Assembly (NCBI RefSeq): GCF_000426725.1
Contig: NZ_AUFX01000006.1
Location: forward strand, 124,001-188,000
Source: Sporocytophaga myxococcoides DSM 11118
GTDB taxonomy: Bacteria; Bacteroidota; Bacteroidia; Cytophagales; Cytophagaceae
Direction of reading: 5' to 3'
DNA length: 64,000 bases
The notes beneath the pieces are model-generated. The model was not told the origin of the DNA. It saw nothing but the letters and a program-made list of their open reading frames with translations, and did not search any database. Position numbers and translations under genes: made by a program. Positions 1-64,000 of this stretch are shown in pieces (the first letter of the stretch is position 1; each line of letters opens with the position of its first letter).

Positions 1-81
1 GACTCCCAACCTATTGTAATAATTGATATTTCTATCATTCATTATTTCCTCTGACAAAAAAGACATATTATTGCTAACCAT
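1..81 (-). CDS. possible 5' end of a CDS that leaves the window
   Basis: Reading leftward from an ATG at 81 (or a second in-frame ATG at 66), 27 codons stay open to the window edge. The peptide is polar and too short to assign. It would be divergent from the antiporter gene at 155. No ribosome-binding site or promoter decides it, so this is only a possible gene start. Confidence 0.3.
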   Translation of the reverse strand, partial: MVSNNMSFLSEEIMNDRNINYYNRLGV

Positions 82-154
82 TGTGTTCTAAAACGGTTTA
101 TTAAAAAAATAGGATACATTGCGGGACTATTATTTTAATAAAAACCTGATAATT

Positions 155-2155
155 ATGAGAGGATTATTTCTTCTTATAGTTTCTTTTTATATCCTCCCTC
201 CTATAACTTCCGAAGTTTACGCAAAAACGGATTATAAGTTTTCTGCTCCCAATTATATAATCGGTGATGAATTTGCTGAAATTCAAATAGTCAGATTAAA
301 CAATAAAGGGACTCCTGACTCTACCTTTAACGGAAAAACCGGATTTTATATCGACAAAGAGCTTAAAGTGTTGGAATTCATTAAAGGTAAGGCTCTGTAT
401 ACCACCACCTTATTTGAATCCAGTGAAATTATTTTTAAACCTCAGGATCAGACAACATTATACAACATTAAAATAAGACATTTGCCTGATTGGCTGAGTA
501 TTATTCCTCCATTGCTGGCAATTGCTTTGTCATTAATTTTTCATGAAGTCATTACATCTCTATTTTTAAGTGTTTTTGTAGGTGTATTATTATTAATAGG
601 TTTTGAATTTTCAAATGTTATTCCAGCTTTTTTAAGGGTCATAGACTCATACATCTTAGAAGTTTTGAGAGACAGTAAACACCTTTCCCTTATCTCTTTT
701 GCATTTATGGTTGGAGGAATGATTGCTCTCATTGCCAAAAATGGGGGCCTCACAGGACTAGTAAATAAAATTTCAGGTATTGCTCACTCTTCAAGAAGTG
801 CGCAGCTTACCACGCTTTTTCTTAGTCTATCCATTTTCTTTGACAATTATGTCAATATTCTCATAGTAGGAAATACAATGAGACCAATAACGGATAAGTA
901 TAAAGTTTCACGAGAGAAACTGGCATTTATTGTAAGTACAACTGCCGCCTCTGCTGCCTCACTGGCCTTTTTTACAACCTGGACCGGAGCTGAAATGGTT
1001 TATGTCCATGATGCGGCATCTTACCTCAGATTAGGTAATTCTGCATTTTCCATTTTTTTTAAATCACTCCAATATGCCTATTATCCAATCTTTATGTTGA
1101 TACTAACTTTTGTATTAATAGTATCTAAAAAAGATTTCAACAAAATGGCAGTTGCAGAGGTCAGTGCTCGAAGCGCAGGCATTAAAAATGAACAAAATGA
1201 TATATCCATTGAAAAAAATATAGAGAGAGATATTGTGGAAATTTTACATCCCGAGTCCCAAAACGGAGGCAAATGGATTAATGCCGCATTTCCGTTAATA
1301 GTACTTTTCTTCACAGCTATTGCAGGATTAATTATAACAGGGACGGAAAACATCTATCAGAAAATGCTTGGAAAAGGTATCCCTATAACCAGTCAAAATC
1401 TCTCAACTGTTTGGAAACATTTGTATGACTTTGATAACAAAAATATAAGCTTTTTTCCAAAACTTGGGGAATTGTTTGGTAATGGAGACTTTTATATTGC
1501 ACTACTTTGGTCTTCATTCTCAAGCCTTTTGACTGCCTTTCTATTAACCTTATTACATAAAAATTTATCCTTAAAAAGAACTACAGAAATCATGATTCAT
1601 GGTTTTCGGGTTATGTTATCAGCTATTATAATTCTGATTTTTTCCTGGTCACTTGCAGAAATCACAGAAGACCTCCATGCAACAGAATACCTTTCCTCAG
1701 TAATCACCGGAAATATTAAGCCTAGTCTTCTTCCCATTGTTAGTTTTCTGCTAGCCGCAACTTTTGCATTTTCTACAGGTTCAGTTTGGGGAGCCATGGC
1801 AATCTTATACCCATTGCTGGTGCCTGTGAGCTGGATGATTTCGGCATCTTCCGGACTATCAATGTCTGATACAGAAAGCGTTACCTATAATGTAATTTCA
1901 ACAATTTTAAGTGGTTCTGTATTTGGCATTCATTGTTCTCCTGTTTCGGACTCGACAATTATGAGTTCAATAGCCTCCGACTGCAATCATATTCAACATA
2001 TTAAGACCCAATTACCTTATGCAGCAACAATTGCTTTAATTAGTATTCTGGTCTTTTTTTTCAGCCTTATAAATTTTCACTGGTTTTTTAATCTGGGACT
2101 TGGGACAGTCCTAATCATATTAATTGTAAAATTTTCAGGAAAAAGAGTAGAATAA
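155..2155 (+). CDS. NhaC-family Na+/H+ antiporter with N-terminal extracytoplasmic domain
   Basis: Multi-pass inner-membrane protein of the Na+/H+ antiporter NhaC-like superfamily, expected to exchange cations for protons. I start at ATG 155 rather than the upstream TTG at 119, because ATG 155 begins a good signal peptide (MRGLFLLIVSFYILPP...). Residues about 25-110 form a polar, probably beta-rich extracytoplasmic domain. About ten or more hydrophobic segments follow. The GGMIALIAKNGG stretch, SIFFDNYVNILIVG, and a late GSVWGAMAILYPLLVP-type motif are typical of the family's substrate-binding halves. At 666 aa it is longer than many family members because of the N-terminal domain and a hydrophilic loop near residues 340-390. 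The DUF4230 gene follows after 33 bp on the same strand. The exact ion or substrate is not decided; related proteins move amino acids or lactate/malate. Confidence 0.8.
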   Translation: MRGLFLLIVSFYILPPITSEVYAKTDYKFSAPNYIIGDEFAEIQIVRLNNKGTPDSTFNGKTGFYIDKELKVLEFIKGKALYTTTLFESSEIIFKPQDQTTLYNIKIRHLPDWLSIIPPLLAIALSLIFHEVITSLFLSVFVGVLLLIGFEFSNVIPAFLRVIDSYILEVLRDSKHLSLISFAFMVGGMIALIAKNGGLTGLVNKISGIAHSSRSAQLTTLFLSLSIFFDNYVNILIVGNTMRPITDKYKVSREKLAFIVSTTAASAASLAFFTTWTGAEMVYVHDAASYLRLGNSAFSIFFKSLQYAYYPIFMLILTFVLIVSKKDFNKMAVAEVSARSAGIKNEQNDISIEKNIERDIVEILHPESQNGGKWINAAFPLIVLFFTAIAGLIITGTENIYQKMLGKGIPITSQNLSTVWKHLYDFDNKNISFFPKLGELFGNGDFYIALLWSSFSSLLTAFLLTLLHKNLSLKRTTEIMIHGFRVMLSAIIILIFSWSLAEITEDLHATEYLSSVITGNIKPSLLPIVSFLLAATFAFSTGSVWGAMAILYPLLVPVSWMISASSGLSMSDTESVTYNVISTILSGSVFGIHCSPVSDSTIMSSIASDCNHIQHIKTQLPYAATIALISILVFFFSLINFHWFFNLGLGTVLIILIVKFSGKRVE

Positions 2156-2188
2156 ATTCTATCTTTAGTAAAGCTGGAATCTACTTGT

Positions 2189-2767
2189 ATGAAAAAGATA
2201 TTAATTTATATATTTCCCTGGTTTTTAGTCCTTTTATTTGGTTTTATCATTTATAAAACTAATTTTAAAAATGAAGAGGAAAGTAATGAGATAAAGACAG
2301 TTTCTTCCCACCATCTCATACAGGAAAGAATAATAAGTTTAGGAAAACTGGAAGTAGTAAAATATTATTTAAAAGATATAGTGGAACACGAGGTGAAAAA
2401 TCCATGGTATCTACCTGATCCTAAAGCAGTTTTAATAGCAAGTGGAGAAGTTGTAGGTTGCATTGATCTTACACTAATCGATTCGACAGATATAAAATTT
2501 TCAGAAAACAAAGTTTCGATTCGTTTGCCACAGCCAGAGCTTTGTTATTTCAAAATTAATCATTCTGACTCCAAAGTTTACAGTATAGAAAAAGGGCTTT
2601 TTCAGGAATCAGAATTAATCGATGCAGCCTATAAAGAAGCTGAAACTCATTTGCAAAAAACCGCACTGCAGATGAAGATTATGGATCAGACAAAAGAAAA
2701 TGCAAAATTGATCCTTAAACCTTTGTTGGAAAAAATTTCTGAAAAAGACGTAGAGTTAAGTTTTTAA
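2189..2767 (+). CDS. DUF4230 family membrane-anchored protein
   Basis: 192 aa with one N-terminal membrane segment (residues about 4-23) and a soluble domain outside the cytoplasm. The core ISLGKLEVVKYYLKDIVEHE and the following VLIASGEVVGCIDL are typical of DUF4230, a family of unknown function common in Bacteroidota. The C-terminal third is helical and charged (EAETHLQKTALQMK). It lies 33 bp after the antiporter gene and may be co-transcribed with it. Family assignment is confident; function is unknown. Confidence 0.75.
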   Translation: MKKILIYIFPWFLVLLFGFIIYKTNFKNEEESNEIKTVSSHHLIQERIISLGKLEVVKYYLKDIVEHEVKNPWYLPDPKAVLIASGEVVGCIDLTLIDSTDIKFSENKVSIRLPQPELCYFKINHSDSKVYSIEKGLFQESELIDAAYKEAETHLQKTALQMKIMDQTKENAKLILKPLLEKISEKDVELSF

Positions 2768-2904
2768 ATCAAATAGCTTTTTTTATTCAGAAACATCAGA
2801 ACTTTTCCACAAAATGGGTTAAAATAGTCCACATTCATAACAATTTAAGGGGATAATTGTTTTCCCTTGAATTAAATAAAATTTTGACTTAGCTAACAGT
2901 TGAA

Positions 2905-5214
2905 ATGAAAGAAGAACTAGTCCAACCAATTACATTCAGCTATTTTTTAAACTTTATCAAAAGTCAGTTTTTGGAAAAGGGAAATAATGAGATAAAAGAT
3001 TATTTTTTAAACAAATCCTATGACCAAAAAAGGCTTCTTACACAATTGATTCTTTTATTTAAAGCTATTAAATGTGAGGGAGACGATTTCCTTATTAAAA
3101 ATACTATTGATTTACTGATAAAGTCTGGACTCACTGTATCTGAGACAGAAGAGTTTGTTTTAAGATACAAAAAATTGCTAATTAAATTTATTTGTCAATA
3201 TACCTCTGACTCAGAAGTCATTTCCACATTACTCATTTATCTTCAAGATGCTTTTTATCTTATTGAGAATGACATATTCAGAAGAAAACCTCAACAAAAT
3301 AAATCAGAAGAAGAAATTGATGCTTGTTTATCCATAAACAAAGAAGGAAAAATAACCCATTGGAATAAACAGGCAGAAAGGCTTTTTGGATATCAGGAAC
3401 AGGAAGTAATAGGAAACTCCTTAATTCTCCTTATCCCGGAAAGAATGCAGCAGGAACTGGTGGAAAATGTGATTGCATCCAAAAACAAAAAAATCAAAAA
3501 GAAAGATAACAAAGATGAAGTTAAAGTCTTGAATGGTATTTTTCCAATCAAAGATTTATCAGGTAATCATATTGCAAGTGGCATTCTGCACAATGATGAT
3601 GTCACCCTTCAAAAAGCTGAAGATAAATTAAAGGAAACCAGAGAACTTATTAACCAGATTGCAGATTCGACTCCAAATGTTCTCTATGTTTTTGATACCC
3701 GATATAGAAAAATAGTCTATGTTAATAAGGCCATTACAGAGGTGCTAGGTTATACCCCAGAGGAAGTCCGAGAAATGTCTGCTGTTCAGATTAAAGCATT
3801 GATACACTCAAAAAATCAAATCAATATTGAAAATTGGGTAGACATGTTTTCAGAACAAGCGAAAGACCAAATACTCGAATCGGAGTGTCGTTTTCTTAAT
3901 AAAAATGGAGAATGGAGATGGATGAATAAAAGGGAAACTGTATTTCGGAGAGATGAGGATGGTTTGCCTGTCCTTATTTTAGGAATCGTTCAGGACATTA
4001 CAGAACAGAAAAAAGCACAGGAAAAGGTGAGGAAAAGTAAATCCCTTTTACTCGAAGCACAAGAACTTGCTTGCCTTGGAAATTGGGAATGGGATCTTAT
4101 TACCAATGAAATTTCATTCTCTGACGAATTATACAAGATGCTGGGGTTTGACCCTATGCAAATTTCAATAAGCTTTAATGATGTTAAAAATAAAGTAGCA
4201 TTAGACGACTGGACTATTTTTGATGAACGTGCCAAAAGCCTCTTAAAAACAGGGATCCCTGTGACATTTGAGCAAAAGGTCATGAAAAATGGACAAGACA
4301 GATACATTTATATTAAAGCTAAACCTGTTTTTAATGAGAAACGGGAAGTTCTGCGTATTCATGGAATTGCCCAGGATATTACTGATCGGAAAAAAGCGGA
4401 GGAAGAAATCCAGAAGGCAAATGATGATCTGAAAAAAGCTCAGGAAGAACTTATAGATAATAATAATCTTCTGGAAGCAAGAGTGAGAGAAAGAACTGAA
4501 GAACTTATCAAAAAAAATGTAGCGTTAGAAAAAATCAATACTGACCTTGACAACTTTGTTTATACAGCTTCCCATGATCTTAAAGCGCCGATTTCAAATA
4601 TAGAAGGTCTTATTGCCTCTCTTGACCTTCAAATTGATGCGGAAAACGATGATATTAAATTTATCATCGGATTGATGAAAGTTAGTATTTTAAGATTCAA
4701 GGAAACCATTAAAGACTTAACAGAAATTTCAAAAATTCAGAAGAACTTTAATGAAGACGAAACCATTGTTGAATTTGAAGATTTCCTTGAAGATATAAAA
4801 TTTACTCTTTTGGAAATGATAGTTGGTTCTGAAGCAATCATAGATGCAGACTTCAGCCAGTGTAAAAGAATTTCTTTCAGCAGAAAAAACTTTAAAAGCA
4901 TTTTATTTAATCTCATCAGTAATGCGATTAAATATCAATCGGCTGAGAGGAAACCTGAAATTTTTATAAAATCATGGATAGAAGGAAATTTTGCAGTGAT
5001 CTCAATTAAAGACAATGGACTTGGTTTTGAGGAAAAAGACAAAGGAAAAATCTTTGGCATGTTCAAACGGCTGCATGACCATGTTGATGGGTCCGGTGTT
5101 GGATTGTATATAGTTAAAAGAATAATAGAAAATGCGGGTGGAAAAATTGAAGCATTCAGTGAGAAAGGAAAAGGAACAGAGTTTAAAATATTCTTCCCAT
5201 ATAAAGCTAATTAA
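2905..5214 (+). CDS. PAS-domain sensor histidine kinase
   Basis: 769 aa cytoplasmic-looking kinase; no signal peptide or membrane segment is seen. An N-terminal helical region (1-130) resembles no domain I know. Three PAS domains follow at about 138-240, 248-370 and 380-495, the last two ending in PAC-like GIVQDITEQKKA and GIAQDITDRKKA sequences. A coiled coil (500-545) leads to the HisKA box with His557 (ASHDLKAPISNI). The ATPase domain has N673 (NLISNAIKY), DNGLGF, the F-box KIFGMFKRLH and GSGVGLYIVKRI. It has no receiver domain and no response regulator beside it, so it is an orphan kinase that phosphorylates a regulator encoded elsewhere. PAS domains commonly sense redox, light or small ligands; the signal here is not visible. 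Confidence 0.9.
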   Translation: MKEELVQPITFSYFLNFIKSQFLEKGNNEIKDYFLNKSYDQKRLLTQLILLFKAIKCEGDDFLIKNTIDLLIKSGLTVSETEEFVLRYKKLLIKFICQYTSDSEVISTLLIYLQDAFYLIENDIFRRKPQQNKSEEEIDACLSINKEGKITHWNKQAERLFGYQEQEVIGNSLILLIPERMQQELVENVIASKNKKIKKKDNKDEVKVLNGIFPIKDLSGNHIASGILHNDDVTLQKAEDKLKETRELINQIADSTPNVLYVFDTRYRKIVYVNKAITEVLGYTPEEVREMSAVQIKALIHSKNQINIENWVDMFSEQAKDQILESECRFLNKNGEWRWMNKRETVFRRDEDGLPVLILGIVQDITEQKKAQEKVRKSKSLLLEAQELACLGNWEWDLITNEISFSDELYKMLGFDPMQISISFNDVKNKVALDDWTIFDERAKSLLKTGIPVTFEQKVMKNGQDRYIYIKAKPVFNEKREVLRIHGIAQDITDRKKAEEEIQKANDDLKKAQEELIDNNNLLEARVRERTEELIKKNVALEKINTDLDNFVYTASHDLKAPISNIEGLIASLDLQIDAENDDIKFIIGLMKVSILRFKETIKDLTEISKIQKNFNEDETIVEFEDFLEDIKFTLLEMIVGSEAIIDADFSQCKRISFSRKNFKSILFNLISNAIKYQSAERKPEIFIKSWIEGNFAVISIKDNGLGFEEKDKGKIFGMFKRLHDHVDGSGVGLYIVKRIIENAGGKIEAFSEKGKGTEFKIFFPYKAN

Positions 5215-5251
5215 TCATCTGTTGAAGAATTAAAACCTAAAATTCCTGATC

Positions 5252-5461
5252 CTACAATTCCCTGTTGACTGGTTTAAGTTTAGAAAATATAATCATAACA
5301 AGATCTGCAAGCCACCAGAGGCCAAAGCCTGCAAAAGTCAGAAGCTTCAGCCACCAATTTTTATAGCCTAACATCAATCGGTCAATTCCAAACCATCCAA
5401 AAAAGAAAGAAACAAGTAAAAGAATACTTTTCTTTGGCGGTTCTTTTGTCACTGTATCCAT
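5252..5461 (-). CDS. TM2 domain-containing protein
   Basis: 69 aa with two membrane helices. FFFGWFGIDRLMLGY, then LLTFAGFGLWWLADL, match the TM2 domain pattern of a glycine/aspartate-rich turn between two helices. TM2 proteins are small membrane proteins of unclear role. It is the last gene of a minus-strand run and lies 15 bp after the thioesterase gene. Confidence 0.8.
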   Translation of the reverse strand: MDTVTKEPPKKSILLLVSFFFGWFGIDRLMLGYKNWWLKLLTFAGFGLWWLADLVMIIFSKLKPVNREL

Positions 5462-5476
5462 GTAGTTGATTTCTCG

Positions 5477-6037
5477 TCAAATATTAAGTTTCAGCACACA
5501 TCTTTCTTTTTCCAGCTTATACAACTCTTCATCAATAGCCAAATTTGACTTTTCATTATTAAGCTGTTCCTTATACTGAAATTTCAGTTCTTTTCTTTTA
5601 ATTGCCTCAAGATATCGTCTGACTTCTTCTCTTGTTTCAAGCACCAAACCTGGTATTTCCTGTAGCTTTCCTTCAAGGGTTTTGGCAACCATTGTAAAAT
5701 AAGAAGTATTTGTATGTTTAACACTTCCAATTGTGACATTTTCTGCAATCACTTTTATGCCAATAATTAATGAAGTATTACCGACATAATTAACCGATGC
5801 ATGTAAAGATACCAGATCCCCTACTTCTACTGGTTGCAAAAACTCCACATTATCAACTGCAACTGTTACACAATATGCCCCTGAATGCTTAGCTGCACAT
5901 GCGTATGCAACTTTATCCATGAGGGAAAGAAGAATTCCCCCATGTATTTTACCTCCGAAATTCGCATAGGAGGGAATCATTAATTCTGTAATTGTAGTCT
6001 GTGAAAAACGTACAGGCTTAAACAAAGAGGTATCCAT
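5477..6037 (-). CDS. acyl-CoA thioesterase, hotdog fold
   Basis: 186 aa cytoplasmic hotdog-fold thioesterase of the YciA/BFIT type, expected to hydrolyse acyl-CoA to free acid and CoA. The signature runs from NFGGKIHGGILLSLMDKVAYACA (Gly-Gly, His-Gly-Gly, then Asp on the hotdog helix) through VTVAVDNVEFLQPVEVGD, the second strand pair. About 45 charged helical C-terminal residues extend beyond the domain. It starts 8 bp after the hydroxylase gene ends, so the two are probably co-transcribed. Substrate chain length cannot be read from the sequence. Confidence 0.85.
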   Translation of the reverse strand: MDTSLFKPVRFSQTTITELMIPSYANFGGKIHGGILLSLMDKVAYACAAKHSGAYCVTVAVDNVEFLQPVEVGDLVSLHASVNYVGNTSLIIGIKVIAENVTIGSVKHTNTSYFTMVAKTLEGKLQEIPGLVLETREEVRRYLEAIKRKELKFQYKEQLNNEKSNLAIDEELYKLEKERCVLKLNI

Positions 6038-6045
6038 TCAATAAA

Positions 6046-6762
6046 TTATATTCTATTCTTCAATTCCTTTTTCACCAGATCCAAACTATTGAACAGCTCT
6101 TCATAATTATTAATTACAAAATATTTCTCTTGAAATCTGTTTTTGATGTATGGAGTTTCCATCATTTTGGCAACATTGAAATCATATTTTGGAACGCCAG
6201 CGCTAAGTGAATATGCAGTTTCACTACCGGAAGACAGCAAATGCGCTCCATAGATCGTCAGATTTTGGTCTGTAGCTTTAATGCCAAACTGAATCGAATG
6301 CCAGTAGACTCTTTTAAGCAAAGCTATAGCACTATCGTTTTCTAGGTATTCAAGTGCAAGTTTACCAAGCCCTGTCAGGTATTCGCAATATGATGGAATG
6401 GTTAAAAGTGGGGTATGCCCTATAACATCATGAAAAATATCATAGACATCTTCTTCATGCTCCATTTGCTCAGCACTTCTTATCCATGTTCTGCAAGGAT
6501 ATTTTTTGCTGGCAAGCATACCGATAAACTCTTTGTCCTCAACCATATTTTCCAAAGGCACAATTTCCCAGTCTGAAAAGGTTTTTATTTTTTTATTCAG
6601 ATCTTCAAAATCGGGAATATGATCTGCTGGAAAGCCTATTCTTTTGATTCCTTGCAAAACCATTTCATCGGCAGTCTCAGGCAAGAATTGAATAATTCTG
6701 CTGTAAAGAGTTGTCCAGATTATTTGTTCCTGATCTGTGTAGCTGTAAGTTTGTTTAACCAT
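6046..6762 (-). CDS. aromatic amino acid hydroxylase (phenylalanine 4-monooxygenase family), third iron ligand replaced
   Basis: 238 aa, about the length of the catalytic domain of bacterial phenylalanine hydroxylases, which use Fe(II) and a pterin to convert Phe to Tyr. The core YPCRTWIRS, DIFHDVIGHTPLL (His111 and His116, the two His ligands) and the later GAHLLSSGSETAYSL are clear family features. In known members the third ligand is the Glu of a YWFTVEFG-like motif; here the codon is CAG and the motif reads YWHSIQFG, giving Gln158. Asp112 also replaces the usual Glu after the first His. The protein may still bind iron, may use another substrate, or may be catalytically altered. It sits between the MeaB-type GTPase (55 bp upstream) and the thioesterase. 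Confidence 0.8.
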   Translation of the reverse strand: MVKQTYSYTDQEQIIWTTLYSRIIQFLPETADEMVLQGIKRIGFPADHIPDFEDLNKKIKTFSDWEIVPLENMVEDKEFIGMLASKKYPCRTWIRSAEQMEHEEDVYDIFHDVIGHTPLLTIPSYCEYLTGLGKLALEYLENDSAIALLKRVYWHSIQFGIKATDQNLTIYGAHLLSSGSETAYSLSAGVPKYDFNVAKMMETPYIKNRFQEKYFVINNYEELFNSLDLVKKELKNRI

Positions 6763-6817
6763 CCTTTTTCAATTTAAATTAATATCCTGGCGTTGTAAAA
6801 ATATCAAAATATATTCT

Positions 6818-7807
6818 TTAATGTCCTTTTCCCTTAAAAATATTAAATAACTGCTTAGCCGCTTCCTGAGCTGATACCTCTCCCCTCATTACGGAATCTT
6901 TCATTGTTAAGAAGTTGTTTTGAACCTCTTCATTTTTGTAAAATTCATTATGAAGCATCTGATCAATTATTCCAACCAACCAGAAATAATTTTGTTGCTG
7001 TCTTTTTTGATCTATACTTCCATTATATCTACTGATACTTTCAGCTTTTTTTAAATAATCCCAAAGCTCAGCAAGCCCATATTGAGTCTCTGCAGAACAA
7101 TTGAATACCTTTACGGAATCCTTAGAAAAATAACTAAGACTTTGTTTTATTCCATTTGCATATTCCAAGGCTCTTTCCATATTGTCACCATCGGTTTTTG
7201 AAATGATAAAAACATCCGCTACCTCCATAATCCCTTTTTTTAATGTCTGAAGTTCATCTCCAGTGCCTGCCACTAAAAGAAGTAATACCAGATCTGTCAA
7301 TTCAGAAATCTTTACTTCAGATTGCCCTACACCAACAGTTTCAATAAAGATTAAATTAAATCCCGCAGCTTCACAAAGCAGAATAACTTCCTGGGTTCGG
7401 GATGTTACTCCCCCAAGAACACCGCCAGATGCAGAAGGTCTGATAAAAGCATTTGAATGAGAAGAAAGTTTTTCCATTCTTGTTTTATCACCTAAAATGC
7501 TTCCTTTGCTATATCTGCTAGAAGGATCAATTGGAAGAACAGCTATTTTCATGCCTGTATTTACAAGCATGCTGCCTAAGCTTTCGATAAAAGCACTTTT
7601 ACCTGCCCCCGGCACTCCTGTTATTCCCAATCTCAAGGAATTTCCAGAATGTGGTAATATTTTCTGAATAAGGAGATCTGCCATTTCCTGGTCCTCTGGT
7701 AATGAACTTTCTATTAGAGTAATAGCTTTTGAAAGAATTAATCTATCCCCATTTAAAATTCCATCGTAATACGACTTAAGTTCTAGTCGGTTTTTTCTTT
7801 GAGACAT
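6818..7807 (-). CDS. meaB: MeaB/ArgK-type GTPase, methylmalonyl-CoA mutase chaperone
   Basis: 329 aa G3E-family P-loop GTPase. The Walker A motif GVPGAGKS is at 64-71, with DPSSRYSKGSILGDKTRM, ETVGVGQSEV (switch II) and the SKTDGDN base-recognition motif. Members load and protect the adenosylcobalamin cofactor of methylmalonyl-CoA mutase and its relatives; the older name ArgK is a misannotation. The mutase genes are not in this window. It is the first gene of the minus-strand run MeaB, hydroxylase, thioesterase, TM2, which may link it to propionate or branched amino acid breakdown (inference). Confidence 0.9.
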   Translation of the reverse strand: MSQRKNRLELKSYYDGILNGDRLILSKAITLIESSLPEDQEMADLLIQKILPHSGNSLRLGITGVPGAGKSAFIESLGSMLVNTGMKIAVLPIDPSSRYSKGSILGDKTRMEKLSSHSNAFIRPSASGGVLGGVTSRTQEVILLCEAAGFNLIFIETVGVGQSEVKISELTDLVLLLLVAGTGDELQTLKKGIMEVADVFIISKTDGDNMERALEYANGIKQSLSYFSKDSVKVFNCSAETQYGLAELWDYLKKAESISRYNGSIDQKRQQQNYFWLVGIIDQMLHNEFYKNEEVQNNFLTMKDSVMRGEVSAQEAAKQLFNIFKGKGH

Positions 7808-7903
7808 GCCTGCAAATAAATTACTGACTAAAAATATTCCAATTTAAAATCAGGAAAAAAGTTATTTTTACTAAATGTATCCATTGAAATTCCACTTCAC
7901 TTT

Positions 7904-9205
7904 ATGAAAAGGAAGATTTTACGAGACTCTATAGGTGCCACCATTTTTACTATGATAGTCCTCTGGATCCTATCTCAGATAGAAATCAATTCAGATGTAT
8001 TAAACCCGGTGTCTAAAACATTTGGGGATTTTCAGATAACTGACCTTTACTTTTCTCAATTTAAAGAAGGTGAAAAAGCTGATACCAATATTGTAATAGT
8101 GAACATAGGCGACCTCCCTAGAGCAGGTATTGCAGAGATGGTTAATAAAATCAATGCATTCAATCCCAGAGTAATTGGTATAGATGCCTTTTTCAGGAAG
8201 CCTAAAGATAGAGAAGGTGATTCTTTGCTTGCAGATGCTTTTTCAAAAGTCAAAAACCTTGTCCTTGTTAGTAAGGTAAGCAAATGCGAAGGTAACATTT
8301 GTGATAGTCTTGAAACAAGTCATCCTATGTTCTGTCAATATGCTGAAACAGGCATGTCTAATATGATCTCTGAGGGATATGATAAATTTAAAACATCAAG
8401 GGAATTCAGTAAATATGAAGTCTACAGAAAGAAAGTAAGACATTATGGACCTGACAATAAAATGTACTTTGAAAGACAAATCGATACTATAGAACTTGAT
8501 TTTGCCGCAAAGTTGGCCGGTTATATTAACCCTGCAGCTGTAAATACTTTATTGGAACGGAAAGATACGGTTGAGGTTATTAATTTTGGGGGAAACGTTG
8601 AAATGGGAGGTGATTTAAATGACAATACAATGATTAAATATTTTGCATATGATGTGTCTCAGATATTCGAAATAGAGGATTTATCTAATATAAAAGATAA
8701 AATTGTACTCATGGGATATCTGGGGCCTAATTTTGACAAAGTTACCTGGGAGGATCGCTTTTTTACTCCTTTAAATATTAATTATATAGGAAAAGCCAAT
8801 CCTGATATGTATGGAGTGGTTATCCACGCCAATAAGATATCCATGATTTTAAAAGGTAATTATATCAATAATGCAGGATGGCTCTTCACCCTTGTGACAA
8901 ACTTTATAATCATCTTTTTTAATATTGCCTTATTTTCTTACCTATTTCTGAAACTAGGCCATTGGTTTGATGGGGCTAGTCTCTTTCTCACTTTATTCGA
9001 GGCTTTATTAATGATCTTCATGGTAATTATGATATTTCATCGATTTAACTATAAGATCGATTTTACCTTGGCTACAGTGGCACTATTCTTGACTGGGAAC
9101 ATGACTGAATTATATTACAGCGTTTTAATGCCTGTAATAAACAAATACAAAAAACATTTGCTAAATTTACATATATACAAAAAAGGACAAGCTTATGAGA
9201 ACTAA
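7904..9205 (+). CDS. CHASE2 domain protein without an output domain
   Basis: 433 aa. After a membrane segment (residues about 8-27), a long extracytoplasmic CHASE2 sensor domain runs to about residue 320 (IVIVNIGDLPRAGIAEMVNKI, RVIGIDAFFRKP, DKIVLMGYLGP, then a YGVVIHANKISMIL end). Three membrane helices follow at about 330-415. CHASE2 proteins usually end in a kinase or nucleotide cyclase domain. Here only about 20 polar residues follow the last helix, so no enzymatic output is present. The last 11 bases overlap the next gene, a FecR-like protein, so the two are translationally coupled. Confidence 0.8.
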   Translation: MKRKILRDSIGATIFTMIVLWILSQIEINSDVLNPVSKTFGDFQITDLYFSQFKEGEKADTNIVIVNIGDLPRAGIAEMVNKINAFNPRVIGIDAFFRKPKDREGDSLLADAFSKVKNLVLVSKVSKCEGNICDSLETSHPMFCQYAETGMSNMISEGYDKFKTSREFSKYEVYRKKVRHYGPDNKMYFERQIDTIELDFAAKLAGYINPAAVNTLLERKDTVEVINFGGNVEMGGDLNDNTMIKYFAYDVSQIFEIEDLSNIKDKIVLMGYLGPNFDKVTWEDRFFTPLNINYIGKANPDMYGVVIHANKISMILKGNYINNAGWLFTLVTNFIIIFFNIALFSYLFLKLGHWFDGASLFLTLFEALLMIFMVIMIFHRFNYKIDFTLATVALFLTGNMTELYYSVLMPVINKYKKHLLNLHIYKKGQAYEN

Positions 9206-10118
9206 AGCTTTACAAATTATTTGCTTATTAATTTTTATTTCTACAACTGTATTTTCCCAGGATAATCTATTCACTGTATTAGCCACTAAAGGGACAAACA
9301 AATATGCAACATCAGGATCAAGTGATTGGAAAGCCGTTACTCCAGGCAAAAAGTTATTAAAAGATGATAAACTTTCTATCGATGAAAATGGATACATCGG
9401 TCTCGTTCATAAAAGTGGAAAAACCATCGAAATAAAAAAGGCTGGTGTATACGAAGTTGCCAAACTGAATAGTGAAGTTGCTGCTCAGAATAGCTCCATA
9501 ACAAAAAAATATGTTGATTATGTTACAAGCGAAATCTCAAGCGGTGGCTCCGAGAATATGGCTTCTAACAGACATAAATATATGGATGTTACAGGATCAG
9601 TTGAAAGAGATGTACCATCAATTAAAGTACTTGCACCAAAAGAATCTTTCGTAATAGGATTGCCAGTTCTTTTAAAATGGAAGCCTGTTGCCGGTGCGAA
9701 AAGTTATGCAGTCACTGTGAAAAACCTTTTTGATGAGCCAGTATACACTATTGAGGTTGAAAATAACTTTGCAATCCTTGATTTCAGCAAATTGAATATT
9801 CAAAAAGATAAGGTATATGGATATCAGATTGAAACAAAAGGTTCCGAACATTTTGCAAAATTTGAAGGATATTCCTTCAAATATCTTCCAGAGGATAAAG
9901 CAACCAAAGTAAGCAAAGAAGCTGATGAACTGAGAGCCAATCTTAATGAAGAAACAGCTTTAAATAAAATAATTCTGGCGACTTTTTATGAGGATCAAAA
10001 CCTATTATTGAATGCTCTGGAATGTTATGAAACAGCCCTAAAACTTGCTCCAGATATTGAAGAATACAAGATTGCATATGGTAAGTTCCTTGACCGACAT
10101 AAACTTACAGAAAAATAA
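9195..10118 (+). CDS. secreted FecR-like domain protein with C-terminal TPR-like helices
   Basis: 307 aa with a signal peptide (MRTKALQIICLLIFISTTVFSQ). Residues about 25-95 fit a FecR-like beta domain: a value-setting strand, DWKAVTPGKKLLKDDKLSIDE, then GYIGLVHKSGKTIEIKKAG. A middle beta region (145-230) contains a LKWKPVAGAKSYAVTV sequence like a fibronectin-type or Big domain. The C-terminus (245-307) is helical and TPR-like (ALECYETALKLAPDIEEY). CHASE2 and FecR-domain proteins are often adjacent in bacteria, which supports a joint envelope-sensing role with the preceding gene, which it overlaps by 11 bases. The domain reading is by eye. Confidence 0.65.
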   Translation: MRTKALQIICLLIFISTTVFSQDNLFTVLATKGTNKYATSGSSDWKAVTPGKKLLKDDKLSIDENGYIGLVHKSGKTIEIKKAGVYEVAKLNSEVAAQNSSITKKYVDYVTSEISSGGSENMASNRHKYMDVTGSVERDVPSIKVLAPKESFVIGLPVLLKWKPVAGAKSYAVTVKNLFDEPVYTIEVENNFAILDFSKLNIQKDKVYGYQIETKGSEHFAKFEGYSFKYLPEDKATKVSKEADELRANLNEETALNKIILATFYEDQNLLLNALECYETALKLAPDIEEYKIAYGKFLDRHKLTEK

Positions 10119-10120
10119 TA

Positions 10121-10160
10121 AAAAAGAAGAGGTTGATTTAAAAATCAACCTCTTCTTTTT
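10121..10160. terminator. bidirectional terminator
   Basis: A near-perfect stem of about 19 bp (GAAGAGGTTGATTT and its complement) with A and T tracts on both flanks. It sits between the convergent FecR-like gene and the PRC-barrel gene and can serve both. Confidence 0.85.
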
Positions 10161-10173
10161 TAGACTATTCCTA

Positions 10174-10677
10174 CTAAGGATTAGGACTACTAAAATAATG
10201 ATCCGGATTAGGAGCAAGAAGTGAAGGATCGAACAGGCCTGGTTCATCCGTTATTTCTTTATAATATCCCGTTTTTGTAGACTCCAAAGCACTTTCAGGG
10301 CTAAGAACTTCTCTAAGAGTGTGCTCATAATCCAAAGTTACTATACCACCTTTTACAATCGGGAATTTTAATAAAAGGTCTCTTTCTATTCCTCTCAAGA
10401 AAAGCTTATTGTTTGATTTACTAAATTCACAATGATTAAGTGCAATAAATAAATGCCTCTCACCTCCCCCGTGGCTAAATTCTTTGTTTGTTAAAATATC
10501 AATGAACTTAGTCTTTCCTTCAATTGGATCTATAATGAGATCGGATACGTTTCCCAAACTCTCATTTTTCTCATTAATAACTTCATACCCGAGGAAACCT
10601 TCTTCATCTACCAGATTGCTGTGCTTCAAACTGCTAAAGCGCACTAAATTTCTTCTCCATTCCAACTCGTCTTCCAT
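10174..10677 (-). CDS. PRC-barrel domain protein
   Basis: 167 aa soluble protein. DEEGFLGYEVINEKNESLGNVSDLIIDP followed by KFIDILT is a PRC-barrel half as found in photosynthetic reaction-centre H subunit and RimM-like proteins. A second, weaker half follows (ERHLFIALNHCEF). The C-terminus is low in complexity and Pro/Asn-rich. The start is fixed by a perfect AAGGAGGTGA just before ATG 10677, unusual in this genome. It is coupled to the upstream membrane-protein gene, whose stop overlaps this ribosome-binding site. Many such proteins are stress- or membrane-associated; the role here is unknown. Confidence 0.75.
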   Translation of the reverse strand: MEDELEWRRNLVRFSSLKHSNLVDEEGFLGYEVINEKNESLGNVSDLIIDPIEGKTKFIDILTNKEFSHGGGERHLFIALNHCEFSKSNNKLFLRGIERDLLLKFPIVKGGIVTLDYEHTLREVLSPESALESTKTGYYKEITDEPGLFDPSLLAPNPDHYFSSPNP

Positions 10678-10680
10678 TAT

Positions 10681-10690
10681 TCACCTCCTT
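10681..10690 (-). promoter_or_regulatory. perfect Shine-Dalgarno sequence of the PRC-barrel gene
   Basis: Minus-strand AAGGAGGTGA is complementary to the 16S rRNA 3' end and lies 3 bases before ATG 10677. Bacteroidota genes rarely use such a site, and most genes here have none. It overlaps the stop codon of the upstream gene. Confidence 0.8.
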
Positions 10691-11337
10691 TATGATGGTT
10701 GTTCCATATCGTCAATAATATCTGCTACCTCAACAAAAAAATCTTCAACTTTATTTTTCTGTGCTTCGACAGATTTGTCAGGGGACAGGGAGCCTGCCAT
10801 ATTACTTATATCTCTTGATGCCTTATCAAGAGTAGGATAATTCTCCTTCTGAATTTCTGTCACAACTTTGGATGCAGAGGTAAATATTTTTTTCAAATCA
10901 TCTGGATTGTCTGTCAAAGCAGGATTTTTTATCATATCATTTACCTTTCCGTTAAACTCTTTTAATCTCCTTACAATTTCTGGACTACGCTTATTTTCTG
11001 TGCTTATAGCATTTAATGCCTGAGACATCTTTACAATTGCCTGCAGTGTTACAACATTATCTTTTCCAATAGATTTTTTCGCTTTTTTAGAATTAACAAA
11101 TTCCTGAAAATCAATAACTCTTTGCTCCTTGTTGAAATTTCCCGGAAGAGAATTCACATCAGCTTTATCGCTATCAACAGGAAAAGGCTCATAAATAACA
11201 ATTTCTTCAGCCTCCCCTGACTGATTGACATCTACTGAGGTCTTCTTGATATACATCCATGCTCCTACCAGGATAAAAACTAAAGCAATTACCCATGGCC
11301 AGAAGGACTTTTTTTTATTTTCATTAGTACCTTTCAT
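10690..11337 (-). CDS. hypothetical membrane-anchored protein
   Basis: 215 aa with one N-terminal membrane helix (about residues 11-30, FWPWVIALVFILVGAWMYI) after a lysine-rich cytoplasmic start. A linker and a helical soluble domain of about 130 residues follow outside the cytoplasm. I recognise no family. It lies 12 bp before the PRC-barrel gene on the same strand, so the two probably form a small operon, and the terminator at 11401-11434 insulates it from DUF3467 upstream. The gene looks real (open frame, normal composition); function is unknown. Confidence 0.65.
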   Translation of the reverse strand: MKGTNENKKKSFWPWVIALVFILVGAWMYIKKTSVDVNQSGEAEEIVIYEPFPVDSDKADVNSLPGNFNKEQRVIDFQEFVNSKKAKKSIGKDNVVTLQAIVKMSQALNAISTENKRSPEIVRRLKEFNGKVNDMIKNPALTDNPDDLKKIFTSASKVVTEIQKENYPTLDKASRDISNMAGSLSPDKSVEAQKNKVEDFFVEVADIIDDMEQPS

Positions 11338-11400
11338 CCCAATCTCATATATAAAAAAACCTGACAGAAAAAATATTGGTTCATGATAGTTTACCCAATA

Positions 11401-11434
11401 AAAAAAGCTCTCCGGAAAATTCCGGAGAGCTTTT
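11401..11434. terminator. bidirectional terminator
   Basis: Stem AAGCTCTCCGGAA with its perfect complement and A/T tracts on both flanks. It lies about 117 bp after the DUF3467 stop on the minus strand, before the start of the membrane protein gene at 11337. Confidence 0.85.
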
Positions 11435-11551
11435 GCTGTTTGAAAGATCCATTCTCTATGTCAACCACAACAAAGAGAAGCGAATCTAGCTAATTTATAG
11501 ATATTTACAACAACCTTAATTAATTATTTTTAATTCTCACATTAAATGAAC

Positions 11552-11884
11552 TCAGGCTTCCCCCATTGTGCCACCGAAATTCATTGGAAATCTGGGAAAA
11601 TCTTCTGTATTGTTAATTTCGCCAAATGCCTCCTCATACTTTTTAACGTTTTCTTTCAAGGCTACAACCAATCTTTTGGCGTGCTCTGGAGTAATAACAA
11701 TTCTAGCTTTTACTTTTGCCTTAGGTACGCCAGGCATCAGTCTGATGAAATCAATAACAAACTCACTGTTGGAATGAGCAATCATTGCCAGATTAGAATA
11801 TACTCCTTCTGCTATCTCCTCAGTTAATTCTATGTTAATCTGATTCTGGTCAGTATTTTGATTTTTCTTTTTGTCGTCTGCCAT
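11552..11884 (-). CDS. DUF3467 family protein
   Basis: 110 aa small cytoplasmic protein. After a polar, lysine-rich tail, INIELTEEIAEGVYSNLAMIAHSNSEFVIDFIRLMPG followed by ARIVITPEHAKRLVVALKENVKKYEEAFG is the diagnostic DUF3467 core. The family is widespread in Bacteroidota, often near rpoC, with no known function. It lies downstream of rpoC on the same strand but behind that gene's terminator. Confidence 0.8.
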   Translation of the reverse strand: MADDKKKNQNTDQNQINIELTEEIAEGVYSNLAMIAHSNSEFVIDFIRLMPGVPKAKVKARIVITPEHAKRLVVALKENVKKYEEAFGEINNTEDFPRFPMNFGGTMGEA

Positions 11885-11920
11885 GTTTTTTTAATTAAAT
11901 TCTTAACCTGATACAAAAAA

Positions 11921-11963
11921 TAAGACCTTAGACTTCAATTATTTCTGAATGCCTAAGGTCTTA
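11921..11963 (-). terminator. terminator of the rpl-rpo operon
   Basis: Stem TAAGACCTTAG / CTAAGGTCTTA with a 21-base loop. On the minus strand it is followed by a run of T, directly after the rpoC stop at 11983. Confidence 0.85.
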
Positions 11964-11982
11964 ATAATTCTATACTAAAATA

Positions 11983-14900
11983 CTATTTTTCTTGAAGTTC
12001 TTCCTTCTTTGAAGCCTGCTGAAACGCCTCTTTAGAAGCATTAAGTTGATCGTATTCTTCTTTAGATCCTACAATGTATGACTGGTACTCTCTCTGTCCT
12101 GTACCTGCAGGTATCAAGTGACCAACGATAACGTTTTCTTTCAGACCTTGTAGATAATCTACTTTTCCTCTGATTGAAGCTTCGCTCAATACTTTGGTAG
12201 TTTCCTGGAATGAAGCAGCAGAGATAAAGCTTTCTGTTCCCAAAGAAGCCTGAGTAATACCTTGAAGAGTTGGCCTTGAAACAGCAGCCTCTGCATCTCT
12301 TACAGTGACAAGTTTCATATCTTTCCTCTTAAGACTTGAATTTTCATCTCTCAATCTTCTTGCGGTAACGATCATACCTGGTTTTAGAGTTTCAGAATCG
12401 CCTGCATCTACTACAACCTTCTTGTCAAGTACGCTGTCATTTTCTTCTCTGAAAGAGAATTTATCAACAACTTGGTTTTGAAGGAAGTTAGTGTCACCAG
12501 CTTCAATGATCTCTACTTTTTGCATCATCTGCCTTACTATAACCTCGCAATGCTTATCATTGATTTTTACACCTTGAAGTCTGTAAACCTCCTGAATTTC
12601 ATTTACAAGATATTCCTGAACAGCAGTAGGCCCTTTGATTGCAAGGATATCTGAAGGAGTAATAGCACCATCCGATAATGGATAACCTGCTTTTACAAAG
12701 TCATTATCCTGAACCAAGATATGTTTAGAAAGAGGAACTAGGTATTTTTTTCTAACACCATCTTTAGATTCGATAAAGATTTCTCTATTACCTCTCTTGA
12801 TACCACCATATGTAACTACACCATCGATCTCAGAAACAACTGCAGGATTTGAAGGGTTTCTTGCCTCGAATAACTCTGTTACCCTTGGAAGACCTCCCGT
12901 GATATCTCTTGTTTTACCAACAGCTCTCGGGATCTTTGCAAGAATTTGTCCTGCTTTAACTTCCTGCTCGTTTTCAACAGCAAGGTGGGCACCCACCGGA
13001 ATGTTAAATGTTTTTGTTTCACCTTTTTTAGAGTGAACAAGTATCGCAGGGTTTTTAGATTTATCCTTAGTATCAACGATAACTTTTTCTCTGTGTCCTG
13101 TTTGCTCATCTGACTCTTCGCGGAAAGTAACACCTTCTACGATAGCTTCAAATTCAATCCTTCCGTCAAACTCAGAAAGAATTACAGCATTGTATGGATC
13201 CCAGTTACAGATATCCTGACCTTTGGATACTTTGTCTCCTTCTTTTACTTTAAGGAAAGCTCCATAAGGAACGTGGTTTGTAATAAGAACTTTTTCATTC
13301 TTATCATCCATGATTCTTATTTCACCAGAACGTCCCATCACGACATCAACTCTGTCTCCTTCGTTATTTGTAGTAACAATAGATTTAACTTCGTCAAATG
13401 CAATGATACCTTCAAATTTAGCTTTGATAGAAGCATCAACAGCAATGTTAGAAGCAGTACCTCCTACGTGGAACGTCCTAAGTGTAAGCTGTGTACCTGG
13501 CTCACCAATAGATTGTGCAGCGATAACACCTACAGCTTCTCCTCTTTCTACCATTCTACCAGTAGCAAGGTTTCTTCCGTAACATTTAGCACATACACCT
13601 CTTCTTGATTCGCAAGTTAATACCGAACGAATCTCTACAGATTCAATAGCTGATTCATCGATTGTTCTTGCTATATTTTCATCCACTTCTTCTCCAGCTC
13701 CAATTACTAATTCATTTGTAATCGGATCAAAGATATCGTGAACTGTTACTCTACCTAAAATTCTTTCAGAAAGCGGCTCAACAACTTCTTCGTTATCTTT
13801 TAGCGCAGTAACAGTAAGTCCTCTTAAAGTACCACAATCTGGCTCGTTGATAACAACGTCTTGTGCTACGTCTACAAGTCTTCTTGTCAGGTAACCAGCA
13901 TCCGCAGTTTTAAGAGCTGTATCCGCAAGACCTTTTCTAGCACCGTGTGTAGAAATAAAGTACTCGATAACGTCAAGACCTTCTTTAAAGTTAGAAAGAA
14001 TCGGGTTTTCAATAATCTCACCGATAGACCCCTGAAGGTTTTTCTGAGGTTTAGCCATAAGCCCCCTCATACCACCAAGCTGACGAATCTGCTCTCTAGA
14101 ACCTCTAGCTCCTGAGTGCATCATCATGTAGATGGAGTTGAATCCCTGCTGATCACTCTCAAGCTGTTGCATTAGAGTTTCAGTGATCTGAGAGTTGATC
14201 CTTGTCCAGATATCAATTACCTGATTATATCTTTCGTTATCTGTGATCAATCCCATCAAGTAGTTGTTCCAAACAGCATCCACATCTTCTTTCGCCTGAA
14301 CAACAAGAATATTTTTAGCATCAGGAACCTTAACATCAGAAAGACCGATAGACAGTCCTCCTCTAAATGCAGACATAAATCCTAGTTGTTTGATATCATC
14401 AAGGAAATGTGCTGTCCTTGAGTTACCAGCAACTTTGAATACGTGTCCGATAATCTGCTGAAGTTTTTTCTTGGTTAACAACTCATTGATATAACCTACT
14501 TCTTCTGGAACAAGTAAGTTGAATAAAACTCTACCTGCAACAGTATCAATCAATTTGTTATCAAGGCCACCTTCTTCGTTTCTTACATTTACCCTAACCT
14601 TGATATGAGCATGCTGAGAAAGTCTTCCTTCATTAAGAGCTATAACAACCTCCTCCGGTCCGTAGAAAACTTTTCCTTCACCAAGTATCGGATATTCCGG
14701 AGTTGATTTTCTTCCTTTTGTAACATAGTACAGACCAAGAACCATGTCCTGAGATGGTACAGTAATAGGAGCACCGTTTGCAGGGTTAAGGATATTATGA
14801 GAAGCAAGCATTAATACTGATGCTTCAAGAATAGCTTCCTGTCCAAGTGGTACGTGTACCGCCATTTGGTCACCGTCAAAGTCAGCGTTGAAGGCAGTAC

Positions 14901-16302
14901 AAACCAGAGGATGTAACTGAATCGCTTTACCTTCTATAAGTTTAGGCTGGAAAGCCTGAATACCCAATCTGTGAAGTGTTGGAGCACGGTTAAGAAGTAC
15001 AGGGTGCCCTTTCAATACGTTTTCAAGGATATCCCACACTACAGGATCTTTTCTGTCAACAATTTTCTTTGCAGACTTAACAGTTTTAACAATTCCTCTC
15101 TCAATCAGTTTTCTTATTATAAATGGCTTGAACAACTCAGCAGCCATGTCTTTAGGAAGACCGCACTCATGAAGTTTCAATTCAGGACCGACAACAATAA
15201 CTGAACGACCAGAGTAATCAACCCTTTTACCAAGAAGGTTCTGACGGAAACGACCTTGCTTACCTTTAAGCATATCACTTAAAGATTTCAATGCTCTGTT
15301 ACCTTCAGCTCTTACTGCATTTACTTTTCTTGAGTTATCGAAAAGAGAATCAACAGCCTCTTGAAGCATACGTTTCTCATTTCTAAGAATAACTTCCGGA
15401 GCTTTTATTTCAATAAGTCTTTTCAGACGGTTATTTCTGATAATTACCCTTCTGTAAAGGTCATTTAAATCAGATGTTGCAAAACGACCACCGTCCAAAG
15501 GTACAAGAGGACGAAGTTCAGGAGGAATAACAGGAACCATTCTGACAACCATCCACTCAGGCTTGTTCTCAATGCGCGTTCTAGCATCTCTGAAAGCCTC
15601 TACTACTTTCAATCTTTTTAAAGCCTCTGCTTTTCTTTGCTGAGAAGTATCGTTTGCAGCAGCGTGTCTTAAGCTGTATGAAAGCTCATCAAGTTTAATT
15701 CTTGATAAAAGCATTTCCAGAGCATCAGCACCCATTTTTGCAATAAACTTATTCGGATCCTCATCATCAAGCATTTGGTTTTCTCTTGGAAGTTTATCCA
15801 AGATATCCAGATACTCATCTTCAGTCAAGAAGTCAAGATAGTTGATACCATCTTCAGATTTTACACCTGACTGAATTACAACATATCTTTCATAATAAAT
15901 AATCTGATCAAGTTTTTTAGTAGGTAAACCTAATAAATAACCTATTTTATTTGGTAAAGATCTGAAATACCAGATATGAGCCACAGGAACAACAAGTTCT
16001 ATGTGTCCCATTCTTTCCCTTCTAACTTTTTTCTCAGTTACCTCAACCCCACATCTGTCACAGATAATACCTTTATATCTAATTCTTTTGTATTTACCGC
16101 AATGACACTCCCAATCTTTCACAGGACCAAATATTCTTTCGCAGAATAGTCCACCCATTTCAGGTTTGTAGGTTCTGTAATTGATCGTCTCCGGTTGCGT
16201 TACTTCTCCATGAGAGCTTTCCAAAATGGATTCAGGTGAAGCAAGGCTAATGGTGACTTTTGAGAAGTCCTGATTTAATTTTTTATTTTTTCTGAAAGCC
16301 AT
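11983..16302 (-). CDS. rpoC: RNA polymerase subunit beta'
   Basis: 1439 aa, catalytic subunit that with beta forms the active centre. The N-terminal zinc-binding region is [13 protein letters not shown]...CDRCG. The Mg2+-binding NADFDGD motif places the three catalytic aspartates at 474, 476 and 478. The second zinc site is [13 protein letters not shown] near residue 900, and the trigger-loop region follows ([16 protein letters not shown]). Length is usual for Bacteroidota. It is the last gene of the operon, 80 bp after rpoB with a hairpin in between, and ends in a terminator. Confidence 0.99.
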
Positions 16303-16346
16303 CTTTTAGGTTTTATATCCTGAAACAAACTTAAAAAAATATGAAT

Positions 16347-16371
16347 AGCTGCCGGATTAACTCCGGCAGCT
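16347..16371 (-). terminator. rpoB-rpoC intercistronic hairpin
   Basis: A perfect 10-bp stem AGCTGCCGGA with complement and a 5-base loop, between the rpoB stop and the rpoC start. On the minus strand a T run follows about 8 bases later, so it could act as a weak terminator, attenuator or RNA-processing site inside the operon. Confidence 0.6.
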
Positions 16372-16382
16372 TTAGTTAATGA

Positions 16383-19300
16383 TTAGTCTAAAGTGATTTC
16401 CAGCGCAAGGCCTCTTAACTCGTGAACCAATACGTTGAAGGATTCTGGTATATTCGGCTTAGGCATATTTTCGCCTTTAACTATGGCTTCATAAGCTTTT
16501 GCTCTACCTATAACGTCATCAGATTTTACTGTCAGGATTTCCTGAAGAACGTTTGCCGCACCGAATGCCTCAAGTGCCCAAACCTCCATTTCTCCAAACC
16601 TCTGACCTCCGAACTGAGCTTTACCTCCAAGTGGCTGTTGAGTGATCAATGAGTATGGACCGATTGAACGGGCATGCATCTTATCATCAACTAAGTGACC
16701 AAGTTTCAGCATATAAATCACACCCACAGTAACCGGCTGATCAAATCTCTGACCTGTTAAACCATCATGTAGGTATGTTCTACCGAATGAAGGCAAGCCT
16801 GCAAGCGATAATTCATTTGCTACCTCTTCTTCACTTGCACCATCAAATATTGGAGTAGCATAAGTCTTACCAAGTTTTAGTCCGGCCCATCCAAGAACTG
16901 TCTCATATATCTGACCAAGGTTCATACGTGAAGGTACCCCAAGCGGATTTAGAACAATGTCTACAGGAGTTCCATCAGCAAGGAAAGGCATATCTTCATC
17001 ACGAACTATTTTAGCTACAACCCCTTTGTTTCCGTGACGACCGGCCATTTTATCACCCACTTTCAGTTTACGTTTTTTAGCTACGTATACTTTAGCTAGC
17101 TGAACTATACCTGCAGGAAGTTCATCTCCAACTTCCAAAGTGAATCTTTCGCGTTTAAATCTTCCTGAAAGTTCGTTTCTTTTTCTGTTGTAGTTTTTAA
17201 CAAGACTATGGATCATTAAGTTGACCTTCTCCTCAGAAGTCCAACCTTCAAGAATCAGATCACCTAAAAGATTTACTTCTTCCTGCACATTATATGTACT
17301 TTCGTCTCTATAGCTGTTACGCTCAGGGAAAACGTTTTCTGAAATATTTCTTCTGTTGAATTTTACACCTTTGGAAATAATCTCATCACCAAACTTGCGC
17401 TTAACCCCATTACTAGTTTTACCATCCAGCAATTCAACCATTTTCTCAATCATTATAGCTCTGATCGCCAAAAGGTCTTTACTATATTTTGCTTTTAATG
17501 TATCAACTTGTTTCTTGGATTTTGCCCTTATGTCTTTATCCTTTTTAGGACGAGAGAACAGCTTTGTGTCAATTACAACACCTCTTAATGACGGAGAAGC
17601 TTTTAATGAAGCGTCTTTAACATCTCCAGCTTTATCTCCAAAGATAGCTCTAAGAAGTTTTTCTTCAGGAGTTGGATCTGTTTCACCTTTAGGAGTGATT
17701 TTACCAATTAGAATATCACCTTCCTTAACTTCTGCACCAATACGTACAATTCCGTTTTCGTCAAGGTTTTTAACTGCCTCTTCACTTACGTTTGGAATTT
17801 CAGAAGTAAGCTCCTCTTCCCCTCTCTTTGTATCCCTAACTTCTAGTTCAAATTCTTCAATATGTATAGAAGTAAAGATATCATCACGAACAACTTTCTC
17901 TGAAATAACAATAGCATCCTCGAAGTTGTATCCTTGCCATGGCATGAATGCTACTTTTAGGTTTCTACCAAGAGCAAGCTCTCCGTTATTTGTAGCATAT
18001 CCTTCGCAAAGAACCTGGCCTTTTTTAACTCTTTGCCCTTTATATACAATAGGCTTAAGATTTATACAAGTATCCTGGTTAGTTCTTCTGAATTTAACAA
18101 GATCATATGTTTTGCTTTCGGTATCAAAGCTTACAAGCTTTTCGTCGTCGTTAAGATCATACTTGATAACTATTTTCTTAGCATCAACAAAATCTACAAC
18201 TCCTTCACCTTCTGCAGTTACAAGTGCTCTTGAATCAACAGCTACACGACCTTCAAGACCAGTTCCAACAATTGGAGCTTCCGGCTTTAATAGAGGTACA
18301 GCTTGACGTTGCATGTTTGAACCCATCAACGCACGGTTAGCATCGTCGTGCTCAAGGAATGGAATCAAAGAAGCCGCAACAGAAACAATCTGATTTGGCG
18401 CAACGTCCATATATGATAATTTATCAGGCTCAACAACAGGGAAGTCACCTTCATATCTTGCTTTAACTTTGTCAAGCATGAAATTACCAGTGTTATCTAT
18501 TTTAGCATTAGCCTGAGCAATATTATGACGATCTTCTTCTTCAGCTGTTAAATAAACAGGATCCTTCAAGCTTACTTTACCTTCTTCTACTTTAAGGTAA
18601 GGAGTCTCTATGAAGCCCATGTTATTTACTTTTGCATGAACACAAAGAGAAGATATAAGACCAATGTTTGGTCCCTCTGGAGTTTCGATAGTACAAAGAC
18701 GACCGTAGTGTGTATAGTGAACGTCACGAACCTCAAAACCGGCTCTTTCTCTTGAAAGACCACCAGGACCAAGGGCAGACATTCTTCTTTTATGAGTAAT
18801 CTCAGCCAATGGATTTGTTTGATCCATGAATTGAGATAACTGGTTTGTACCGAAGAACGAATTGATTACAGAAGAAAGAGTTCTAGCATTAATAAGGTCT
18901 ACAGGCTTAAAATCCTCATTATCCCTTACGTTCATTCTTTCTTTGATAGTTCTAGCCATTCTGGCTAAACCAACACCAAATTGGCTATATAACTGCTCAC
19001 CAACAGTTCTAACTCTTCTGTTGCTCAAGTGGTCAATATCATCAACTACTGCCTTTGAGTTAATCAAACCGATCAGGTACTTAACAATACTAATAATATC
19101 TTGAGTAGTTAAAACTCTGATATCAGAAGCGATCTCTAGACCAAGTTTTTTGTTGATTCTATATCTACCAACTTCACCAAGATCATATCTCTTATCACTG
19201 AAGAAAAGATTATGAATAATATCTCTTGCTGTTTGCTCATCAGGAGCCTCTGTATTTCTAAGTTGTCTATAGATGGTTTCTACAGCTTCTTTTTCAGAGT

Positions 19301-20252
19301 TTGAATTATCCTTTTGAAGAGTATTATAAATGATAGTATAATCAGCTATATTTATGTCTTCTCTGTGAAGAATAATTGATTTTGTATTTGAATCTAAGAT
19401 AGTATCGATATCTTCTTCAGAGATAACAGAATCTCTCTCTAAAAGAACCTCATTTCTATCAATAGAAACAACTTCACCAGTATCTTCATCAACAAAGTCT
19501 TCAGTCCAGCTTCTTAGTACCCTTGCGGCCAACTTTCTACCTGTAACTTTCTTTAAAGAAGCTTTGTTAGCTTCTACTTCTTCTGATAAACCGAATAGGT
19601 CAAGGATATCTTTATCTGAACCGTATCCGATAGCACGTAAAAGAGTAGTAACTGGAAACTTTTTCTTTCTATCGATATAGGCATACATCACGTTGTTAAC
19701 GTCCGTAGCAAATTCGATCCAGGACCCTTTAAAAGGGATGATTCTGGCAGAATAAAGTTTTGTTCCGTTTGTATGTTTACTTTGAGCGAAAAAAACTCCC
19801 GGAGATCTGTGCAACTGAGAAACTATAACCCTTTCTGCTCCGTTTACTATAAAAGATCCCTTAAGAGTCATATAAGGAATATTCCCAAGGAATACTTCTT
19901 GCTCTATAGTCTGGAAATCTTCGTTGTCTTCGTCATTGCAGGAAAGTCTTAATTTCGCCTTAAGAGGCACTGAATATGTAAGACCTCTATCAATACATTC
20001 GTCAACGGAGTATTTGGGCGGATCTATTGTGTAATCAATAAACTCGAGGACAAAATTTTCCCTTGAGTCGCTGATAGGGAAATTTTCCGCAAATACTTTA
20101 TACAAACCCTCCTGTGTACGGCTTTCAGAGGGCGTATCAATCTGAAAGAAATCCTCAAAGGATTGTAATTGCACATCCAGAAAATCAGGGTAATCAATTA
20201 AAGATTTTCTTGAAGCAAAACTTATTCTTTCTCCTTTATTATTGATAGCCAA
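16383..20252 (-). CDS. rpoB: RNA polymerase subunit beta
   Basis: 1289 aa catalytic subunit. The rifampicin region [23 protein letters not shown]...[26 protein letters not shown] is intact, with Asp, His and Ser at the positions usually changed in resistance, so a wild-type binding site is predicted. Later motifs [24 protein letters not shown] and [20 protein letters not shown] are universal. It lies about 150 bp after rplL in the operon, with a hairpin in between. Confidence 0.99.
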
Positions 20253-20340
20253 TGCTTTATAAGTTTGGTTAGTGAATAATTTTTAAATATTATTACTTAA
20301 ATCAAGGGATGTCTGAAAGGTTTATACCCACAAACAGGAA

Positions 20341-20366
20341 AAGACCTGACTAAGTTGCCAGGCCTT
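20341..20366 (-). terminator. rplL-rpoB intercistronic hairpin, possible attenuator
   Basis: On the minus strand AAGGCCTG pairs with CAGGTCTT (one G-U), followed by TTTTCC. It sits between rplL and rpoB, where many bacteria have a partial terminator that lowers rpoBC expression relative to ribosomal proteins. Confidence 0.6.
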
Positions 20367-20402
20367 GAAATTATTTTTAAGGCTGTTAAAGGTAATCTTA
20401 CC

Positions 20403-20780
20403 TTATTTAATTTCAACTTCAGCTCCAGCCTCTTCTAATTGTTTCTTTAGAGACTCAGCTTCTGCCTTAGGTAGACCTTCTTTAACAGGTTTTGGAGTAG
20501 AATCAACTAGATCTTTAGCTTCTTTCAATCCAAGACCAGTAAGATCTTTAACTAATTTCACAACTGCAAGTTTAGCAGCTCCTGGATTTTTAAGAATTAC
20601 ATCGAAAGCTGTCTTTTCAGCAGGTGCTTCAGCAGCAGCTCCACCACCTCCAGCTACCATTACAGGAGCAGCAGCAGCAGGCTCGATACCGTATTCATCT
20701 TTCAGGATTTGCGCAAGTTCGTTAACTTCTTTAACAGTTAAATTTACAAGTTGCTCAGCGAATGCTTTTAAATCTGCCAT
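20403..20780 (-). CDS. rplL: 50S ribosomal protein L7/L12
   Basis: 125 aa stalk protein. The N-terminal dimerisation helices ([23 protein letters not shown]), an alanine/glycine-rich hinge, and the factor-binding C-terminal domain [38 protein letters not shown] are all present. It recruits translation factors as dimers on L10. It is encoded 67 bp after rplJ. Confidence 0.98.
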
Positions 20781-20847
20781 TTTATTATTTATTTAAAAAT
20801 TACTAATTTGATTAATGTTTATTTTTGTACAAAGTATTTCTGAAATA

Positions 20848-21384
20848 TTACTCTGGTTTTTCAGAAAGAGTCTTAACGATTCCAGCAAGTTTGTTTCCTC
20901 CGCTTTGAAGAGCTGAAACAACATTTTTAGCAGGAGATTGAAGTAATCCGATGATATCTCCAATAAGTTCGTTTTTAGATTTAAGATTGCTAAGAAGATC
21001 TAGAGTATCTTCACCGATAAACAATCCACCATCAATAGAAGCTCCTTTAAGGGTAGGTTTATTAAACCCTTTTCCACCTTCTTTATGATACTCTTTCAAT
21101 AGTTTTGCTGGTGCATTTCCTGCATCTGCAAACAGAATTCCTGAGAAGCCTTTTAACACAGCCTGGTTAAAAGGAGTATAGTCAGTATTAAGGTTAGCCA
21201 AAGCTTTCTTAATCAAAGAATTCTTTACAACTGTGTATTCAATACCTTTTTTGTAACACAATTTTCTGAACTTATTAACCTGCTCAACAGAAAGACCTGA
21301 AGCATCGGTTATATAAAAGTAATTCTTCGAAGCAAATTTTTGGCTCAACTCTTCAATGATCTGAGCTTTTTGTTCTTTAGTCAT
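20848..21384 (-). CDS. rplJ: 50S ribosomal protein L10
   Basis: 178 aa with the start placed at ATG 21384 (MTKEQKAQIIEELSQK), the family's normal beginning; the open frame extends 11 codons further upstream into rplA without support. The L10 core FYITDASGLSVEQVNKFRKLC and a C-terminal L12-binding helix are seen. It binds L12 dimers and 23S rRNA. Only 4 bases separate it from rplA, so there is no separate leader before it. Confidence 0.97.
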   Translation of the reverse strand: MTKEQKAQIIEELSQKFASKNYFYITDASGLSVEQVNKFRKLCYKKGIEYTVVKNSLIKKALANLNTDYTPFNQAVLKGFSGILFADAGNAPAKLLKEYHKEGGKGFNKPTLKGASIDGGLFIGEDTLDLLSNLKSKNELIGDIIGLLQSPAKNVVSALQSGGNKLAGIVKTLSEKPE

Positions 21385-21388
21385 TTTC

Positions 21389-22087
21389 TTATATTCCTGA
21401 AATTGAACTCTTATCAACTGTAATACCAGGGCTCATTGTACTTGACAATGAAACACTCTTAATATAAGTACCTTTAGCTGAAGCAGGCTTCAATTTTGAA
21501 ATTACCTGAATTAGCTCATTAATATTATCCTGGATTTTGTCAGGAGTGAAAGATACTTTACCAATACTGGTATGAATAATTCCGTATTTATCAACTTTGA
21601 AGTCGATTTTACCTTGCTTAATTTCTTTAACAGCTTTTCCAACCTCAAGAGTTACTGTTCCAGCTTTAGGGTTCGGCATTAAGCTTCTTGGACCAAGAAT
21701 TCTACCTAATTTACCAACCTTTGCCATTACTGTTGGCATAGTAATGATAACGTCGATATCTAACCAACCTTGCTCAATCTTAGCAATGTAATCATCAAGA
21801 CCAACGTGTTCTGCACCAGCATCTTTTGCTTCCTGAGCTTTGTCAGGAGTGCAAAGTACCAGAACTCTAACATCTTTACCAGTACCATGAGGTAGCGCAA
21901 CAACCCCTCTCACCATTTGATCTGCCTTCTTAGGATCAACTCCTAATCTTACATCTATGTCAACAGAAGCATCAAATTTTGTGAAAGTAATTTCTTTAAC
22001 TAGTTTAGATGCATCTGCAAGAGAATATTCCTGCTCAGGGTTATATTTAGCAATTACTTGCTTTTGTTTTTTTGTAAGTTTTCCCAT
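21389..22087 (-). CDS. rplA: 50S ribosomal protein L1
   Basis: 232 aa L1 stalk protein. Family sequences [52 protein letters not shown] and a C-terminal strand [10 protein letters not shown] are clear. L1 binds 23S rRNA and in other bacteria represses its own rplKA messenger. It lies 12 bp after rplK. Confidence 0.98.
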
Positions 22088-22099
22088 GTCAATTTCCTA

Positions 22100-22543
22100 T
22101 TAAGATTCCCAAGGAGCTTTACCTGTAATTGTTATACCCATACTTCTAGCAGTTCCGGCAATCATCTTCATCGCTGAATCAATTTTAGAACAATTTAAGT
22201 CTGGCAATTTAGTTTCAGCGATAGTTTTAACCTGATCCCAGGTAACTGATCCTACTTTATTTCTGTTAGGTTCTGCAGATCCTTTTTTTGCTTTTGCCGC
22301 TTCCATTAAAAGAATTGGAGCTGGAGGAGTTTTAATAACAAAGTCAAAAGATTTGTCTTTGTACATTGTTATTAACACCGGTAATAAAACACCTGGTTTA
22401 TCTTGTGTTCTAGCATTAAACTGCTTACAGAACTCCATGATATTCAAACCTTTACTACCCAATGCTGGACCGATTGGAGGAGATGGATTTGCGGCTCCGC
22501 CCTTTACCTGCAATTTCAGATATCCGCCTATTTCTTTTGCCAT
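22100..22543 (-). CDS. rplK: 50S ribosomal protein L11
   Basis: 147 aa. The N-terminal [35 protein letters not shown] and C-terminal AETKLPDLN...[11 protein letters not shown] are diagnostic. L11 forms the GTPase-associated centre with 23S rRNA. One base separates it from nusG upstream. Confidence 0.98.
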
Positions 22544-22544
22544 T

Positions 22545-23105
22545 TTACTGAACTTTTTCTACTTGCATATAATTCAACTCAACAGGTGTATTTCTTCCGA
22601 ATATTTTCACCATAACATTGAGCTTCTTTCTTTCTTCAAATACTTCTTCAACAGAACCAGTAAATCCGTTGAATGGACCATCCATCACTTTAACCAGCTC
22701 TCCCACTATAAAAGGAGTTTCTAGTTTTTCTTCTCTTTCATCAACTTGGTCTACTTTTCCTAGAATCCTGTTAACTTCAGACTGTCTTAATGGTACCGGT
22801 TTTTTGGAAGCTGCTCCGGTTTCACTAGATCCAAGGAATCCAATAACCCCAGGAATACTAGTAATAATGTGCGCTGCTTCTCCGTGATTTATATCTGCTT
22901 GAATTAGTACATATCCAGGGAAAAAATTTCTCTCACGTACCCTCTTTTTCCCATTTCTCATTTCATAAACCTTTTCTGAAGGTATCAAGACCTGAGGAAC
23001 AAACTCTTGAAGATTCTGCCTAACGATTTCGTTTTCAAGATAGCTTTTTACCTTCTTCTCTTGTCCACTTACCGCTCTGACAACATACCACTGTAATTGA
23101 CTCAT
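22545..23105 (-). CDS. nusG: transcription elongation/antitermination factor NusG
   Basis: 186 aa. The NGN domain ([40 protein letters not shown]) is followed by a C-terminal KOW domain from about residue 130 ([22 protein letters not shown]). NusG binds RNA polymerase and couples it to Rho or ribosomes. It sits 15 bp after secE. Confidence 0.98.
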
Positions 23106-23120
23106 CGATCTATCCCCCTT

Positions 23121-23312
23121 TTAGAAGTTTTCGTAAATGAAGGACATACCGTTTTTAAATAAATAATCGATCAATCCGATTATTAGTGCAAAAATGATAG
23201 AAGCAACCAGAACTAGAACAGTACTTCCTTGAAGTTCACTGAACTTCGGCCAGGAAACTCTGCTTCTGATCTCTTCAACTGACTCTTTTAGAAAATCTAT
23301 TACCTTTTTCAT
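23121..23312 (-). CDS. secE: preprotein translocase subunit SecE
   Basis: 63 aa with one C-terminal membrane helix (STVLVLVASIIFALIIGLIDYLF) after an amphipathic helix containing the conserved RRV-like SWPKFSEL. It is the short, single-helix form usual in Bacteroidota and clamps SecY in the translocon. It follows tRNA-Trp. Confidence 0.95.
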   Translation of the reverse strand: MKKVIDFLKESVEEIRSRVSWPKFSELQGSTVLVLVASIIFALIIGLIDYLFKNGMSFIYENF

Positions 23313-23332
23313 TTTTGACTTATTTTCCTGTG

Positions 23333-23403
23333 CACGGGTGGAGAGATTCGAACTCCCATCAACGGTTTTGGAGACCGCTATTCTACCCTTGAACTACACC
23401 CGT
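23333..23403 (-). tRNA. trnW: tRNA-Trp (CCA anticodon)
   Basis: 71-nt cloverleaf on the minus strand: acceptor ACGGGTG/CACCCGT, the T-loop TTCGAAT, and anticodon CCA in CTCCAAA. The 3' CCA end is not encoded. It lies between tuf and secE, a conserved place. Confidence 0.95.
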
Positions 23404-23460
23404 TTAACAATACACCCCTGAAAAGGGAGTGCAAAGTTAGAGAATATGTTATAAATAAAC

Positions 23461-23497
23461 AAGTGCGTTCTCGAAAATAATTTTCAAAAACGCACTC
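23461..23497. terminator. hairpin after tuf
   Basis: A long stem, AGTGCGTT with its complement extended by GAAAA pairs, follows the tuf stop (23514), with T-rich flanks on both sides. It could end most tuf transcripts while some continue into tRNA-Trp and secE. Confidence 0.65.
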
Positions 23498-23513
23498 TTA
23501 TTTATTTTTTTAC

Positions 23514-24701
23514 TTATTTTAAAATTTCAGTTACCTGACCAGCACCTACTGTTCTACCACCTTCTCTGATCGCAAATCTTAATCCTTTCTCCATCGCAAC
23601 AGAGTTGATTAATTTTACAGTGATTGTGATATTGTCACCAGGCATAACCATTTCAGTTCCTTCAGGAAGGATGATTTCGCCAGTAACGTCAGTTGTTCTC
23701 ATATAGAACTGAGGTCTGTATTTGTTAAAGAATGGAGTGTGTCTTCCACCTTCTTCTTTTGAAAGAACGTAAATCTCAGCTTTAAATTCTAAGTGAGGAG
23801 TTACAGAACCTGGCTTACAGATTACCATTCCTCTTCTAATTTGATCTTTCTCAATACCTCTTAGAAGTAGACCAACGTTATCTCCAGCTTCTCCTCTGTC
23901 AAGGATTTTTCTGAACATCTCAACTCCAGTAACTGTAGACTTAAGGTTTTCAGCACCCATACCAAGAATATCAACAGCCTCACCAGAGTTAATGATACCT
24001 CTTTCAATTCTACCTGTTGCTACAGTACCTCTACCAGTGATAGAGAATACGTCTTCAACTGGCATCAAGAAAGGAAGCTCAGTCATACGTGGAGGAATTG
24101 GAATATCTTTATCAACCGCATCCATTAGCTCTTCAATAGTTGCTACCCATTTAGCATCACCGTTCAACCCACCAAGAGCAGAGCCTCTGATAATAGAGAT
24201 TGTATCACCTGGGAATTCGTAGAAGCTAAGTAGTTCTCTAACTTCCATTTCAACAAGGTCTAGAAGTTCTGGATCGTCAACTAAGTCAACTTTGTTCATG
24301 AAAACAACAAGAGCAGGAACACCTACCTGACGAGCAAGAAGAATATGCTCTCTAGTTTGAGGCATTGGTCCGTCAGTAGCAGCAACCACAAGGATAGCTC
24401 CGTCCATCTGAGCAGCACCTGTAACCATGTTTTTCACATAGTCAGCGTGACCTGGACAGTCTACGTGAGCATAGTGTCTGTTAGCTGTAGCGTACTCCAC
24501 GTGAGAAGTATTGATAGTAATACCTCTTTCTTTTTCCTCAGGAGCGTTGTCAATCTGAGAGAAATCTCTTTTCTCTGCTAGACCTTTTTCTGACAATACT
24601 TTAGTGATTGCGGCAGTCAAAGTTGTTTTACCGTGGTCTACGTGACCTATAGTACCTATATTCACGTGAGGTTTGGAACGGTCAAAAGTTTCTTTAGCCA
24701 T
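23514..24701 (-). CDS. tuf: elongation factor Tu
   Basis: 395 aa GTPase that brings aminoacyl-tRNA to the ribosome. It has G1 GHVDHGKT, the effector region ERGITI, G3 DCPGHADY, G4 NKVD and the domain 2/3 sequences [12 protein letters not shown] and the C-terminal GRTVGAGQV. Full length. Upstream are tRNA-Thr, tRNA-Gly and tRNA-Tyr in the same direction. Confidence 0.99.
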
Positions 24702-24811
24702 ATTTGAAAATCCTCGGTTTTATTGTTAATTTATAATTTTATAATTATTTTAAAATGCGATAAAGGAATTTGCAATCTTAAGCTGACTTGCTCTAGAGTT
24801 TGAATTTTAAG

Positions 24812-24883
24812 AGCCAGTGACGGGAATTGAACCCGTGACCCCTTCCTTACCAAGGAAGTACTCTACCCCTGAGCTACACCGGC
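24812..24883 (-). tRNA. trnT: tRNA-Thr (GGT anticodon)
   Basis: 72-nt cloverleaf: acceptor GCCGGTG/CACTGGC, anticodon GGT in loop TTGGTAA, T-loop TTCAATT. No encoded CCA. First tRNA upstream of tuf. Confidence 0.95.
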
Positions 24884-24917
24884 TTAAGAGCAACTCTCCA
24901 GGAAGCTCAAAAAATTG

Positions 24918-24990
24918 AGCGGGAGACGAGGCTCGAACCCGCGACCTACAGCTTGGAAGGCTGTCGCTCTACCAACTGAGCTACTCCCGC
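24918..24990 (-). tRNA. trnG: tRNA-Gly (TCC anticodon)
   Basis: 73-nt cloverleaf with acceptor GCGGGAG/CTCCCGC, anticodon TCC in loop CTTCCAA and T-loop TTCGAGC. It lies between tRNA-Tyr and tRNA-Thr. Confidence 0.95.
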
Positions 24991-25113
24991 TTTTAATTAA
25001 TTTGGCTAGTCTGAGATTTTTCCCTTCTCAGAATCGAAATTGGTCCGCAAAGTAAACAAACCATTTTCAATTCCCCAATTTTTCTCGAAACTATTTTTAA
25101 ATAAAATATATTG

Positions 25114-25196
25114 TGGGGAGAGAAGGATTCGAACCTTCGAAGTCAGATGACGACAGATTTACAGTCTGTTCCAGTTGGCCACTTTGGTATCTCCCC
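25114..25196 (-). tRNA. trnY: tRNA-Tyr (GTA anticodon)
   Basis: 83-nt class II tRNA with a long variable arm, acceptor GGGGAGA/TCTCCCC and anticodon GTA in loop CTGTAAA. It is the first element transcribed of the tRNA-tuf-rpo cluster. Confidence 0.95.
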
Positions 25197-25262
25197 AAAC
25201 TTTTTTGAAAACTTCCTTTTCAAATCAACCTTTTAAACTTGCTGTTTTAAAAAATTGAGCTG

Positions 25263-25293
25263 CAAAAATAGGTGCTTTTTTATTTAAGTCAAA
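25263..25293 (-). promoter_or_regulatory. promoter of the tRNA-tuf cluster
   Basis: On the minus strand TTTG (25293-25290), 19 bases, then TATTTTTG (25270-25263) matches the Bacteroidota primary-sigma consensus TTTG-N19-TAnnTTTG exactly. It ends 66 bases before tRNA-Tyr. Confidence 0.8.
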
Positions 25294-25386
25294 TTTTCGC
25301 ACCTATTTTTCTTGCTTTTTTTTAAAATATTCTTCAGAATCCTAATTATCAACCATTTAAACTTGTAACTTTTTTTGTGATTATTT

Positions 25387-27888
25387 TTATTTAAGCATTT
25401 GAAGATAATAATTTGCAGTATTTCTGATTACTTCATGCTTATTCGTTTCAGAAATTTTCTTTAACAATTGTTTCCCGTCATTCTTTTCTTCTTCCGGAAG
25501 TATAGCAAGATATTGGCTAAAATAACTCAACAATGCATAAACTCGTCGATCTTCTGATGTTTGCATATTCTTTTTAAACCATAAGTATCTTGATGTGTCC
25601 TTCACATTTATAAAATAACTGGCCAAAGGGATGATTATATTAATGTTATCAATAGATTCAAATTCCGAAATCCTTTTTTCAATATTTGAATCCTTAGCCT
25701 TCAACAAACTGGAAAGCGACGCCCCAACAACGGAATAAGCTTTTTCATCCAGTCCTTTATAATACATATCTACAAATCTCTTATTATCATAGGAAGACAA
25801 TAAATAGATAGCTTGTGCCCTGACAGCAGGCTTAGTATCAGAAGCTGCTATTTTTTCAAGGTCAGGTATATAATTTTCAATATTTGGAATAACATATTTT
25901 GAAAACTGATCTAGCGCAAAGTCCCTTATTCCCCAAAACCTGTCATTTAGTGCCCCTTTTAAAAGACTTTCAAACTCTTTAGTCTTAAATTTCGCCTGAG
26001 CTAATTCCTGATTTTCAGCTTTACTCAAATCAAAATAAGCAACCAAGGCATCTTTTCTACCAAAATACCCATCAGAATTCTTAAACTGAAAAATAAGTTG
26101 TTCATCGGATTTTTCATGCGACTTTTTAGACAATACTTCATTATCAGGATCAAAGTGTACAAGATTGGGTTGGGCAGGACAAGGCAGAGAAAAATCCTGC
26201 TTCGCTTTTGTAAGTTCGAGACGATAGGTGTTTTTGACTCCATTTACCCATACATCCAATCTAAATGGTATTCTATAAATTGGAGTCCGTAATGTATCTT
26301 GTTGTTGCTCAATAGATATATTCAGCATCCCACCATTATACTGACTTTCAATTTTAAGATCTGGATGGCCAGGAGCTAAAAACCATTGATTAAAGAACCA
26401 ATTCATATCTGTTCCTGTAACTTCTTCAAAAGCAAGTCTCAAATCATGGATTTCTGCAGGTTTAAATTGGTTTCGTTTTAAATATAAATTCAGAGCTTCA
26501 AAAAATGCAGAGTCTCCAACTACCTTTCTCAGGGTATGTAAAACCCTTCCTCCTTTATTATAGCTATGTCTGTCAAACATATCTTCCCTATCGAAATAGT
26601 GAAATCGGATTAAAGGCTCTTGTTTTTGCTTTGCTTCATCAAAATATTGCTTTTCTTCTGTTTCTGCATGTTGATCTGCTTCATCCTTTCCATATTTATA
26701 ATCTAACCACAGATATTCAGAGTAATTTGCAAATGATTCATTTAAAGGCAAGTTAGCCCAAGACTCTGCAGTGACAAGATCACCAAACCAGTGATGAAAA
26801 AGTTCATGGGCAATGATCGGATCCCAGCTTTCATCAAGTAACTCTCTGTCAGTAGATTGGAGAGCTTCCATAAAAATTGTAGCAGAAGTATTCTCCATAG
26901 CACCTGAAACATAATCTCTTACTACAACCTGTGAATATTTATCCCAAGGGTACTTATAATTAAGTAATGATGAGAAAAATGCAATCATTTCCGGTGTATT
27001 TCCAAATATATCTTTAGCGTATTTTCCATATTGAGGCTCTACATAATAATTGATCTTCAAATTATCCCAATCAAATCGGGTGTCCTTCATATGATCCTCT
27101 GTAATTGAATATTTTCCTATTGCCATCATAAAAAGATATGGTGAATGGGGAAGATCCTGCTTCCAGTAAAAGGTGTTGGTTCCGTCTTTATTGGCTTTCT
27201 GATAAACCAGTTCCCCATTAGAAAGAACATTAAATGCAGAATCAACAGTGATAAACATCTCCTGAGTAGTTTTTTCATTTGGAGAATCAATAGTAGGAAA
27301 CCAGCATGAATTGGATTCGGTTTCACCTTGTGTCCAAATCTGAACAGGCTTTTCCGGATCTTTGCCATCAGCGTTTATAAAATACAATCCTCGATCATCA
27401 GTGATTGCTTCGCTCCCACCCTTTTTAAGTTCATTGGGTTTTGCAGTGTATTTAATCAGTATTAGAAAAGTGTCTTCTCTTTGATAGATCTTATCAAGAG
27501 TAATATCTAGCTTTTCTTTATTGTACAGATATTTTAATGGAATTACAGAACGGTTCACCAGCTCTACTGAATGAATATCCATTCCTTTTGCATCCAACTC
27601 AAGTTTGTTTTGAGGATAAAAAAGAGGTTTAAAAGTTAAGTAAGCAACACCATTAAGGTATTGGTTCTTCCAGTCGAATGAAACTTCCAGTTTAGTATGA
27701 AGCAGGTCTACCGGCCTGGTCCGTGAAGGTTGATAAGGACCTTTGCTTGTCTTAAAAGTGGGAACATTTTTTTTCTCCTTTTCAGCGACCTGTATAGTTT
27801 TATCATTTTTCGTCAATGATTTACAAGAAAATAATAGCAGCAAAAGGGATATCAGAAGGAATCGCCCTGTTGAAACAGAAAAACTCAT
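25387..27888 (-). CDS. M1 family metallopeptidase, lipoprotein, HEAT-like C-terminus
   Basis: 833 aa aminopeptidase N-type zinc peptidase that removes N-terminal residues from peptides. A lipoprotein signal (LLLLLFSC, Cys22) suggests attachment to an envelope membrane. GAMEN is at 329-333; the zinc site is H361-E362-x2-H365 (HELFHHWFGD) with E384 in NESFANY. An N-terminal beta domain precedes and an alpha-helical HEAT-like region follows (about 600-833). Proteins of this type are common in Bacteroidota and probably process imported or cell-surface peptides. It is divergent from the biotin carrier gene across 54 bp. Confidence 0.9.
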   Translation of the reverse strand: MSFSVSTGRFLLISLLLLLFSCKSLTKNDKTIQVAEKEKKNVPTFKTSKGPYQPSRTRPVDLLHTKLEVSFDWKNQYLNGVAYLTFKPLFYPQNKLELDAKGMDIHSVELVNRSVIPLKYLYNKEKLDITLDKIYQREDTFLILIKYTAKPNELKKGGSEAITDDRGLYFINADGKDPEKPVQIWTQGETESNSCWFPTIDSPNEKTTQEMFITVDSAFNVLSNGELVYQKANKDGTNTFYWKQDLPHSPYLFMMAIGKYSITEDHMKDTRFDWDNLKINYYVEPQYGKYAKDIFGNTPEMIAFFSSLLNYKYPWDKYSQVVVRDYVSGAMENTSATIFMEALQSTDRELLDESWDPIIAHELFHHWFGDLVTAESWANLPLNESFANYSEYLWLDYKYGKDEADQHAETEEKQYFDEAKQKQEPLIRFHYFDREDMFDRHSYNKGGRVLHTLRKVVGDSAFFEALNLYLKRNQFKPAEIHDLRLAFEEVTGTDMNWFFNQWFLAPGHPDLKIESQYNGGMLNISIEQQQDTLRTPIYRIPFRLDVWVNGVKNTYRLELTKAKQDFSLPCPAQPNLVHFDPDNEVLSKKSHEKSDEQLIFQFKNSDGYFGRKDALVAYFDLSKAENQELAQAKFKTKEFESLLKGALNDRFWGIRDFALDQFSKYVIPNIENYIPDLEKIAASDTKPAVRAQAIYLLSSYDNKRFVDMYYKGLDEKAYSVVGASLSSLLKAKDSNIEKRISEFESIDNINIIIPLASYFINVKDTSRYLWFKKNMQTSEDRRVYALLSYFSQYLAILPEEEKNDGKQLLKKISETNKHEVIRNTANYYLQMLK

Positions 27889-27942
27889 ACTCAGTTGTTT
27901 TTTGATTGATTTAATTATATTTAAGAACGAAATAATGTTGAA

Positions 27943-28443
27943 ATGTTAAAAATAAAAACTAGTAATCAAAATTTTATTGAGTTTCGAAAAGAAGGAGACA
28001 AGCTTATTCTTAATGGAAGTCCTTTAAACTGGGACATTTCAGAACTGGCTTATCAAAAATCTTATCATATTATAAGAGAAAACAAAAGCTATTCTGTGGA
28101 AGTATTAAAGTTCGACAAAGAGCAAAAGATTCTTTTTTTAAGAATAAATGATAAGGAACTTCAGATTGAGATTCAAGATACAAGAGATCTAATGCTTGAA
28201 AAACTTGGAGTCAACAATAAGAGGTCAGAAACACTCAATGACATAAAAGCCCCCATGCCAGGGAAGGTTTTAGAGATAAAGGTAAAAGAAGGTCAAACCA
28301 TTGAGAAAGGAGAACCGGTATTGATCCTTGAAGCGATGAAGATGGAAAATCTGATTAAATCTCCAGGGGCTGGTATTGTTAAAAGCATTCAGATAAAGGA
28401 AGGACAGAGTGTCGAAAAAAATCAGGTACTGATCAGGTTATAA
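27943..28443 (+). CDS. biotin carboxyl carrier domain protein
   Basis: 166 aa. The C-terminal biotinyl domain (about 98-166) carries the attachment motif EAMKMEN with biotin Lys133, preceded by KAPMPGKVLEIKVKEGQ. The first 90 residues form a small beta domain as in the carrier subunit of propionyl-CoA or related acyl-CoA carboxylases, not the AccB Ala/Pro-linker type. It is usually encoded beside the carboxylase subunits in Bacteroidota, which are not here. MeaB in this window suits propionyl-CoA metabolism (inference). Confidence 0.85.
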   Translation: MLKIKTSNQNFIEFRKEGDKLILNGSPLNWDISELAYQKSYHIIRENKSYSVEVLKFDKEQKILFLRINDKELQIEIQDTRDLMLEKLGVNNKRSETLNDIKAPMPGKVLEIKVKEGQTIEKGEPVLILEAMKMENLIKSPGAGIVKSIQIKEGQSVEKNQVLIRL

Positions 28444-28466
28444 TTTAATTATTAGATAATCATTAT

Positions 28467-28474
28467 TATATTTG
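28467..28474 (+). promoter_or_regulatory. candidate -7 element of pyrH-frr
   Basis: TATATTTG fits TAnnTTTG and lies 28 bases before the pyrH start. No good TTTG is seen 19-20 bases upstream, so support is partial. Confidence 0.4.
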
Positions 28475-28502
28475 CCAAGTTTGCGGTAAAATATCTTCTG
28501 AA

Positions 28503-29210
28503 ATGAAATACAAAAGAATTCTTTTAAAACTAAGTGGAGAAGCATTGATGGGAAATCAAAAGTACGGTATAGATCCGGAAGTTCTCATGAGATATGCAAA
28601 AGAAATAAAGGCTGTAAGTGATAAAGGTGTTCAGCTGGCAATAGTTATCGGAGGAGGTAATATATACAGAGGTGTTGAAGCTGCTGCTACAGGCATAGAC
28701 AGAGTTCAGGGCGACTATATGGGTATGCTTGCTACTGTGATAAATGCGATGGCACTTCAAAGCGCGCTAGAAAATATTGGTCTTTACACAAGATTAATGT
28801 CTGGAATCAAGATTGAACAAGTTTGTGAGCAATTTATAAGAAGAAGAGCAGTGAGACATCTTGAGAAAGGACGAATTGTAATTTTCGGAGCAGGTACAGG
28901 AAACCCATACTTCACAACAGATTCAGCAGCAAGCTTAAGAGCTATTGAAATTGAAGCTCAAGCTGTTCTTAAAGGAACGAGAGTTGATGGGATTTATTCA
29001 TCAGATCCGGAAAAAGATCCTACCGCAACAAGGTTCTCTAATATTTCATTCAAGGAAGTATACCAAAAAGGTCTTCAGATCATGGATATGACAGCCTTCA
29101 CCCTTTGCAAGGAAAATGGTTTACCAATTATCGTATTTGATATGAATAAGCCAGGCAATCTTCTGAAAATTGCGGAAGGTGAAGATGTCGGTACACTGGT
29201 AACAATGTAA
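28503..29210 (+). CDS. pyrH: UMP kinase
   Basis: 235 aa amino-acid-kinase-fold enzyme converting UMP and ATP to UDP and ADP in pyrimidine biosynthesis. [48 protein letters not shown]-like [27 protein letters not shown] are characteristic. It is followed by frr after 26 bp, the widely conserved order. Confidence 0.97.
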
Positions 29211-29236
29211 TTTTATTATATAACCTATTTTTCCAA

Positions 29237-29797
29237 ATGGAAGAAATTCAATTATACCTGGACGAAGCAAAGGATTCAATGCAAAAAGCATTGAAGCACA
29301 CCGAAGCTGAATTCGCTAAAATACGTGCCGGCAAAGCAATGCCGTCAATGGTTCACGGAGTCTCTGTAAGCTATTATGGTATTGACACTCCGTTAGAACA
29401 AGTGTCGTCAATCACCACGCCGGATGCAAAGACGATTTTGATCAAGCCTTTTGAAAAAAAATTAATCTCTGAAATTGAAAAGGCCATTAAAGACAGCAAC
29501 CTGGGTTTTAACCCACAAAATGACGGGGAAAACATCAGAATCACTTTACCTCCACTTACTGAAGAAAGAAGAAAAGCTCTTGTAAAACAAGTAAAAGGTG
29601 AATCTGAGAGTGGTAAAATAGCTATTCGTAATATTAGAAAAGACACTAATGAAGAACTAAGAACTCTTCAAAAAGAAGGTGCTTCTGAAGATGAGATTAA
29701 AAAAGCCGAAGAAAAAGTGCAGACTTTGACTAATGACTTTATTGCAAAAATAGATCAGGTTTTAGCTAAGAAAGAAGCTGAAATAATGACTGTTTAA
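29237..29797 (+). CDS. frr: ribosome recycling factor
   Basis: 186 aa helical protein that with EF-G splits post-termination ribosomes. RAGKAMPSMVHGVSVSYYG, PLEQVSSITTPDAKTILIKPFEK and NDGENIRITLPPLTEERRK are diagnostic. It is the second gene of the pyrH-frr unit and is convergent with nadD across 9 bp. Confidence 0.97.
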   Translation: MEEIQLYLDEAKDSMQKALKHTEAEFAKIRAGKAMPSMVHGVSVSYYGIDTPLEQVSSITTPDAKTILIKPFEKKLISEIEKAIKDSNLGFNPQNDGENIRITLPPLTEERRKALVKQVKGESESGKIAIRNIRKDTNEELRTLQKEGASEDEIKKAEEKVQTLTNDFIAKIDQVLAKKEAEIMTV

Positions 29798-29806
29798 TTC
29801 AATATT

Positions 29807-30379
29807 TTAACGGTAGAGATTTTTATTTTTAATAAAAGTCTCTACCTCTTGAGTTATCATATATTTTACTGAAAAATTTTTTTTAATTGACTGCCTGATG
29901 TAGGTGGCAGAAATATCCAGCAAGGGAGCTTCCACAAACCTTACATTTTTATGATTTTTCAATTCACAATCACCTGAATCAGGTCTTGGATAAACATACA
30001 ACTCAAAATATTCTAATATACTGTTGTAATTTTTCCATTTAGGAAGCTGACAAAGATTGTCTTCCCCGATGATAAGCACAAATTTATTTTTAGGAAATTT
30101 CTCCTGAATATAGGTTAGAGTATCAATTGTAAAACTAGGCCTCGGTAAATGAAATTCCACATCGCTTACACGAAATTTCGGATGGTCCATAACAGCCAGA
30201 TTCACCATATCGTACCTGTCAAACTCATGTATTAAAGTATTATTTTTTTTCAGAGGATTCTGAGGCGTGACCACATACCATACTTCATCCAGGTCGGCAT
30301 GCTCAGCCATTACATTTCCTATAATGAGATGACCGATATGAATGGGGTTAAATGAACCGAAAAAAAGACCTACTTTCAT
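29807..30379 (-). CDS. nadD: nicotinate-nucleotide adenylyltransferase
   Basis: 190 aa nucleotidyltransferase making deamido-NAD from nicotinate mononucleotide and ATP. GLFFGSFNPIHIGHL is the (T/H)xGH fold signature, and LIIGEDNLCQLPKWKNY and a late SATYIRQSIK (the ISSTxIR motif) confirm it. Last gene of the minus-strand sigma, anti-sigma, gmk, nadD run, 14 bp after gmk. Confidence 0.95.
   Translation of the reverse strand: MKVGLFFGSFNPIHIGHLIIGNVMAEHADLDEVWYVVTPQNPLKKNNTLIHEFDRYDMVNLAVMDHPKFRVSDVEFHLPRPSFTIDTLTYIQEKFPKNKFVLIIGEDNLCQLPKWKNYNSILEYFELYVYPRPDSGDCELKNHKNVRFVEAPLLDISATYIRQSIKKNFSVKYMITQEVETFIKNKNLYR
29812..29846. terminator. hairpin overlapping the nadD 3' end
   Basis: GGTAGAGA pairs with TCTCTACC and the stem extends through T/A-rich pairs, inside the last codons of nadD and just after frr. 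No T tract follows in either direction, so termination is only suspected. Confidence 0.4.
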
Positions 30380-30393
30380 GAAGCACTTATCTA

Positions 30394-30990
30394 TCAGGCT
30401 TTTTTGGGAAAACTGATTTTTCCTGCAAGAAAATCATCAACTAACCGCTGAGCTTCCTTTAAGGCTTCTTCCAAATCATTATTGACCAAAGTTATATCAA
30501 ACTGATTTTCAAAACTCATTTCAAATTTCACTTTGAATAATCTTGCAGAAATACTTTCCTCAGTATCAGTTTTTCTTTCTCTCAGTCTTTGTTCTAAAAC
30601 TTCCATAGATGGGCACTTTACAAAAATTGCCAATGCTTTATCTCCATAAAACTTTTTAAGGCTAAGGCCGCCTTTAACATCCACATCAAATACAGCACTT
30701 TTCCCATCACTCCAAATTCTGTTAATTTCAGATTTTAAAGTACCATAAAATTGGCCAGGGTATACTTGTTCCCACTCAACAAACTCGTCTTGATCAATTT
30801 TTTGTTTAAATTCTTCCGGGGTGAGAAAATAATAATCCTTTCCGTAAGTTTCATTACGACCTCTTTTATCACGCGTACAAGCGGATATAGAGTATCCCAG
30901 ATTATTATTTTTTGCAAGCAAATGCTTGACAATTGTCGTTTTACCAGATCCAGAGGGAGCTGAAAAAATGATTAATTTGCCATCGTCCAT
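30394..30990 (-). CDS. gmk: guanylate kinase
   Basis: 198 aa enzyme converting GMP and ATP to GDP and ADP. Start chosen at ATG 30990 ([19 protein letters not shown]); a TTG two codons upstream is also possible. The P-loop APSGSGKT, the GMP-binding region [10 protein letters not shown]-like [19 protein letters not shown] and [12 protein letters not shown] are typical. It lies 8 bp after the anti-sigma gene. Confidence 0.95.
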
Positions 30991-30998
30991 AGACAAAT

Positions 30999-31271
30999 TT
31001 AAAAACTTTCATTCAATTTATCCTTAATATTCGCTATTAAGGCCGAAGGAACAGGCTTTTTTTCAATTTTACTTTTTAAAACCTCCTTTACATTTTTATC
31101 AATATTATAGCTTTGATAACAAGGCATACATTCTTCTATATGTTTTTCCAGAAATTCTTTCTGATTATAAGAAGCCTCACCATCAATTAACAGGTGAAGT
31201 GTTTGCATGCACTCATTGCATTCAGAGATTTTATTTCCCTTATCCATTCGAATTAAATTGTTCGCAATCAT
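30999..31271 (-). CDS. zinc-finger anti-sigma factor
   Basis: 90 aa without a membrane segment. HIEECMPC matches the HxxxCxxC motif of zf-HC2/ZAS-type anti-sigma domains (CxxC at the N-terminus, ECNECMQ, may add ligands). Such proteins hold an ECF sigma factor, often releasing it on oxidation. It starts 12 bp after the sigma gene ends; a second in-frame Met at 31247 is an alternative start. Soluble ZAS proteins of this kind respond to thiol stress in other bacteria; that use here is inference. Confidence 0.75.
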
Positions 31272-31283
31272 ACGGAATTTTTC

Positions 31284-31874
31284 TTATTTGTTATAGCCCA
31301 TTGTACCTGCATAAGTTTTCAACTTTTCTTTTAATAAGTTTCTAGCTCTGTGCAATCTCGACCTTACCGTACCAATTGGTATATCAAGAATTTTAGCCAT
31401 TTCTTCGTAAGTAAATCCTTCAAGGTCGCAAAGTATAATGATAGTCCTGAAATCTACCGCCAACGCATTCAAGGCAGTGGCAACTTCATCCCCGATCATC
31501 TCCTGCAAAGATTCTATCCTAAGGTCGGTAGTGATGCTTTCATCCACATCATCAGAGTTATAATAAGACTCTACCTCCTGATAATCAACCTTTGAAGGTT
31601 CTTTACTTTTCTTTCTAAAATCATTAATAAAGCTGTTTTTCAAAATTCTGAACAGCCAGGCTTTAGCATTGGTACCTTGTTCATATGAATTAAAGAATCG
31701 ATATGCTTTTAAATAGGTCTCCTGTACAAGATCATTTGCATCGTCTTCATCAAGGGTCAAACGATAAGCAAAATTATAAAGAGAATCAATCAAAGGCATA
31801 AACTCCTTTTCAAACTGAGCATCCTTCTCCGCTTTGCTTAAATCCTTTCTTATATTTTCTCTATTCTCTTCCAT
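31284..31874 (-). CDS. ECF-type RNA polymerase sigma factor
   Basis: 196 aa. Region 2 is FMPLIDSLYNFAYRLTLDEDDANDLVQETYLKAYRF, with AWLFRILKNSFINDFRK; region 4 is YEEMAKILDIPIGTVRSRLHRARNLLKEKL. It is the first gene of a run with a zinc-finger anti-sigma gene, gmk and nadD, so two housekeeping enzymes would be transcribed together with the sigma pair. Its own promoter was not identified in the 177 bp upstream. Confidence 0.9.
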   Translation of the reverse strand: MEENRENIRKDLSKAEKDAQFEKEFMPLIDSLYNFAYRLTLDEDDANDLVQETYLKAYRFFNSYEQGTNAKAWLFRILKNSFINDFRKKSKEPSKVDYQEVESYYNSDDVDESITTDLRIESLQEMIGDEVATALNALAVDFRTIIILCDLEGFTYEEMAKILDIPIGTVRSRLHRARNLLKEKLKTYAGTMGYNK

Positions 31875-32051
31875 TTAAAGTATTATTTATAATTTTACTT
31901 AATGAATAAAGTAATTATCGTACCATATTTACGATTCCTTAAAGTAGAACATCAAAATTTCTGCAATTGTTGTGTTTGGATTCACATAGAAGACAACGCT
32001 CTAATTATCAAACATTTTTAAGTATAGAAAATATTTTATCACCCTTAATTA

Positions 32052-33314
32052 ATGGATTCACAAAACCGATATTATTTAATTTTTGTAAGAATATGCCTTT
32101 TTGTCATAGTAGCTGGCATTTTTACTATGGATAGCATCCATATCCTTGCAAATCAAGGAATATTAGTCCTGACAGGATTGGCTTTACTTTACTTTATATT
32201 AAATATCAGAAACTTCCATATCTTCCTGGTTGAAAAAAAATTTTCCGTCTTTTTTATAATTTTTATTGCTTTTATTCTTAGTCTGCTCCGAACCGATCCA
32301 GAAAATCAAAAATATGCTGCTCTGCAATTTGAGCTGCATTATCAATTTCTTGCGTTGCCATTTTTATTTTCTGTGCTTCCTCCATTTCCCAGGAAATTAT
32401 ATTATGATATTTTCTTCCTCTTCCTGGTTATTGTATTTGTTTGTGCTTTGGGAAGTACTTCAATTTATTTTCAAAATAAAGAATATTTCGACTGGGCTTA
32501 TGGTAAATCTCAACTTATTCCTACTCCTGTCAACCATGTCCGCTTCAGTCTCATGGTCACATTTTCTATATTCCTTTCATATTATCTTATAGAAAAAGAC
32601 TACTTTAAGGATATTTTTTTCAAAGGGTTAAATATAATTATACTTATATTTTTAATCTTTTATCAGCATTTGCTAGCAGTTCGGTCAGGGTTAGTCGCTT
32701 TTTATGTTGTTTTGGTTTTAATTACCTTCTATCTATTAGCATCAAAAAATTTCAAAAAAGGCATACTCCTATTCATCGGCGTGATTACATTGGTTGGAGT
32801 CTCATTCTTTTCTCTGAATACCCTAAATAATAAATGGGGGTATACAAAGTATGACTGGAATCTGAGTGACATTAAAGATAAAGCTAACAATTATTCCATC
32901 GGCAAAAGACTGGTTTCCCAGCAGGTGACGTTTCAACTTTTCAGGGAACATCCAATATTTGGAGTTGGAGAAGGCAATATTGAATCTGAAGTAAGAAAAG
33001 GATATTCCAAAAATTTTCCATATGTAGAAGCGGAAAACAGATTAAGTCCACACAACCAATACCTCAGAACATTAGCAGCTAGTGGCTTTCTGGGCTTTAT
33101 TATCTTTATCTCCTGCTTCTATTTTCCATTATTTACAGATAAAAACTATAGATCCAGAATTCTTCTGGCCATATATACTATCACTTCAATATCGTTTCTT
33201 TTTGAAGATACCTTTGAAACAAAGACAGGTCTTACTTTCTGTTTATTCTTTATTATGTTCAGCCTTCACTATACAAAAGCTTTAAGGGTGGATGTCAATC
33301 AAAGCCTGACTTAA
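32052..33314 (+). CDS. O-antigen ligase-like (Wzy_C) membrane protein
   Basis: 420 aa with about 10-12 membrane helices. The Wzy_C-type features are a helix-flanked LLAVRSGLVAFYVVLVLITFY and, after a large periplasmic loop (about 260-340), PHNQYLRTLAASGFLGFIIFI with the conserved His. The family ligates O-antigen to lipid A core or polymerises repeat units. It opens a plus-strand glycan cluster with GT9 and GT2 glycosyltransferases and an MsbA-like exporter. Exact activity (ligase or polymerase) is not decided. Confidence 0.75.
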   Translation: MDSQNRYYLIFVRICLFVIVAGIFTMDSIHILANQGILVLTGLALLYFILNIRNFHIFLVEKKFSVFFIIFIAFILSLLRTDPENQKYAALQFELHYQFLALPFLFSVLPPFPRKLYYDIFFLFLVIVFVCALGSTSIYFQNKEYFDWAYGKSQLIPTPVNHVRFSLMVTFSIFLSYYLIEKDYFKDIFFKGLNIIILIFLIFYQHLLAVRSGLVAFYVVLVLITFYLLASKNFKKGILLFIGVITLVGVSFFSLNTLNNKWGYTKYDWNLSDIKDKANNYSIGKRLVSQQVTFQLFREHPIFGVGEGNIESEVRKGYSKNFPYVEAENRLSPHNQYLRTLAASGFLGFIIFISCFYFPLFTDKNYRSRILLAIYTITSISFLFEDTFETKTGLTFCLFFIMFSLHYTKALRVDVNQSLT

Positions 33315-33391
33315 GGTATACTGATAGAATTTGATTTAATTATATTTTTGCAACTGAATTTAAAAGAGGGTTGACGAAACTCTTATAATAT

Positions 33392-34387
33392 ATGAAAAAT
33401 ATTCTGATAAGCAGAACTGATAATCTTGGAGATGTGGTACTCACATTTCCTCTCGCTGCATATCTTAAACAATACTTCCCAGGCTCCAGGATTCTTTTTC
33501 TCGGGAAAAAATATACTGCAGATCTTATAAAAGCTTGTAATTCTATTGATGAATTCATTTCTAAAGAATCGCTTTTAGATGATCCATCTTTACTAAAATC
33601 AAAGAATATAGAGGCTGTCATATTCGTGTATCCAGACAAGGACGTGGCAAAAATCTGCAAACAAAGCAGGATACCTGTCCGAATTGGCACTAGCCATAGG
33701 ATATTTCACTGGTTATATGCCAATAAAAAAGTAAGCTTTTCCAGAAAAAAATCTGATCTCCATGAAGCTCAATTGAATTTCAAATTACTTGAAGGCTTAG
33801 GAATAACAGTAATTCCTTCAATTGAAACTTTAGGTACTTTACTCAATGTGTCTCCTAAGTCTGAAATACCGGAAGCTGTTAAATCAGAACTTTATAGTGC
33901 AAAGAAAAAAATAATATTGCACCCTAAGTCCAAAGGAAGTGCAAGAGAATGGCCTCTTCAAAACTATTTTTCCCTTGCTAAAAGATTAATTTCAGCTGGC
34001 TATACTCCTGTTATTTCAGGTACAAAAGAGGAAGGCCAGAAAATGCGAAATGAACAAGAAGACTTCTTCTCTTTACCTGAAATGATTGACCTTACAGGCA
34101 AAGTCAGTTTAGGTGAACTCATTTCCGTAATTTCAAAAGCTGATGGACTTATAGCTTGCAGTACCGGACCTTTGCACATTGCATCTGCTTTGGGAATCCC
34201 TACAATAGGATTCTATCCTTCCATAAAACCGATGCACGCAGGAAGATGGAAACCAATAGGCAAATATTCAACAGTATTGTCTCTTGATAAGTACTGTGTG
34301 GACTGTGCAAAAGGAGGAAATTGTATTTGCATAGAATCATTGAAAACAGAGCAAGTTTTTGAAATATTAGAGGGTTGGAACAAATGA
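33392..34387 (+). CDS. glycosyltransferase family 9, heptosyltransferase-like
   Basis: 331 aa GT-B enzyme resembling ADP-heptose:LPS heptosyltransferases. N-terminal ILISRTDNLGDVVLTFPLA, the central LHPKSKGSAREWPLQNYFSLA, and C-terminal GLIACSTGPLHIASALGIPTIGFYP (donor binding) are clear. A cysteine cluster near the C-terminus (KYCVDCAKGGNCIC) is unusual for the family and may bind metal. The stop overlaps the next glycosyltransferase by 4 bases (ATGA). Confidence 0.85.
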   Translation: MKNILISRTDNLGDVVLTFPLAAYLKQYFPGSRILFLGKKYTADLIKACNSIDEFISKESLLDDPSLLKSKNIEAVIFVYPDKDVAKICKQSRIPVRIGTSHRIFHWLYANKKVSFSRKKSDLHEAQLNFKLLEGLGITVIPSIETLGTLLNVSPKSEIPEAVKSELYSAKKKIILHPKSKGSAREWPLQNYFSLAKRLISAGYTPVISGTKEEGQKMRNEQEDFFSLPEMIDLTGKVSLGELISVISKADGLIACSTGPLHIASALGIPTIGFYPSIKPMHAGRWKPIGKYSTVLSLDKYCVDCAKGGNCICIESLKTEQVFEILEGWNK

Positions 34388-35373
34388 ATCAGAAAAGTAT
34401 ATCAGTAGTCATACCAAATTACAACGGCAGAAAACTTCTCGAAGAAAACCTTCCTTCAGTTTATAAAGCTCTTGAATATTGCAAAGCAGAGTACGAAATC
34501 ATTATCGCAGATGACTGTTCCACTGACGACTCCGTTGCATTTCTAAAAGATAGATATCCTGAAATTATATTGCTCATTAATGAAGTAAACAAAGGATTTT
34601 CTCCGACTATAAATCTTGGAATTAAAGCAGCCACTAAGGATCTGGTCTTCGCACTCAACAATGATGTTATGCTGACTCCGGAATATTTTGTGGATCAATT
34701 TAGGTACTTTGATTCGGAAAACACATTCGGAGTAATGGGCAAAATAATTGGACTGACGGATCACAAGACCCAGGACACTGCAAAATACCCATATATTAAA
34801 GGCGCTACTATTAAAGGTACAATTAACTATTCCCTTGAAAATAGTTCAAAGTCATTCTGGATTCCGAGTTTCTTTTTAAGTGGGGCCAATAGTCTTGTCG
34901 ATAGGAAAAAATTATTTACACTTGGTGGATTTGATGAAATCTATGCCCCTTTCTACAATGAAGATCTGGATCTTGGCATAAAGGCCTGGCGTTTAGGCTG
35001 GAAATGTTACTATGAACCGGAGGCTGTGTGCCTGCATCCGAACAGTGCCACAATTTCTAAATATCATAAAAGTAAAAAGATAAAAGTTACCTCTTTCAGA
35101 AATAAAGTGCTTTTACATTTAATTCATTTGGAAGGACTTTACCTGTTTTTATATAATATTCAGTTGTTTTTTAACCTGGCGCTCAAAATTCTTTCCTTTA
35201 AGTTTTATTACATCACGGCTTTAAATGAAGTTGCTCTGAGAAAAAAAGATATTGCAGCTACCCGAATGAAAATTAATGAATTAGGAAAATTTTCAGGGAC
35301 AAAAAAATCATTACCTGCTGTGGTAAAGGAAATAAGAAGGCAATTAAGCGGGAAAAAGATCATCAAATTCTAA
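34384..35373 (+). CDS. glycosyltransferase family 2
   Basis: 329 aa GT-A enzyme, with start at ATG 34384 overlapping the upstream stop; the TTG three codons earlier is unlikely. It has ISVVIPNYNGRKLLEENLPSV, IIADDCSTDDSV, the DxD-like NNDVMLTP and the acceptor loop GGFDEIYAPFYNEDLDLGIKAWRLGW (the ED...R...W pattern). A C-terminal hydrophobic stretch (250-285) may anchor it to the inner membrane. Probably adds a sugar to a lipid-linked glycan. Confidence 0.88.
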   Translation: MNQKSISVVIPNYNGRKLLEENLPSVYKALEYCKAEYEIIIADDCSTDDSVAFLKDRYPEIILLINEVNKGFSPTINLGIKAATKDLVFALNNDVMLTPEYFVDQFRYFDSENTFGVMGKIIGLTDHKTQDTAKYPYIKGATIKGTINYSLENSSKSFWIPSFFLSGANSLVDRKKLFTLGGFDEIYAPFYNEDLDLGIKAWRLGWKCYYEPEAVCLHPNSATISKYHKSKKIKVTSFRNKVLLHLIHLEGLYLFLYNIQLFFNLALKILSFKFYYITALNEVALRKKDIAATRMKINELGKFSGTKKSLPAVVKEIRRQLSGKKIIKF

Positions 35374-35424
35374 AGCAGACAGGCTGTTAGAGAGAAGACC
35401 TCCATTAAAGTGGATATAATTTAA

Positions 35425-35432
35425 TAACTTTG
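35425..35432 (+). promoter_or_regulatory. candidate -7 element of the ABC exporter gene
   Basis: TAACTTTG fits TAnnTTTG and lies 34 bases before the start at 35467. No TTTG element is seen at the right distance upstream. Confidence 0.35.
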
Positions 35433-35466
35433 TTGAAGTTTATATTTTAGTTTACTAATTAATATC

Positions 35467-37308
35467 ATGAAAATATACTTAAGGCTCCTTTCCTTTGCTA
35501 AGCCTATTGAAAAATTTGCAATTCCATATATATTCTTTGCTGTGCTCAGCATTATTTTCGGACTTTTAAATTTTACACTTCTCATTCCGATATTTGACCT
35601 GTTGTTCTCTAATAATTCTGGAGGATCATTAAATAAAGTGACTGAATTACCTTCCTTCGCTTTGAGCTATGATTATTTCAAAGAGGTATTTTATTATTAT
35701 CTCTACAAAGCAGCTCAGTCTTCAGACCAAAAACTAGCAGCACTTTTTTATGTATGTGGTGTTATTTTCACTTCGGTTTTACTATCAAATTTATTTCGTT
35801 ATCTGTCTCAGATCGTGCTTGAGGACTTAAGAATTCACACCCTTCTGAATCTGAGAAAAACAGTATTTAATAATGTATTAAATCTACACCTGAGCTATTT
35901 TTCAAATGAGAAAAAGGGTGATATAATGGCGAAAATTTCCGGGGATGTTCAGGTAGTTCAAGGATCGATAACAAACACTTTAATTGTTTTCTTTCGTGAA
36001 CCGGTAACGATCATATTTTATTTCTTCGCACTTTTCAAACTATCAGCTTCTCTAACATATTTTACAATTTTCTTTATTCCGGTATCAGGATTGATAATAG
36101 CGACAATTGTCCGAAAACTGAAACGAGCTACTTCTGATGCTCAAACATCTATGGGAATTATGCTGAGTATATTGGATGAAGCACTTACAGGATTACGTGT
36201 TATCAAAGCATTTAATGCTTTATCATATGTTCAGGATAAATTCCACCAGGAGAATATCAGATACTCAACCGCATCCAGAACGATGGTAAAGAAAAACGAA
36301 CTTGCCTCTCCGGTATCTGAATTGATGGGAGTTACGGTGGTTGTTGGAATCCTTTTGTATGGTGGCGCTATGGTATTGGAAGGAAACAATTCTCTGAAAC
36401 CTGAAGAGTTTATCGCTTACATTGCCATCTTCAGCCAGGTGCTCAGACCTGCAAAAGCTATGACCGGTTCATTCTCTCAGATACAACATGGTATCACTGC
36501 TGGAGAAAGAGTGCTTCAATTAATTGATACAGAGCCAGCAATAAAGAATAAACCAAATGCTACAGAACTGAAGACCTTTGAAAATGAAATTTCTTTTGAG
36601 AATGTTAAGTTCTCTTACGACGAGCATAAAACGATTCTTAATGGTGTAAACTTTAATTTACAAAGAGGTAAAACCATAGCATTGGTAGGCCCTTCAGGTG
36701 GAGGAAAATCTACTATTTCAGACCTTATTCCAAGATTTTATGACCCTACAGAAGGTTGCATAAAAATTGACGGTACTGATATTAAAGATTGCACTGTTGA
36801 ATCTGTGAGAGATCTGATGGGTATAGTAAATCAGGAATCTTTGTTATTTAATGACACCATCCATAATAACATTGCATTCGGAAAACCTAATATGTCGAGG
36901 GAAGAGGTTATTCAAGCTGCCAAGATTGCTAATGCTCACAACTTTATTATGGAGTCTGAAAACGGATATGATACTGTTATCGGTGACAGAGGGGTTAAGT
37001 TGTCTGGTGGTCAAAAACAGCGTTTGAGTATAGCCAGAGCTGTTCTAAAAAACCCTCCTATCTTGATTCTCGATGAAGCTACTTCAGCTCTTGATACAGA
37101 ATCTGAAAAACTGGTTCAGGATGCCCTAAACAACCTGATGAAAAACAGAACCACATTGGTGATTGCACATAGGTTGAGTACTATTCAGAATGCAGACGAA
37201 ATACTGGTAATTGAGAAAGGTAAAATTGTAGAAAGAGGTACTCATCAGGAACTGCTGATGTTTGAAGATGGAGTATACAGCAAGCTGACGACTATGCAAG
37301 CTTTGTAA
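35467..37308 (+). CDS. MsbA-like ABC transporter, membrane and ATPase fused
   Basis: 613 aa half-transporter that works as a dimer. Six membrane helices fill residues 15-330. The ATPase has Walker A GPSGGGKST (408-416), the Q-loop NQESLLFNDT, signature LSGGQ (512-516), Walker B ILILDEATSALD and H-loop VIAHRLST. The family exports lipid A core, lipid-linked sugars or other lipids. Placement among glycosyltransferases suits flipping of lipid-linked glycan. Two hydrophobic insertions near residues 60-90 lengthen the first periplasmic loop. Confidence 0.9.
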   Translation: MKIYLRLLSFAKPIEKFAIPYIFFAVLSIIFGLLNFTLLIPIFDLLFSNNSGGSLNKVTELPSFALSYDYFKEVFYYYLYKAAQSSDQKLAALFYVCGVIFTSVLLSNLFRYLSQIVLEDLRIHTLLNLRKTVFNNVLNLHLSYFSNEKKGDIMAKISGDVQVVQGSITNTLIVFFREPVTIIFYFFALFKLSASLTYFTIFFIPVSGLIIATIVRKLKRATSDAQTSMGIMLSILDEALTGLRVIKAFNALSYVQDKFHQENIRYSTASRTMVKKNELASPVSELMGVTVVVGILLYGGAMVLEGNNSLKPEEFIAYIAIFSQVLRPAKAMTGSFSQIQHGITAGERVLQLIDTEPAIKNKPNATELKTFENEISFENVKFSYDEHKTILNGVNFNLQRGKTIALVGPSGGGKSTISDLIPRFYDPTEGCIKIDGTDIKDCTVESVRDLMGIVNQESLLFNDTIHNNIAFGKPNMSREEVIQAAKIANAHNFIMESENGYDTVIGDRGVKLSGGQKQRLSIARAVLKNPPILILDEATSALDTESEKLVQDALNNLMKNRTTLVIAHRLSTIQNADEILVIEKGKIVERGTHQELLMFEDGVYSKLTTMQAL

Positions 37309-37312
37309 GCTG

Positions 37313-37373
37313 AAAGCAGGAAGCGCAAAGCTGAAAGTATTAAAAGTGCTTTCAACTTTGAGCTTTCTGCTTC
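37313..37373. repeat. imperfect palindrome after the ABC exporter gene
   Basis: Two 25-base arms (37313-37337 and 37349-37373) match at 21 of 25 positions as inverted repeats around an 11-base loop. The arms are built of GCTGAAAG and CAAAGCTGAAAG motifs. It begins within 5 bases of the stop and may be a terminator or RNA-stabilising hairpin; similar AAGCTGAAAG palindromes look like dispersed intergenic repeats, but only one copy is seen here. Confidence 0.7.
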
Positions 37374-37408
37374 TATGAAATATATTAATCATTTTTAGAA
37401 ATAAGATT

Positions 37409-38236
37409 TTGGAAGTATTAAATCCGATAACCTCGAGAGCTATTTCGGGAAAGCAACTTTTTCCTTATAAATATTCTATTTGTACGTTGGTTACTAATCC
37501 TGATGAATATCAGGAAATGCTTCAGTCTTTTGTAAATGCAGGATTCAATACTTCATTTTGCGAGTTTCTGCATATTGACAACAGCCAGAACAATGCTTAT
37601 GAAGCATTTTCCGGACTAAATAAATTCCTTCAGGAAGCCCAGGGAAAATACATTATCCTTTGTCACCAGGATATTCTTTTGAACTATGATAACCTTGAAG
37701 TGCTGGAACAGCGCATTGCTGAAATAGAAGCTAAGGATCCAAAATGGGCTATCATTGGTAATGCGGGAGCTGTTGGAATTAAAAATAAAGTATACAGAAT
37801 TACAGAGGGCGATGGGGTTTTTCGCAAGTGCGGCCACCCTCCTGCTAAAGTTGTTTCAGTCGATGAAAATTTCATATTGGTAAAAAAAGAAGCCAACCTG
37901 GCTCTTTCAGGAGACTTGTCCGGTTTTCATCTTTATGGAACAGATTTATGCATTATTGCCTCAATATTGGGATACAATGCTTATGTTGTCAATTTTCATT
38001 TGCTGCACAAAAGCAAAGGCAATGCAGACAAAAGCTTTTTTACGATAAAAGAGAACCTGATAAAAAAATATTCAAAAGCTTTTGAAGCAAGGTTCATCGA
38101 AACTACGATGACTAAATTTTTCTTTTCAAGTTCCCCTGCCCTCAACAAACTCATGAATACAGGCTTCATGATGTTCTGGATTCGTCAGTACTTTAAGTTT
38201 AAATTCAGAAAAGATCTGAAAAGAAAAATTCAATAA
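37409..38236 (+). CDS. glycosyltransferase-like protein (GT-A fold)
   Basis: 275 aa beginning with TTG (an in-frame stop precedes it and the next Met is too late). YSICTLVTNPDEYQEMLQSFVNAGF, CEFLHIDNSQNNAYEAFSGLNKFLQEAQGKYIILCHQDILL and later SGFHLYGTDLCIIASILGY follow the layout of GT2-like enzymes, in which CHQDI stands at the DxD site and YGTD..I at the acceptor loop. The family is near glycosyltransferases of unknown acceptor. Same-strand neighbour of the exporter gene after 100 bp. Confidence 0.6.
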   Translation: MEVLNPITSRAISGKQLFPYKYSICTLVTNPDEYQEMLQSFVNAGFNTSFCEFLHIDNSQNNAYEAFSGLNKFLQEAQGKYIILCHQDILLNYDNLEVLEQRIAEIEAKDPKWAIIGNAGAVGIKNKVYRITEGDGVFRKCGHPPAKVVSVDENFILVKKEANLALSGDLSGFHLYGTDLCIIASILGYNAYVVNFHLLHKSKGNADKSFFTIKENLIKKYSKAFEARFIETTMTKFFFSSSPALNKLMNTGFMMFWIRQYFKFKFRKDLKRKIQ

Positions 38237-38253
38237 AGTCAATATTTATAGTT

Positions 38254-39219
38254 TTAATGTTTAATGGTTGCAGCTTTTAGAAGTTCCAATTCATTTGCAC
38301 TTGTCGTTTCACAATCATCAAATTGAGTGCAGGTTTCTAATGTATTTTCCTTGTCCTTAAGCCTATAAATTTTAATCCAATCTATAATAAAATGCTGAGG
38401 AAATTTTACATCAGAAATAGAAGGTGAATTACCCAGGGCAAGGTTAGCAATCAAATACATCTCAGCTGAAACAGAGGGTACGTGATCCGTAACTGTCCGA
38501 ATTTCCTTACCATCAATATAAAATACAAGCTTATCTTTTAGCCAGGCAACAGAGAAAGTGTGGAAGTCATTGAAAAAATCAGGTTGTTTTTCACAATATT
38601 CAGTAAAACAACTCTGCCTGTTTCGGCTTCCATCGCACCAGAAGACATTATTCGTTCCGCATTTGTAATTATTACCCCAATATTCAAAGATGTCAATTTC
38701 TCTATAACCATCTGTTTGTTGAGAACAACCACCGTTCCACATCCAAAATGCAGGCCATAAAGATTGTTCTCTACCTTCAGGCATTTTACATTTTATTTCA
38801 AACAAGGTATTCCCTTTTACCATATTTTTAAAGTGAATCCAACCAGAAGCATAATTATAAGTAACACCATTAGAGCCTTTTTCAGGCTTGGGAAGAGGCT
38901 GAGCAGTAATCACCAGATTTCCATAAGAAACGGACAACTGGTTCCATTTATAAATTTGTAATTCGTCCGGTCCGTGATTGTCACTAAACAAATACCAATT
39001 GTCTGACAAATCTTTGACAGAACCATTGAAGTCATCCTGAAAAGATAAGTTCCAATCATTGTAATTAATTACACAAGGCTGCTTTGAAGATTCTTGCCGC
39101 TTGTCCTGTGCTACTGCGTCATATTTTATATCTGTTGAAAATTTGGTTAAAGACTGTTGACCAAAGACTATCTCCGACCATAAAAATAAAACAAGGATCT
39201 GAACAAGGATTTTCTTCAT
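38254..39219 (-). CDS. glycoside hydrolase family 16, secreted
   Basis: 321 aa, start at ATG 39219 giving signal peptide MKKILVQILVLFLWSEIVFGQ; an upstream TTG at 39234 is less likely. The GH16 catalytic motif EIDIFEYWG gives nucleophile E174, D176 and acid/base E179. FWMWNGG precedes it and the C-terminal DHVPSVSAEMYLIANLALGN and a WIKIYR strand are typical. GH16 enzymes cut beta-1,3 or beta-1,3/1,4-glucans, or other galactans. No binding module or type IX secretion tail is seen. A C-terminal cysteine-containing tail of about 30 residues follows. Confidence 0.88.
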   Translation of the reverse strand: MKKILVQILVLFLWSEIVFGQQSLTKFSTDIKYDAVAQDKRQESSKQPCVINYNDWNLSFQDDFNGSVKDLSDNWYLFSDNHGPDELQIYKWNQLSVSYGNLVITAQPLPKPEKGSNGVTYNYASGWIHFKNMVKGNTLFEIKCKMPEGREQSLWPAFWMWNGGCSQQTDGYREIDIFEYWGNNYKCGTNNVFWCDGSRNRQSCFTEYCEKQPDFFNDFHTFSVAWLKDKLVFYIDGKEIRTVTDHVPSVSAEMYLIANLALGNSPSISDVKFPQHFIIDWIKIYRLKDKENTLETCTQFDDCETTSANELELLKAATIKH

Positions 39220-39421
39220 TTCTAAATTCTGCAAAGTTCATCTTCACATATAACCCCTTCCTTTACAAATCCATTATTTTATAATCCAACTATCTATATC
39301 ACAAGCACTACTATCCTATCAGAAAGCGATGGTGTAAAACTTTTCCTTATCCAGAATATTTTGTAATTTTACTAACTGATTATTCGTTTTTCGGTGATAT
39401 TAATCTTTATCCCCAAAGGAT

Positions 39422-40210
39422 ATGGTAAAAAAGTTCTTATCAATAGGATTCTGTCTCACATTACTTTTATTTTCATTTACTCCCTTAGAGCGTAAATCTA
39501 TTAGGGTGAAGACAATTGTTATTGATCCAGGCCACGGAGGAAAGGATCCTGGATGTCTAAAGCACAAAACCAGGGAAAAGGATATAGCGCTTGATATCAG
39601 TTTAAAAGTAGGTCAACTGATTCAGGAAAACATGCCGGATGTAAAGGTTGTTTTCACAAGAAAAGATGATCGGTTTGTGGAACTTCATGACAGGGCCGGT
39701 ATTGCTAATAAAAACCATGCAGACCTTTTTATTTCAGTTCATGTGAATTCCGGACCATCTGGTATGCATGGAACCGAAACCTATTGCATGGGACTTCATA
39801 AGACCGAACAGAACCTGGAAATTGCTCAAAGAGAAAACTCTTCTATTCTGATGGAAGATGATCATAAAGAAAACTATGAAGGGTTTGATCCTAATTCACC
39901 TCAATCTTATATTCTGTTTTCATTGTTCCAGAATGCTTTTATGCAAAGCAGTATGAAGCTTGCCCATAAGATTGAAACAGAATTTCAACTGAGCAATAAA
40001 AGACATAGCAGAGGAGTAAAACAAGCTGGTTTTCTGGTATTATGGAAAACTTCTATGCCAAGTGTGCTTGTTGAAACAGGGTTTATCACTGATACTGCTG
40101 ACTACAAACTACTCAATTCAGAATCAGGAAGGTTTGACTCCGCCTGGGGAATTTATAGTGCTATTGAAGATTACAAAAAGGATATTGAAGGGTCTGGCTT
40201 GGAGGAATAA
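39422..40210 (+). CDS. N-acetylmuramoyl-L-alanine amidase (Amidase_3)
   Basis: 262 aa zinc amidase that cleaves the bond between MurNAc and the stem peptide. After a signal sequence (1-22), TIVIDPGHGGKDPGC, DIALDISLKVG, VFTRKDDRFVELHDRAGIANKNHADLFISVHVNSGPS and LVETGFITD are all family motifs, with the His and Glu zinc ligands present. Likely periplasmic and involved in daughter-cell separation. No AMIN or LysM domain is present. Confidence 0.92.
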   Translation: MVKKFLSIGFCLTLLLFSFTPLERKSIRVKTIVIDPGHGGKDPGCLKHKTREKDIALDISLKVGQLIQENMPDVKVVFTRKDDRFVELHDRAGIANKNHADLFISVHVNSGPSGMHGTETYCMGLHKTEQNLEIAQRENSSILMEDDHKENYEGFDPNSPQSYILFSLFQNAFMQSSMKLAHKIETEFQLSNKRHSRGVKQAGFLVLWKTSMPSVLVETGFITDTADYKLLNSESGRFDSAWGIYSAIEDYKKDIEGSGLEE

Positions 40211-40842
40211 GCAAACTACCTTTTTTCAATTTTCGGATTTCTTCATCGGAATTTAGTTTTAAGAAGAAACATAAACTCTCCATTTTCCGGTCAAACAAGT
40301 CTTTTTCCTATCCATAAGAAAGCTCTTACCCAGGATTACTTTATACCTCTTACCCATTTTATTGCTTATTTTTTCTTTAAAAGGGTGTTTTCAACAAAAA
40401 AAATCGAAATGTAATTTATTCAGGTTAAAATTTGGGTTCAAAAATCCAATGTAATAGCTCAGAGGTCAAATGTCCGAGCTTTTTGCTCAAAATTCCGAGC
40501 TCTGAGGTCAAATGCCCGAGCCTTTTACTCAAAACTCCGAGCTCTGAGGTCAAATGCCCGAGTTTTTTGCTCAAAACTCCGAGCTCTGAGGTCAAATGCC
40601 CGAGCTTTTTACTCAAAACTCCGAGCTATGAAGTCAAACGACCGAGTTTTTTGCTCAAAACTCCGAGCTCTGAGGTCAAATGCCCGAGCTTTTTACTCGA
40701 ATCTCCGGACTCTCTATCAAACATTAAATGATTTCCAAGGTTATTTCGGCCTAAAAGTGATTTACAAATGGCTAAAAACTCCCTTAATTATATATAGTCA
40801 TCTTAAATTGGACAATCTAATTCCACTTTTGACTTTACAAGG
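40211..40842. other. 632-bp intergenic region without a supported gene
   Basis: Between the amidase and MFS genes. The first 245 bp hold no motif I recognise. The middle is the 42-bp tandem array at 40456-40707. The last 135 bp are A/T-rich with no hairpin or ORF of note. Open frames on both strands through the array come from the repeat length being a multiple of three and are not called as genes. Confidence 0.6.
40456..40707. repeat. tandem array of six 42-bp units
   Basis: Units start at 40456, 40498, 40540, 40582, 40624 and 40666 with exact 42-bp spacing, each with a GAGGTCAAA core, CCGAG, a T run and CTCAAAA. Within the array odd units read TTGCTC and even units TTACTC, giving an 84-bp higher-order period. 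Unit 5 is the most divergent (GAAGTCAAACGACC). Most unit junctions contain GAGCTC. Both strands stay open through it. Confidence 0.95.
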
Positions 40843-42345
40843 CTATTGAAGAATTGATGAATCTGTTTTAGATGAATAGATCAGATCATCATCGCTATCA
40901 TTTTCCAGCTTTTCCAAAGCAGAGTAAACTTTAGCCTTTGACAAGGATAAAGGTTTTCTCTGTTTGAAAAGAGATATATTTTTCAAATCATCAACCAATT
41001 GACTTTTAAGATTTCCCCATAAAGATTCTTTTTCTATCTCTACACCTTCTTTAAGATTTGCTAAAATTCTAAAGCTTAAAACACCAAGGATTACGGAGAA
41101 CACAAAAGGGAAATCCCACGACTGCAAGCTTATAAAATGAATTGCCTCCTTCATATCAGGGCCAGAATAGTTAAAGCCTATAGAAAAATCCTTCAGAGTA
41201 AAATAACCGGAAACCATTCCGGACAATAATGGACCAAAGCCGGCAAATATGGAATTACTCATATTCATAGAGATAAGAAAGACAGATCCCTTTCCCTTAG
41301 GAGCTAGCTTTAAACCGATATTCCCTACAGCCAGAGATATTCCTCCGTTGGCTATACCTATCATTATATGAATAATCACCAATAAAGGCAAAGTAAATAA
41401 ATGCTTTGCAGGAAATGTGGTATAAGTCCAGGCAAGAACCGAAAGCATGTATAGAGGGACACAAATCCTCAATACAGCCTTATTATTTAATGTATCAGAA
41501 TATTTACCCCAGAAGCCAAGAGATAAAATAGTGACCAACTGAGCAAGTACAGTAAGCCCGATTACGATACTGACAGGATACTGAAGCTGGCTTAGCAGAT
41601 AGACTGAAAAAAACGGTGTAGCAAAATTTGAAGCCAGGTTCCATAGAATGGTAAAACCAATAAGTGTTCTCAGATTTTCATTGGCAAAAGGTCTTGTCAA
41701 TTCTTTAAATGAGAAAACAGGAAATTCTTTCATTTCTGGTTCGTGAGTTTGAGAAAGCAAAAAGGTACTAAGCAGTCCCAAGCCACCTGCTACCAGGAAA
41801 AAGCAACCAAACACAAATCTCATCATTTCATGTCCTGCAAAATGATCAAGAACAAATCCGGTTAAAAAGGACACCGCAACTGCGAAAGCCTGAGCCCACC
41901 TGATTCTGCTACTAAAAAACCTTCCCAGCTGATCTGAAGGAATAAGATCATGCATCCACGAAGTCCAGGAACCTCCTGAAATTGCCCCAACAAAATTGTG
42001 AACAAACATTACCCCTATCAGAAGATAAATCAACCAGTTTCCCTGTGAAAATAAACATGCGAATCCCAATATCAGCAAAGGGAATCTGCCTAGAAATGAA
42101 AATAAGACACAAACCTTCCTTCTGCTCTTTATTTTATTTAGAAACCAAACCGAGAACAACTGAAACAGATTTGCAAAAACAGGAATACAGGCAAGCAAAC
42201 CAAGTTGCAAGCCCGAAGCACCTAATAATAATGCAAAAGCAACTAATACAGGACCGCCGCTGAAACCGGACATGGACTGAGAAACGATACCATCTGAAAG
42301 TACCAGTTTCTTCGCCCTTTCGATTAAGAGAGAATTATCTTCCAA
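40843..42345 (-). CDS. MFS transporter
   Basis: 500 aa with 12 membrane helices and a polar C-terminal tail of about 70 residues. FSGGPVLVAFALLLGASGLQLGLLACIPVFANLFQLFSVWFLNKI with SRRK and the WTSWMHDLIPSDQLGRFFSSRI loop are typical of MFS_1 proteins. The start codon would be TTG 42345; no ATG precedes it in frame and the next Met is 19 codons in. Substrate is unknown. Confidence 0.8.
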   Translation of the reverse strand: MEDNSLLIERAKKLVLSDGIVSQSMSGFSGGPVLVAFALLLGASGLQLGLLACIPVFANLFQLFSVWFLNKIKSRRKVCVLFSFLGRFPLLILGFACLFSQGNWLIYLLIGVMFVHNFVGAISGGSWTSWMHDLIPSDQLGRFFSSRIRWAQAFAVAVSFLTGFVLDHFAGHEMMRFVFGCFFLVAGGLGLLSTFLLSQTHEPEMKEFPVFSFKELTRPFANENLRTLIGFTILWNLASNFATPFFSVYLLSQLQYPVSIVIGLTVLAQLVTILSLGFWGKYSDTLNNKAVLRICVPLYMLSVLAWTYTTFPAKHLFTLPLLVIIHIMIGIANGGISLAVGNIGLKLAPKGKGSVFLISMNMSNSIFAGFGPLLSGMVSGYFTLKDFSIGFNYSGPDMKEAIHFISLQSWDFPFVFSVILGVLSFRILANLKEGVEIEKESLWGNLKSQLVDDLKNISLFKQRKPLSLSKAKVYSALEKLENDSDDDLIYSSKTDSSILQ

Positions 42346-42519
42346 AGCTGAATTAAACTGAATGTGGGAACACAGTTATGAACGATAAAAAGATTCAAAA
42401 AATTTCCCAAATATGGCATTGACAAGAAAAATTCTAATGGCTATATTTACTATAGAATTGGATGATATAACAGTAAGGGATATAGGCTTTGTTTTTAACC
42501 TAAAAAATAAATTACCGAT

Positions 42520-42783
42520 ATGAAAACCTTGAAAGAATTTTTAAAATCAACCGTTATCAATTTATGCATATTCAGCACTACATTAGTAGCTTTTTATGCA
42601 AGTGCCATGTTCTTCACAATACTTCTTTTGGAAGAATTTTACTTCAACCGTCCCAACCAGGTTTTAAGAGAGGATTTTGAAGTACTTATTCAGAAGCTTC
42701 ATAATGCCCCGGAGATTCTTAGAGAAATTCTTTATCCCAATCAAAATGACAGTGGCATAAAAATCGTAAAAGAGGGATTTTAA
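42520..42783 (+). CDS. small membrane protein of unknown function
   Basis: 87 aa with one membrane helix (about 16-38, LCIFSTTLVAFYASAMFFTILLLEEFYF) and an acidic, helical soluble tail. No family is recognised. It precedes the small Rho-N-like gene by 51 bp and reads like a real gene by its ATG, composition and clean frame. Confidence 0.5.
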   Translation: MKTLKEFLKSTVINLCIFSTTLVAFYASAMFFTILLLEEFYFNRPNQVLREDFEVLIQKLHNAPEILREILYPNQNDSGIKIVKEGF

Positions 42784-42834
42784 GCACACCTAACATTTCA
42801 TGCGTTTCCTTGTTGTATTTTCAAAAGGTAAAAT

Positions 42835-43050
42835 ATGGAAAACCCAGAATATTTTGACGGACCAGAAAGCGAGGATCTAGGTGATATTGAGGATTCTAAG
42901 TTTGGCAGAAAAAGGCAGAATCTGGAAATGCTACCGATTCAAGAGCTTAGAAAAAGAGCAGAACTAAGAAAGATCAAAGATTTTGAAACCCTTAATAAGC
43001 AAAAGCTTATAGAAGCACTCCATAAGTACGAGGAATCAAAGCAAAAATAG
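42835..43050 (+). CDS. small protein with Rho-N-like helix motif
   Basis: 71 aa acidic then basic protein. LPIQELRKRAELRKIKDFETLNKQKLIEALHKYE resembles the SAP/Rho-N-terminal fold, in which two short helices hold nucleic acid. The first 30 residues are disordered and acid-rich (FDGPESEDLGDIEDSK). It lies 108 bp upstream of dnaE. A nucleic-acid-binding role is inference from this resemblance. Confidence 0.6.
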   Translation: MENPEYFDGPESEDLGDIEDSKFGRKRQNLEMLPIQELRKRAELRKIKDFETLNKQKLIEALHKYEESKQK

Positions 43051-43158
43051 TAAAGCGCAGGAATCCGACAGCAGGTTATTTTTGTTCTCAATATTGTTGA
43101 AAACTTTTGAAGAATATCAATTAATTTTAGAATTCAACTTTATTGTCTAATACCCGAA

Positions 43159-46100
43159 ATGCCGGATTTCGCACATTTACACGTACATACCCAATTTTCC
43201 CTTCTTGACGGAGCAGCCAACATCACTGACCTGATGAAAAAGGCTCAGAAAGATGAGATGAAGGCTGTAGCAATCACCGACCATGGGAACATGTTCGGAG
43301 TTTTCAAATTTGTTGCAGAAGCAAACAAATACAATGTAAAACCTATAGTCGGGTGTGAATTTTACCTTGTAGAAGACCGTCATAAAAAATCGTTTACCAA
43401 AACAGATAAGGACGTCCGCCGCCATCAGCTCCTGCTTGCTAAAAATCCTGAAGGATATAAAAACCTCGCCAAGCTCTGCTCTCTGGGATACATGGAAGGG
43501 CTTTACGGAAAGTATCCGAGAATTGATAAGGAACTAATCTTAAAATACCATAAAGGACTTATTGCAACTACCTGTTGTATAGGAGCCGAAGTACCGCAAA
43601 CAATTCTAAAAAAAGGAGAAGAAGAAGGTGAAAAAGTCTTCAAATGGTGGCTGGATCTTTTTGGAGAAGATTATTATGTAGAGCTTCAGCGTCACGATAT
43701 TCCGGAGCAGAATATAGTAAATGAAGTGCTTATAAAATTCGCACTGAAACACAAGGTGAAAATTATAGCATCTAACGATTCTCACTATGTAGATCAGGAA
43801 GATTCCAATGCACACGACATTCTGCTATGCATCAACACAGGAGAAAAACAAAGTACCCCAACCAATAAAGAATTTTCTGACGACGGTGCCTTTACTAAAG
43901 GAACTCGTTTTGCTTTTTACAATGATCAGTTTTATTTCAAAACTAAAACTGAGATGGGGAAACTTTTTCACGATATCCCTTCCGCAGTAGATAATACAAT
44001 AGAAATCGTTGATAAAGTAGAAAGTCTGAAACTCAAAAGAGATATTCTGCTTCCCAACTTCCCTATTCCTGATTCCTTTAAAGTGAATACCGGACCAGAT
44101 GCCGATGTCCTGAATCAGTGGGAATTTCTAAAACATTTAACTTTTGAGGGGGCCAGAAAAAAATATAGGGAAATAACTCCTGAAATTGAAGAACGCCTCA
44201 ACTTTGAGTTGTTTACCATCAAAACGATGGGATTTGCAGGTTACTTTCTTATCGTACAGGATTTCATTAATAAAGGAAAAGAGATTGGAGTATTCGTGGG
44301 TCCCGGAAGGGGTTCGGCGGCAGGCTCTGCCGTTGCCTATTGTGTCGGTATTACCAATATAGACCCAATCAAGTACGACCTGCTTTTTGAGCGTTTCCTG
44401 AATCCGGACAGAAAGAGCATGCCCGATATTGATACGGACTTTGACGACACAGGGCGCCAGAAAGTAATTGACTATGTAGTTGATAAGTATGGAAAAACTC
44501 AGGTGGCGCAAATCGTAACTTACGGTTCGATGGCCGCGAAAATGAGTATCAAGGACGTTGCCAGGGTACTCGACCTTCCGCTTAGCGATTCCAATGCACT
44601 GGCCAAAATGGTTCCGGAAAAACCTGGTATCGAACTCAACAGGGTACTGACTGCTCCGATAGACGGGCCTGGGAGCCTTAGTGAAAAAGAAGGACTTAAC
44701 CCCGATGATCTGGAAGGAGTAAAAAAACTCCGTGAGATCATGAACGGTAAAGATCTCCAGGCTAATGTACTAAAAGAAGCACTGGTACTCGAAGGCTCAG
44801 TAAGAGGTACAGGTGTTCACGCTGCAGGTATCATCATTGCTCCCCAGGACCTTTCCGACCTGATGCCCGTAGCAACCTCCAAAGACTCCGATCTTCTACT
44901 TACACAATATGATGGAAAAGTAATTGAAGATGCGGGAGTAATCAAGATGGACTTTCTGGGTTTAAAAACCCTGACAATTATAAAGGATGCACTTGCTCTG
45001 ATAAAAAAGAACAAGGGAATTGAGATAGAGATCGACGAAATTGATCTGGAAGATTTAAAAACATTTGAACTATACCAGAGAGGAGAAACCAACGGAACAT
45101 TCCAGTTCGAGTCCGTGGGTATGCAGAAATACCTGAAGGAACTGAAACCCGATAAGTTTTCTGACCTTATCGCGATGAACGCTCTTTATCGTCCGGGCCC
45201 TCTCGAATACATCCCTAACTATATCCGCCGTAAGCATGGCAAAGAGCCTATCACTTACGATATAGCGGAAATGGAGCAATACCTGAAAGACACCTATGGT
45301 ATTAACGTTTACCAGGAGCAGGTAATGCTTCTGTCTCAGAAGCTTGCCAACTTCAGTAAGGGAGATGCCGACGTTCTTCGTAAGGCCATGGGTAAAAAAG
45401 ATAAGGCTACCCTGGATAAAATGAAGAGCAAATTTATGGAAGGCTGCGGGAAAAACGGCCACGACCTTAAAGTTGCAGACAAGGTCTGGACCGACTGGGA
45501 AGCCTTTGCGTCCTACGCCTTCAACAAATCTCACTCAACCTGTTATGCCTTTGTGGCATTCCAGACTGCATTCTTAAAAGCGCATCATCCCGCGGAATAT
45601 ATGGCCTCGGTACTTACTCATAACATGAGTAATATCGATAAGATCTCCTTCTTCATGGATGAATGTAAGAAGATAGGGTTAACAGTTCTGGGGCCGGACA
45701 TCAATGAAAGTTCCATGACCTTTGACGTTAACAAGGAAGGTAAAATCCGTTTCGGATTAGGAGCGATCAAGGGAGCTGGAGAAGCTGCGATCGCAGCAAT
45801 TATCTCTGAAAGAGAAGAAAACGGTCCTTATACAGACCTGTTTAATCTGGTACAAAGAGTAAACCTTCGTACCATGAATAAGAAAACTTTTGAATGTTTT
45901 GCTTATGCTGGTGCGTTTGATTCGTTCGGACTCCATCGAGGACAATATTTCTTTGTAACTGCAGAGAAAGACAATACAAGTACTATAGAAAAAATCATCA
46001 GATACGGATCCGCATATCAGCAAGATAAAGATGCGAACCAACAGAGCCTGTTTGGCAGTTCTAGTAGTGTTGAGGTCGCTAAGCCAAAGATTCCGGATTG

Positions 46101-46749
46101 CGAACCATGGAGCGAAATTGAGAAATTAAAATTTGAGCGTGATGTTGTAGGATTTTATATATCGGGCCACCCTCTGGATCAGTACAGAATGGAAATTGAT
46201 AACTTTTGTACTTGTCCTGCAGATAAAGTTTTTGACTACAAAAACAGAGAAGTTTCTGTAGCAGGAATAGTAGGAACTGCGAATGTAAGGCAGATGAAAA
46301 ACGGTAAATCATTCATTGTTTTCAGTCTGGAAGATTTTGACGGTAAAATCGAAATGGCGCTATTTGGAGAAGATTATCTGAAGTTTGCTCATTGGATAAA
46401 ACCCGGAGAGTTTTTACACATTAGAGGAAAGGTACAACAAAGATATAACGGCGATCAATGGGAATTCAAACCTCTTAATATTAGCCTTTTGGCTGATATC
46501 AGGCAAAAAATGGTAAAAGGAGTATCTGTAAAATTAAATATCCAGGGGTTAAAACCGGAGACTTTAAATAGTCTGGAGGAAGTAATCACCGGAAATCTTG
46601 GTAATACAGAATTGAAATTTACGCTCTCCGACGATATAGAAAACATTCACGTTGAGCTATTTTCGCGAAAATTCAAAGTAGACCCAAACAATACATTACT
46701 CGACCAGTTAAAAAATCTTAATGAGGTGGAGTATAAAATTCTATTTTGA
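43159..46749 (+). CDS. dnaE: DNA polymerase III subunit alpha
   Basis: 1196 aa replicative polymerase. PHP domain at the N-terminus (HLHVHTQFSLLDG, NSDSH-like SNDSHYV), polymerase core with GPGRGSAAGS and catalytic aspartates D423 and D425 in MPDIDTDFDDTGR, and later QEQVM, helix-hairpin and OB-fold regions (VSVAGIVGTANVRQMKNGKSFIVFSLEDFDG). Length fits the DnaE1 type. Third-codon bases in about 44.3-45.7 kb look more GC-rich than in neighbouring genes; this was judged by eye. Confidence 0.98.
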   Translation: MPDFAHLHVHTQFSLLDGAANITDLMKKAQKDEMKAVAITDHGNMFGVFKFVAEANKYNVKPIVGCEFYLVEDRHKKSFTKTDKDVRRHQLLLAKNPEGYKNLAKLCSLGYMEGLYGKYPRIDKELILKYHKGLIATTCCIGAEVPQTILKKGEEEGEKVFKWWLDLFGEDYYVELQRHDIPEQNIVNEVLIKFALKHKVKIIASNDSHYVDQEDSNAHDILLCINTGEKQSTPTNKEFSDDGAFTKGTRFAFYNDQFYFKTKTEMGKLFHDIPSAVDNTIEIVDKVESLKLKRDILLPNFPIPDSFKVNTGPDADVLNQWEFLKHLTFEGARKKYREITPEIEERLNFELFTIKTMGFAGYFLIVQDFINKGKEIGVFVGPGRGSAAGSAVAYCVGITNIDPIKYDLLFERFLNPDRKSMPDIDTDFDDTGRQKVIDYVVDKYGKTQVAQIVTYGSMAAKMSIKDVARVLDLPLSDSNALAKMVPEKPGIELNRVLTAPIDGPGSLSEKEGLNPDDLEGVKKLREIMNGKDLQANVLKEALVLEGSVRGTGVHAAGIIIAPQDLSDLMPVATSKDSDLLLTQYDGKVIEDAGVIKMDFLGLKTLTIIKDALALIKKNKGIEIEIDEIDLEDLKTFELYQRGETNGTFQFESVGMQKYLKELKPDKFSDLIAMNALYRPGPLEYIPNYIRRKHGKEPITYDIAEMEQYLKDTYGINVYQEQVMLLSQKLANFSKGDADVLRKAMGKKDKATLDKMKSKFMEGCGKNGHDLKVADKVWTDWEAFASYAFNKSHSTCYAFVAFQTAFLKAHHPAEYMASVLTHNMSNIDKISFFMDECKKIGLTVLGPDINESSMTFDVNKEGKIRFGLGAIKGAGEAAIAAIISEREENGPYTDLFNLVQRVNLRTMNKKTFECFAYAGAFDSFGLHRGQYFFVTAEKDNTSTIEKIIRYGSAYQQDKDANQQSLFGSSSSVEVAKPKIPDCEPWSEIEKLKFERDVVGFYISGHPLDQYRMEIDNFCTCPADKVFDYKNREVSVAGIVGTANVRQMKNGKSFIVFSLEDFDGKIEMALFGEDYLKFAHWIKPGEFLHIRGKVQQRYNGDQWEFKPLNISLLADIRQKMVKGVSVKLNIQGLKPETLNSLEEVITGNLGNTELKFTLSDDIENIHVELFSRKFKVDPNNTLLDQLKNLNEVEYKILF

Positions 46750-46825
46750 TAGAAACTAAATATTTAAAAAAATAGTAAGTTTACGGTCTGGTAATAATTA
46801 ATAAACCTCTTTGTATTTTAAAAAT

Positions 46826-47146
46826 ATGGGAAAAGCAATAGAAATCACAGACGCTAATTTTGAAGATATAACCAACACAGACAAACCTGTGCTAGTTGAT
46901 TTCTGGGCTGAATGGTGCGGACCTTGCAAAATGATCGGTCCGGTTGTAGAAGAACTTGCTGCTGACTATGAAGGAAAAGCTATAATAGGAAAAGTAGACG
47001 TAGACAACAACCCTAACACTTCAGCTAAATTTGGTATCAGAAGTATTCCTACTCTCCTGGTAATTAAAAACGGAAAGATTGTTGAGAAACAAGTTGGCGC
47101 TGTTCCAAAAAATGTTCTAAGCCAAAAAATTGAAGCTCATTTGTAA
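46826..47146 (+). CDS. trxA: thioredoxin
   Basis: 106 aa, start at ATG 46826 (MGKAIEITDANFED); the TTG five codons upstream is not needed. Active site WCGPC in DFWAEWCGPCKMIGPV, conserved Pro in RSIPTLLVIKNG. Reduces protein disulfides. It follows dnaE by 76 bp, and a strong terminator is downstream. Confidence 0.97.
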   Translation: MGKAIEITDANFEDITNTDKPVLVDFWAEWCGPCKMIGPVVEELAADYEGKAIIGKVDVDNNPNTSAKFGIRSIPTLLVIKNGKIVEKQVGAVPKNVLSQKIEAHL

Positions 47147-47169
47147 TTAGAAAAATGATTTTCATAAAT

Positions 47170-47203
47170 AAAAAGAGACTGCCTAACCAGACAGTCTCTT
47201 TTT
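47170..47203 (+). terminator. terminator after trxA
   Basis: Perfect stem AAAAAGAGACTG / CAGTCTCTTTTT with a 10-base loop, followed by T-rich sequence, 24 bases after the trxA stop. Confidence 0.9.
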
Positions 47204-47338
47204 ATTTTTACCCCCCTCTTCCCTATACACTTTTTCCTCTATCCCTTATGATGTAGAGCCGCAACAGAGAGAACAATATAGCTAAAAACAAATTTCATTT
47301 TGTACTGCTTAAATATACATAGCTACTATTCAATCAAG

Positions 47339-47860
47339 ATGAAATACATTTTATTATTGTTATCTGCTTTAACATCATGTCTTGATAGTCTTAAAGTAAA
47401 AAACGGAATTGCCTACGAAGCCAGCGAAGGATTAGTACTTGCCAAAGACAGCGCCAATTATGATCATTTATTCCAAAGACTTGCGCGTTCAGATGCAGAC
47501 TTTATGCTAACTATAAAGCCAGTCAAAATAGAACCTGTAATTAAACATACTGATAACATTCTGCTGATACAAACTCCTGTTATTGACCACAAAACCGTTA
47601 ATATTATTACTGCAAAACCAGCAATCAAAAAAGCAATAAATGAAATCAAAGAAGTAGTAATATTCAATGAACCGAAGCTTGATGAAACGGTCAGAAATGA
47701 AATTAAGCCAATTATAATAAAGGATACCGTTCTGCCACTCATAAAGCCCGCAATGGATACAATATGGACCAAAGTAGAAACCGGCGATACTGAATTTCAG
47801 GATATGGAGACTACAAAAAAGACCAAAAGGAGAAAGAAGTTCTTGTTCTTTAAGAAATAA
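47339..47860 (+). CDS. hypothetical lipoprotein
   Basis: 173 aa. I start at ATG 47339, which gives a lipoprotein signal MKYILLLLSALTSC; the upstream TTG at 47300 would bury it. The rest is polar with PVxKxxPV-like and IKP repeats of about equal spacing (KPVKIEP, TAKPAIK, EIKPIIIKD, IKPAMD), and a very basic end. No family recognised. It may be a spacer-like or wall-binding protein (inference). Confidence 0.5.
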   Translation: MKYILLLLSALTSCLDSLKVKNGIAYEASEGLVLAKDSANYDHLFQRLARSDADFMLTIKPVKIEPVIKHTDNILLIQTPVIDHKTVNIITAKPAIKKAINEIKEVVIFNEPKLDETVRNEIKPIIIKDTVLPLIKPAMDTIWTKVETGDTEFQDMETTKKTKRRKKFLFFKK

Positions 47861-47870
47861 GAACTTCTTT
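47833..47870 (+). terminator. hairpin at the 3' end of the lipoprotein gene
   Basis: Twelve-bp perfect stem AAAGAAGTTCTT / AAGAACTTCTTT spanning the stop codon. No long T tract follows, so it may be a terminator or stabiliser. Confidence 0.45.
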
Positions 47871-47897
47871 CAAAGCATTGAGGAATGAAAGATTGAG

Positions 47898-49409
47898 TTA
47901 ATGGATTTTATATATTTTTACTCCTTGATACTCTCCAATCTTCTGTTTCATATAGTCCTGATACCATTCAGGATGAGCAATTATAGTATCGTGTACAATT
48001 AGATACTTCGCTCCACTGTTAACCCTGGCTTTTACCTTTTCAGCACTACCTCCATATGCACATGTCCAACCTTTTTGATTCATCAGATAAAGAGATACAT
48101 TAATACTGGGATCAGGAATGCTTATCACCAGGTCATCCTGGGCAATCCCGATTGAGCGTAAATATGGTGTTATTGTTTGTACAGCCGGGTTAATTCCTTC
48201 CTTAAGAAATCCGAAATACCTGCTATGTATTATGAAGTTGCTATGCTTTAATGTAAAACATATAAACAATGTGCATCCGGCAACAGCAACATATTTAATA
48301 CTCTTGGATAACTCAAAACTTTCAAAAACCTGGATTATAGCAATAATAGTCAAAACAGGTACAATAAATATATTGATCAAATAATAGTCATGATGGTAAA
48401 AAACCTGGAAAAACAGTATTACATATATGAACTGTGCCAAGATGGAAAAAACTAAAGCTAAAAGTAAATATTTATTCACTCGCTTATAAAAGTACAGCAC
48501 CACCAGAATGAATATCATTAAGATCTTCCACGCGAAAGGATGAAAAAACTGATATCCCCATTTAGTCTGATACACATCAATTGTAGCGTTTATTTCATCT
48601 TCACTCATCTCCCAAATAGGCATAATGCTTAGAAGATTGCCATCATAACCAAAAGCATCAGCATAACCTTGAGCATATAAAATCCAGAAATAACAAAGTG
48701 ATAAAACCCCAATGATACAAACTCCGATTCTCTTTATTTCGCTGATTTTATAATAATACTTTGTATCAGCAGAATTAAAAAAGTTAAAGAAGTTAAAATA
48801 TTCCAGACATATAATTGTAGCCATAATTAAATAATTAAACATCTCAACGGGTTTAAGCAAGGCTGCAAACAAGGCAAATACTGAACACAGATAAAAGTTT
48901 TTTAAACTACGAGTACTTATATATCCAAAAAAGAAGTACCATGAAATCAGAGTTAATCCTAGTGCCGGAATATTTGGCAAATAATTCAAAGCATAATATA
49001 CAACTAGTGGAGAAGAGTAAACAATCAGAACAGGAACCAGTGCATACCATTTGTTTTTAAATAGTTTTAAGCCTAATTCAAATAAAAAAATTAATCCTAA
49101 CAAAAAGACAAAATAGCTTAACAGCCTTGGAATAGCTTCATGAACACCAAAAACCCTGTATAATTTTCCTGAAAGCCAATAAATAATGGGAAACTCACTT
49201 ATAACATATCCTTTATAGGCCATTTGAAACATCACTCTGGGAAAAAAGAAATTTGAGCCTTCCTGAAGATAATTCAGGCAATAAGATGCACTATCGCACT
49301 GTCTCCATTGATGCACCGATTGAGGACGCAAAAACATGATATTATGCAGATTGAACATAAAAAAAATCAGCACATTAATAATGTAAAAAATTAATCTTTG
49401 AACTTTCAT
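47898..49409 (-). CDS. GT39-like membrane glycosyltransferase (GT-C)
   Basis: 503 aa with about 11 membrane helices. The first periplasmic loop has RPQSVHQWRQCDSASYCLNYL, typical of GT-C enzymes of the dolichyl-phosphate-mannose mannosyltransferase/ArnT family that take a sugar from a polyprenyl phosphate. A soluble C-terminal part (about 420-503) follows. It would add sugar to lipid, protein or glycan on the outer face of the inner membrane. It follows the HTTM carboxylase-like gene on the same strand, 83 bp apart. Confidence 0.75.
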   Translation of the reverse strand: MKVQRLIFYIINVLIFFMFNLHNIMFLRPQSVHQWRQCDSASYCLNYLQEGSNFFFPRVMFQMAYKGYVISEFPIIYWLSGKLYRVFGVHEAIPRLLSYFVFLLGLIFLFELGLKLFKNKWYALVPVLIVYSSPLVVYYALNYLPNIPALGLTLISWYFFFGYISTRSLKNFYLCSVFALFAALLKPVEMFNYLIMATIICLEYFNFFNFFNSADTKYYYKISEIKRIGVCIIGVLSLCYFWILYAQGYADAFGYDGNLLSIMPIWEMSEDEINATIDVYQTKWGYQFFHPFAWKILMIFILVVLYFYKRVNKYLLLALVFSILAQFIYVILFFQVFYHHDYYLINIFIVPVLTIIAIIQVFESFELSKSIKYVAVAGCTLFICFTLKHSNFIIHSRYFGFLKEGINPAVQTITPYLRSIGIAQDDLVISIPDPSINVSLYLMNQKGWTCAYGGSAEKVKARVNSGAKYLIVHDTIIAHPEWYQDYMKQKIGEYQGVKIYKIH

Positions 49410-49492
49410 CTTATTCCAGAAATTCTTTTTGTTAAAAATTCTATAAAATTAACTAAAATATCACAAACATTCTCAATCCTCTATCTCTCCTT

Positions 49493-50797
49493 CTATTTGT
49501 TTTCCTGGATCCAATATGAATGCGAGAAATGTTCCCATTCCACTTCAGCAAGATTTACATCAGAATTTATAAAAGTTTGTAATGCTCTTCCATTCAGACT
49601 TAAATGAGAATCTGCAAATATCTGTACCGACTTCTCACCCTTTTCCTCCATCTCCCGCTTCAAATACTGTACATATTGCCAAATCATATCAGGATCTGAA
49701 CACATTGAATGGTATTGTCCTATCGATATTTTATTCTGAGGATAATCGTGCATAAGCATTCGCCCCTGAGCATCTTTAATGATAAACGACAAATCACCAT
49801 GCTTTGAATTCAGCATCATTCTCCAGGCCATAGAATAACCTTCTTCATTCCAGTTTACATCCCCTTCATAATGCCAATGCCTTAGCGGTAAATATATCTG
49901 AATCATTGCATATATAATTAAGATATATGCAATTGCAGTTCCCTTCTCCTCCACCTTTAATAAGGGAATACTTTCCGTCTTAGCTTTAAATAAAACCTCA
50001 GCAATTGCGGAAGGTGGAAAATACAGAACTAATGCACCGATCATTAAGAAAGGAAATGTACCAACCTGAAATACAATTGCGTTGAAAAGGTTAAAGAAAA
50101 CGGCCATTATTACGGCATACTTTCTTGTTTTTGACCAAAGTAAAAGTGGCACTATAAAAAGGTCAAAACACAATCCTCCATAAAAAATCAGATACTTCAT
50201 TAAATCAGACCTGAATAAGGGCCCTACAATTGGCCAATAACTACATTCATCAAATTTATATGAAAGTGGTTTCATAGCAAGCCAATCCGGATTGACCTTT
50301 GCTATACCTGCGAATACAAATACTATAGAGATCTGAAATACGAGAATATAATGACACCATGTTGAACAAGTTTTTTCTTCAGCAACTGCTCCCCTCTTAA
50401 TATCCAATGATAATCTTTTATGTGCAGGTATTATTATCATGAGGAATGCAAGCAAAACCATCAGGTAATAGTGATTATTATAATGCGCTTTCTGCATGAG
50501 ATAACTTCCCCACCACATGAATGCAAATAGAATAGAGGCCAACCTGAAAAATAAACCTGCTGCGATTGCAAGGCCAAGAAGGGACATTGTGGCATAATAG
50601 AAATACATTCCATTGCCAGGCAAGGGTTTCAACCATTCTATGCTAATGTAATTGAATACATATTTTGGTTCAATAAAAATATCATAAACCCAGCCGGTTA
50701 ATATTGCCCCTGAAGTTTCTATAAAAATTATAATTCCAAATACAATTCTGAAAGCAACAATGCCACTATTGTCTATTCGTTTGAACAGGCTCTCCAT
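49493..50797 (-). CDS. vitamin K-dependent gamma-carboxylase-like HTTM protein
   Basis: 434 aa. The N-terminal half (about 13-310) has several membrane helices of the HTTM (horizontally transferred transmembrane) domain. MQKAHYNNHYYLMVLLAF aligns with the DKTSWNNHSYL segment of human carboxylase, placing the catalytic-base Lys at 103 and NNH at 107-109. The soluble C-terminal part (about 310-434) keeps a YSMAWRMML start, a DPDMIWQYVQYLK helix and a VQIFADSHLSLNGR strand resembling the human lumenal domain. The enzyme family adds CO2 to Glu using reduced vitamin K; menaquinone would serve. The target protein is unknown. Confidence 0.75.
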   Translation of the reverse strand: MESLFKRIDNSGIVAFRIVFGIIIFIETSGAILTGWVYDIFIEPKYVFNYISIEWLKPLPGNGMYFYYATMSLLGLAIAAGLFFRLASILFAFMWWGSYLMQKAHYNNHYYLMVLLAFLMIIIPAHKRLSLDIKRGAVAEEKTCSTWCHYILVFQISIVFVFAGIAKVNPDWLAMKPLSYKFDECSYWPIVGPLFRSDLMKYLIFYGGLCFDLFIVPLLLWSKTRKYAVIMAVFFNLFNAIVFQVGTFPFLMIGALVLYFPPSAIAEVLFKAKTESIPLLKVEEKGTAIAYILIIYAMIQIYLPLRHWHYEGDVNWNEEGYSMAWRMMLNSKHGDLSFIIKDAQGRMLMHDYPQNKISIGQYHSMCSDPDMIWQYVQYLKREMEEKGEKSVQIFADSHLSLNGRALQTFINSDVNLAEVEWEHFSHSYWIQENK

Positions 50798-50865
50798 TTG
50801 AAAAATTTATTACTAAAAATCGGAAAACTAGCGACTAAAAACAAATACAAACTGGGGATATAACA

Positions 50866-50889
50866 AAAGCCCGCTGAATCACGGGCTTT
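50866..50889 (-). terminator. terminator of the lipoprotein gene at 50915
   Basis: Stem AAAGCCCG / CGGGCTTT with an 8-base loop and T-rich minus-strand tail, just after the stop at 50915. Confidence 0.8.
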
Positions 50890-50914
50890 GTTAATAAAGA
50901 AAATAAACAACAAA

Positions 50915-51481
50915 TCAATTCTTTCTTAGCAGACTATCCAGGCCCTCATTGACCCAAGCCTGTTTCTTTTTGTTATAAGTCCAGGTAAGATTTGGAAATT
51001 CCACATAAGTGATATCGTTTTTATACCTTTCGATATTGCCTGATGTGATAAATTCTTGAAGCAAGGTTACACCTTTATCGTGAGCTTCTTCATCTGATAA
51101 AATAGGTGTCAGGAAGATTTCTTCAAAGTCTGTAATTTTGCCGCTTGCATCTTTTCTGAATCTTCCAGCTTCCGCTCTCTTATTTGCTTCATAAAGGCTC
51201 GGCACTCTTCGTATGACCATAAAATAATGGAACCCATCTTGATCAATATAATATTGATCTAGGGAAAAAAGTTTTTTACGTTGTTCATACCCTTCTTTGA
51301 ATTCTTCTCCAAAGCGATTATTCATATTTGCTCCAGATTGAAGCTTGTCCATTTGAATTATCAGTGTACTAAGCAAATTTTCTTTTTGCTCAGTAGTAAG
51401 AAGATTTTCCGGATCATAAGACTTCTTACATGAAAAAAATACACTGGTTAATAAGATAAATATTATTGATTTCTTTAGCAT
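50915..51481 (-). CDS. hypothetical lipoprotein
   Basis: 188 aa with a lipoprotein signal (MLKKSIIFILLTSVFFSC, Cys18). The mature part is polar, with LDQYYIDQDGFHYFMVIRRVPSLYEANKR, a mixed alpha/beta region; no family is recognised. It has its own terminator downstream, and the gene for the beta-helix lipoprotein ends just upstream, 92 bp away. Confidence 0.6.
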   Translation of the reverse strand: MLKKSIIFILLTSVFFSCKKSYDPENLLTTEQKENLLSTLIIQMDKLQSGANMNNRFGEEFKEGYEQRKKLFSLDQYYIDQDGFHYFMVIRRVPSLYEANKRAEAGRFRKDASGKITDFEEIFLTPILSDEEAHDKGVTLLQEFITSGNIERYKNDITYVEFPNLTWTYNKKKQAWVNEGLDSLLRKN

Positions 51482-51526
51482 GATCTCTCCTGCTTATAAT
51501 GCTTCAGATATTTTTTAGTTATAAAA

Positions 51527-51552
51527 AAGCCGGAAACATATGCCTCCGGCTT
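51527..51552 (-). terminator. terminator of the beta-helix lipoprotein gene
   Basis: Stem AAGCCGGA / TCCGGCTT with a 10-base loop and, on the minus strand, a following TTTTTT run, directly after the stop at 51574. Confidence 0.85.
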
Positions 51553-51573
51553 GGGGAATTATTTGATTGGGTT

Positions 51574-52965
51574 TTAGTAAGCTTTGTTTTTTGGATCAAA
51601 CTCTGTCCATCCTTGCAACCAGTTATTAGAAGCATCGAATGCGCCTACGAAAGAAGTTTGCTCAAGACCTGCAGGTACTGATTTAGAACCTGAAAGAAGA
51701 GGTGAACCAGCTTTCAATAATAGATTTGGGTTAGAAAGTTCAAAGATATTTGCAACATTTGAACTTGAATCTATTTTCTGATTAACTACACCAGCAAAGT
51801 AATCTGCTAAGTTAAATCCTGCAAGGGTTCTGTTGTTAGCGGCAAAACCGGTAGTATCGTTTCCGTTACCAGCAGTGAAAGCTGCAAGTGTTTTGTATCT
51901 GCTTAGGAAGTTACCAGAGAATTTTGATCCAGAGTTAGCTTTCTCAAAGTTCACTGCAGTTGGAAAACCAATGATAACGCTGTTATAGATTGACTCTGAT
52001 GTATTTCTTCTTAGGTGAGCTCCCTGACCATAACTTCCGCTGATATCCCCGAAAGTATAGTTGTAAATTTTCCCTTTTGCAGCTACTGATTTCACTTTGA
52101 AAGCATATGGCCCTAGAACTGTAATGTTTGAAAACTGAGCAGCTGTCAGAGGCTGACCAGCTCCACCATCTTTATCATTATCAGACTCAAAACCATTTGA
52201 AAGAGAAATATCAGCAATAGAAGGATCTCTTAATACGATACCATACTGAACATTTCCAGAGAAACCGTTATCTGTATCGAAATCATCATCCCAGCTTCTG
52301 TATGCTACAAGATATTTAGCATTTACAGTTCCTCCGAACCATTCGAAGGCATCGTCACCAGAGAAGGATACCTGAACGTGATCAACTTTAGTTGAACGAC
52401 CAACACTTCCGAAAGTTAAACCGTTCAGCTCGTTATCAGGAGAAAGAGCTATCCCTGCGAACTCAACTCTTACATATTGGAATTCGCCTGAATTGTCATC
52501 AGCTTCTGTTCCACCATGTTTACCATTTTCACCAGCCTGTGCACTGATACCTTCAATGTTTACGTTTGTACCTCCATTGTTAGGAGCTTTACCAAGGATA
52601 ACGATTCCCCCCCAATCGCCATAGTTTTTATAACCGCTAGGAGCAGCTGATGTAAAGATAATAGGGTTGCTAGACGTTCCTGTTGCATGGATTTTTGCGC
52701 CTCTGTCAATCACAAGAGCACCTTTGGTTACTTTATCTCCCATTATGACAGTTCCTGCAGGGATAGTTAGTTCTGCTGGAGCAGCAACATAAACATTGCC
52801 TCTCAGGATATATTTTTTGCCAGCCTCAAGTGTCAAATTTTGAGTGATTGTACCTTCAAGAGTAACATCATTTGAAGGAGTTACTTTTGAATCGTCTTTA
52901 TCTTTTTTACATGCAAAATTCACCGCCATTAATGCAGCAAGAAAAATAGATGATAATCTTTTCAT
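51574..52965 (-). CDS. beta-helix surface lipoprotein paired with a TonB receptor
   Basis: 463 aa. A signal peptide and lipobox-like FAC (residue 19) precede a KKDKDD linker. The mature part is beta-strand-rich with a right-handed parallel beta-helix look (YVAAPAELTIPAGTVIMGD, WGGIVILGKAPNNGG, TKVDHVQVSFSGDDAFEWFGGTVNAKYLVAYRS) and several Asp/Asn-rich turns (DDDFDTDNG, ESDNDKDGG) that could bind Ca2+. Such proteins are often annotated loosely in Bacteroidota. It lies beside a TonB-dependent receptor and has its own promoter region with TTAACA repeats. Confidence 0.7.
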   Translation of the reverse strand: MKRLSSIFLAALMAVNFACKKDKDDSKVTPSNDVTLEGTITQNLTLEAGKKYILRGNVYVAAPAELTIPAGTVIMGDKVTKGALVIDRGAKIHATGTSSNPIIFTSAAPSGYKNYGDWGGIVILGKAPNNGGTNVNIEGISAQAGENGKHGGTEADDNSGEFQYVRVEFAGIALSPDNELNGLTFGSVGRSTKVDHVQVSFSGDDAFEWFGGTVNAKYLVAYRSWDDDFDTDNGFSGNVQYGIVLRDPSIADISLSNGFESDNDKDGGAGQPLTAAQFSNITVLGPYAFKVKSVAAKGKIYNYTFGDISGSYGQGAHLRRNTSESIYNSVIIGFPTAVNFEKANSGSKFSGNFLSRYKTLAAFTAGNGNDTTGFAANNRTLAGFNLADYFAGVVNQKIDSSSNVANIFELSNPNLLLKAGSPLLSGSKSVPAGLEQTSFVGAFDASNNWLQGWTEFDPKNKAY

Positions 52966-53003
52966 AATTTAATTTATTGTTTGTTTTAACCTTTAAAGCT
53001 TCA

Positions 53004-53011
53004 CAAAGCTA
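53004..53011 (-). promoter_or_regulatory. -7 element of the beta-helix lipoprotein gene
   Basis: Minus-strand TAGCTTTG is a perfect TAnnTTTG, 38 bases before the start at 52965. It lies just downstream of the repeat array at 53021-53058, which takes the place of the -33 element. Confidence 0.6.
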
Positions 53012-53020
53012 AGCTCCCAG

Positions 53021-53058
53021 TATTAAGCAAATGTTAAGCACTTGTTAGTAAATGTTAA
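53021..53058 (-). promoter_or_regulatory. PhoB/PhoP-box-like direct repeats upstream of the lipoprotein
   Basis: On the minus strand the hexamers are TTAACA (53058), CTAACA (53048), TTAACA (53037) and TTAATA (53026), spaced 10, 11 and 11 bases. TTAACA-like hexamers at 11-bp spacing are the pattern of PhoP boxes in Bacillus, and 11-bp repeats also of PhoB. The array ends 9 bases from the -7 element, the usual place for an OmpR-family activator. That it responds to phosphate is inference. Confidence 0.55.
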
Positions 53059-53062
53059 AATC

Positions 53063-53097
53063 AAAAGGCCTTTGTCGTTAATCGACAAAGGCCTTTT
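53063..53097 (-). terminator. terminator of the TonB receptor gene
   Basis: A perfect 15-bp stem AAAAGGCCTTTGTCG with complement and a 5-base loop, plus T runs, immediately after the stop at 53121. It separates the receptor from the lipoprotein promoter. Confidence 0.9.
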
Positions 53098-53120
53098 ATT
53101 ATACTATGAAATTTTTTAAG

Positions 53121-55928
53121 TTAAAAAGAATATGATATACCAGCTGTTATATACTGACCTCTACCGTTCTTCTGAAAATACCCATCAACAGAGGTGATCT
53201 TTGAATCAAAGTTTGAATCATACATTAGTTTATACTGTTGATTAAACAAATCCTGTATACCAAATCTTACCAGAAATCTTTCAGTGATACCTTTAGTTAT
53301 AGTTAAATCCATAACGTTTCTTGGCATCTCATAAATGGTTGGAGTATTGTTATTTCCAACAAGGAATATTCTCTTTCCAATTACGTTATAAAGTAATGTA
53401 ACTTGCCAACGGGTATCAGGGTTGTTATAATAAAGACCTGTATTGATAACATATGGAGACTGCCCCTGCATTGGTCTTGAATTTTCTTTGATATCTGTAT
53501 TTCCAAGATCTACACGGCTTCTTATAACAGAAGCATTTGACACAAGACTAAGGTTTTCTAAAAATTTATTATTGGAAATAAATGACAATGATTTTCTCAA
53601 CTCCAGCTCTGCTCCCACACTGCTTGATTTAGGTGCATTACCATAAGTGAATACAGGTAAAGAAGCGCCTTGTTCATTATAGATCTCAATTGGATTTATA
53701 AAGCTTTTATAGAAAACGCCTAAAGCTATATTCTCAGAAGGTGTAGGATATAGCTCCCATCTAAGATCATAGTTATTAATGTTTGCGATTTTCAATTTAG
53801 GATTACCGACATAGTTCACGTTATATTCAAAGTCATAATAAGAGAAAGGTGCAAGCTCTCTGAAATTACCTCTGTTAACAGTTCTGCTGTATGCTGCTCT
53901 TAAAAGCATCTTTTCACTGAAAGTATAGCTTAGGTTTGCAAATGGCAGTAAATTGGTATTGGTAGAATTAACTTTGTCACCTGCGTTGAACGATGGTGTT
54001 GTCAACTCCTGATGATAGTTTTCTAAGCGTAGTCCTGTTGAAAGATTGAAATTGTTAAGAAACCCAAACGAAGTTCCAAAATAACCTGCTGATAAAAAGC
54101 TATTAGCTTGATAAGCATCAGTCAAGTTGGTTCCCTCTTCTATTACCAGCTTGTTTGGAGCTAAATTTCCCGGACCAAATATCTGGTCAACAGGCTGAGA
54201 ATTAAAATTCTGATTTTCCGGTAATGAAGGATTCTCAAAATCTGCCCATTTATAAGACAACCATCTTGCTTCAAAATCTCTTTTCTTATATTCAAAATAA
54301 TAACCACCTTTTACTATGAATGGCCTTGCTGTATCAGAATCTTTAAAATTATGCTCAAGATCTCCGCTGGTCATCACCAGGTTTTCATTCATATTTGAAT
54401 AAAATCTTGCAGCATCAAATGTAGAAGCTGAAGATGGAATCTGTATTTGAAAAGCCTCATTTGATCCAGTAGGTCTCTGAGATCTTACTCTTCTGTAATC
54501 AGGTTCATTTCTGTTTATATTACTATAACCTACAGTCCAGTTAAGTTTAGTCTTATCATTAGTAAGGTTATGGTCACCCTGTAACTGGCCCATATAGATT
54601 CCTCTGCTTAAATACCAAATGGCAAGATTTTGCAAATCATATTTATTCATCAGATCAACTCCATTTCTTTCTGTAGTCTGACTAGTTCCTAACCTCGTAT
54701 ATAGATTTCTGAATAAAATTTTATTCCTTGAATTGTACTCAAATGTCCAGTTGGAAATAAGTCCAACGTTAACATTTCTTGAATACTGATCATCACTTAC
54801 ACTTGTTCTCTGAGGAGTATTCTGAGTGCTTTTATCAAATGCATCATATGTAGCTCTTGAAATCTTAAAATATGTATAAGCATTGGTATAATTTACTGAA
54901 GATATGTTTGAAACCTTAACACCTTTCACAAAGAATTTTCTTGAAAGGTTAATATTGAATCTCATATCAGGCAATGCTGTTGTTGATTGTGTGTTCCATG
55001 CATTTTTGAATGACCTACTTACATCAAACAGCTGATTGCTATAGTAGTTTCTTAAATTGTCTTTGGGAAAATCCGATGGAAGACCTCTTTTAGAATCTAC
55101 TCCAATGAAATCTGTTCCGCTGCCTTTTTCAAGATGAAGGTTATTAAAAGTTGTTCCAATCCTGTCAGACAGAGAGAAGCCTATTTGTGTAGCATTGGTA
55201 TCTACAATATTTCTTGTGTAGACTTTGATAACTGCACCGGCAAAATCACCAGGAAGATCTGCAGCTCCTGATTTATATATTAAAAGTCTGTCCAGAAGTC
55301 CGCTTGGTATCACATCGAAAGAAAAGCTTCTTCTGTCAATCTCAGTGCTTGGAGCCATCATATCATTCAGCATAACGGCATTATACCTTTCACTTAATCC
55401 TCTGACAACAACGAATCTATTGTCTACAACAGTTACCCCCGGTATTCTTCTCATTACATCAGCAGTAGTTCTGTCCTGTGATTTACTTATCTGTTCTGCA
55501 GAAACACCGGTAACTACCTCCTCACTTTCTTTAATCTCCTGCACAACAGCTTTTTCACTGTTGGTTACTTTTGTTCCGGTAACAACTACTTCCGCAATTT
55601 GCTCCGGATCCGTTTTCATCTCTATATTAAGCTTTGTAGTTTCGTCCCCTTTGATGATTACATTGTGTACAAACTTATTTTCATAACCAAGGTATTCTAC
55701 CTTGATTGTATAAGTTCCAGGCATTATGCCTTTTATCATGTAATCACCATCAATACCTGTTGCAGTTCCGAGCCCTGCTCCTTCTACAAAGACAGTAGCT
55801 CCGATCAATGATTCACCTAAGGAGTCTTTTACAATTCCTGAGACACTGCCTGTTTGTGCTAATACACTGCTTTGTGCAAAAACAAGAATTGAGAAGAGAA
55901 AAAATAAAATAGAATAATACTTATTCAT
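53121..55928 (-). CDS. TonB-dependent outer-membrane receptor
   Basis: 935 aa. Signal peptide (1-24), then a carboxypeptidase-regulatory-like beta domain (about 26-115, GSVSGIVKDSLGESLIGATVFVEGAGLGTATGIDGDYMIKG), a TonB plug (about 130-260, ADVMRRIPGVTVVDNRFVVVRGLSERYNAVMLNDMMAP) and a 22-strand-type barrel ending in aromatic F (ITAGISYSF). It imports a substrate with TonB energy. There is no SusD beside it; instead a beta-helix lipoprotein is the neighbour. It has its own terminator and a promoter region with 11-bp TTAACA repeats, suggesting control by an OmpR-family regulator. Confidence 0.92.
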   Translation of the reverse strand: MNKYYSILFFLFSILVFAQSSVLAQTGSVSGIVKDSLGESLIGATVFVEGAGLGTATGIDGDYMIKGIMPGTYTIKVEYLGYENKFVHNVIIKGDETTKLNIEMKTDPEQIAEVVVTGTKVTNSEKAVVQEIKESEEVVTGVSAEQISKSQDRTTADVMRRIPGVTVVDNRFVVVRGLSERYNAVMLNDMMAPSTEIDRRSFSFDVIPSGLLDRLLIYKSGAADLPGDFAGAVIKVYTRNIVDTNATQIGFSLSDRIGTTFNNLHLEKGSGTDFIGVDSKRGLPSDFPKDNLRNYYSNQLFDVSRSFKNAWNTQSTTALPDMRFNINLSRKFFVKGVKVSNISSVNYTNAYTYFKISRATYDAFDKSTQNTPQRTSVSDDQYSRNVNVGLISNWTFEYNSRNKILFRNLYTRLGTSQTTERNGVDLMNKYDLQNLAIWYLSRGIYMGQLQGDHNLTNDKTKLNWTVGYSNINRNEPDYRRVRSQRPTGSNEAFQIQIPSSASTFDAARFYSNMNENLVMTSGDLEHNFKDSDTARPFIVKGGYYFEYKKRDFEARWLSYKWADFENPSLPENQNFNSQPVDQIFGPGNLAPNKLVIEEGTNLTDAYQANSFLSAGYFGTSFGFLNNFNLSTGLRLENYHQELTTPSFNAGDKVNSTNTNLLPFANLSYTFSEKMLLRAAYSRTVNRGNFRELAPFSYYDFEYNVNYVGNPKLKIANINNYDLRWELYPTPSENIALGVFYKSFINPIEIYNEQGASLPVFTYGNAPKSSSVGAELELRKSLSFISNNKFLENLSLVSNASVIRSRVDLGNTDIKENSRPMQGQSPYVINTGLYYNNPDTRWQVTLLYNVIGKRIFLVGNNNTPTIYEMPRNVMDLTITKGITERFLVRFGIQDLFNQQYKLMYDSNFDSKITSVDGYFQKNGRGQYITAGISYSF

Positions 55929-55960
55929 ATCAGTTTGGATTTGTTTTTCTTTATCGGCGA

Positions 55961-55968
55961 CAAAATTA
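55961..55968 (-). promoter_or_regulatory. candidate -7 element of the TonB receptor gene
   Basis: Minus-strand TAATTTTG is a TAnnTTTG match 32 bases before the start at 55928. It is 33 bases from the nearest repeat, farther than in the lipoprotein promoter, so the assignment is weaker. Confidence 0.4.
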
Positions 55969-56000
55969 AGTAGAACCGAACTGATAAGACCTCAATAAGC

Positions 56001-56048
56001 AATTAAGGAAATATTAACAAATCATATCTAATGTTAAGACAATGTTAA
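56001..56048 (-). promoter_or_regulatory. PhoB/PhoP-box-like repeats upstream of the TonB receptor
   Basis: On the minus strand two perfect TTAACA hexamers end at 56043 and 56032 (11 bases apart), followed by TTAATA at 56012 and TTAATT at 56001 (11 apart, but displaced from the first pair by 20). They match the array before the lipoprotein gene. Confidence 0.5.
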
Positions 56049-56096
56049 AAGCATGAAAATAAAGAATACATCTTACCTGATGGCTGGACCAACCTC

Positions 56097-56113
56097 TTAA
56101 CAATTTCTTAACA
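56097..56113 (+). promoter_or_regulatory. second TTAACA repeat pair, opposite orientation
   Basis: Plus-strand TTAACA hexamers start at 56097 and 56108, exactly 11 bases apart. No plus-strand gene follows within 600 bp, so this may be an auxiliary site for the receptor promoter or a chance match. Confidence 0.35.
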
Positions 56114-56176
56114 CAAACTTTATGATATGGAAATGATGCAATTGTTTTAAGTGAAGCAAAGATTAGTATTAAATAA

Positions 56177-56211
56177 AAAAGCGAAAGCCCTCTTTAAGAA
56201 CTTTCGCTTTT
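56177..56211 (-). terminator. terminator of the ArsR-type regulator gene
   Basis: Stem AAAAGCGAAAG / CTTTCGCTTTT with a 13-base loop and T run on the minus strand, after the stop at 56232. Confidence 0.85.
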
Positions 56212-56231
56212 CAATCAGATTATTTTTAGAG

Positions 56232-56579
56232 TTAATTCTGTAAAACTTTCTTAGTATTCTCTATTGCTCTGAAAGATTCGTTATAAAATCTGTCCATGAA
56301 AATCTTAGACAATTTGAACTGTTCTTCATCTAGAGAATAATAAACCCTTGGCCCGTCTATCGCACCTTTGATAAGGCCAGCTTCCTTAAGGTCTTTAAGA
56401 TGCTGACTGATAGTTGACTGGGACAATGGAAGTTCATTTACGATACTTCCGCACAAACAAGGCCCTTTCGCAGCTAATAACTCCATAATAGCAACTCGAG
56501 CCGGATGAGCAAGAGCTTTTGCCAATACAGAAATTTTCACCTGATGCGCCTGAAATTCATTCCTTTTTGTAATAGCCAT
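56232..56579 (-). CDS. ArsR-family winged-helix regulator
   Basis: 115 aa. VSVLAKALAHPARVAIMELLAAKGPCLCGSIVNELPLSQSTISQHLKDLKEAGLIKGAIDGPRVYYSLDEE is the HTH domain. Cys41 and Cys43 (CLC) sit where ArsR-type sensors bind metal or arsenite, but a full site is not certain. It is divergent from the MFS exporter gene at 56760 (180 bp) and may regulate it. Confidence 0.88.
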   Translation of the reverse strand: MAITKRNEFQAHQVKISVLAKALAHPARVAIMELLAAKGPCLCGSIVNELPLSQSTISQHLKDLKEAGLIKGAIDGPRVYYSLDEEQFKLSKIFMDRFYNESFRAIENTKKVLQN

Positions 56580-56741
56580 ATGAAAAAATTTTATATCGCA
56601 ATTTTACGTTCTTTTATTAGAAAAACAATACATTTTTGAAATAACAAATAAATATTTCTCTCTTCAATGTTTTGCGGTACATGGGCTCTAACAAATATCT
56701 CCCATACTTATTTTTTCAGTAATTCCTAAAAGTAACTTAAC

Positions 56742-56749
56742 TACATTTG
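56742..56749 (+). promoter_or_regulatory. candidate -7 element of the MFS gene
   Basis: TACATTTG fits TAnnTTTG but ends only 10 bases before the start at 56760, implying a nearly leaderless messenger. No TTTG is seen at 19-20 bases upstream. Confidence 0.35.
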
Positions 56750-56759
56750 CAATCAATAT

Positions 56760-58001
56760 ATGAAAGTTATAACCCACGATCCTTACGCTGCCCTCAGAAT
56801 AGCTGATTTCAGATTATTTATTTTTTCCAGATTGTTTCTGACCTTGTCTGTTCAAATGCAGACTGTAGTTGTTGGATGGCAGATTTATGACCTGACAAAA
56901 GATCCGCTTGCACTCGGACTGATAGGACTTGCAGAATTCCTTCCTTCCATCTCCGTTTCATTGATCGCTGGACACATTGCTGATATTGTACCCAGAAAAA
57001 GGATAATTCTCGCCTGTATGGCTCTATTACTTTTCTGTACAAGCGCGTTGTTCTATTTTACGACAGACTTGTCGACATTCCTTGCCAGGTATAATGCATT
57101 ACCAATTTATATAGTAATCTTCATAAGCGGCTTTGCAAGAGGATTTATAGGACCAGCACTTTTTTCTTTTATGCCTCAGTTGGTTTCAAGAGAAATTTAC
57201 GCCAATGCCATTACCTGGAACTCCAGTACATGGCAGGCAGCTGCTGTGGGAGGACCAGCTCTTGGTGGACTTATTTATGGATTTCACGGAATCAGCATTT
57301 CTTATTTTACGGATCTATCTCTTATGATTATTGCAATAGCTCTTATGAGCTTTGTAAAAAGCAGACCCGTACCACTTTCTGATGAAAGTGCCAGCTCTAT
57401 ATTTGAAAGAATTAAAGTAGGGATCAAGTTCGTATTCACGAATCAGCTTATTTTAAGTGCTATCAGTCTGGATCTTTTTGCTGTACTATTTGGAGGAGCT
57501 GTAGCACTGCTTCCGGTTTTTGCAAAAGACATTTTACATGAAGGTCCTCAGGCACTGGGATATCTGAGAGCTGCTCCGGCATTGGGTGCCGTGACGATGG
57601 CAGTGATCATGGCTTACAAGCCAATTAAACAACAGGCAGGGTTAAAAATGCTTGGTGCTGTTGCTGGCTTTGGATTGGCAATGATTGTTTTTGCTGTTTC
57701 CAAAAACTTCTGGCTATCTTTTGCAGCATTGCTTACGAGCGGAATTTTTGACAGCATCAGTGTAATTATCCGATCCACGCTTGTTCACACACTTACTCCA
57801 GAAAGTATGAAGGGAAGAGTATCAGCAGTTAACAATATATTCATAGGATCCTCTAATGAACTGGGAGCATTTGAATCAGGAGTAGCGGCAAGGTTTTTAG
57901 GTGTGGTACCTTCAGTCATTTTCGGTGGGTGTATGACTTTACTTGTTGTTGCAGTAACCCGTATAAAAGCAAAGAAGCTTAAATCCTTAAATCTGGACTA
58001 A
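56760..58001 (+). CDS. MFS exporter (MFS_3/EntS-like)
   Basis: 413 aa with 12 membrane helices. RLFLTLSVQMQTVVVGWQIYDLTKDPLALGLIGLAEFLPSISVSLIAGHIAD followed by VPRKRII is typical of MFS_3 proteins, as is ESMKGRVSAVNNIFIGSSNELGAFESG. Members export siderophores or drugs, or nickel/cobalt in some. Head-to-head with an ArsR gene. Substrate not known. Confidence 0.85.
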   Translation: MKVITHDPYAALRIADFRLFIFSRLFLTLSVQMQTVVVGWQIYDLTKDPLALGLIGLAEFLPSISVSLIAGHIADIVPRKRIILACMALLLFCTSALFYFTTDLSTFLARYNALPIYIVIFISGFARGFIGPALFSFMPQLVSREIYANAITWNSSTWQAAAVGGPALGGLIYGFHGISISYFTDLSLMIIAIALMSFVKSRPVPLSDESASSIFERIKVGIKFVFTNQLILSAISLDLFAVLFGGAVALLPVFAKDILHEGPQALGYLRAAPALGAVTMAVIMAYKPIKQQAGLKMLGAVAGFGLAMIVFAVSKNFWLSFAALLTSGIFDSISVIIRSTLVHTLTPESMKGRVSAVNNIFIGSSNELGAFESGVAARFLGVVPSVIFGGCMTLLVVAVTRIKAKKLKSLNLD

Positions 58002-58035
58002 GCTTCTTCCCTTAAAAACACATTAACTATTAAAA

Positions 58036-58350
58036 TCAGTTATCGCTTAAAACAATATTTTGTAATTCCTCTCTTTTCAAAACCATCTCATTCAACTCAG
58101 GATGTTCTATCAGGTAATTGGCAATGTAAGAACAGGACGTTTTAATTTTCAAATTATTCTTTTTGGCAAACTTCACTACATGTTCTATCACTTTTTTAGC
58201 AATACCTTTGCCTCTCAAATTCTGAGGAACAAATAAAACACGAAGGTCAATTATACCGTCAAATCTTTCATATTTAAGTGTTGCGCTGCGGCCAGCTATA
58301 TCTATGTAAAATTTTTTATACTGCTGATCATGGTTAATTTTAAGCGTCAT
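58036..58350 (-). CDS. GNAT N-acetyltransferase (YjdJ-like)
   Basis: 104 aa, start at ATG 58350 because a strong AAGGAGG lies 5 bases upstream; the open frame continues 39 codons further upstream without support. It has IDIAGRSATLKYERFDGIIDLRVLFVPQNLRGKGIAKKVIEHVVKFAKKNNLKI with the acetyl-CoA loop RGKGIA, and CSYIANYLIEHPEL at the end, as in the small Acetyltransf_CG proteins. Target unknown. Confidence 0.8.
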   Translation of the reverse strand: MTLKINHDQQYKKFYIDIAGRSATLKYERFDGIIDLRVLFVPQNLRGKGIAKKVIEHVVKFAKKNNLKIKTSCSYIANYLIEHPELNEMVLKREELQNIVLSDN

Positions 58351-58355
58351 CTCAT

Positions 58356-58362
58356 CCTCCTT
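58356..58362 (-). promoter_or_regulatory. Shine-Dalgarno sequence of the GNAT gene
   Basis: Minus-strand AAGGAGG ends 5 bases before ATG 58350. It decides the start and, like that of the PRC-barrel gene, is unusual for Bacteroidota. Confidence 0.7.
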
Positions 58363-58507
58363 TTTCAAATTTTCAAAAAACGTATTTAAATATCTAACCC
58401 TCAAGAAAGTCAAATTGTTATATACGTTAATATCTAGGAAACAAAGGATTTTCATGAATTCGTTCAATCAGGGAACGACTTTTCACCGACACAATATCAG
58501 TGCCTAT

Positions 58508-60070
58508 CTAAAGCTTAAATTTGGCTATTGAGGATGATTTGCCCATCAATCCTTTCTTGCCTACAAGAACAATATTAGACTCGTCCAGAAAAAGCGTATA
58601 ATCCCTTACCAAAACCAATTTATCCTGATTAGGGAGTACAATATTCTTTACAATCTTGCCAGACTTCCGGTCAAACGATACCATATTGATAGTGTGTGGG
58701 GCTGCATCCATTCCTTCAGTTGAGGCATACAGAATGCGAATATGATCTTTGGGAGAATTATCAAGAACGAATGAAATTGTATTCAAACCATCGTTTGCAG
58801 GATAAACCTGATTCTTTGCCAGATAACTGCTCCATTGTTTATCTCCATCTTTGTTGAAAGAATAAAGGATGATTCCCTCTGTCTGCACGTGGCCCAGGAT
58901 TTCAACATTGTGAGATTTATCAAAAGCATCCTTTTTTATATGAGGATATCCGTCTGCATATAAATCTCTTTTCTCTAGGGCGATCATGACTGATTTGTCA
59001 GGATTGACAATGAAATGAGTTAAGTCATAATCCATCCAGTTCTCGTCGCCTTTCAAGTCTTTATTTTTCTTACGCTCCTTTGCTATTGCATTTTTCATGT
59101 CATCCGTTAACTCTTCATAGATGATCATATCAACGCTTTTATCTGTGAAATTACACTTAGTGTATTTTACCCCTGTTAATTTTTCCTGGGAAAGTTCCAG
59201 GTTGGCAATATAAATACCATCATCCTGAAAGGATATATGAAAATCATCCTTCTGATGATTTGATCCTGGAAACTCAATGATATCAAAATCTTTGGTTACA
59301 AGGCTGTATCTGATAAAATTAACTTTCCCAAAGTTGTTTACATTGATCAGATAGACTAAGCCATCATTGTCTACATAAATACCGTTGTTAACGAAATCAT
59401 TATCTATACCGACCTTTCCTCTTGACAAAAGATTGCATTGGCTGTCGTAAACACTCACACTGGCTGTAAGATTTTTCTCTCCATAATTAAATACATAGGA
59501 AACAAACTTTTTATTGTCAGGAGAAAAGTGAACGTTATGTTTATATTCAAAAGGAGTGACAAAATTGTGATTGGCATGTTCACATACCACATCAAGAAAA
59601 GTTTCCTTAACTTTTCCCTTATGAGGATGCATTTCCCAATCCCCTACCTCATATGATTCCAGTTCTTTAGTCCAGATTCTGGAGCCGTTAGAAATATCAA
59701 AACCATATGCTTCCATTTTGGTCTTCTTTTCTGATTCATTGTGAATTACAGAAAGTAAGACCAGGTCTTTACCATTAAAATATAGGTCTTTATAATCTTC
59801 ATAAGTCTCAGCATTCAGGCTTATCTTCCATATAGAATTTAATTCATGATTATATCTTTCAAGAGAAAATTCTGATTTCCCGGACTGGTTCCCTTTGACT
59901 TTTGCCAGCGTAATAAAATCCGTTTCGGAGATACGTACAATGTCATTTCTTCCATCTGGTTCGCTGTATGGGCTTCCTAATCCGAATTCCTTATTTAATA
60001 AAAGAGTTTGTGAATGCACAATTGTAGACAGTCCTGACAATAACATCAGGATAGCAAATAAAAATCTCAT
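58508..60070 (-). CDS. secreted protein of unknown function
   Basis: 520 aa, start at ATG 60070 giving signal peptide MRFLFAILMLLSGLSTIVHSQ; the longer frame to 60106 hides it. The mature part is rich in strands with repeated dYxxNLxxxW-like patterns (SLERYNHELNSIWKISL, MEAYGFDISNGSRIWTKEL, IILYSFNKDGDKQWSSYL) that suggest a beta-propeller, but no known repeat is matched. A possible TAnnTTTG (TAAATTTG) lies at 60094-60101. It lies 58 bp downstream of coaE. Confidence 0.55.
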   Translation of the reverse strand: MRFLFAILMLLSGLSTIVHSQTLLLNKEFGLGSPYSEPDGRNDIVRISETDFITLAKVKGNQSGKSEFSLERYNHELNSIWKISLNAETYEDYKDLYFNGKDLVLLSVIHNESEKKTKMEAYGFDISNGSRIWTKELESYEVGDWEMHPHKGKVKETFLDVVCEHANHNFVTPFEYKHNVHFSPDNKKFVSYVFNYGEKNLTASVSVYDSQCNLLSRGKVGIDNDFVNNGIYVDNDGLVYLINVNNFGKVNFIRYSLVTKDFDIIEFPGSNHQKDDFHISFQDDGIYIANLELSQEKLTGVKYTKCNFTDKSVDMIIYEELTDDMKNAIAKERKKNKDLKGDENWMDYDLTHFIVNPDKSVMIALEKRDLYADGYPHIKKDAFDKSHNVEILGHVQTEGIILYSFNKDGDKQWSSYLAKNQVYPANDGLNTISFVLDNSPKDHIRILYASTEGMDAAPHTINMVSFDRKSGKIVKNIVLPNQDKLVLVRDYTLFLDESNIVLVGKKGLMGKSSSIAKFKL

Positions 60071-60128
60071 AGTATCTCGGTTAAAATGTAGGGCAAATTT
60101 AACCAATTCCTTGTTTTGAAAAAATGAT

Positions 60129-60725
60129 TTAGCTTAGTTCTCCGTGAATCTTAACAACTTGTGGAATAACGAGATGAGCTTCATCATTCAGGATGTAAAA
60201 ATCTGCCAGCTTTTGCTTTTCCTCATCTTTCATCTGCCTTTCAAGGATAGCTTTGATATCTTCCTGTGTTCTGAAAGGGTCTCTTTTTATTATTCTCCTT
60301 ATTCTAAGATTTTCCGGAGACAATACCAGAATGGTTTTATCAAGATCTTTATAGGAGCCGGCTTCAAAAAGTAATGCAGCTTCTTTAAGGGTATATGGAA
60401 CATTTCTTTGTGACAAATGCCACTCTGCATAATCTTTTCCAACAGCTGGATGTACAATTGCATTAAGTTGTTCAAGCAGGGCAGGATTATGAAAAGCTTT
60501 TGAAGAAATAAGTGACCTGTTGAGCTTACCTGAGGAATAAGCTTCTTTTCCGAAAAGCGACGATATGCTATCAATCACTTCTACTTTATTTTCCATCAAC
60601 CATTTAGCTCTATCATCGGCATAATAAACAGGAATTCCCAATACAGAAAACACCCTGCTGACAGTTGTTTTGCCACTGCCAATGCCGCCGGTAATTCCTA
60701 TTTTTTGAATCTGTTTATTCTTCAT
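60129..60725 (-). CDS. coaE: dephospho-CoA kinase
   Basis: 198 aa last enzyme of coenzyme A synthesis. P-loop GITGGIGSGKTT, then IPVYYADDRAKWLM and LNAIVHPAVGKDY. It overlaps the 3' end of the YbbR-like gene by 11 bases and is probably translated after it. Confidence 0.95.
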   Translation of the reverse strand: MKNKQIQKIGITGGIGSGKTTVSRVFSVLGIPVYYADDRAKWLMENKVEVIDSISSLFGKEAYSSGKLNRSLISSKAFHNPALLEQLNAIVHPAVGKDYAEWHLSQRNVPYTLKEAALLFEAGSYKDLDKTILVLSPENLRIRRIIKRDPFRTQEDIKAILERQMKDEEKQKLADFYILNDEAHLVIPQVVKIHGELS

Positions 60726-61650
60726 CGCTTACTTTAATAAAAGCGGGAGTGAAATAATAACGGTAAACAAAAGAAGGTTTCTTAACTAGTTTTGCTTTGA
60801 TAGTCTTATCCCTATTCAATTTATTATAGTCAACAACTACTTTAAAATCTTCTTCTTTAGCTTGATTTCTGGAATCTTTATTAACGAAATAAGACAAAAT
60901 GATAGTTTTCTCAGATACCTTTTTCCCCTCCGGAAAATTTACTTTCTGAAGCGAAAGAACAATATTTTCCTTGTGAACCTTTTCTACTTCAAATTTGACC
61001 TTAACCTTAGGCACACTCAGAACAATATCCGGAGAATAAGAAGTCTCTGTTTTCACATCCTCATCATAAGAAGATGAAATATTGGTTTGAGGAATAAAGA
61101 GGTTTAAAGTATCAGGAAATTCTTTTACCTGAGAATAGCCGCCTCGCACAGTAAGAGTATCGGGAAAAATCTTTATAGGACCAACAATCATATAGCCCGG
61201 TGCCATAGAAATCTTTATAGTATCCACTGCTATTACAACTTTCTTTTTTCTCAGTTTTTCAAATGGTAAATACAAAGAATCTGTCAGTACATAATTAACC
61301 TTAAGATCATCTAGTTGCTGGCTCACAACCTGATAGAGCTGCTCGGAAGACATATATTTCTTCTTAGGCACTCTCTTGATTTCAATATGAATGGGAGGCG
61401 TTTTAAACCAAAAAGTTTTTCTAAAAAAATTCCATCCATAACCAGATGCATTGATTCTGATTTTGGATGGAAGTTTCTCGACTGCTACCAGCTTATCTTC
61501 CGGATAGTCGAATATTACAGGATAAGTAATATTGGAAGTGTAATCATCATTCATAGCATTTAAAAACCAGAATGTACTGGCTGCTATAATACATAAAATT
61601 ACTGCACGCCAGTCAGCTTTTATACCCAATATGAACTTACCTTTACTCAA
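60715..61650 (-). CDS. YbbR-like domain protein
   Basis: 311 aa with one N-terminal membrane helix (about 14-31) and a periplasmic part that includes YbbR-type beta repeats (RINASGYGWNFFRKTF, PDTLTVRGGYSQVKEFPDTLNLF). YbbR proteins are of unclear role, though in some bacteria linked to cyclic-di-AMP. The order yajC, YbbR-like, coaE with 5-bp spacing or overlap supports one operon. Confidence 0.75.
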   Translation of the reverse strand: MSKGKFILGIKADWRAVILCIIAASTFWFLNAMNDDYTSNITYPVIFDYPEDKLVAVEKLPSKIRINASGYGWNFFRKTFWFKTPPIHIEIKRVPKKKYMSSEQLYQVVSQQLDDLKVNYVLTDSLYLPFEKLRKKKVVIAVDTIKISMAPGYMIVGPIKIFPDTLTVRGGYSQVKEFPDTLNLFIPQTNISSSYDEDVKTETSYSPDIVLSVPKVKVKFEVEKVHKENIVLSLQKVNFPEGKKVSEKTIILSYFVNKDSRNQAKEEDFKVVVDYNKLNRDKTIKAKLVKKPSFVYRYYFTPAFIKVSDEE

Positions 61651-61655
61651 TCGAA

Positions 61656-61982
61656 TTAGGATTTGGCAGCGGGAGCCTGAGTTCTTTTAGTTGCCTCAGC
61701 AGAGATTGCTGATCTCTCAAATTTAAGTCTCACTCCTTTGTCTACTTCCAGAATGATAGTATCGTCACTTTCAACACTGGAAACTTTACCATGAAGGCCA
61801 CCAATTGTAACAACATCATCACCTTTCTTTACGCTTTCTCTAAATTCCTTTTGTTCTTTTGACTTTTTCTGTTGTGGTCTGATCATAAAGAAATAAAATA
61901 CCACGATGATAACGCCGAAAAAAACAAGAGACACCCACTGATCTCCTCCTTGTTGCGCTTGCAATAAAATGTTTAGGTTCAT
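61656..61982 (-). CDS. yajC: preprotein translocase accessory subunit YajC
   Basis: 108 aa with one membrane helix (about 16-34) and a cytoplasmic domain MIRPQQKKSKEQKEFRESVKKGDDVVTIGGLHGKVSSVESDDTIILEVDKGVRLKFERSAIS, which is diagnostic. It binds SecDF. It follows the DUF1573 lipoprotein gene by 29 bp. Confidence 0.95.
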   Translation of the reverse strand: MNLNILLQAQQGGDQWVSLVFFGVIIVVFYFFMIRPQQKKSKEQKEFRESVKKGDDVVTIGGLHGKVSSVESDDTIILEVDKGVRLKFERSAISAEATKRTQAPAAKS

Positions 61983-62011
61983 AATTAAATTTGTAATGTA
62001 ATATTAAGGTT

Positions 62012-62518
62012 TTATTGGTTTTTAAACGGACCAGACAAATTCTTCTTTGTAAGTACTTCTGCCTCAATCTCCAGCTTTGTTTCAGCGGGCTCTGTATTGG
62101 CAAATACAGTAACTGTTTTATTGATTTTTCCTTCTTTTCCGGAGCTATTGTATTTCACTTCCAATTTTCCTTCTTGTCCTGGCTGCACTGGTTCTTTTGT
62201 CCATTCAGGAATAGTGCATCCGCAGGAAGCCTTCGCATCTCTGATGATAAGAGGTGCAGTTCCGGTATTTTTGAAAACAAAAGTATGTTCTACAATTTCT
62301 CCTTCATTGATTTTACCGAAATTATGACTGTTTTCCGCAAAAGATATTTGAGTAGTTGCAAGTTGTTCTTCCTTTTTTGCTTCAGAAGAGTCTCCATTCG
62401 CTGAAGATTCGGTTGATTCAGAAGTTCCTGTTGATTCTTCACCTTTCTTTTCGCATGCAGCAAGCATTAACGCTCCTGCCAGACTCAAAGAAAAAATTAG
62501 TTTAAAAGCGCGTTTCAT
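62012..62518 (-). CDS. DUF1573 lipoprotein
   Basis: 168 aa with a lipoprotein signal (LSLAGALMLAAC, Cys22) and a Ser/Glu-rich linker. The DUF1573 Ig-like domain follows (HNFGKINEGEIVEHTFVFKNTGTAPLIIRDAKASCGCTIPEWTKEPVQPGQEGKLEVKYNSSGKEG), with the paired CGC cysteines. Such domains are common on Bacteroidota surfaces; function unknown. It is upstream of yajC in the same run. Confidence 0.85.
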   Translation of the reverse strand: MKRAFKLIFSLSLAGALMLAACEKKGEESTGTSESTESSANGDSSEAKKEEQLATTQISFAENSHNFGKINEGEIVEHTFVFKNTGTAPLIIRDAKASCGCTIPEWTKEPVQPGQEGKLEVKYNSSGKEGKINKTVTVFANTEPAETKLEIEAEVLTKKNLSGPFKNQ

Positions 62519-62545
62519 ATTAGGTGTGTTGGTTATTAAAATGTT

Positions 62546-63547
62546 TTAAAGGTTCTTTATGACATTTTTAGTAAATTCTTTGGTCGAAGCTTTTCCACCA
62601 AGATCACCGGTGCACTGCTCTTTAACAGAAAGTGTAAGATCCAGGGCTTTGTCGATTCTTTTGGCGATAGTTTGTTCACCCATGTGCTCAAGCATCATCA
62701 CAGCTGACTTCAGAATGGCAGTAGGATTTGCAATACCTTTGCCGGCTATATCCGGAGCCGAACCATGTACAGCCTCAAAAATAGATGCTTCCTTGCCGAT
62801 ATTAGATCCTGCAACAATTCCCAGACCACCAACCAGACCAGCACAAAGATCCGAAAGGATATCTCCGAAAAGATTGGTAGTGACAATAACATCAAACTTC
62901 TCAGGTCTTACTACCAGCTGCATGCACATGTTATCGATAATAATTTCGTCTTTCTGTATATCCGGATATTGTTTGGCTATTTCTTCACCAGCCTGAAGGA
63001 AGAGAGCTCCAGCTTGCTTAAGAATATTAGCTTTATGTACAAGAGTAACTTTTTTACGGCCATTATTTTTAGCATATTCAAAAGCCTCTTTCACAATCTG
63101 ATGACAACCCACTTTAGTGACACGAGCTATGGAATCTGATATCCCTAAACGTTCGTCGTAGTATTCCAATCCAGAATAAAGCCCTTCTGTATTTTCTCTT
63201 ACAATGACCAGATCTACATTGGAAAATTTAGTAATCAGTCCTGGAATGTTTTTGCAAGGTCTGATATTAGCATAAAGATCAAACAGCTGACGAAGCTGAA
63301 CATTTATACTTTTAAATCCTTTGCCTACAGGAGTTGTAATCGGACCTTTCAAACCGATCCTATTCTTTTTTAAAGAAGCAATCAACTCATCAGGTATTAA
63401 TTTTCCGCCTTTGTCGACAGAAATTTGGCCTGCGTTTATTTCTTCCCAGTCTATCGGGGCGCCGGCTGCACTGAAAATATCCTTAACGGATTCAATGATT
63501 TCCGGGCCTATTCCATCGCCCGGAATTAGAGTAACCAGCTTCTTCAT
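62546..63547 (-). CDS. isocitrate dehydrogenase-like (NAD-type) decarboxylase
   Basis: 333 aa member of the isocitrate/isopropylmalate dehydrogenase family, converting a hydroxy-acid to a keto-acid with CO2 loss. [34 protein letters not shown] and [17 protein letters not shown], with [16 protein letters not shown] near the end, are clear. The Ser and Asn in SINVQLR fit isocitrate more than isopropylmalate, and no leucine genes are nearby. It heads the run through DUF1573, yajC and coaE, 27 bp before DUF1573. Confidence 0.88.
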
Positions 63548-63578
63548 AATACAAAAATTTTGGGACCTTATTTAAAAA

Positions 63579-63878
63579 TTACTTACGACCTTTTATCTGA
63601 TCAATCAAGCTTTCCACATCTCCCAGAAGCTCTTCCGCTCTAACTTTTGTATCATTGATTACCTTTTGCCCTTCAGCTCTTGCAGCAGTATGTGGTAAAT
63701 CTTTTTCTTCCATTAACTGAGCAATAAGTTCCTGAAGTTTTGTTTTATACTTATCAAGCTGAAAGCTTAATTTATCTCTGGTATTTTTTCCTTTGTCGGG
63801 AGCGTAAAGGATACCAATGATTGCGCCTGCAGTAGCACCGGCCAGAAAAGCCAGGAAGGTTTTAGAACTTTTGCTCAT
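63579..63878 (-). CDS. YtxH domain protein
   Basis: 99 aa with one glycine-rich membrane helix at the N-terminus (TFLAGATAGAIIGILYAPDKGKNTRDKL), which is the YtxH signature, then a helical, charged tail. The family is stress-associated in other bacteria. A TAAATTTG element at 63886-63893 lies 7 bases before its start. Confidence 0.85.
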   Translation of the reverse strand: MSKSSKTFLAFLAGATAGAIIGILYAPDKGKNTRDKLSFQLDKYKTKLQELIAQLMEEKDLPHTAARAEGQKVINDTKVRAEELLGDVESLIDQIKGRK

Positions 63879-64000
63879 ATCAATACAAATTTATATTTGA
63901 AAATTTTAGTCTTCTTCTAAAAATAACCTCATCCTAAATCCTTCTCCTTTAGGAGAAGGATTTTAAGCTTTAAACTTATTACTTATAACTTATTTATTAT

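Follow-up and report, generated by a model that had tools for sequence, protein, structure and literature searches.

Genes and repeats at the locus

The window, a stretch of 64,000 nucleotides from the genome of Sporocytophaga myxococcoides DSM 11118, carries on its minus strand a gene for a TonB-dependent receptor and, downstream of it, a gene for a putative ElpS-like lipoprotein (Table 1). The receptor aligns with the TonB-Xanth-Caul model TIGR01782 over residues 113-935, scoring 165 bits and thus not reaching the cut-off of 310. Membership in a SusCD system was rejected, as the receptor scores 61 bits against TIGR04056 (cut-off 368) and no SusD was present among the neighbours scanned. The absence of a SusD partner had been predicted and is borne out: neither the lipoprotein nor the next protein downstream matches any Pfam family. 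The lipoprotein possesses an invariant acidic cluster; among 198 genomes sampled from the phylum, 130 encode homologues of it, and further homologues lie on Pseudomonadota plasmids. The family spans two phyla, and the window protein itself is matched by no model in Pfam or NCBIfam. With regard to the beta-helix fold proposed for the lipoprotein, Pfam beta-helix models found no match in 12 aligned members of the family; PF13229 matched a Pseudoalteromonas homologue alone, at 25.4 and under its cut-off of 25.9. Sequence searches of the PDB gave no relevant match, and AlphaFold2 reached a pLDDT of 31.9 on an alignment of just three sequences, the window copy plus two that are nearly identical to it.

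Table 1. Positions of genes, repeats and hairpins, numbered from the first base of the window
Feature	Position	Strand	Basis
ElpS-like lipoprotein (putative), 463 aa, signal peptide with Cys19	51574-52965	minus	sequence, homologue searches
-7 element TAGCTTTG, perfect TAnnTTTG	53004-53011	minus	9 bases past last hexamer
Putative Pho-box array, four TTAACA-like hexamers	53021-53058	minus	sequence reading, conservation
16-bp hairpin in the receptor-lipoprotein gap, probably a terminator	53062-53098	minus	-24 kcal/mol, z -9.2 (folding)
TonB-dependent receptor, 935 aa, CarbopepD_reg_2 + Plug + beta-barrel	53121-55928	minus	profile matches
Putative receptor Pho box, perfect TTAACA-N5-TTAACA, TTAACATTGTCTTAACA	56032-56048	minus	exact match, family conservation
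Second perfect array TTAACAATTTCTTAACA	56097-56113	plus, opposite orientation	exact match
Terminator-like hairpin after ArsR-family gene (56232-56579)	56176-56212	minus	terminator scan

The original prediction, that TTAACA-like hexamers at a spacing of about 11 bp lie upstream of both genes, is confirmed in the sequence. Before the lipoprotein gene, the four hexamers read TTAACA, CTAACA, TTAACA and TTAATA, with the predicted spacings of 10, 11 and 11, and the perfect -7 element follows at the predicted distance. Before the receptor gene, the two perfect copies 11 bp apart are likewise present; no clear -7 element was found 9-10 bases downstream of this box. The additional "weaker pair" claimed there probably corresponds to the array at 56097-56113, in which case its supposed weakness has to be dropped, since the pair is perfect and lies on the other strand. 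This second array agrees letter for letter with the pairs located close to pstS, the porin and exbB, and a perfect array occupies the same position in the four Sporocytophaga-type rows. A strong terminator had also been proposed between the two genes: a stable hairpin is indeed there, but it is absent from the list of the terminator scan, which probably missed it because few T follow the stem. The hairpin at 56176-56212 sets the ArsR-family gene apart from the receptor.

Distribution of the arrays in the genome and among relatives

Across the 6.34 Mb genome, exact TTAACA-N5-TTAACA occurs at 13 sites, compared to one for the reversed control pattern, and they include, as anticipated, sites before phosphate genes. 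Among them are sites upstream of pstS (whose pst operon also encodes PhoU), near a Porin_O_P porin in opposite orientation, upstream of an operon exbB-exbD-exbD-tonB-pstS-like-TPR, before the receptor (two sites), upstream of a regulator adjoining a phytase-like gene, and in the gap that separates an RprY-like two-component pair from a 132-aa gene; seven of the 13 precede genes with no evident link to phosphate. A longer pattern with up to two mismatches gave 21 real and 17 control sites genome-wide, i.e., the excess vanished into noise, so that isolated weak matches mean nothing unless they are conserved. A three-repeat pattern gave one site and one control site.

Conservation was assessed by counting arrays with at most one mismatch in 12 among relatives of the same family. 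The receptor is preceded by an array in 16/19 rows from 18 genomes (15/19 if the sense strand alone is counted), pstS in 14/18 (one of them at -346) and exbB in 14/20, whereas the background, mechanical ORFs of at least 100 aa from the same loci, yielded 4/124, or 4/86 where the upstream gap was at least 80 bp. Excluded from the receptor count were L070, a C-terminal fragment used for the lipoprotein count only, L072, the organism's own phytase-side paralogue, and five weak matches (27-28% identity); the pstS count leaves out L131, a second PstS homologue in G011. When the regions upstream of the 19 receptors were dinucleotide-shuffled (60 rounds), a mean of 0.18 rows and a maximum of one matched, against the 16 observed. 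The preferred spacing is 11 bp throughout: 16 receptor rows show it, the runner-up among spacings of 7-19 being 12 (five rows), and pstS and exbB each show it in 14 rows, with runners-up of two. A -7 element follows 8-11 bases past the box at 27 of 65 sites, related rows all counted, compared to 4.1 expected from shuffles.

Outside the family, 20 loci from 20 families were chosen by hand among the 130 matching genomes; here, an array precedes 7/18 receptors and is absent from 11/18. Conservation of the hexamers before the receptor thus extends from genus to genus and, in part, to other families, while those before the lipoprotein gene are less widespread: they are found in 8/17 family rows, missing in 9/17, and found in 0/20 rows of the other families. 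The 17 rows do not include L066, L069 and L071, whose contigs end where the lipoprotein would lie. Some lipoprotein genes may instead be co-transcribed from the receptor promoter. If the hexamers were chance repeats of AT-rich DNA, devoid of function, the lost excess of the longer pattern and the missing lipoprotein arrays in other families would be readily accounted for. However, this explanation is contradicted by the conservation before receptor, pstS and exbB, the ratio of exact sites to control, the shuffles and the low background, and we regard it as next to impossible.

Candidate regulators and comparison with known Pho boxes

PhoP boxes of Bacillus consist of direct repeats of the TTAACA type at a spacing of about 11 bp, and in E. 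coli the PhoB box takes the place of the upstream promoter element and lies some 10 bases from the -10. The arrays described here share with a Pho box the direct 11-bp repetition of half-sites, the occurrence of the same element before pst and a set distance from the promoter core; they differ from the Bacillus and E. coli boxes in that the promoter element they accompany is the TAnnTTTG -7 of Bacteroidota. Within the same phylum, the Pho-type regulator PhoP (PhoPR) of Riemerella anatipestifer has TTTAACA as its most conserved nucleotides, and its gel shifts include a TonB-dependent receptor promoter; its motif account, as far as available, gives neither an 11-bp repeat geometry nor a -7 spacing, and PstS is absent from the main text (PMC9603813).

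The genome encodes eight near full-length OmpR-type regulators. The best scores against the PhoB model TIGR02154 are 226 and 221 bits, so both candidates stay below the cut-off of 296, although PhoB is the top-scoring NCBIfam model for the regulator linked to pst. Regulators of this pst-linked type carry an array (at most two mismatches) at -73 to -78 in 7/7 rows from four genera, a pattern that fits autoregulation among regulators linked to pst; the remaining 18 PhoB-type rows have no array within one mismatch. This division was made by eye, from the residue preceding the recognition-helix RT. L258 (41%, more distant, with a reverse-strand one-mismatch array) was set aside, as were six of the genome's own regulators that are unrelated.

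The number of OmpR-type regulators also leaves room for a different binder, e.g., of the RprY type, which might respond to another signal such as envelope stress and include the phosphate genes in its regulon. The exact site beside the RprY-like pair and the seven sites with no evident phosphate link would fit such a regulator, as would the 583 candidate genes of Riemerella PhoP in DAP-seq (PMC9603813). Nevertheless, the high conservation before pstS, the exbB-tonB-pstS-like operon and the receptor, together with the array borne by the PhoB-like regulator near pst, makes this explanation improbable. The PhoB-type regulatory reading of the original prediction is supported by the same distribution: of the outcomes named beforehand as refuting it, neither a lack of arrays before phosphate genes nor a lack of conservation before the receptor was observed.

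A putative phosphate-controlled receptor/lipoprotein pair

Co-occurrence of the two genes, proposed as a check, was found widely: receptor and lipoprotein are adjacent on one strand in 18 of the 20 chosen loci of different families. Pairing is not universal, since it is missing in L213 and L228 of this set, in three loci of G188 (a genus of the same class with several copies), where lipoprotein homologues have no window-type receptor alongside, and for a homologue on a Marinobacter plasmid, with no receptor annotated within 5 kb. In Pseudoalteromonas, a like module lies beside an ExbB-ExbB-ExbD-TonB-TPR motor. The Alphaproteobacterial loci L175 and L178, beside type II secretion genes, match the lipoprotein with E 2e-55 and 3e-36 and the receptor with E 6e-57 and 8e-51; receptor matches to Pseudomonadota partners (E 2e-61 to 8e-51) are, however, no better than that to the organism's own phytase-side receptor (E 7e-59).

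The label "ElpS-like" is suggested by these Alphaproteobacterial homologues and their gene order: in Indioceanicola and Sphingomonas, the order lipoprotein-receptor-type II secretion is that of cc0170-cc0171 in Caulobacter crescentus, where the lipoprotein ElpS (CC0170) likewise adjoins a TonB-dependent receptor, CC0171 (PMC2996285). The window pair differs in its reversed gene order and in having no type II secretion genes alongside, and CC0171 is reported to be constitutive, unlike the phosphate control proposed here (PMC2996285). ElpS is produced under phosphate starvation, and its deletion leaves phosphatase activity unchanged (PMC2996285); the accessible part of PMC12872454 has nothing on ElpS. 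By description, and via the published similarity of FI and FII to ElpS, the pair may also be likened to PUSIII and PUSIV of Flavobacterium johnsoniae, Fjoh_3857/Fjoh_3856 (FI) and Fjoh_0545/Fjoh_0546 (FII), in which a TonB-dependent receptor adjoins a lipoprotein and SusD is absent (PMC8115612). These pairs are strongly induced on phosphate depletion, among the most strongly induced proteins of the starved cells, and FII, annotated with the pectin-lyase fold IPR011050, belongs to the PhoBR operon, where a glycosyltransferase and a PF07396 porin are also encoded, an arrangement close to that of the pst island here (PMC8115612). In contrast, PF14905 is given for Fjoh_0545 but finds no match in the window receptor, and plant-associated Bacteroidetes are said to be without PstSABC, while the present genome has a pst operon; the terms "Pho box", "promoter" and "motif" are absent from the main text (PMC8115612). 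Strains lacking Fjoh_3856 or Fjoh_0546 were reported to be unaffected in colony expansion (PMC7807042).

The lipoprotein had been proposed to act as a lid of the receptor. It could instead be a secreted helper or enzyme which, like ElpS, activates an extracellular phosphatase, while the receptor imports, e.g., a metal complex, a scenario that leaves the box reading intact. Extracellular phosphatase activity rises when ElpS is overproduced, and the protein is shed from the surface (PMC2996285); FI and FII have been modelled as polygalacturonase-like (PMC8115612). The frequent one-strand pairing speaks against a helper of this kind and argues for joint work at the membrane, not for a lid as such; overall, we consider the helper a serious contender, its chances somewhat short of even.

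From what was computed here, namely the boxes and their conservation, the pairing of the two genes and the fact that boxes precede both the pst and the tonB operon, we infer that the arrays are very probably PhoB boxes on a phosphate-controlled outer-membrane receptor/lipoprotein pair, with PhoB as the presumed binder and low phosphate as the presumed inducing condition. Since both genes share the repeats with phosphate-uptake genes, they are most likely switched on jointly when phosphate is short, and the presumed cargo is phosphate or a phosphate-bearing compound. Phosphorylated PhoB (the best candidate being C2:196562, or its paralogue C19:1033916) would bind the 11-bp repeats head-to-tail and recruit RNA polymerase to the -7 element 9-10 bases downstream, standing in for a -33 element. 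The putative surface lipoprotein might then capture, or help to process, a phosphorus-containing ligand, which the receptor would import, driven by TonB-ExbB-ExbD, whose operon bears the same box and a gene for a PstS-like binding protein. Such an uptake pair fits the published relatives by analogy (PMC8115612, PMC2996285), and it is not new in kind, resembling the low-phosphate pairs of F. johnsoniae and Caulobacter ElpS/CC0171. In the literature, searched mostly outside subscription journals, we found no Bacteroidota Pho box except the Riemerella PhoP motif and no phosphate-linked TonB-ExbBD operon; neither the box and its promoter geometry across Bacteroidota nor its occurrence upstream of TonB-ExbBD genes that share an operon with a PstS paralogue was encountered.

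Tentatively, and with the odds rather against it, Bacteroidota might even possess a dedicated TonB-powered outer-membrane route for phosphorus. One type of PhoB box would co-control a private ExbB-ExbD-ExbD-TonB motor, which comes with its own PstS-like protein in the periplasm, and a receptor on which an ElpS-type lipoprotein sits as a cap, making it a receptor lid of a second class that is not related to SusD. Being recognisable in the sequence, the box would allow the Pho regulon to be mapped in this part of the Bacteroidota; it also links the receptor/lipoprotein pairs to one particular TonB motor and to a PstS-like protein, which provides direct targets for knockouts.

The receptor–lipoprotein locus and its repeats

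The TonB-dependent receptor and the ElpS-like lipoprotein are separated by a strong hairpin (-24 kcal/mol, z -9.2 by folding), and a terminator-like hairpin also stands between the receptor and the ArsR-family gene. TTAACA-like hexamers at 11-bp spacing (arrays) lie before both genes as originally noted; one point is corrected, in that the 56097-56113 array lies on the opposite strand and both its hexamers are perfect. In the two named relatives found, both Sporocytophaga metagenome assemblies, the receptor is 96 and 94% identical.

Conservation was assessed in orthologue upstream regions (350 bp plus 30) from searches of 19 same-family genomes, allowing up to 1 mismatch of 12 on either strand. 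An array precedes the receptor in 16/19 rows (15 on the sense strand; 12/15 outside the genus) and the lipoprotein in 8/17 (5/13 outside the genus), where shuffles predict 0.18 of 19 and 0.23 of 17, respectively. For pstS (14/18 family rows) and exbB of the TonB motor operon (14/20), other spacings served as controls, shuffles being made for the receptor and lipoprotein only. Background ORFs at the same loci carry an array in 4/124 cases, or 4/86 with a clear upstream gap. Within the 7-19 range, 16 receptor rows fall at a spacing of 11 and no other spacing exceeds 5 (reached at 12); further rises at 20 (8 rows), 22 (7 rows) and 31 (10 rows) are expected of longer arrays. The lipoprotein has 8 rows at 11 and 3 at 10.

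Among 65 distinct sense-strand sites (up to 2 mismatches; close relatives all kept in), 27 have a TAnnTTTG-like element (up to 1 mismatch) 8-11 bases past the last hexamer, 26 of them at 9 or 10 bases, versus 4.1 on average and 12 at most in 500 rounds of shuffling the downstream bases. The fit of the lipoprotein promoter to this geometry is perfect; among receptor promoters of the genus, no clear TAnnTTTG element is seen at this position.

Exact arrays and candidate regulators in the genome

Across the 6.34-Mb genome, of which the window is 64 kb within contig C4, TTAACA-N5-TTAACA occurs 13 times, against one match for the reversed pattern. By neighbour and family inspection, six sites lie at phosphate-linked genes or at the pair itself, in line with the original prediction, and seven have no evident phosphate link. 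A longer pattern with 2 mismatches gave 21 matches genome-wide versus 17 in controls, so only near-perfect or conserved sites count.

Features of the locus and of array-bearing loci (G000, genome of S. myxococcoides DSM 11118; C, its contigs; L, loci)
Feature	Position	Strand or orientation	Array
TonB-dependent receptor, 935 aa	53121-55928	minus	exact, two sites
Lipoprotein, 463 aa, next after receptor	51574-52965	minus	
ArsR/SmtB-family regulator gene, directly upstream of receptor	56232-56579		
Phosphate island (L018): pst operon with phoU, Porin_O_P porin, GH1, glycosyltransferase (PF13528/PF04101), metallophosphoesterase (PF00149/PF12850), PhoB-type regulator	G000:C2:184000-199000		regulator has its own
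pstS of pst operon			exact
Porin_O_P porin adjoining pst operon		opposite	exact
Motor operon (L025): exbB-exbD-exbD-tonB-pstS-like-TPR	G000:C7:267000-279000		exact (perfect Pho box)
Regulator beside phytase-like gene and second receptor (L023)	G000:C6:47480 onward		exact

In the pst operon, PstS and PhoU were identified by family scan and pstC, pstA and pstB from ORF order and sequence only; in the motor operon, exbB, tonB, PstS-like and TPR genes come from the family scan and the exbD names were assigned by eye. The PstS-like gene is retained in 8/13 fetched motor-operon loci; two of the remaining five end at contig edges, and three have none in the fetched stretch.

Three perfect arrays deserve separate mention. 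One lies 5' of a PF14905-type outer-membrane receptor (L024, G000:C6:61862), a domain listed for Fjoh_0545 (PMC8115612). Another is flanked by an RprY-like two-component pair and a 132-aa gene in divergent orientation (L020, G000:C3:450395), where cross-regulation is possible. The array at L023 precedes a 550-aa TPR-type regulator, after which come a phytase-like gene that does not reach the cut-off of its model and a second receptor of the same type as in the pair; the arrangement recalls F. johnsoniae Fjoh_1368, listed with a phytase.

Eight OmpR-type matches in the genome are near full-length, two of them close PhoB-type paralogues (61% identical to each other); both score below the PhoB model cut-off, and we therefore infer the name. 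The regulator at C2:196562 shares the phosphate island, which resembles the F. johnsoniae PhoBR operon of glycosyltransferase, OprP, PhoR, PhoB, receptor and FII lipoprotein (Fjoh_0546; PMC8115612, Table 1). Regulators of this type carry an array 73-78 bases before their start in 7/7 rows from four genera (up to 2 mismatches), and in another genome (G013) one lies ~1.6 kb beyond the lipoprotein match on the same contig. The C19:1033916 paralogue, of the more widespread type, adjoins a histidine kinase; its rows have an array in 0/18 cases within 1 mismatch and 1/18 within 2.

The lipoprotein family and its receptor partner

No Pfam or NCBIfam model matched the lipoprotein, homologues of which occur in 130 of the 198 genomes sampled from the phylum and in 21 plasmid records, several of them from Pseudomonadota. 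In Indioceanicola and Sphingomonas the order is lipoprotein, TonB-dependent receptor and type II secretion genes, as described for Caulobacter cc0170 (ElpS), cc0171 and gsp (PMC2996285). Pseudoalteromonas has ExbB, ExbB, ExbD, TonB, TPR, lipoprotein and receptor; in Hymenobacter and Parabacteroides a receptor adjoins the homologue, and in Marinobacter none is annotated nearby. The Pseudomonadota partners match the receptor (E 2e-61 to 8e-51) no more closely than the genome's own phytase-side paralogue does (7e-59), and orthology of the receptors therefore rests on the pairing.

All 12 aligned lipoprotein rows keep an acidic cluster (DD..E.FGG..N ... DDD.DTD) without change, and 6/6 plasmid homologues examined have it in shortened form; it may bind metal or ligand. 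Homologues in one genome (G188, L230-L232) lie without a window-type receptor alongside and have an NW..NWT.F.P....Y-like stretch, by eye, close to the N- rather than the C-terminus, which suggests a circular permutation. A clear homologue on a Hymenobacter plasmid (L179:4935-6368) is labelled 'cell shape-determining protein MreB', which is probably an annotation error.

We also picked 20 loci from 20 families of the phylum. Co-occurrence was seen in 18/20, with a window-type receptor near the lipoprotein on the same strand. Arrays precede 7/18 of these receptors (spacing 22: 5; others 0-2) but 0/20 of the lipoproteins; the phylum-wide signal therefore sits at the receptor, and is partial. At the receptor the hexamers are conserved across genera of the family and in part beyond it; at the lipoprotein they are conserved less widely, in 8/17 family rows and in none of the 20 loci from other families. 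The pst, exbB and receptor boxes are unaffected by this lipoprotein result or by the own-paralogue control.

A putative Pho-controlled uptake system

Judged from sequence, the arrays very probably represent this group's PhoB box. Published support for such a box in the phylum comes from the Riemerella PhoP motif TTTAACA (PMC9603813). In F. johnsoniae, FI (Fjoh_3856) and FII, which lie beside receptors, and FIII are reported to be relatives of the Caulobacter lipoprotein and to be strongly induced on phosphate depletion (PMC8115612), and work on the Caulobacter PhoB regulon also lists TonB-dependent receptors and the ElpS-releasing secretion system (PMC11208175). The pair is a putative Pho-controlled outer-membrane uptake system, of a kind already known.
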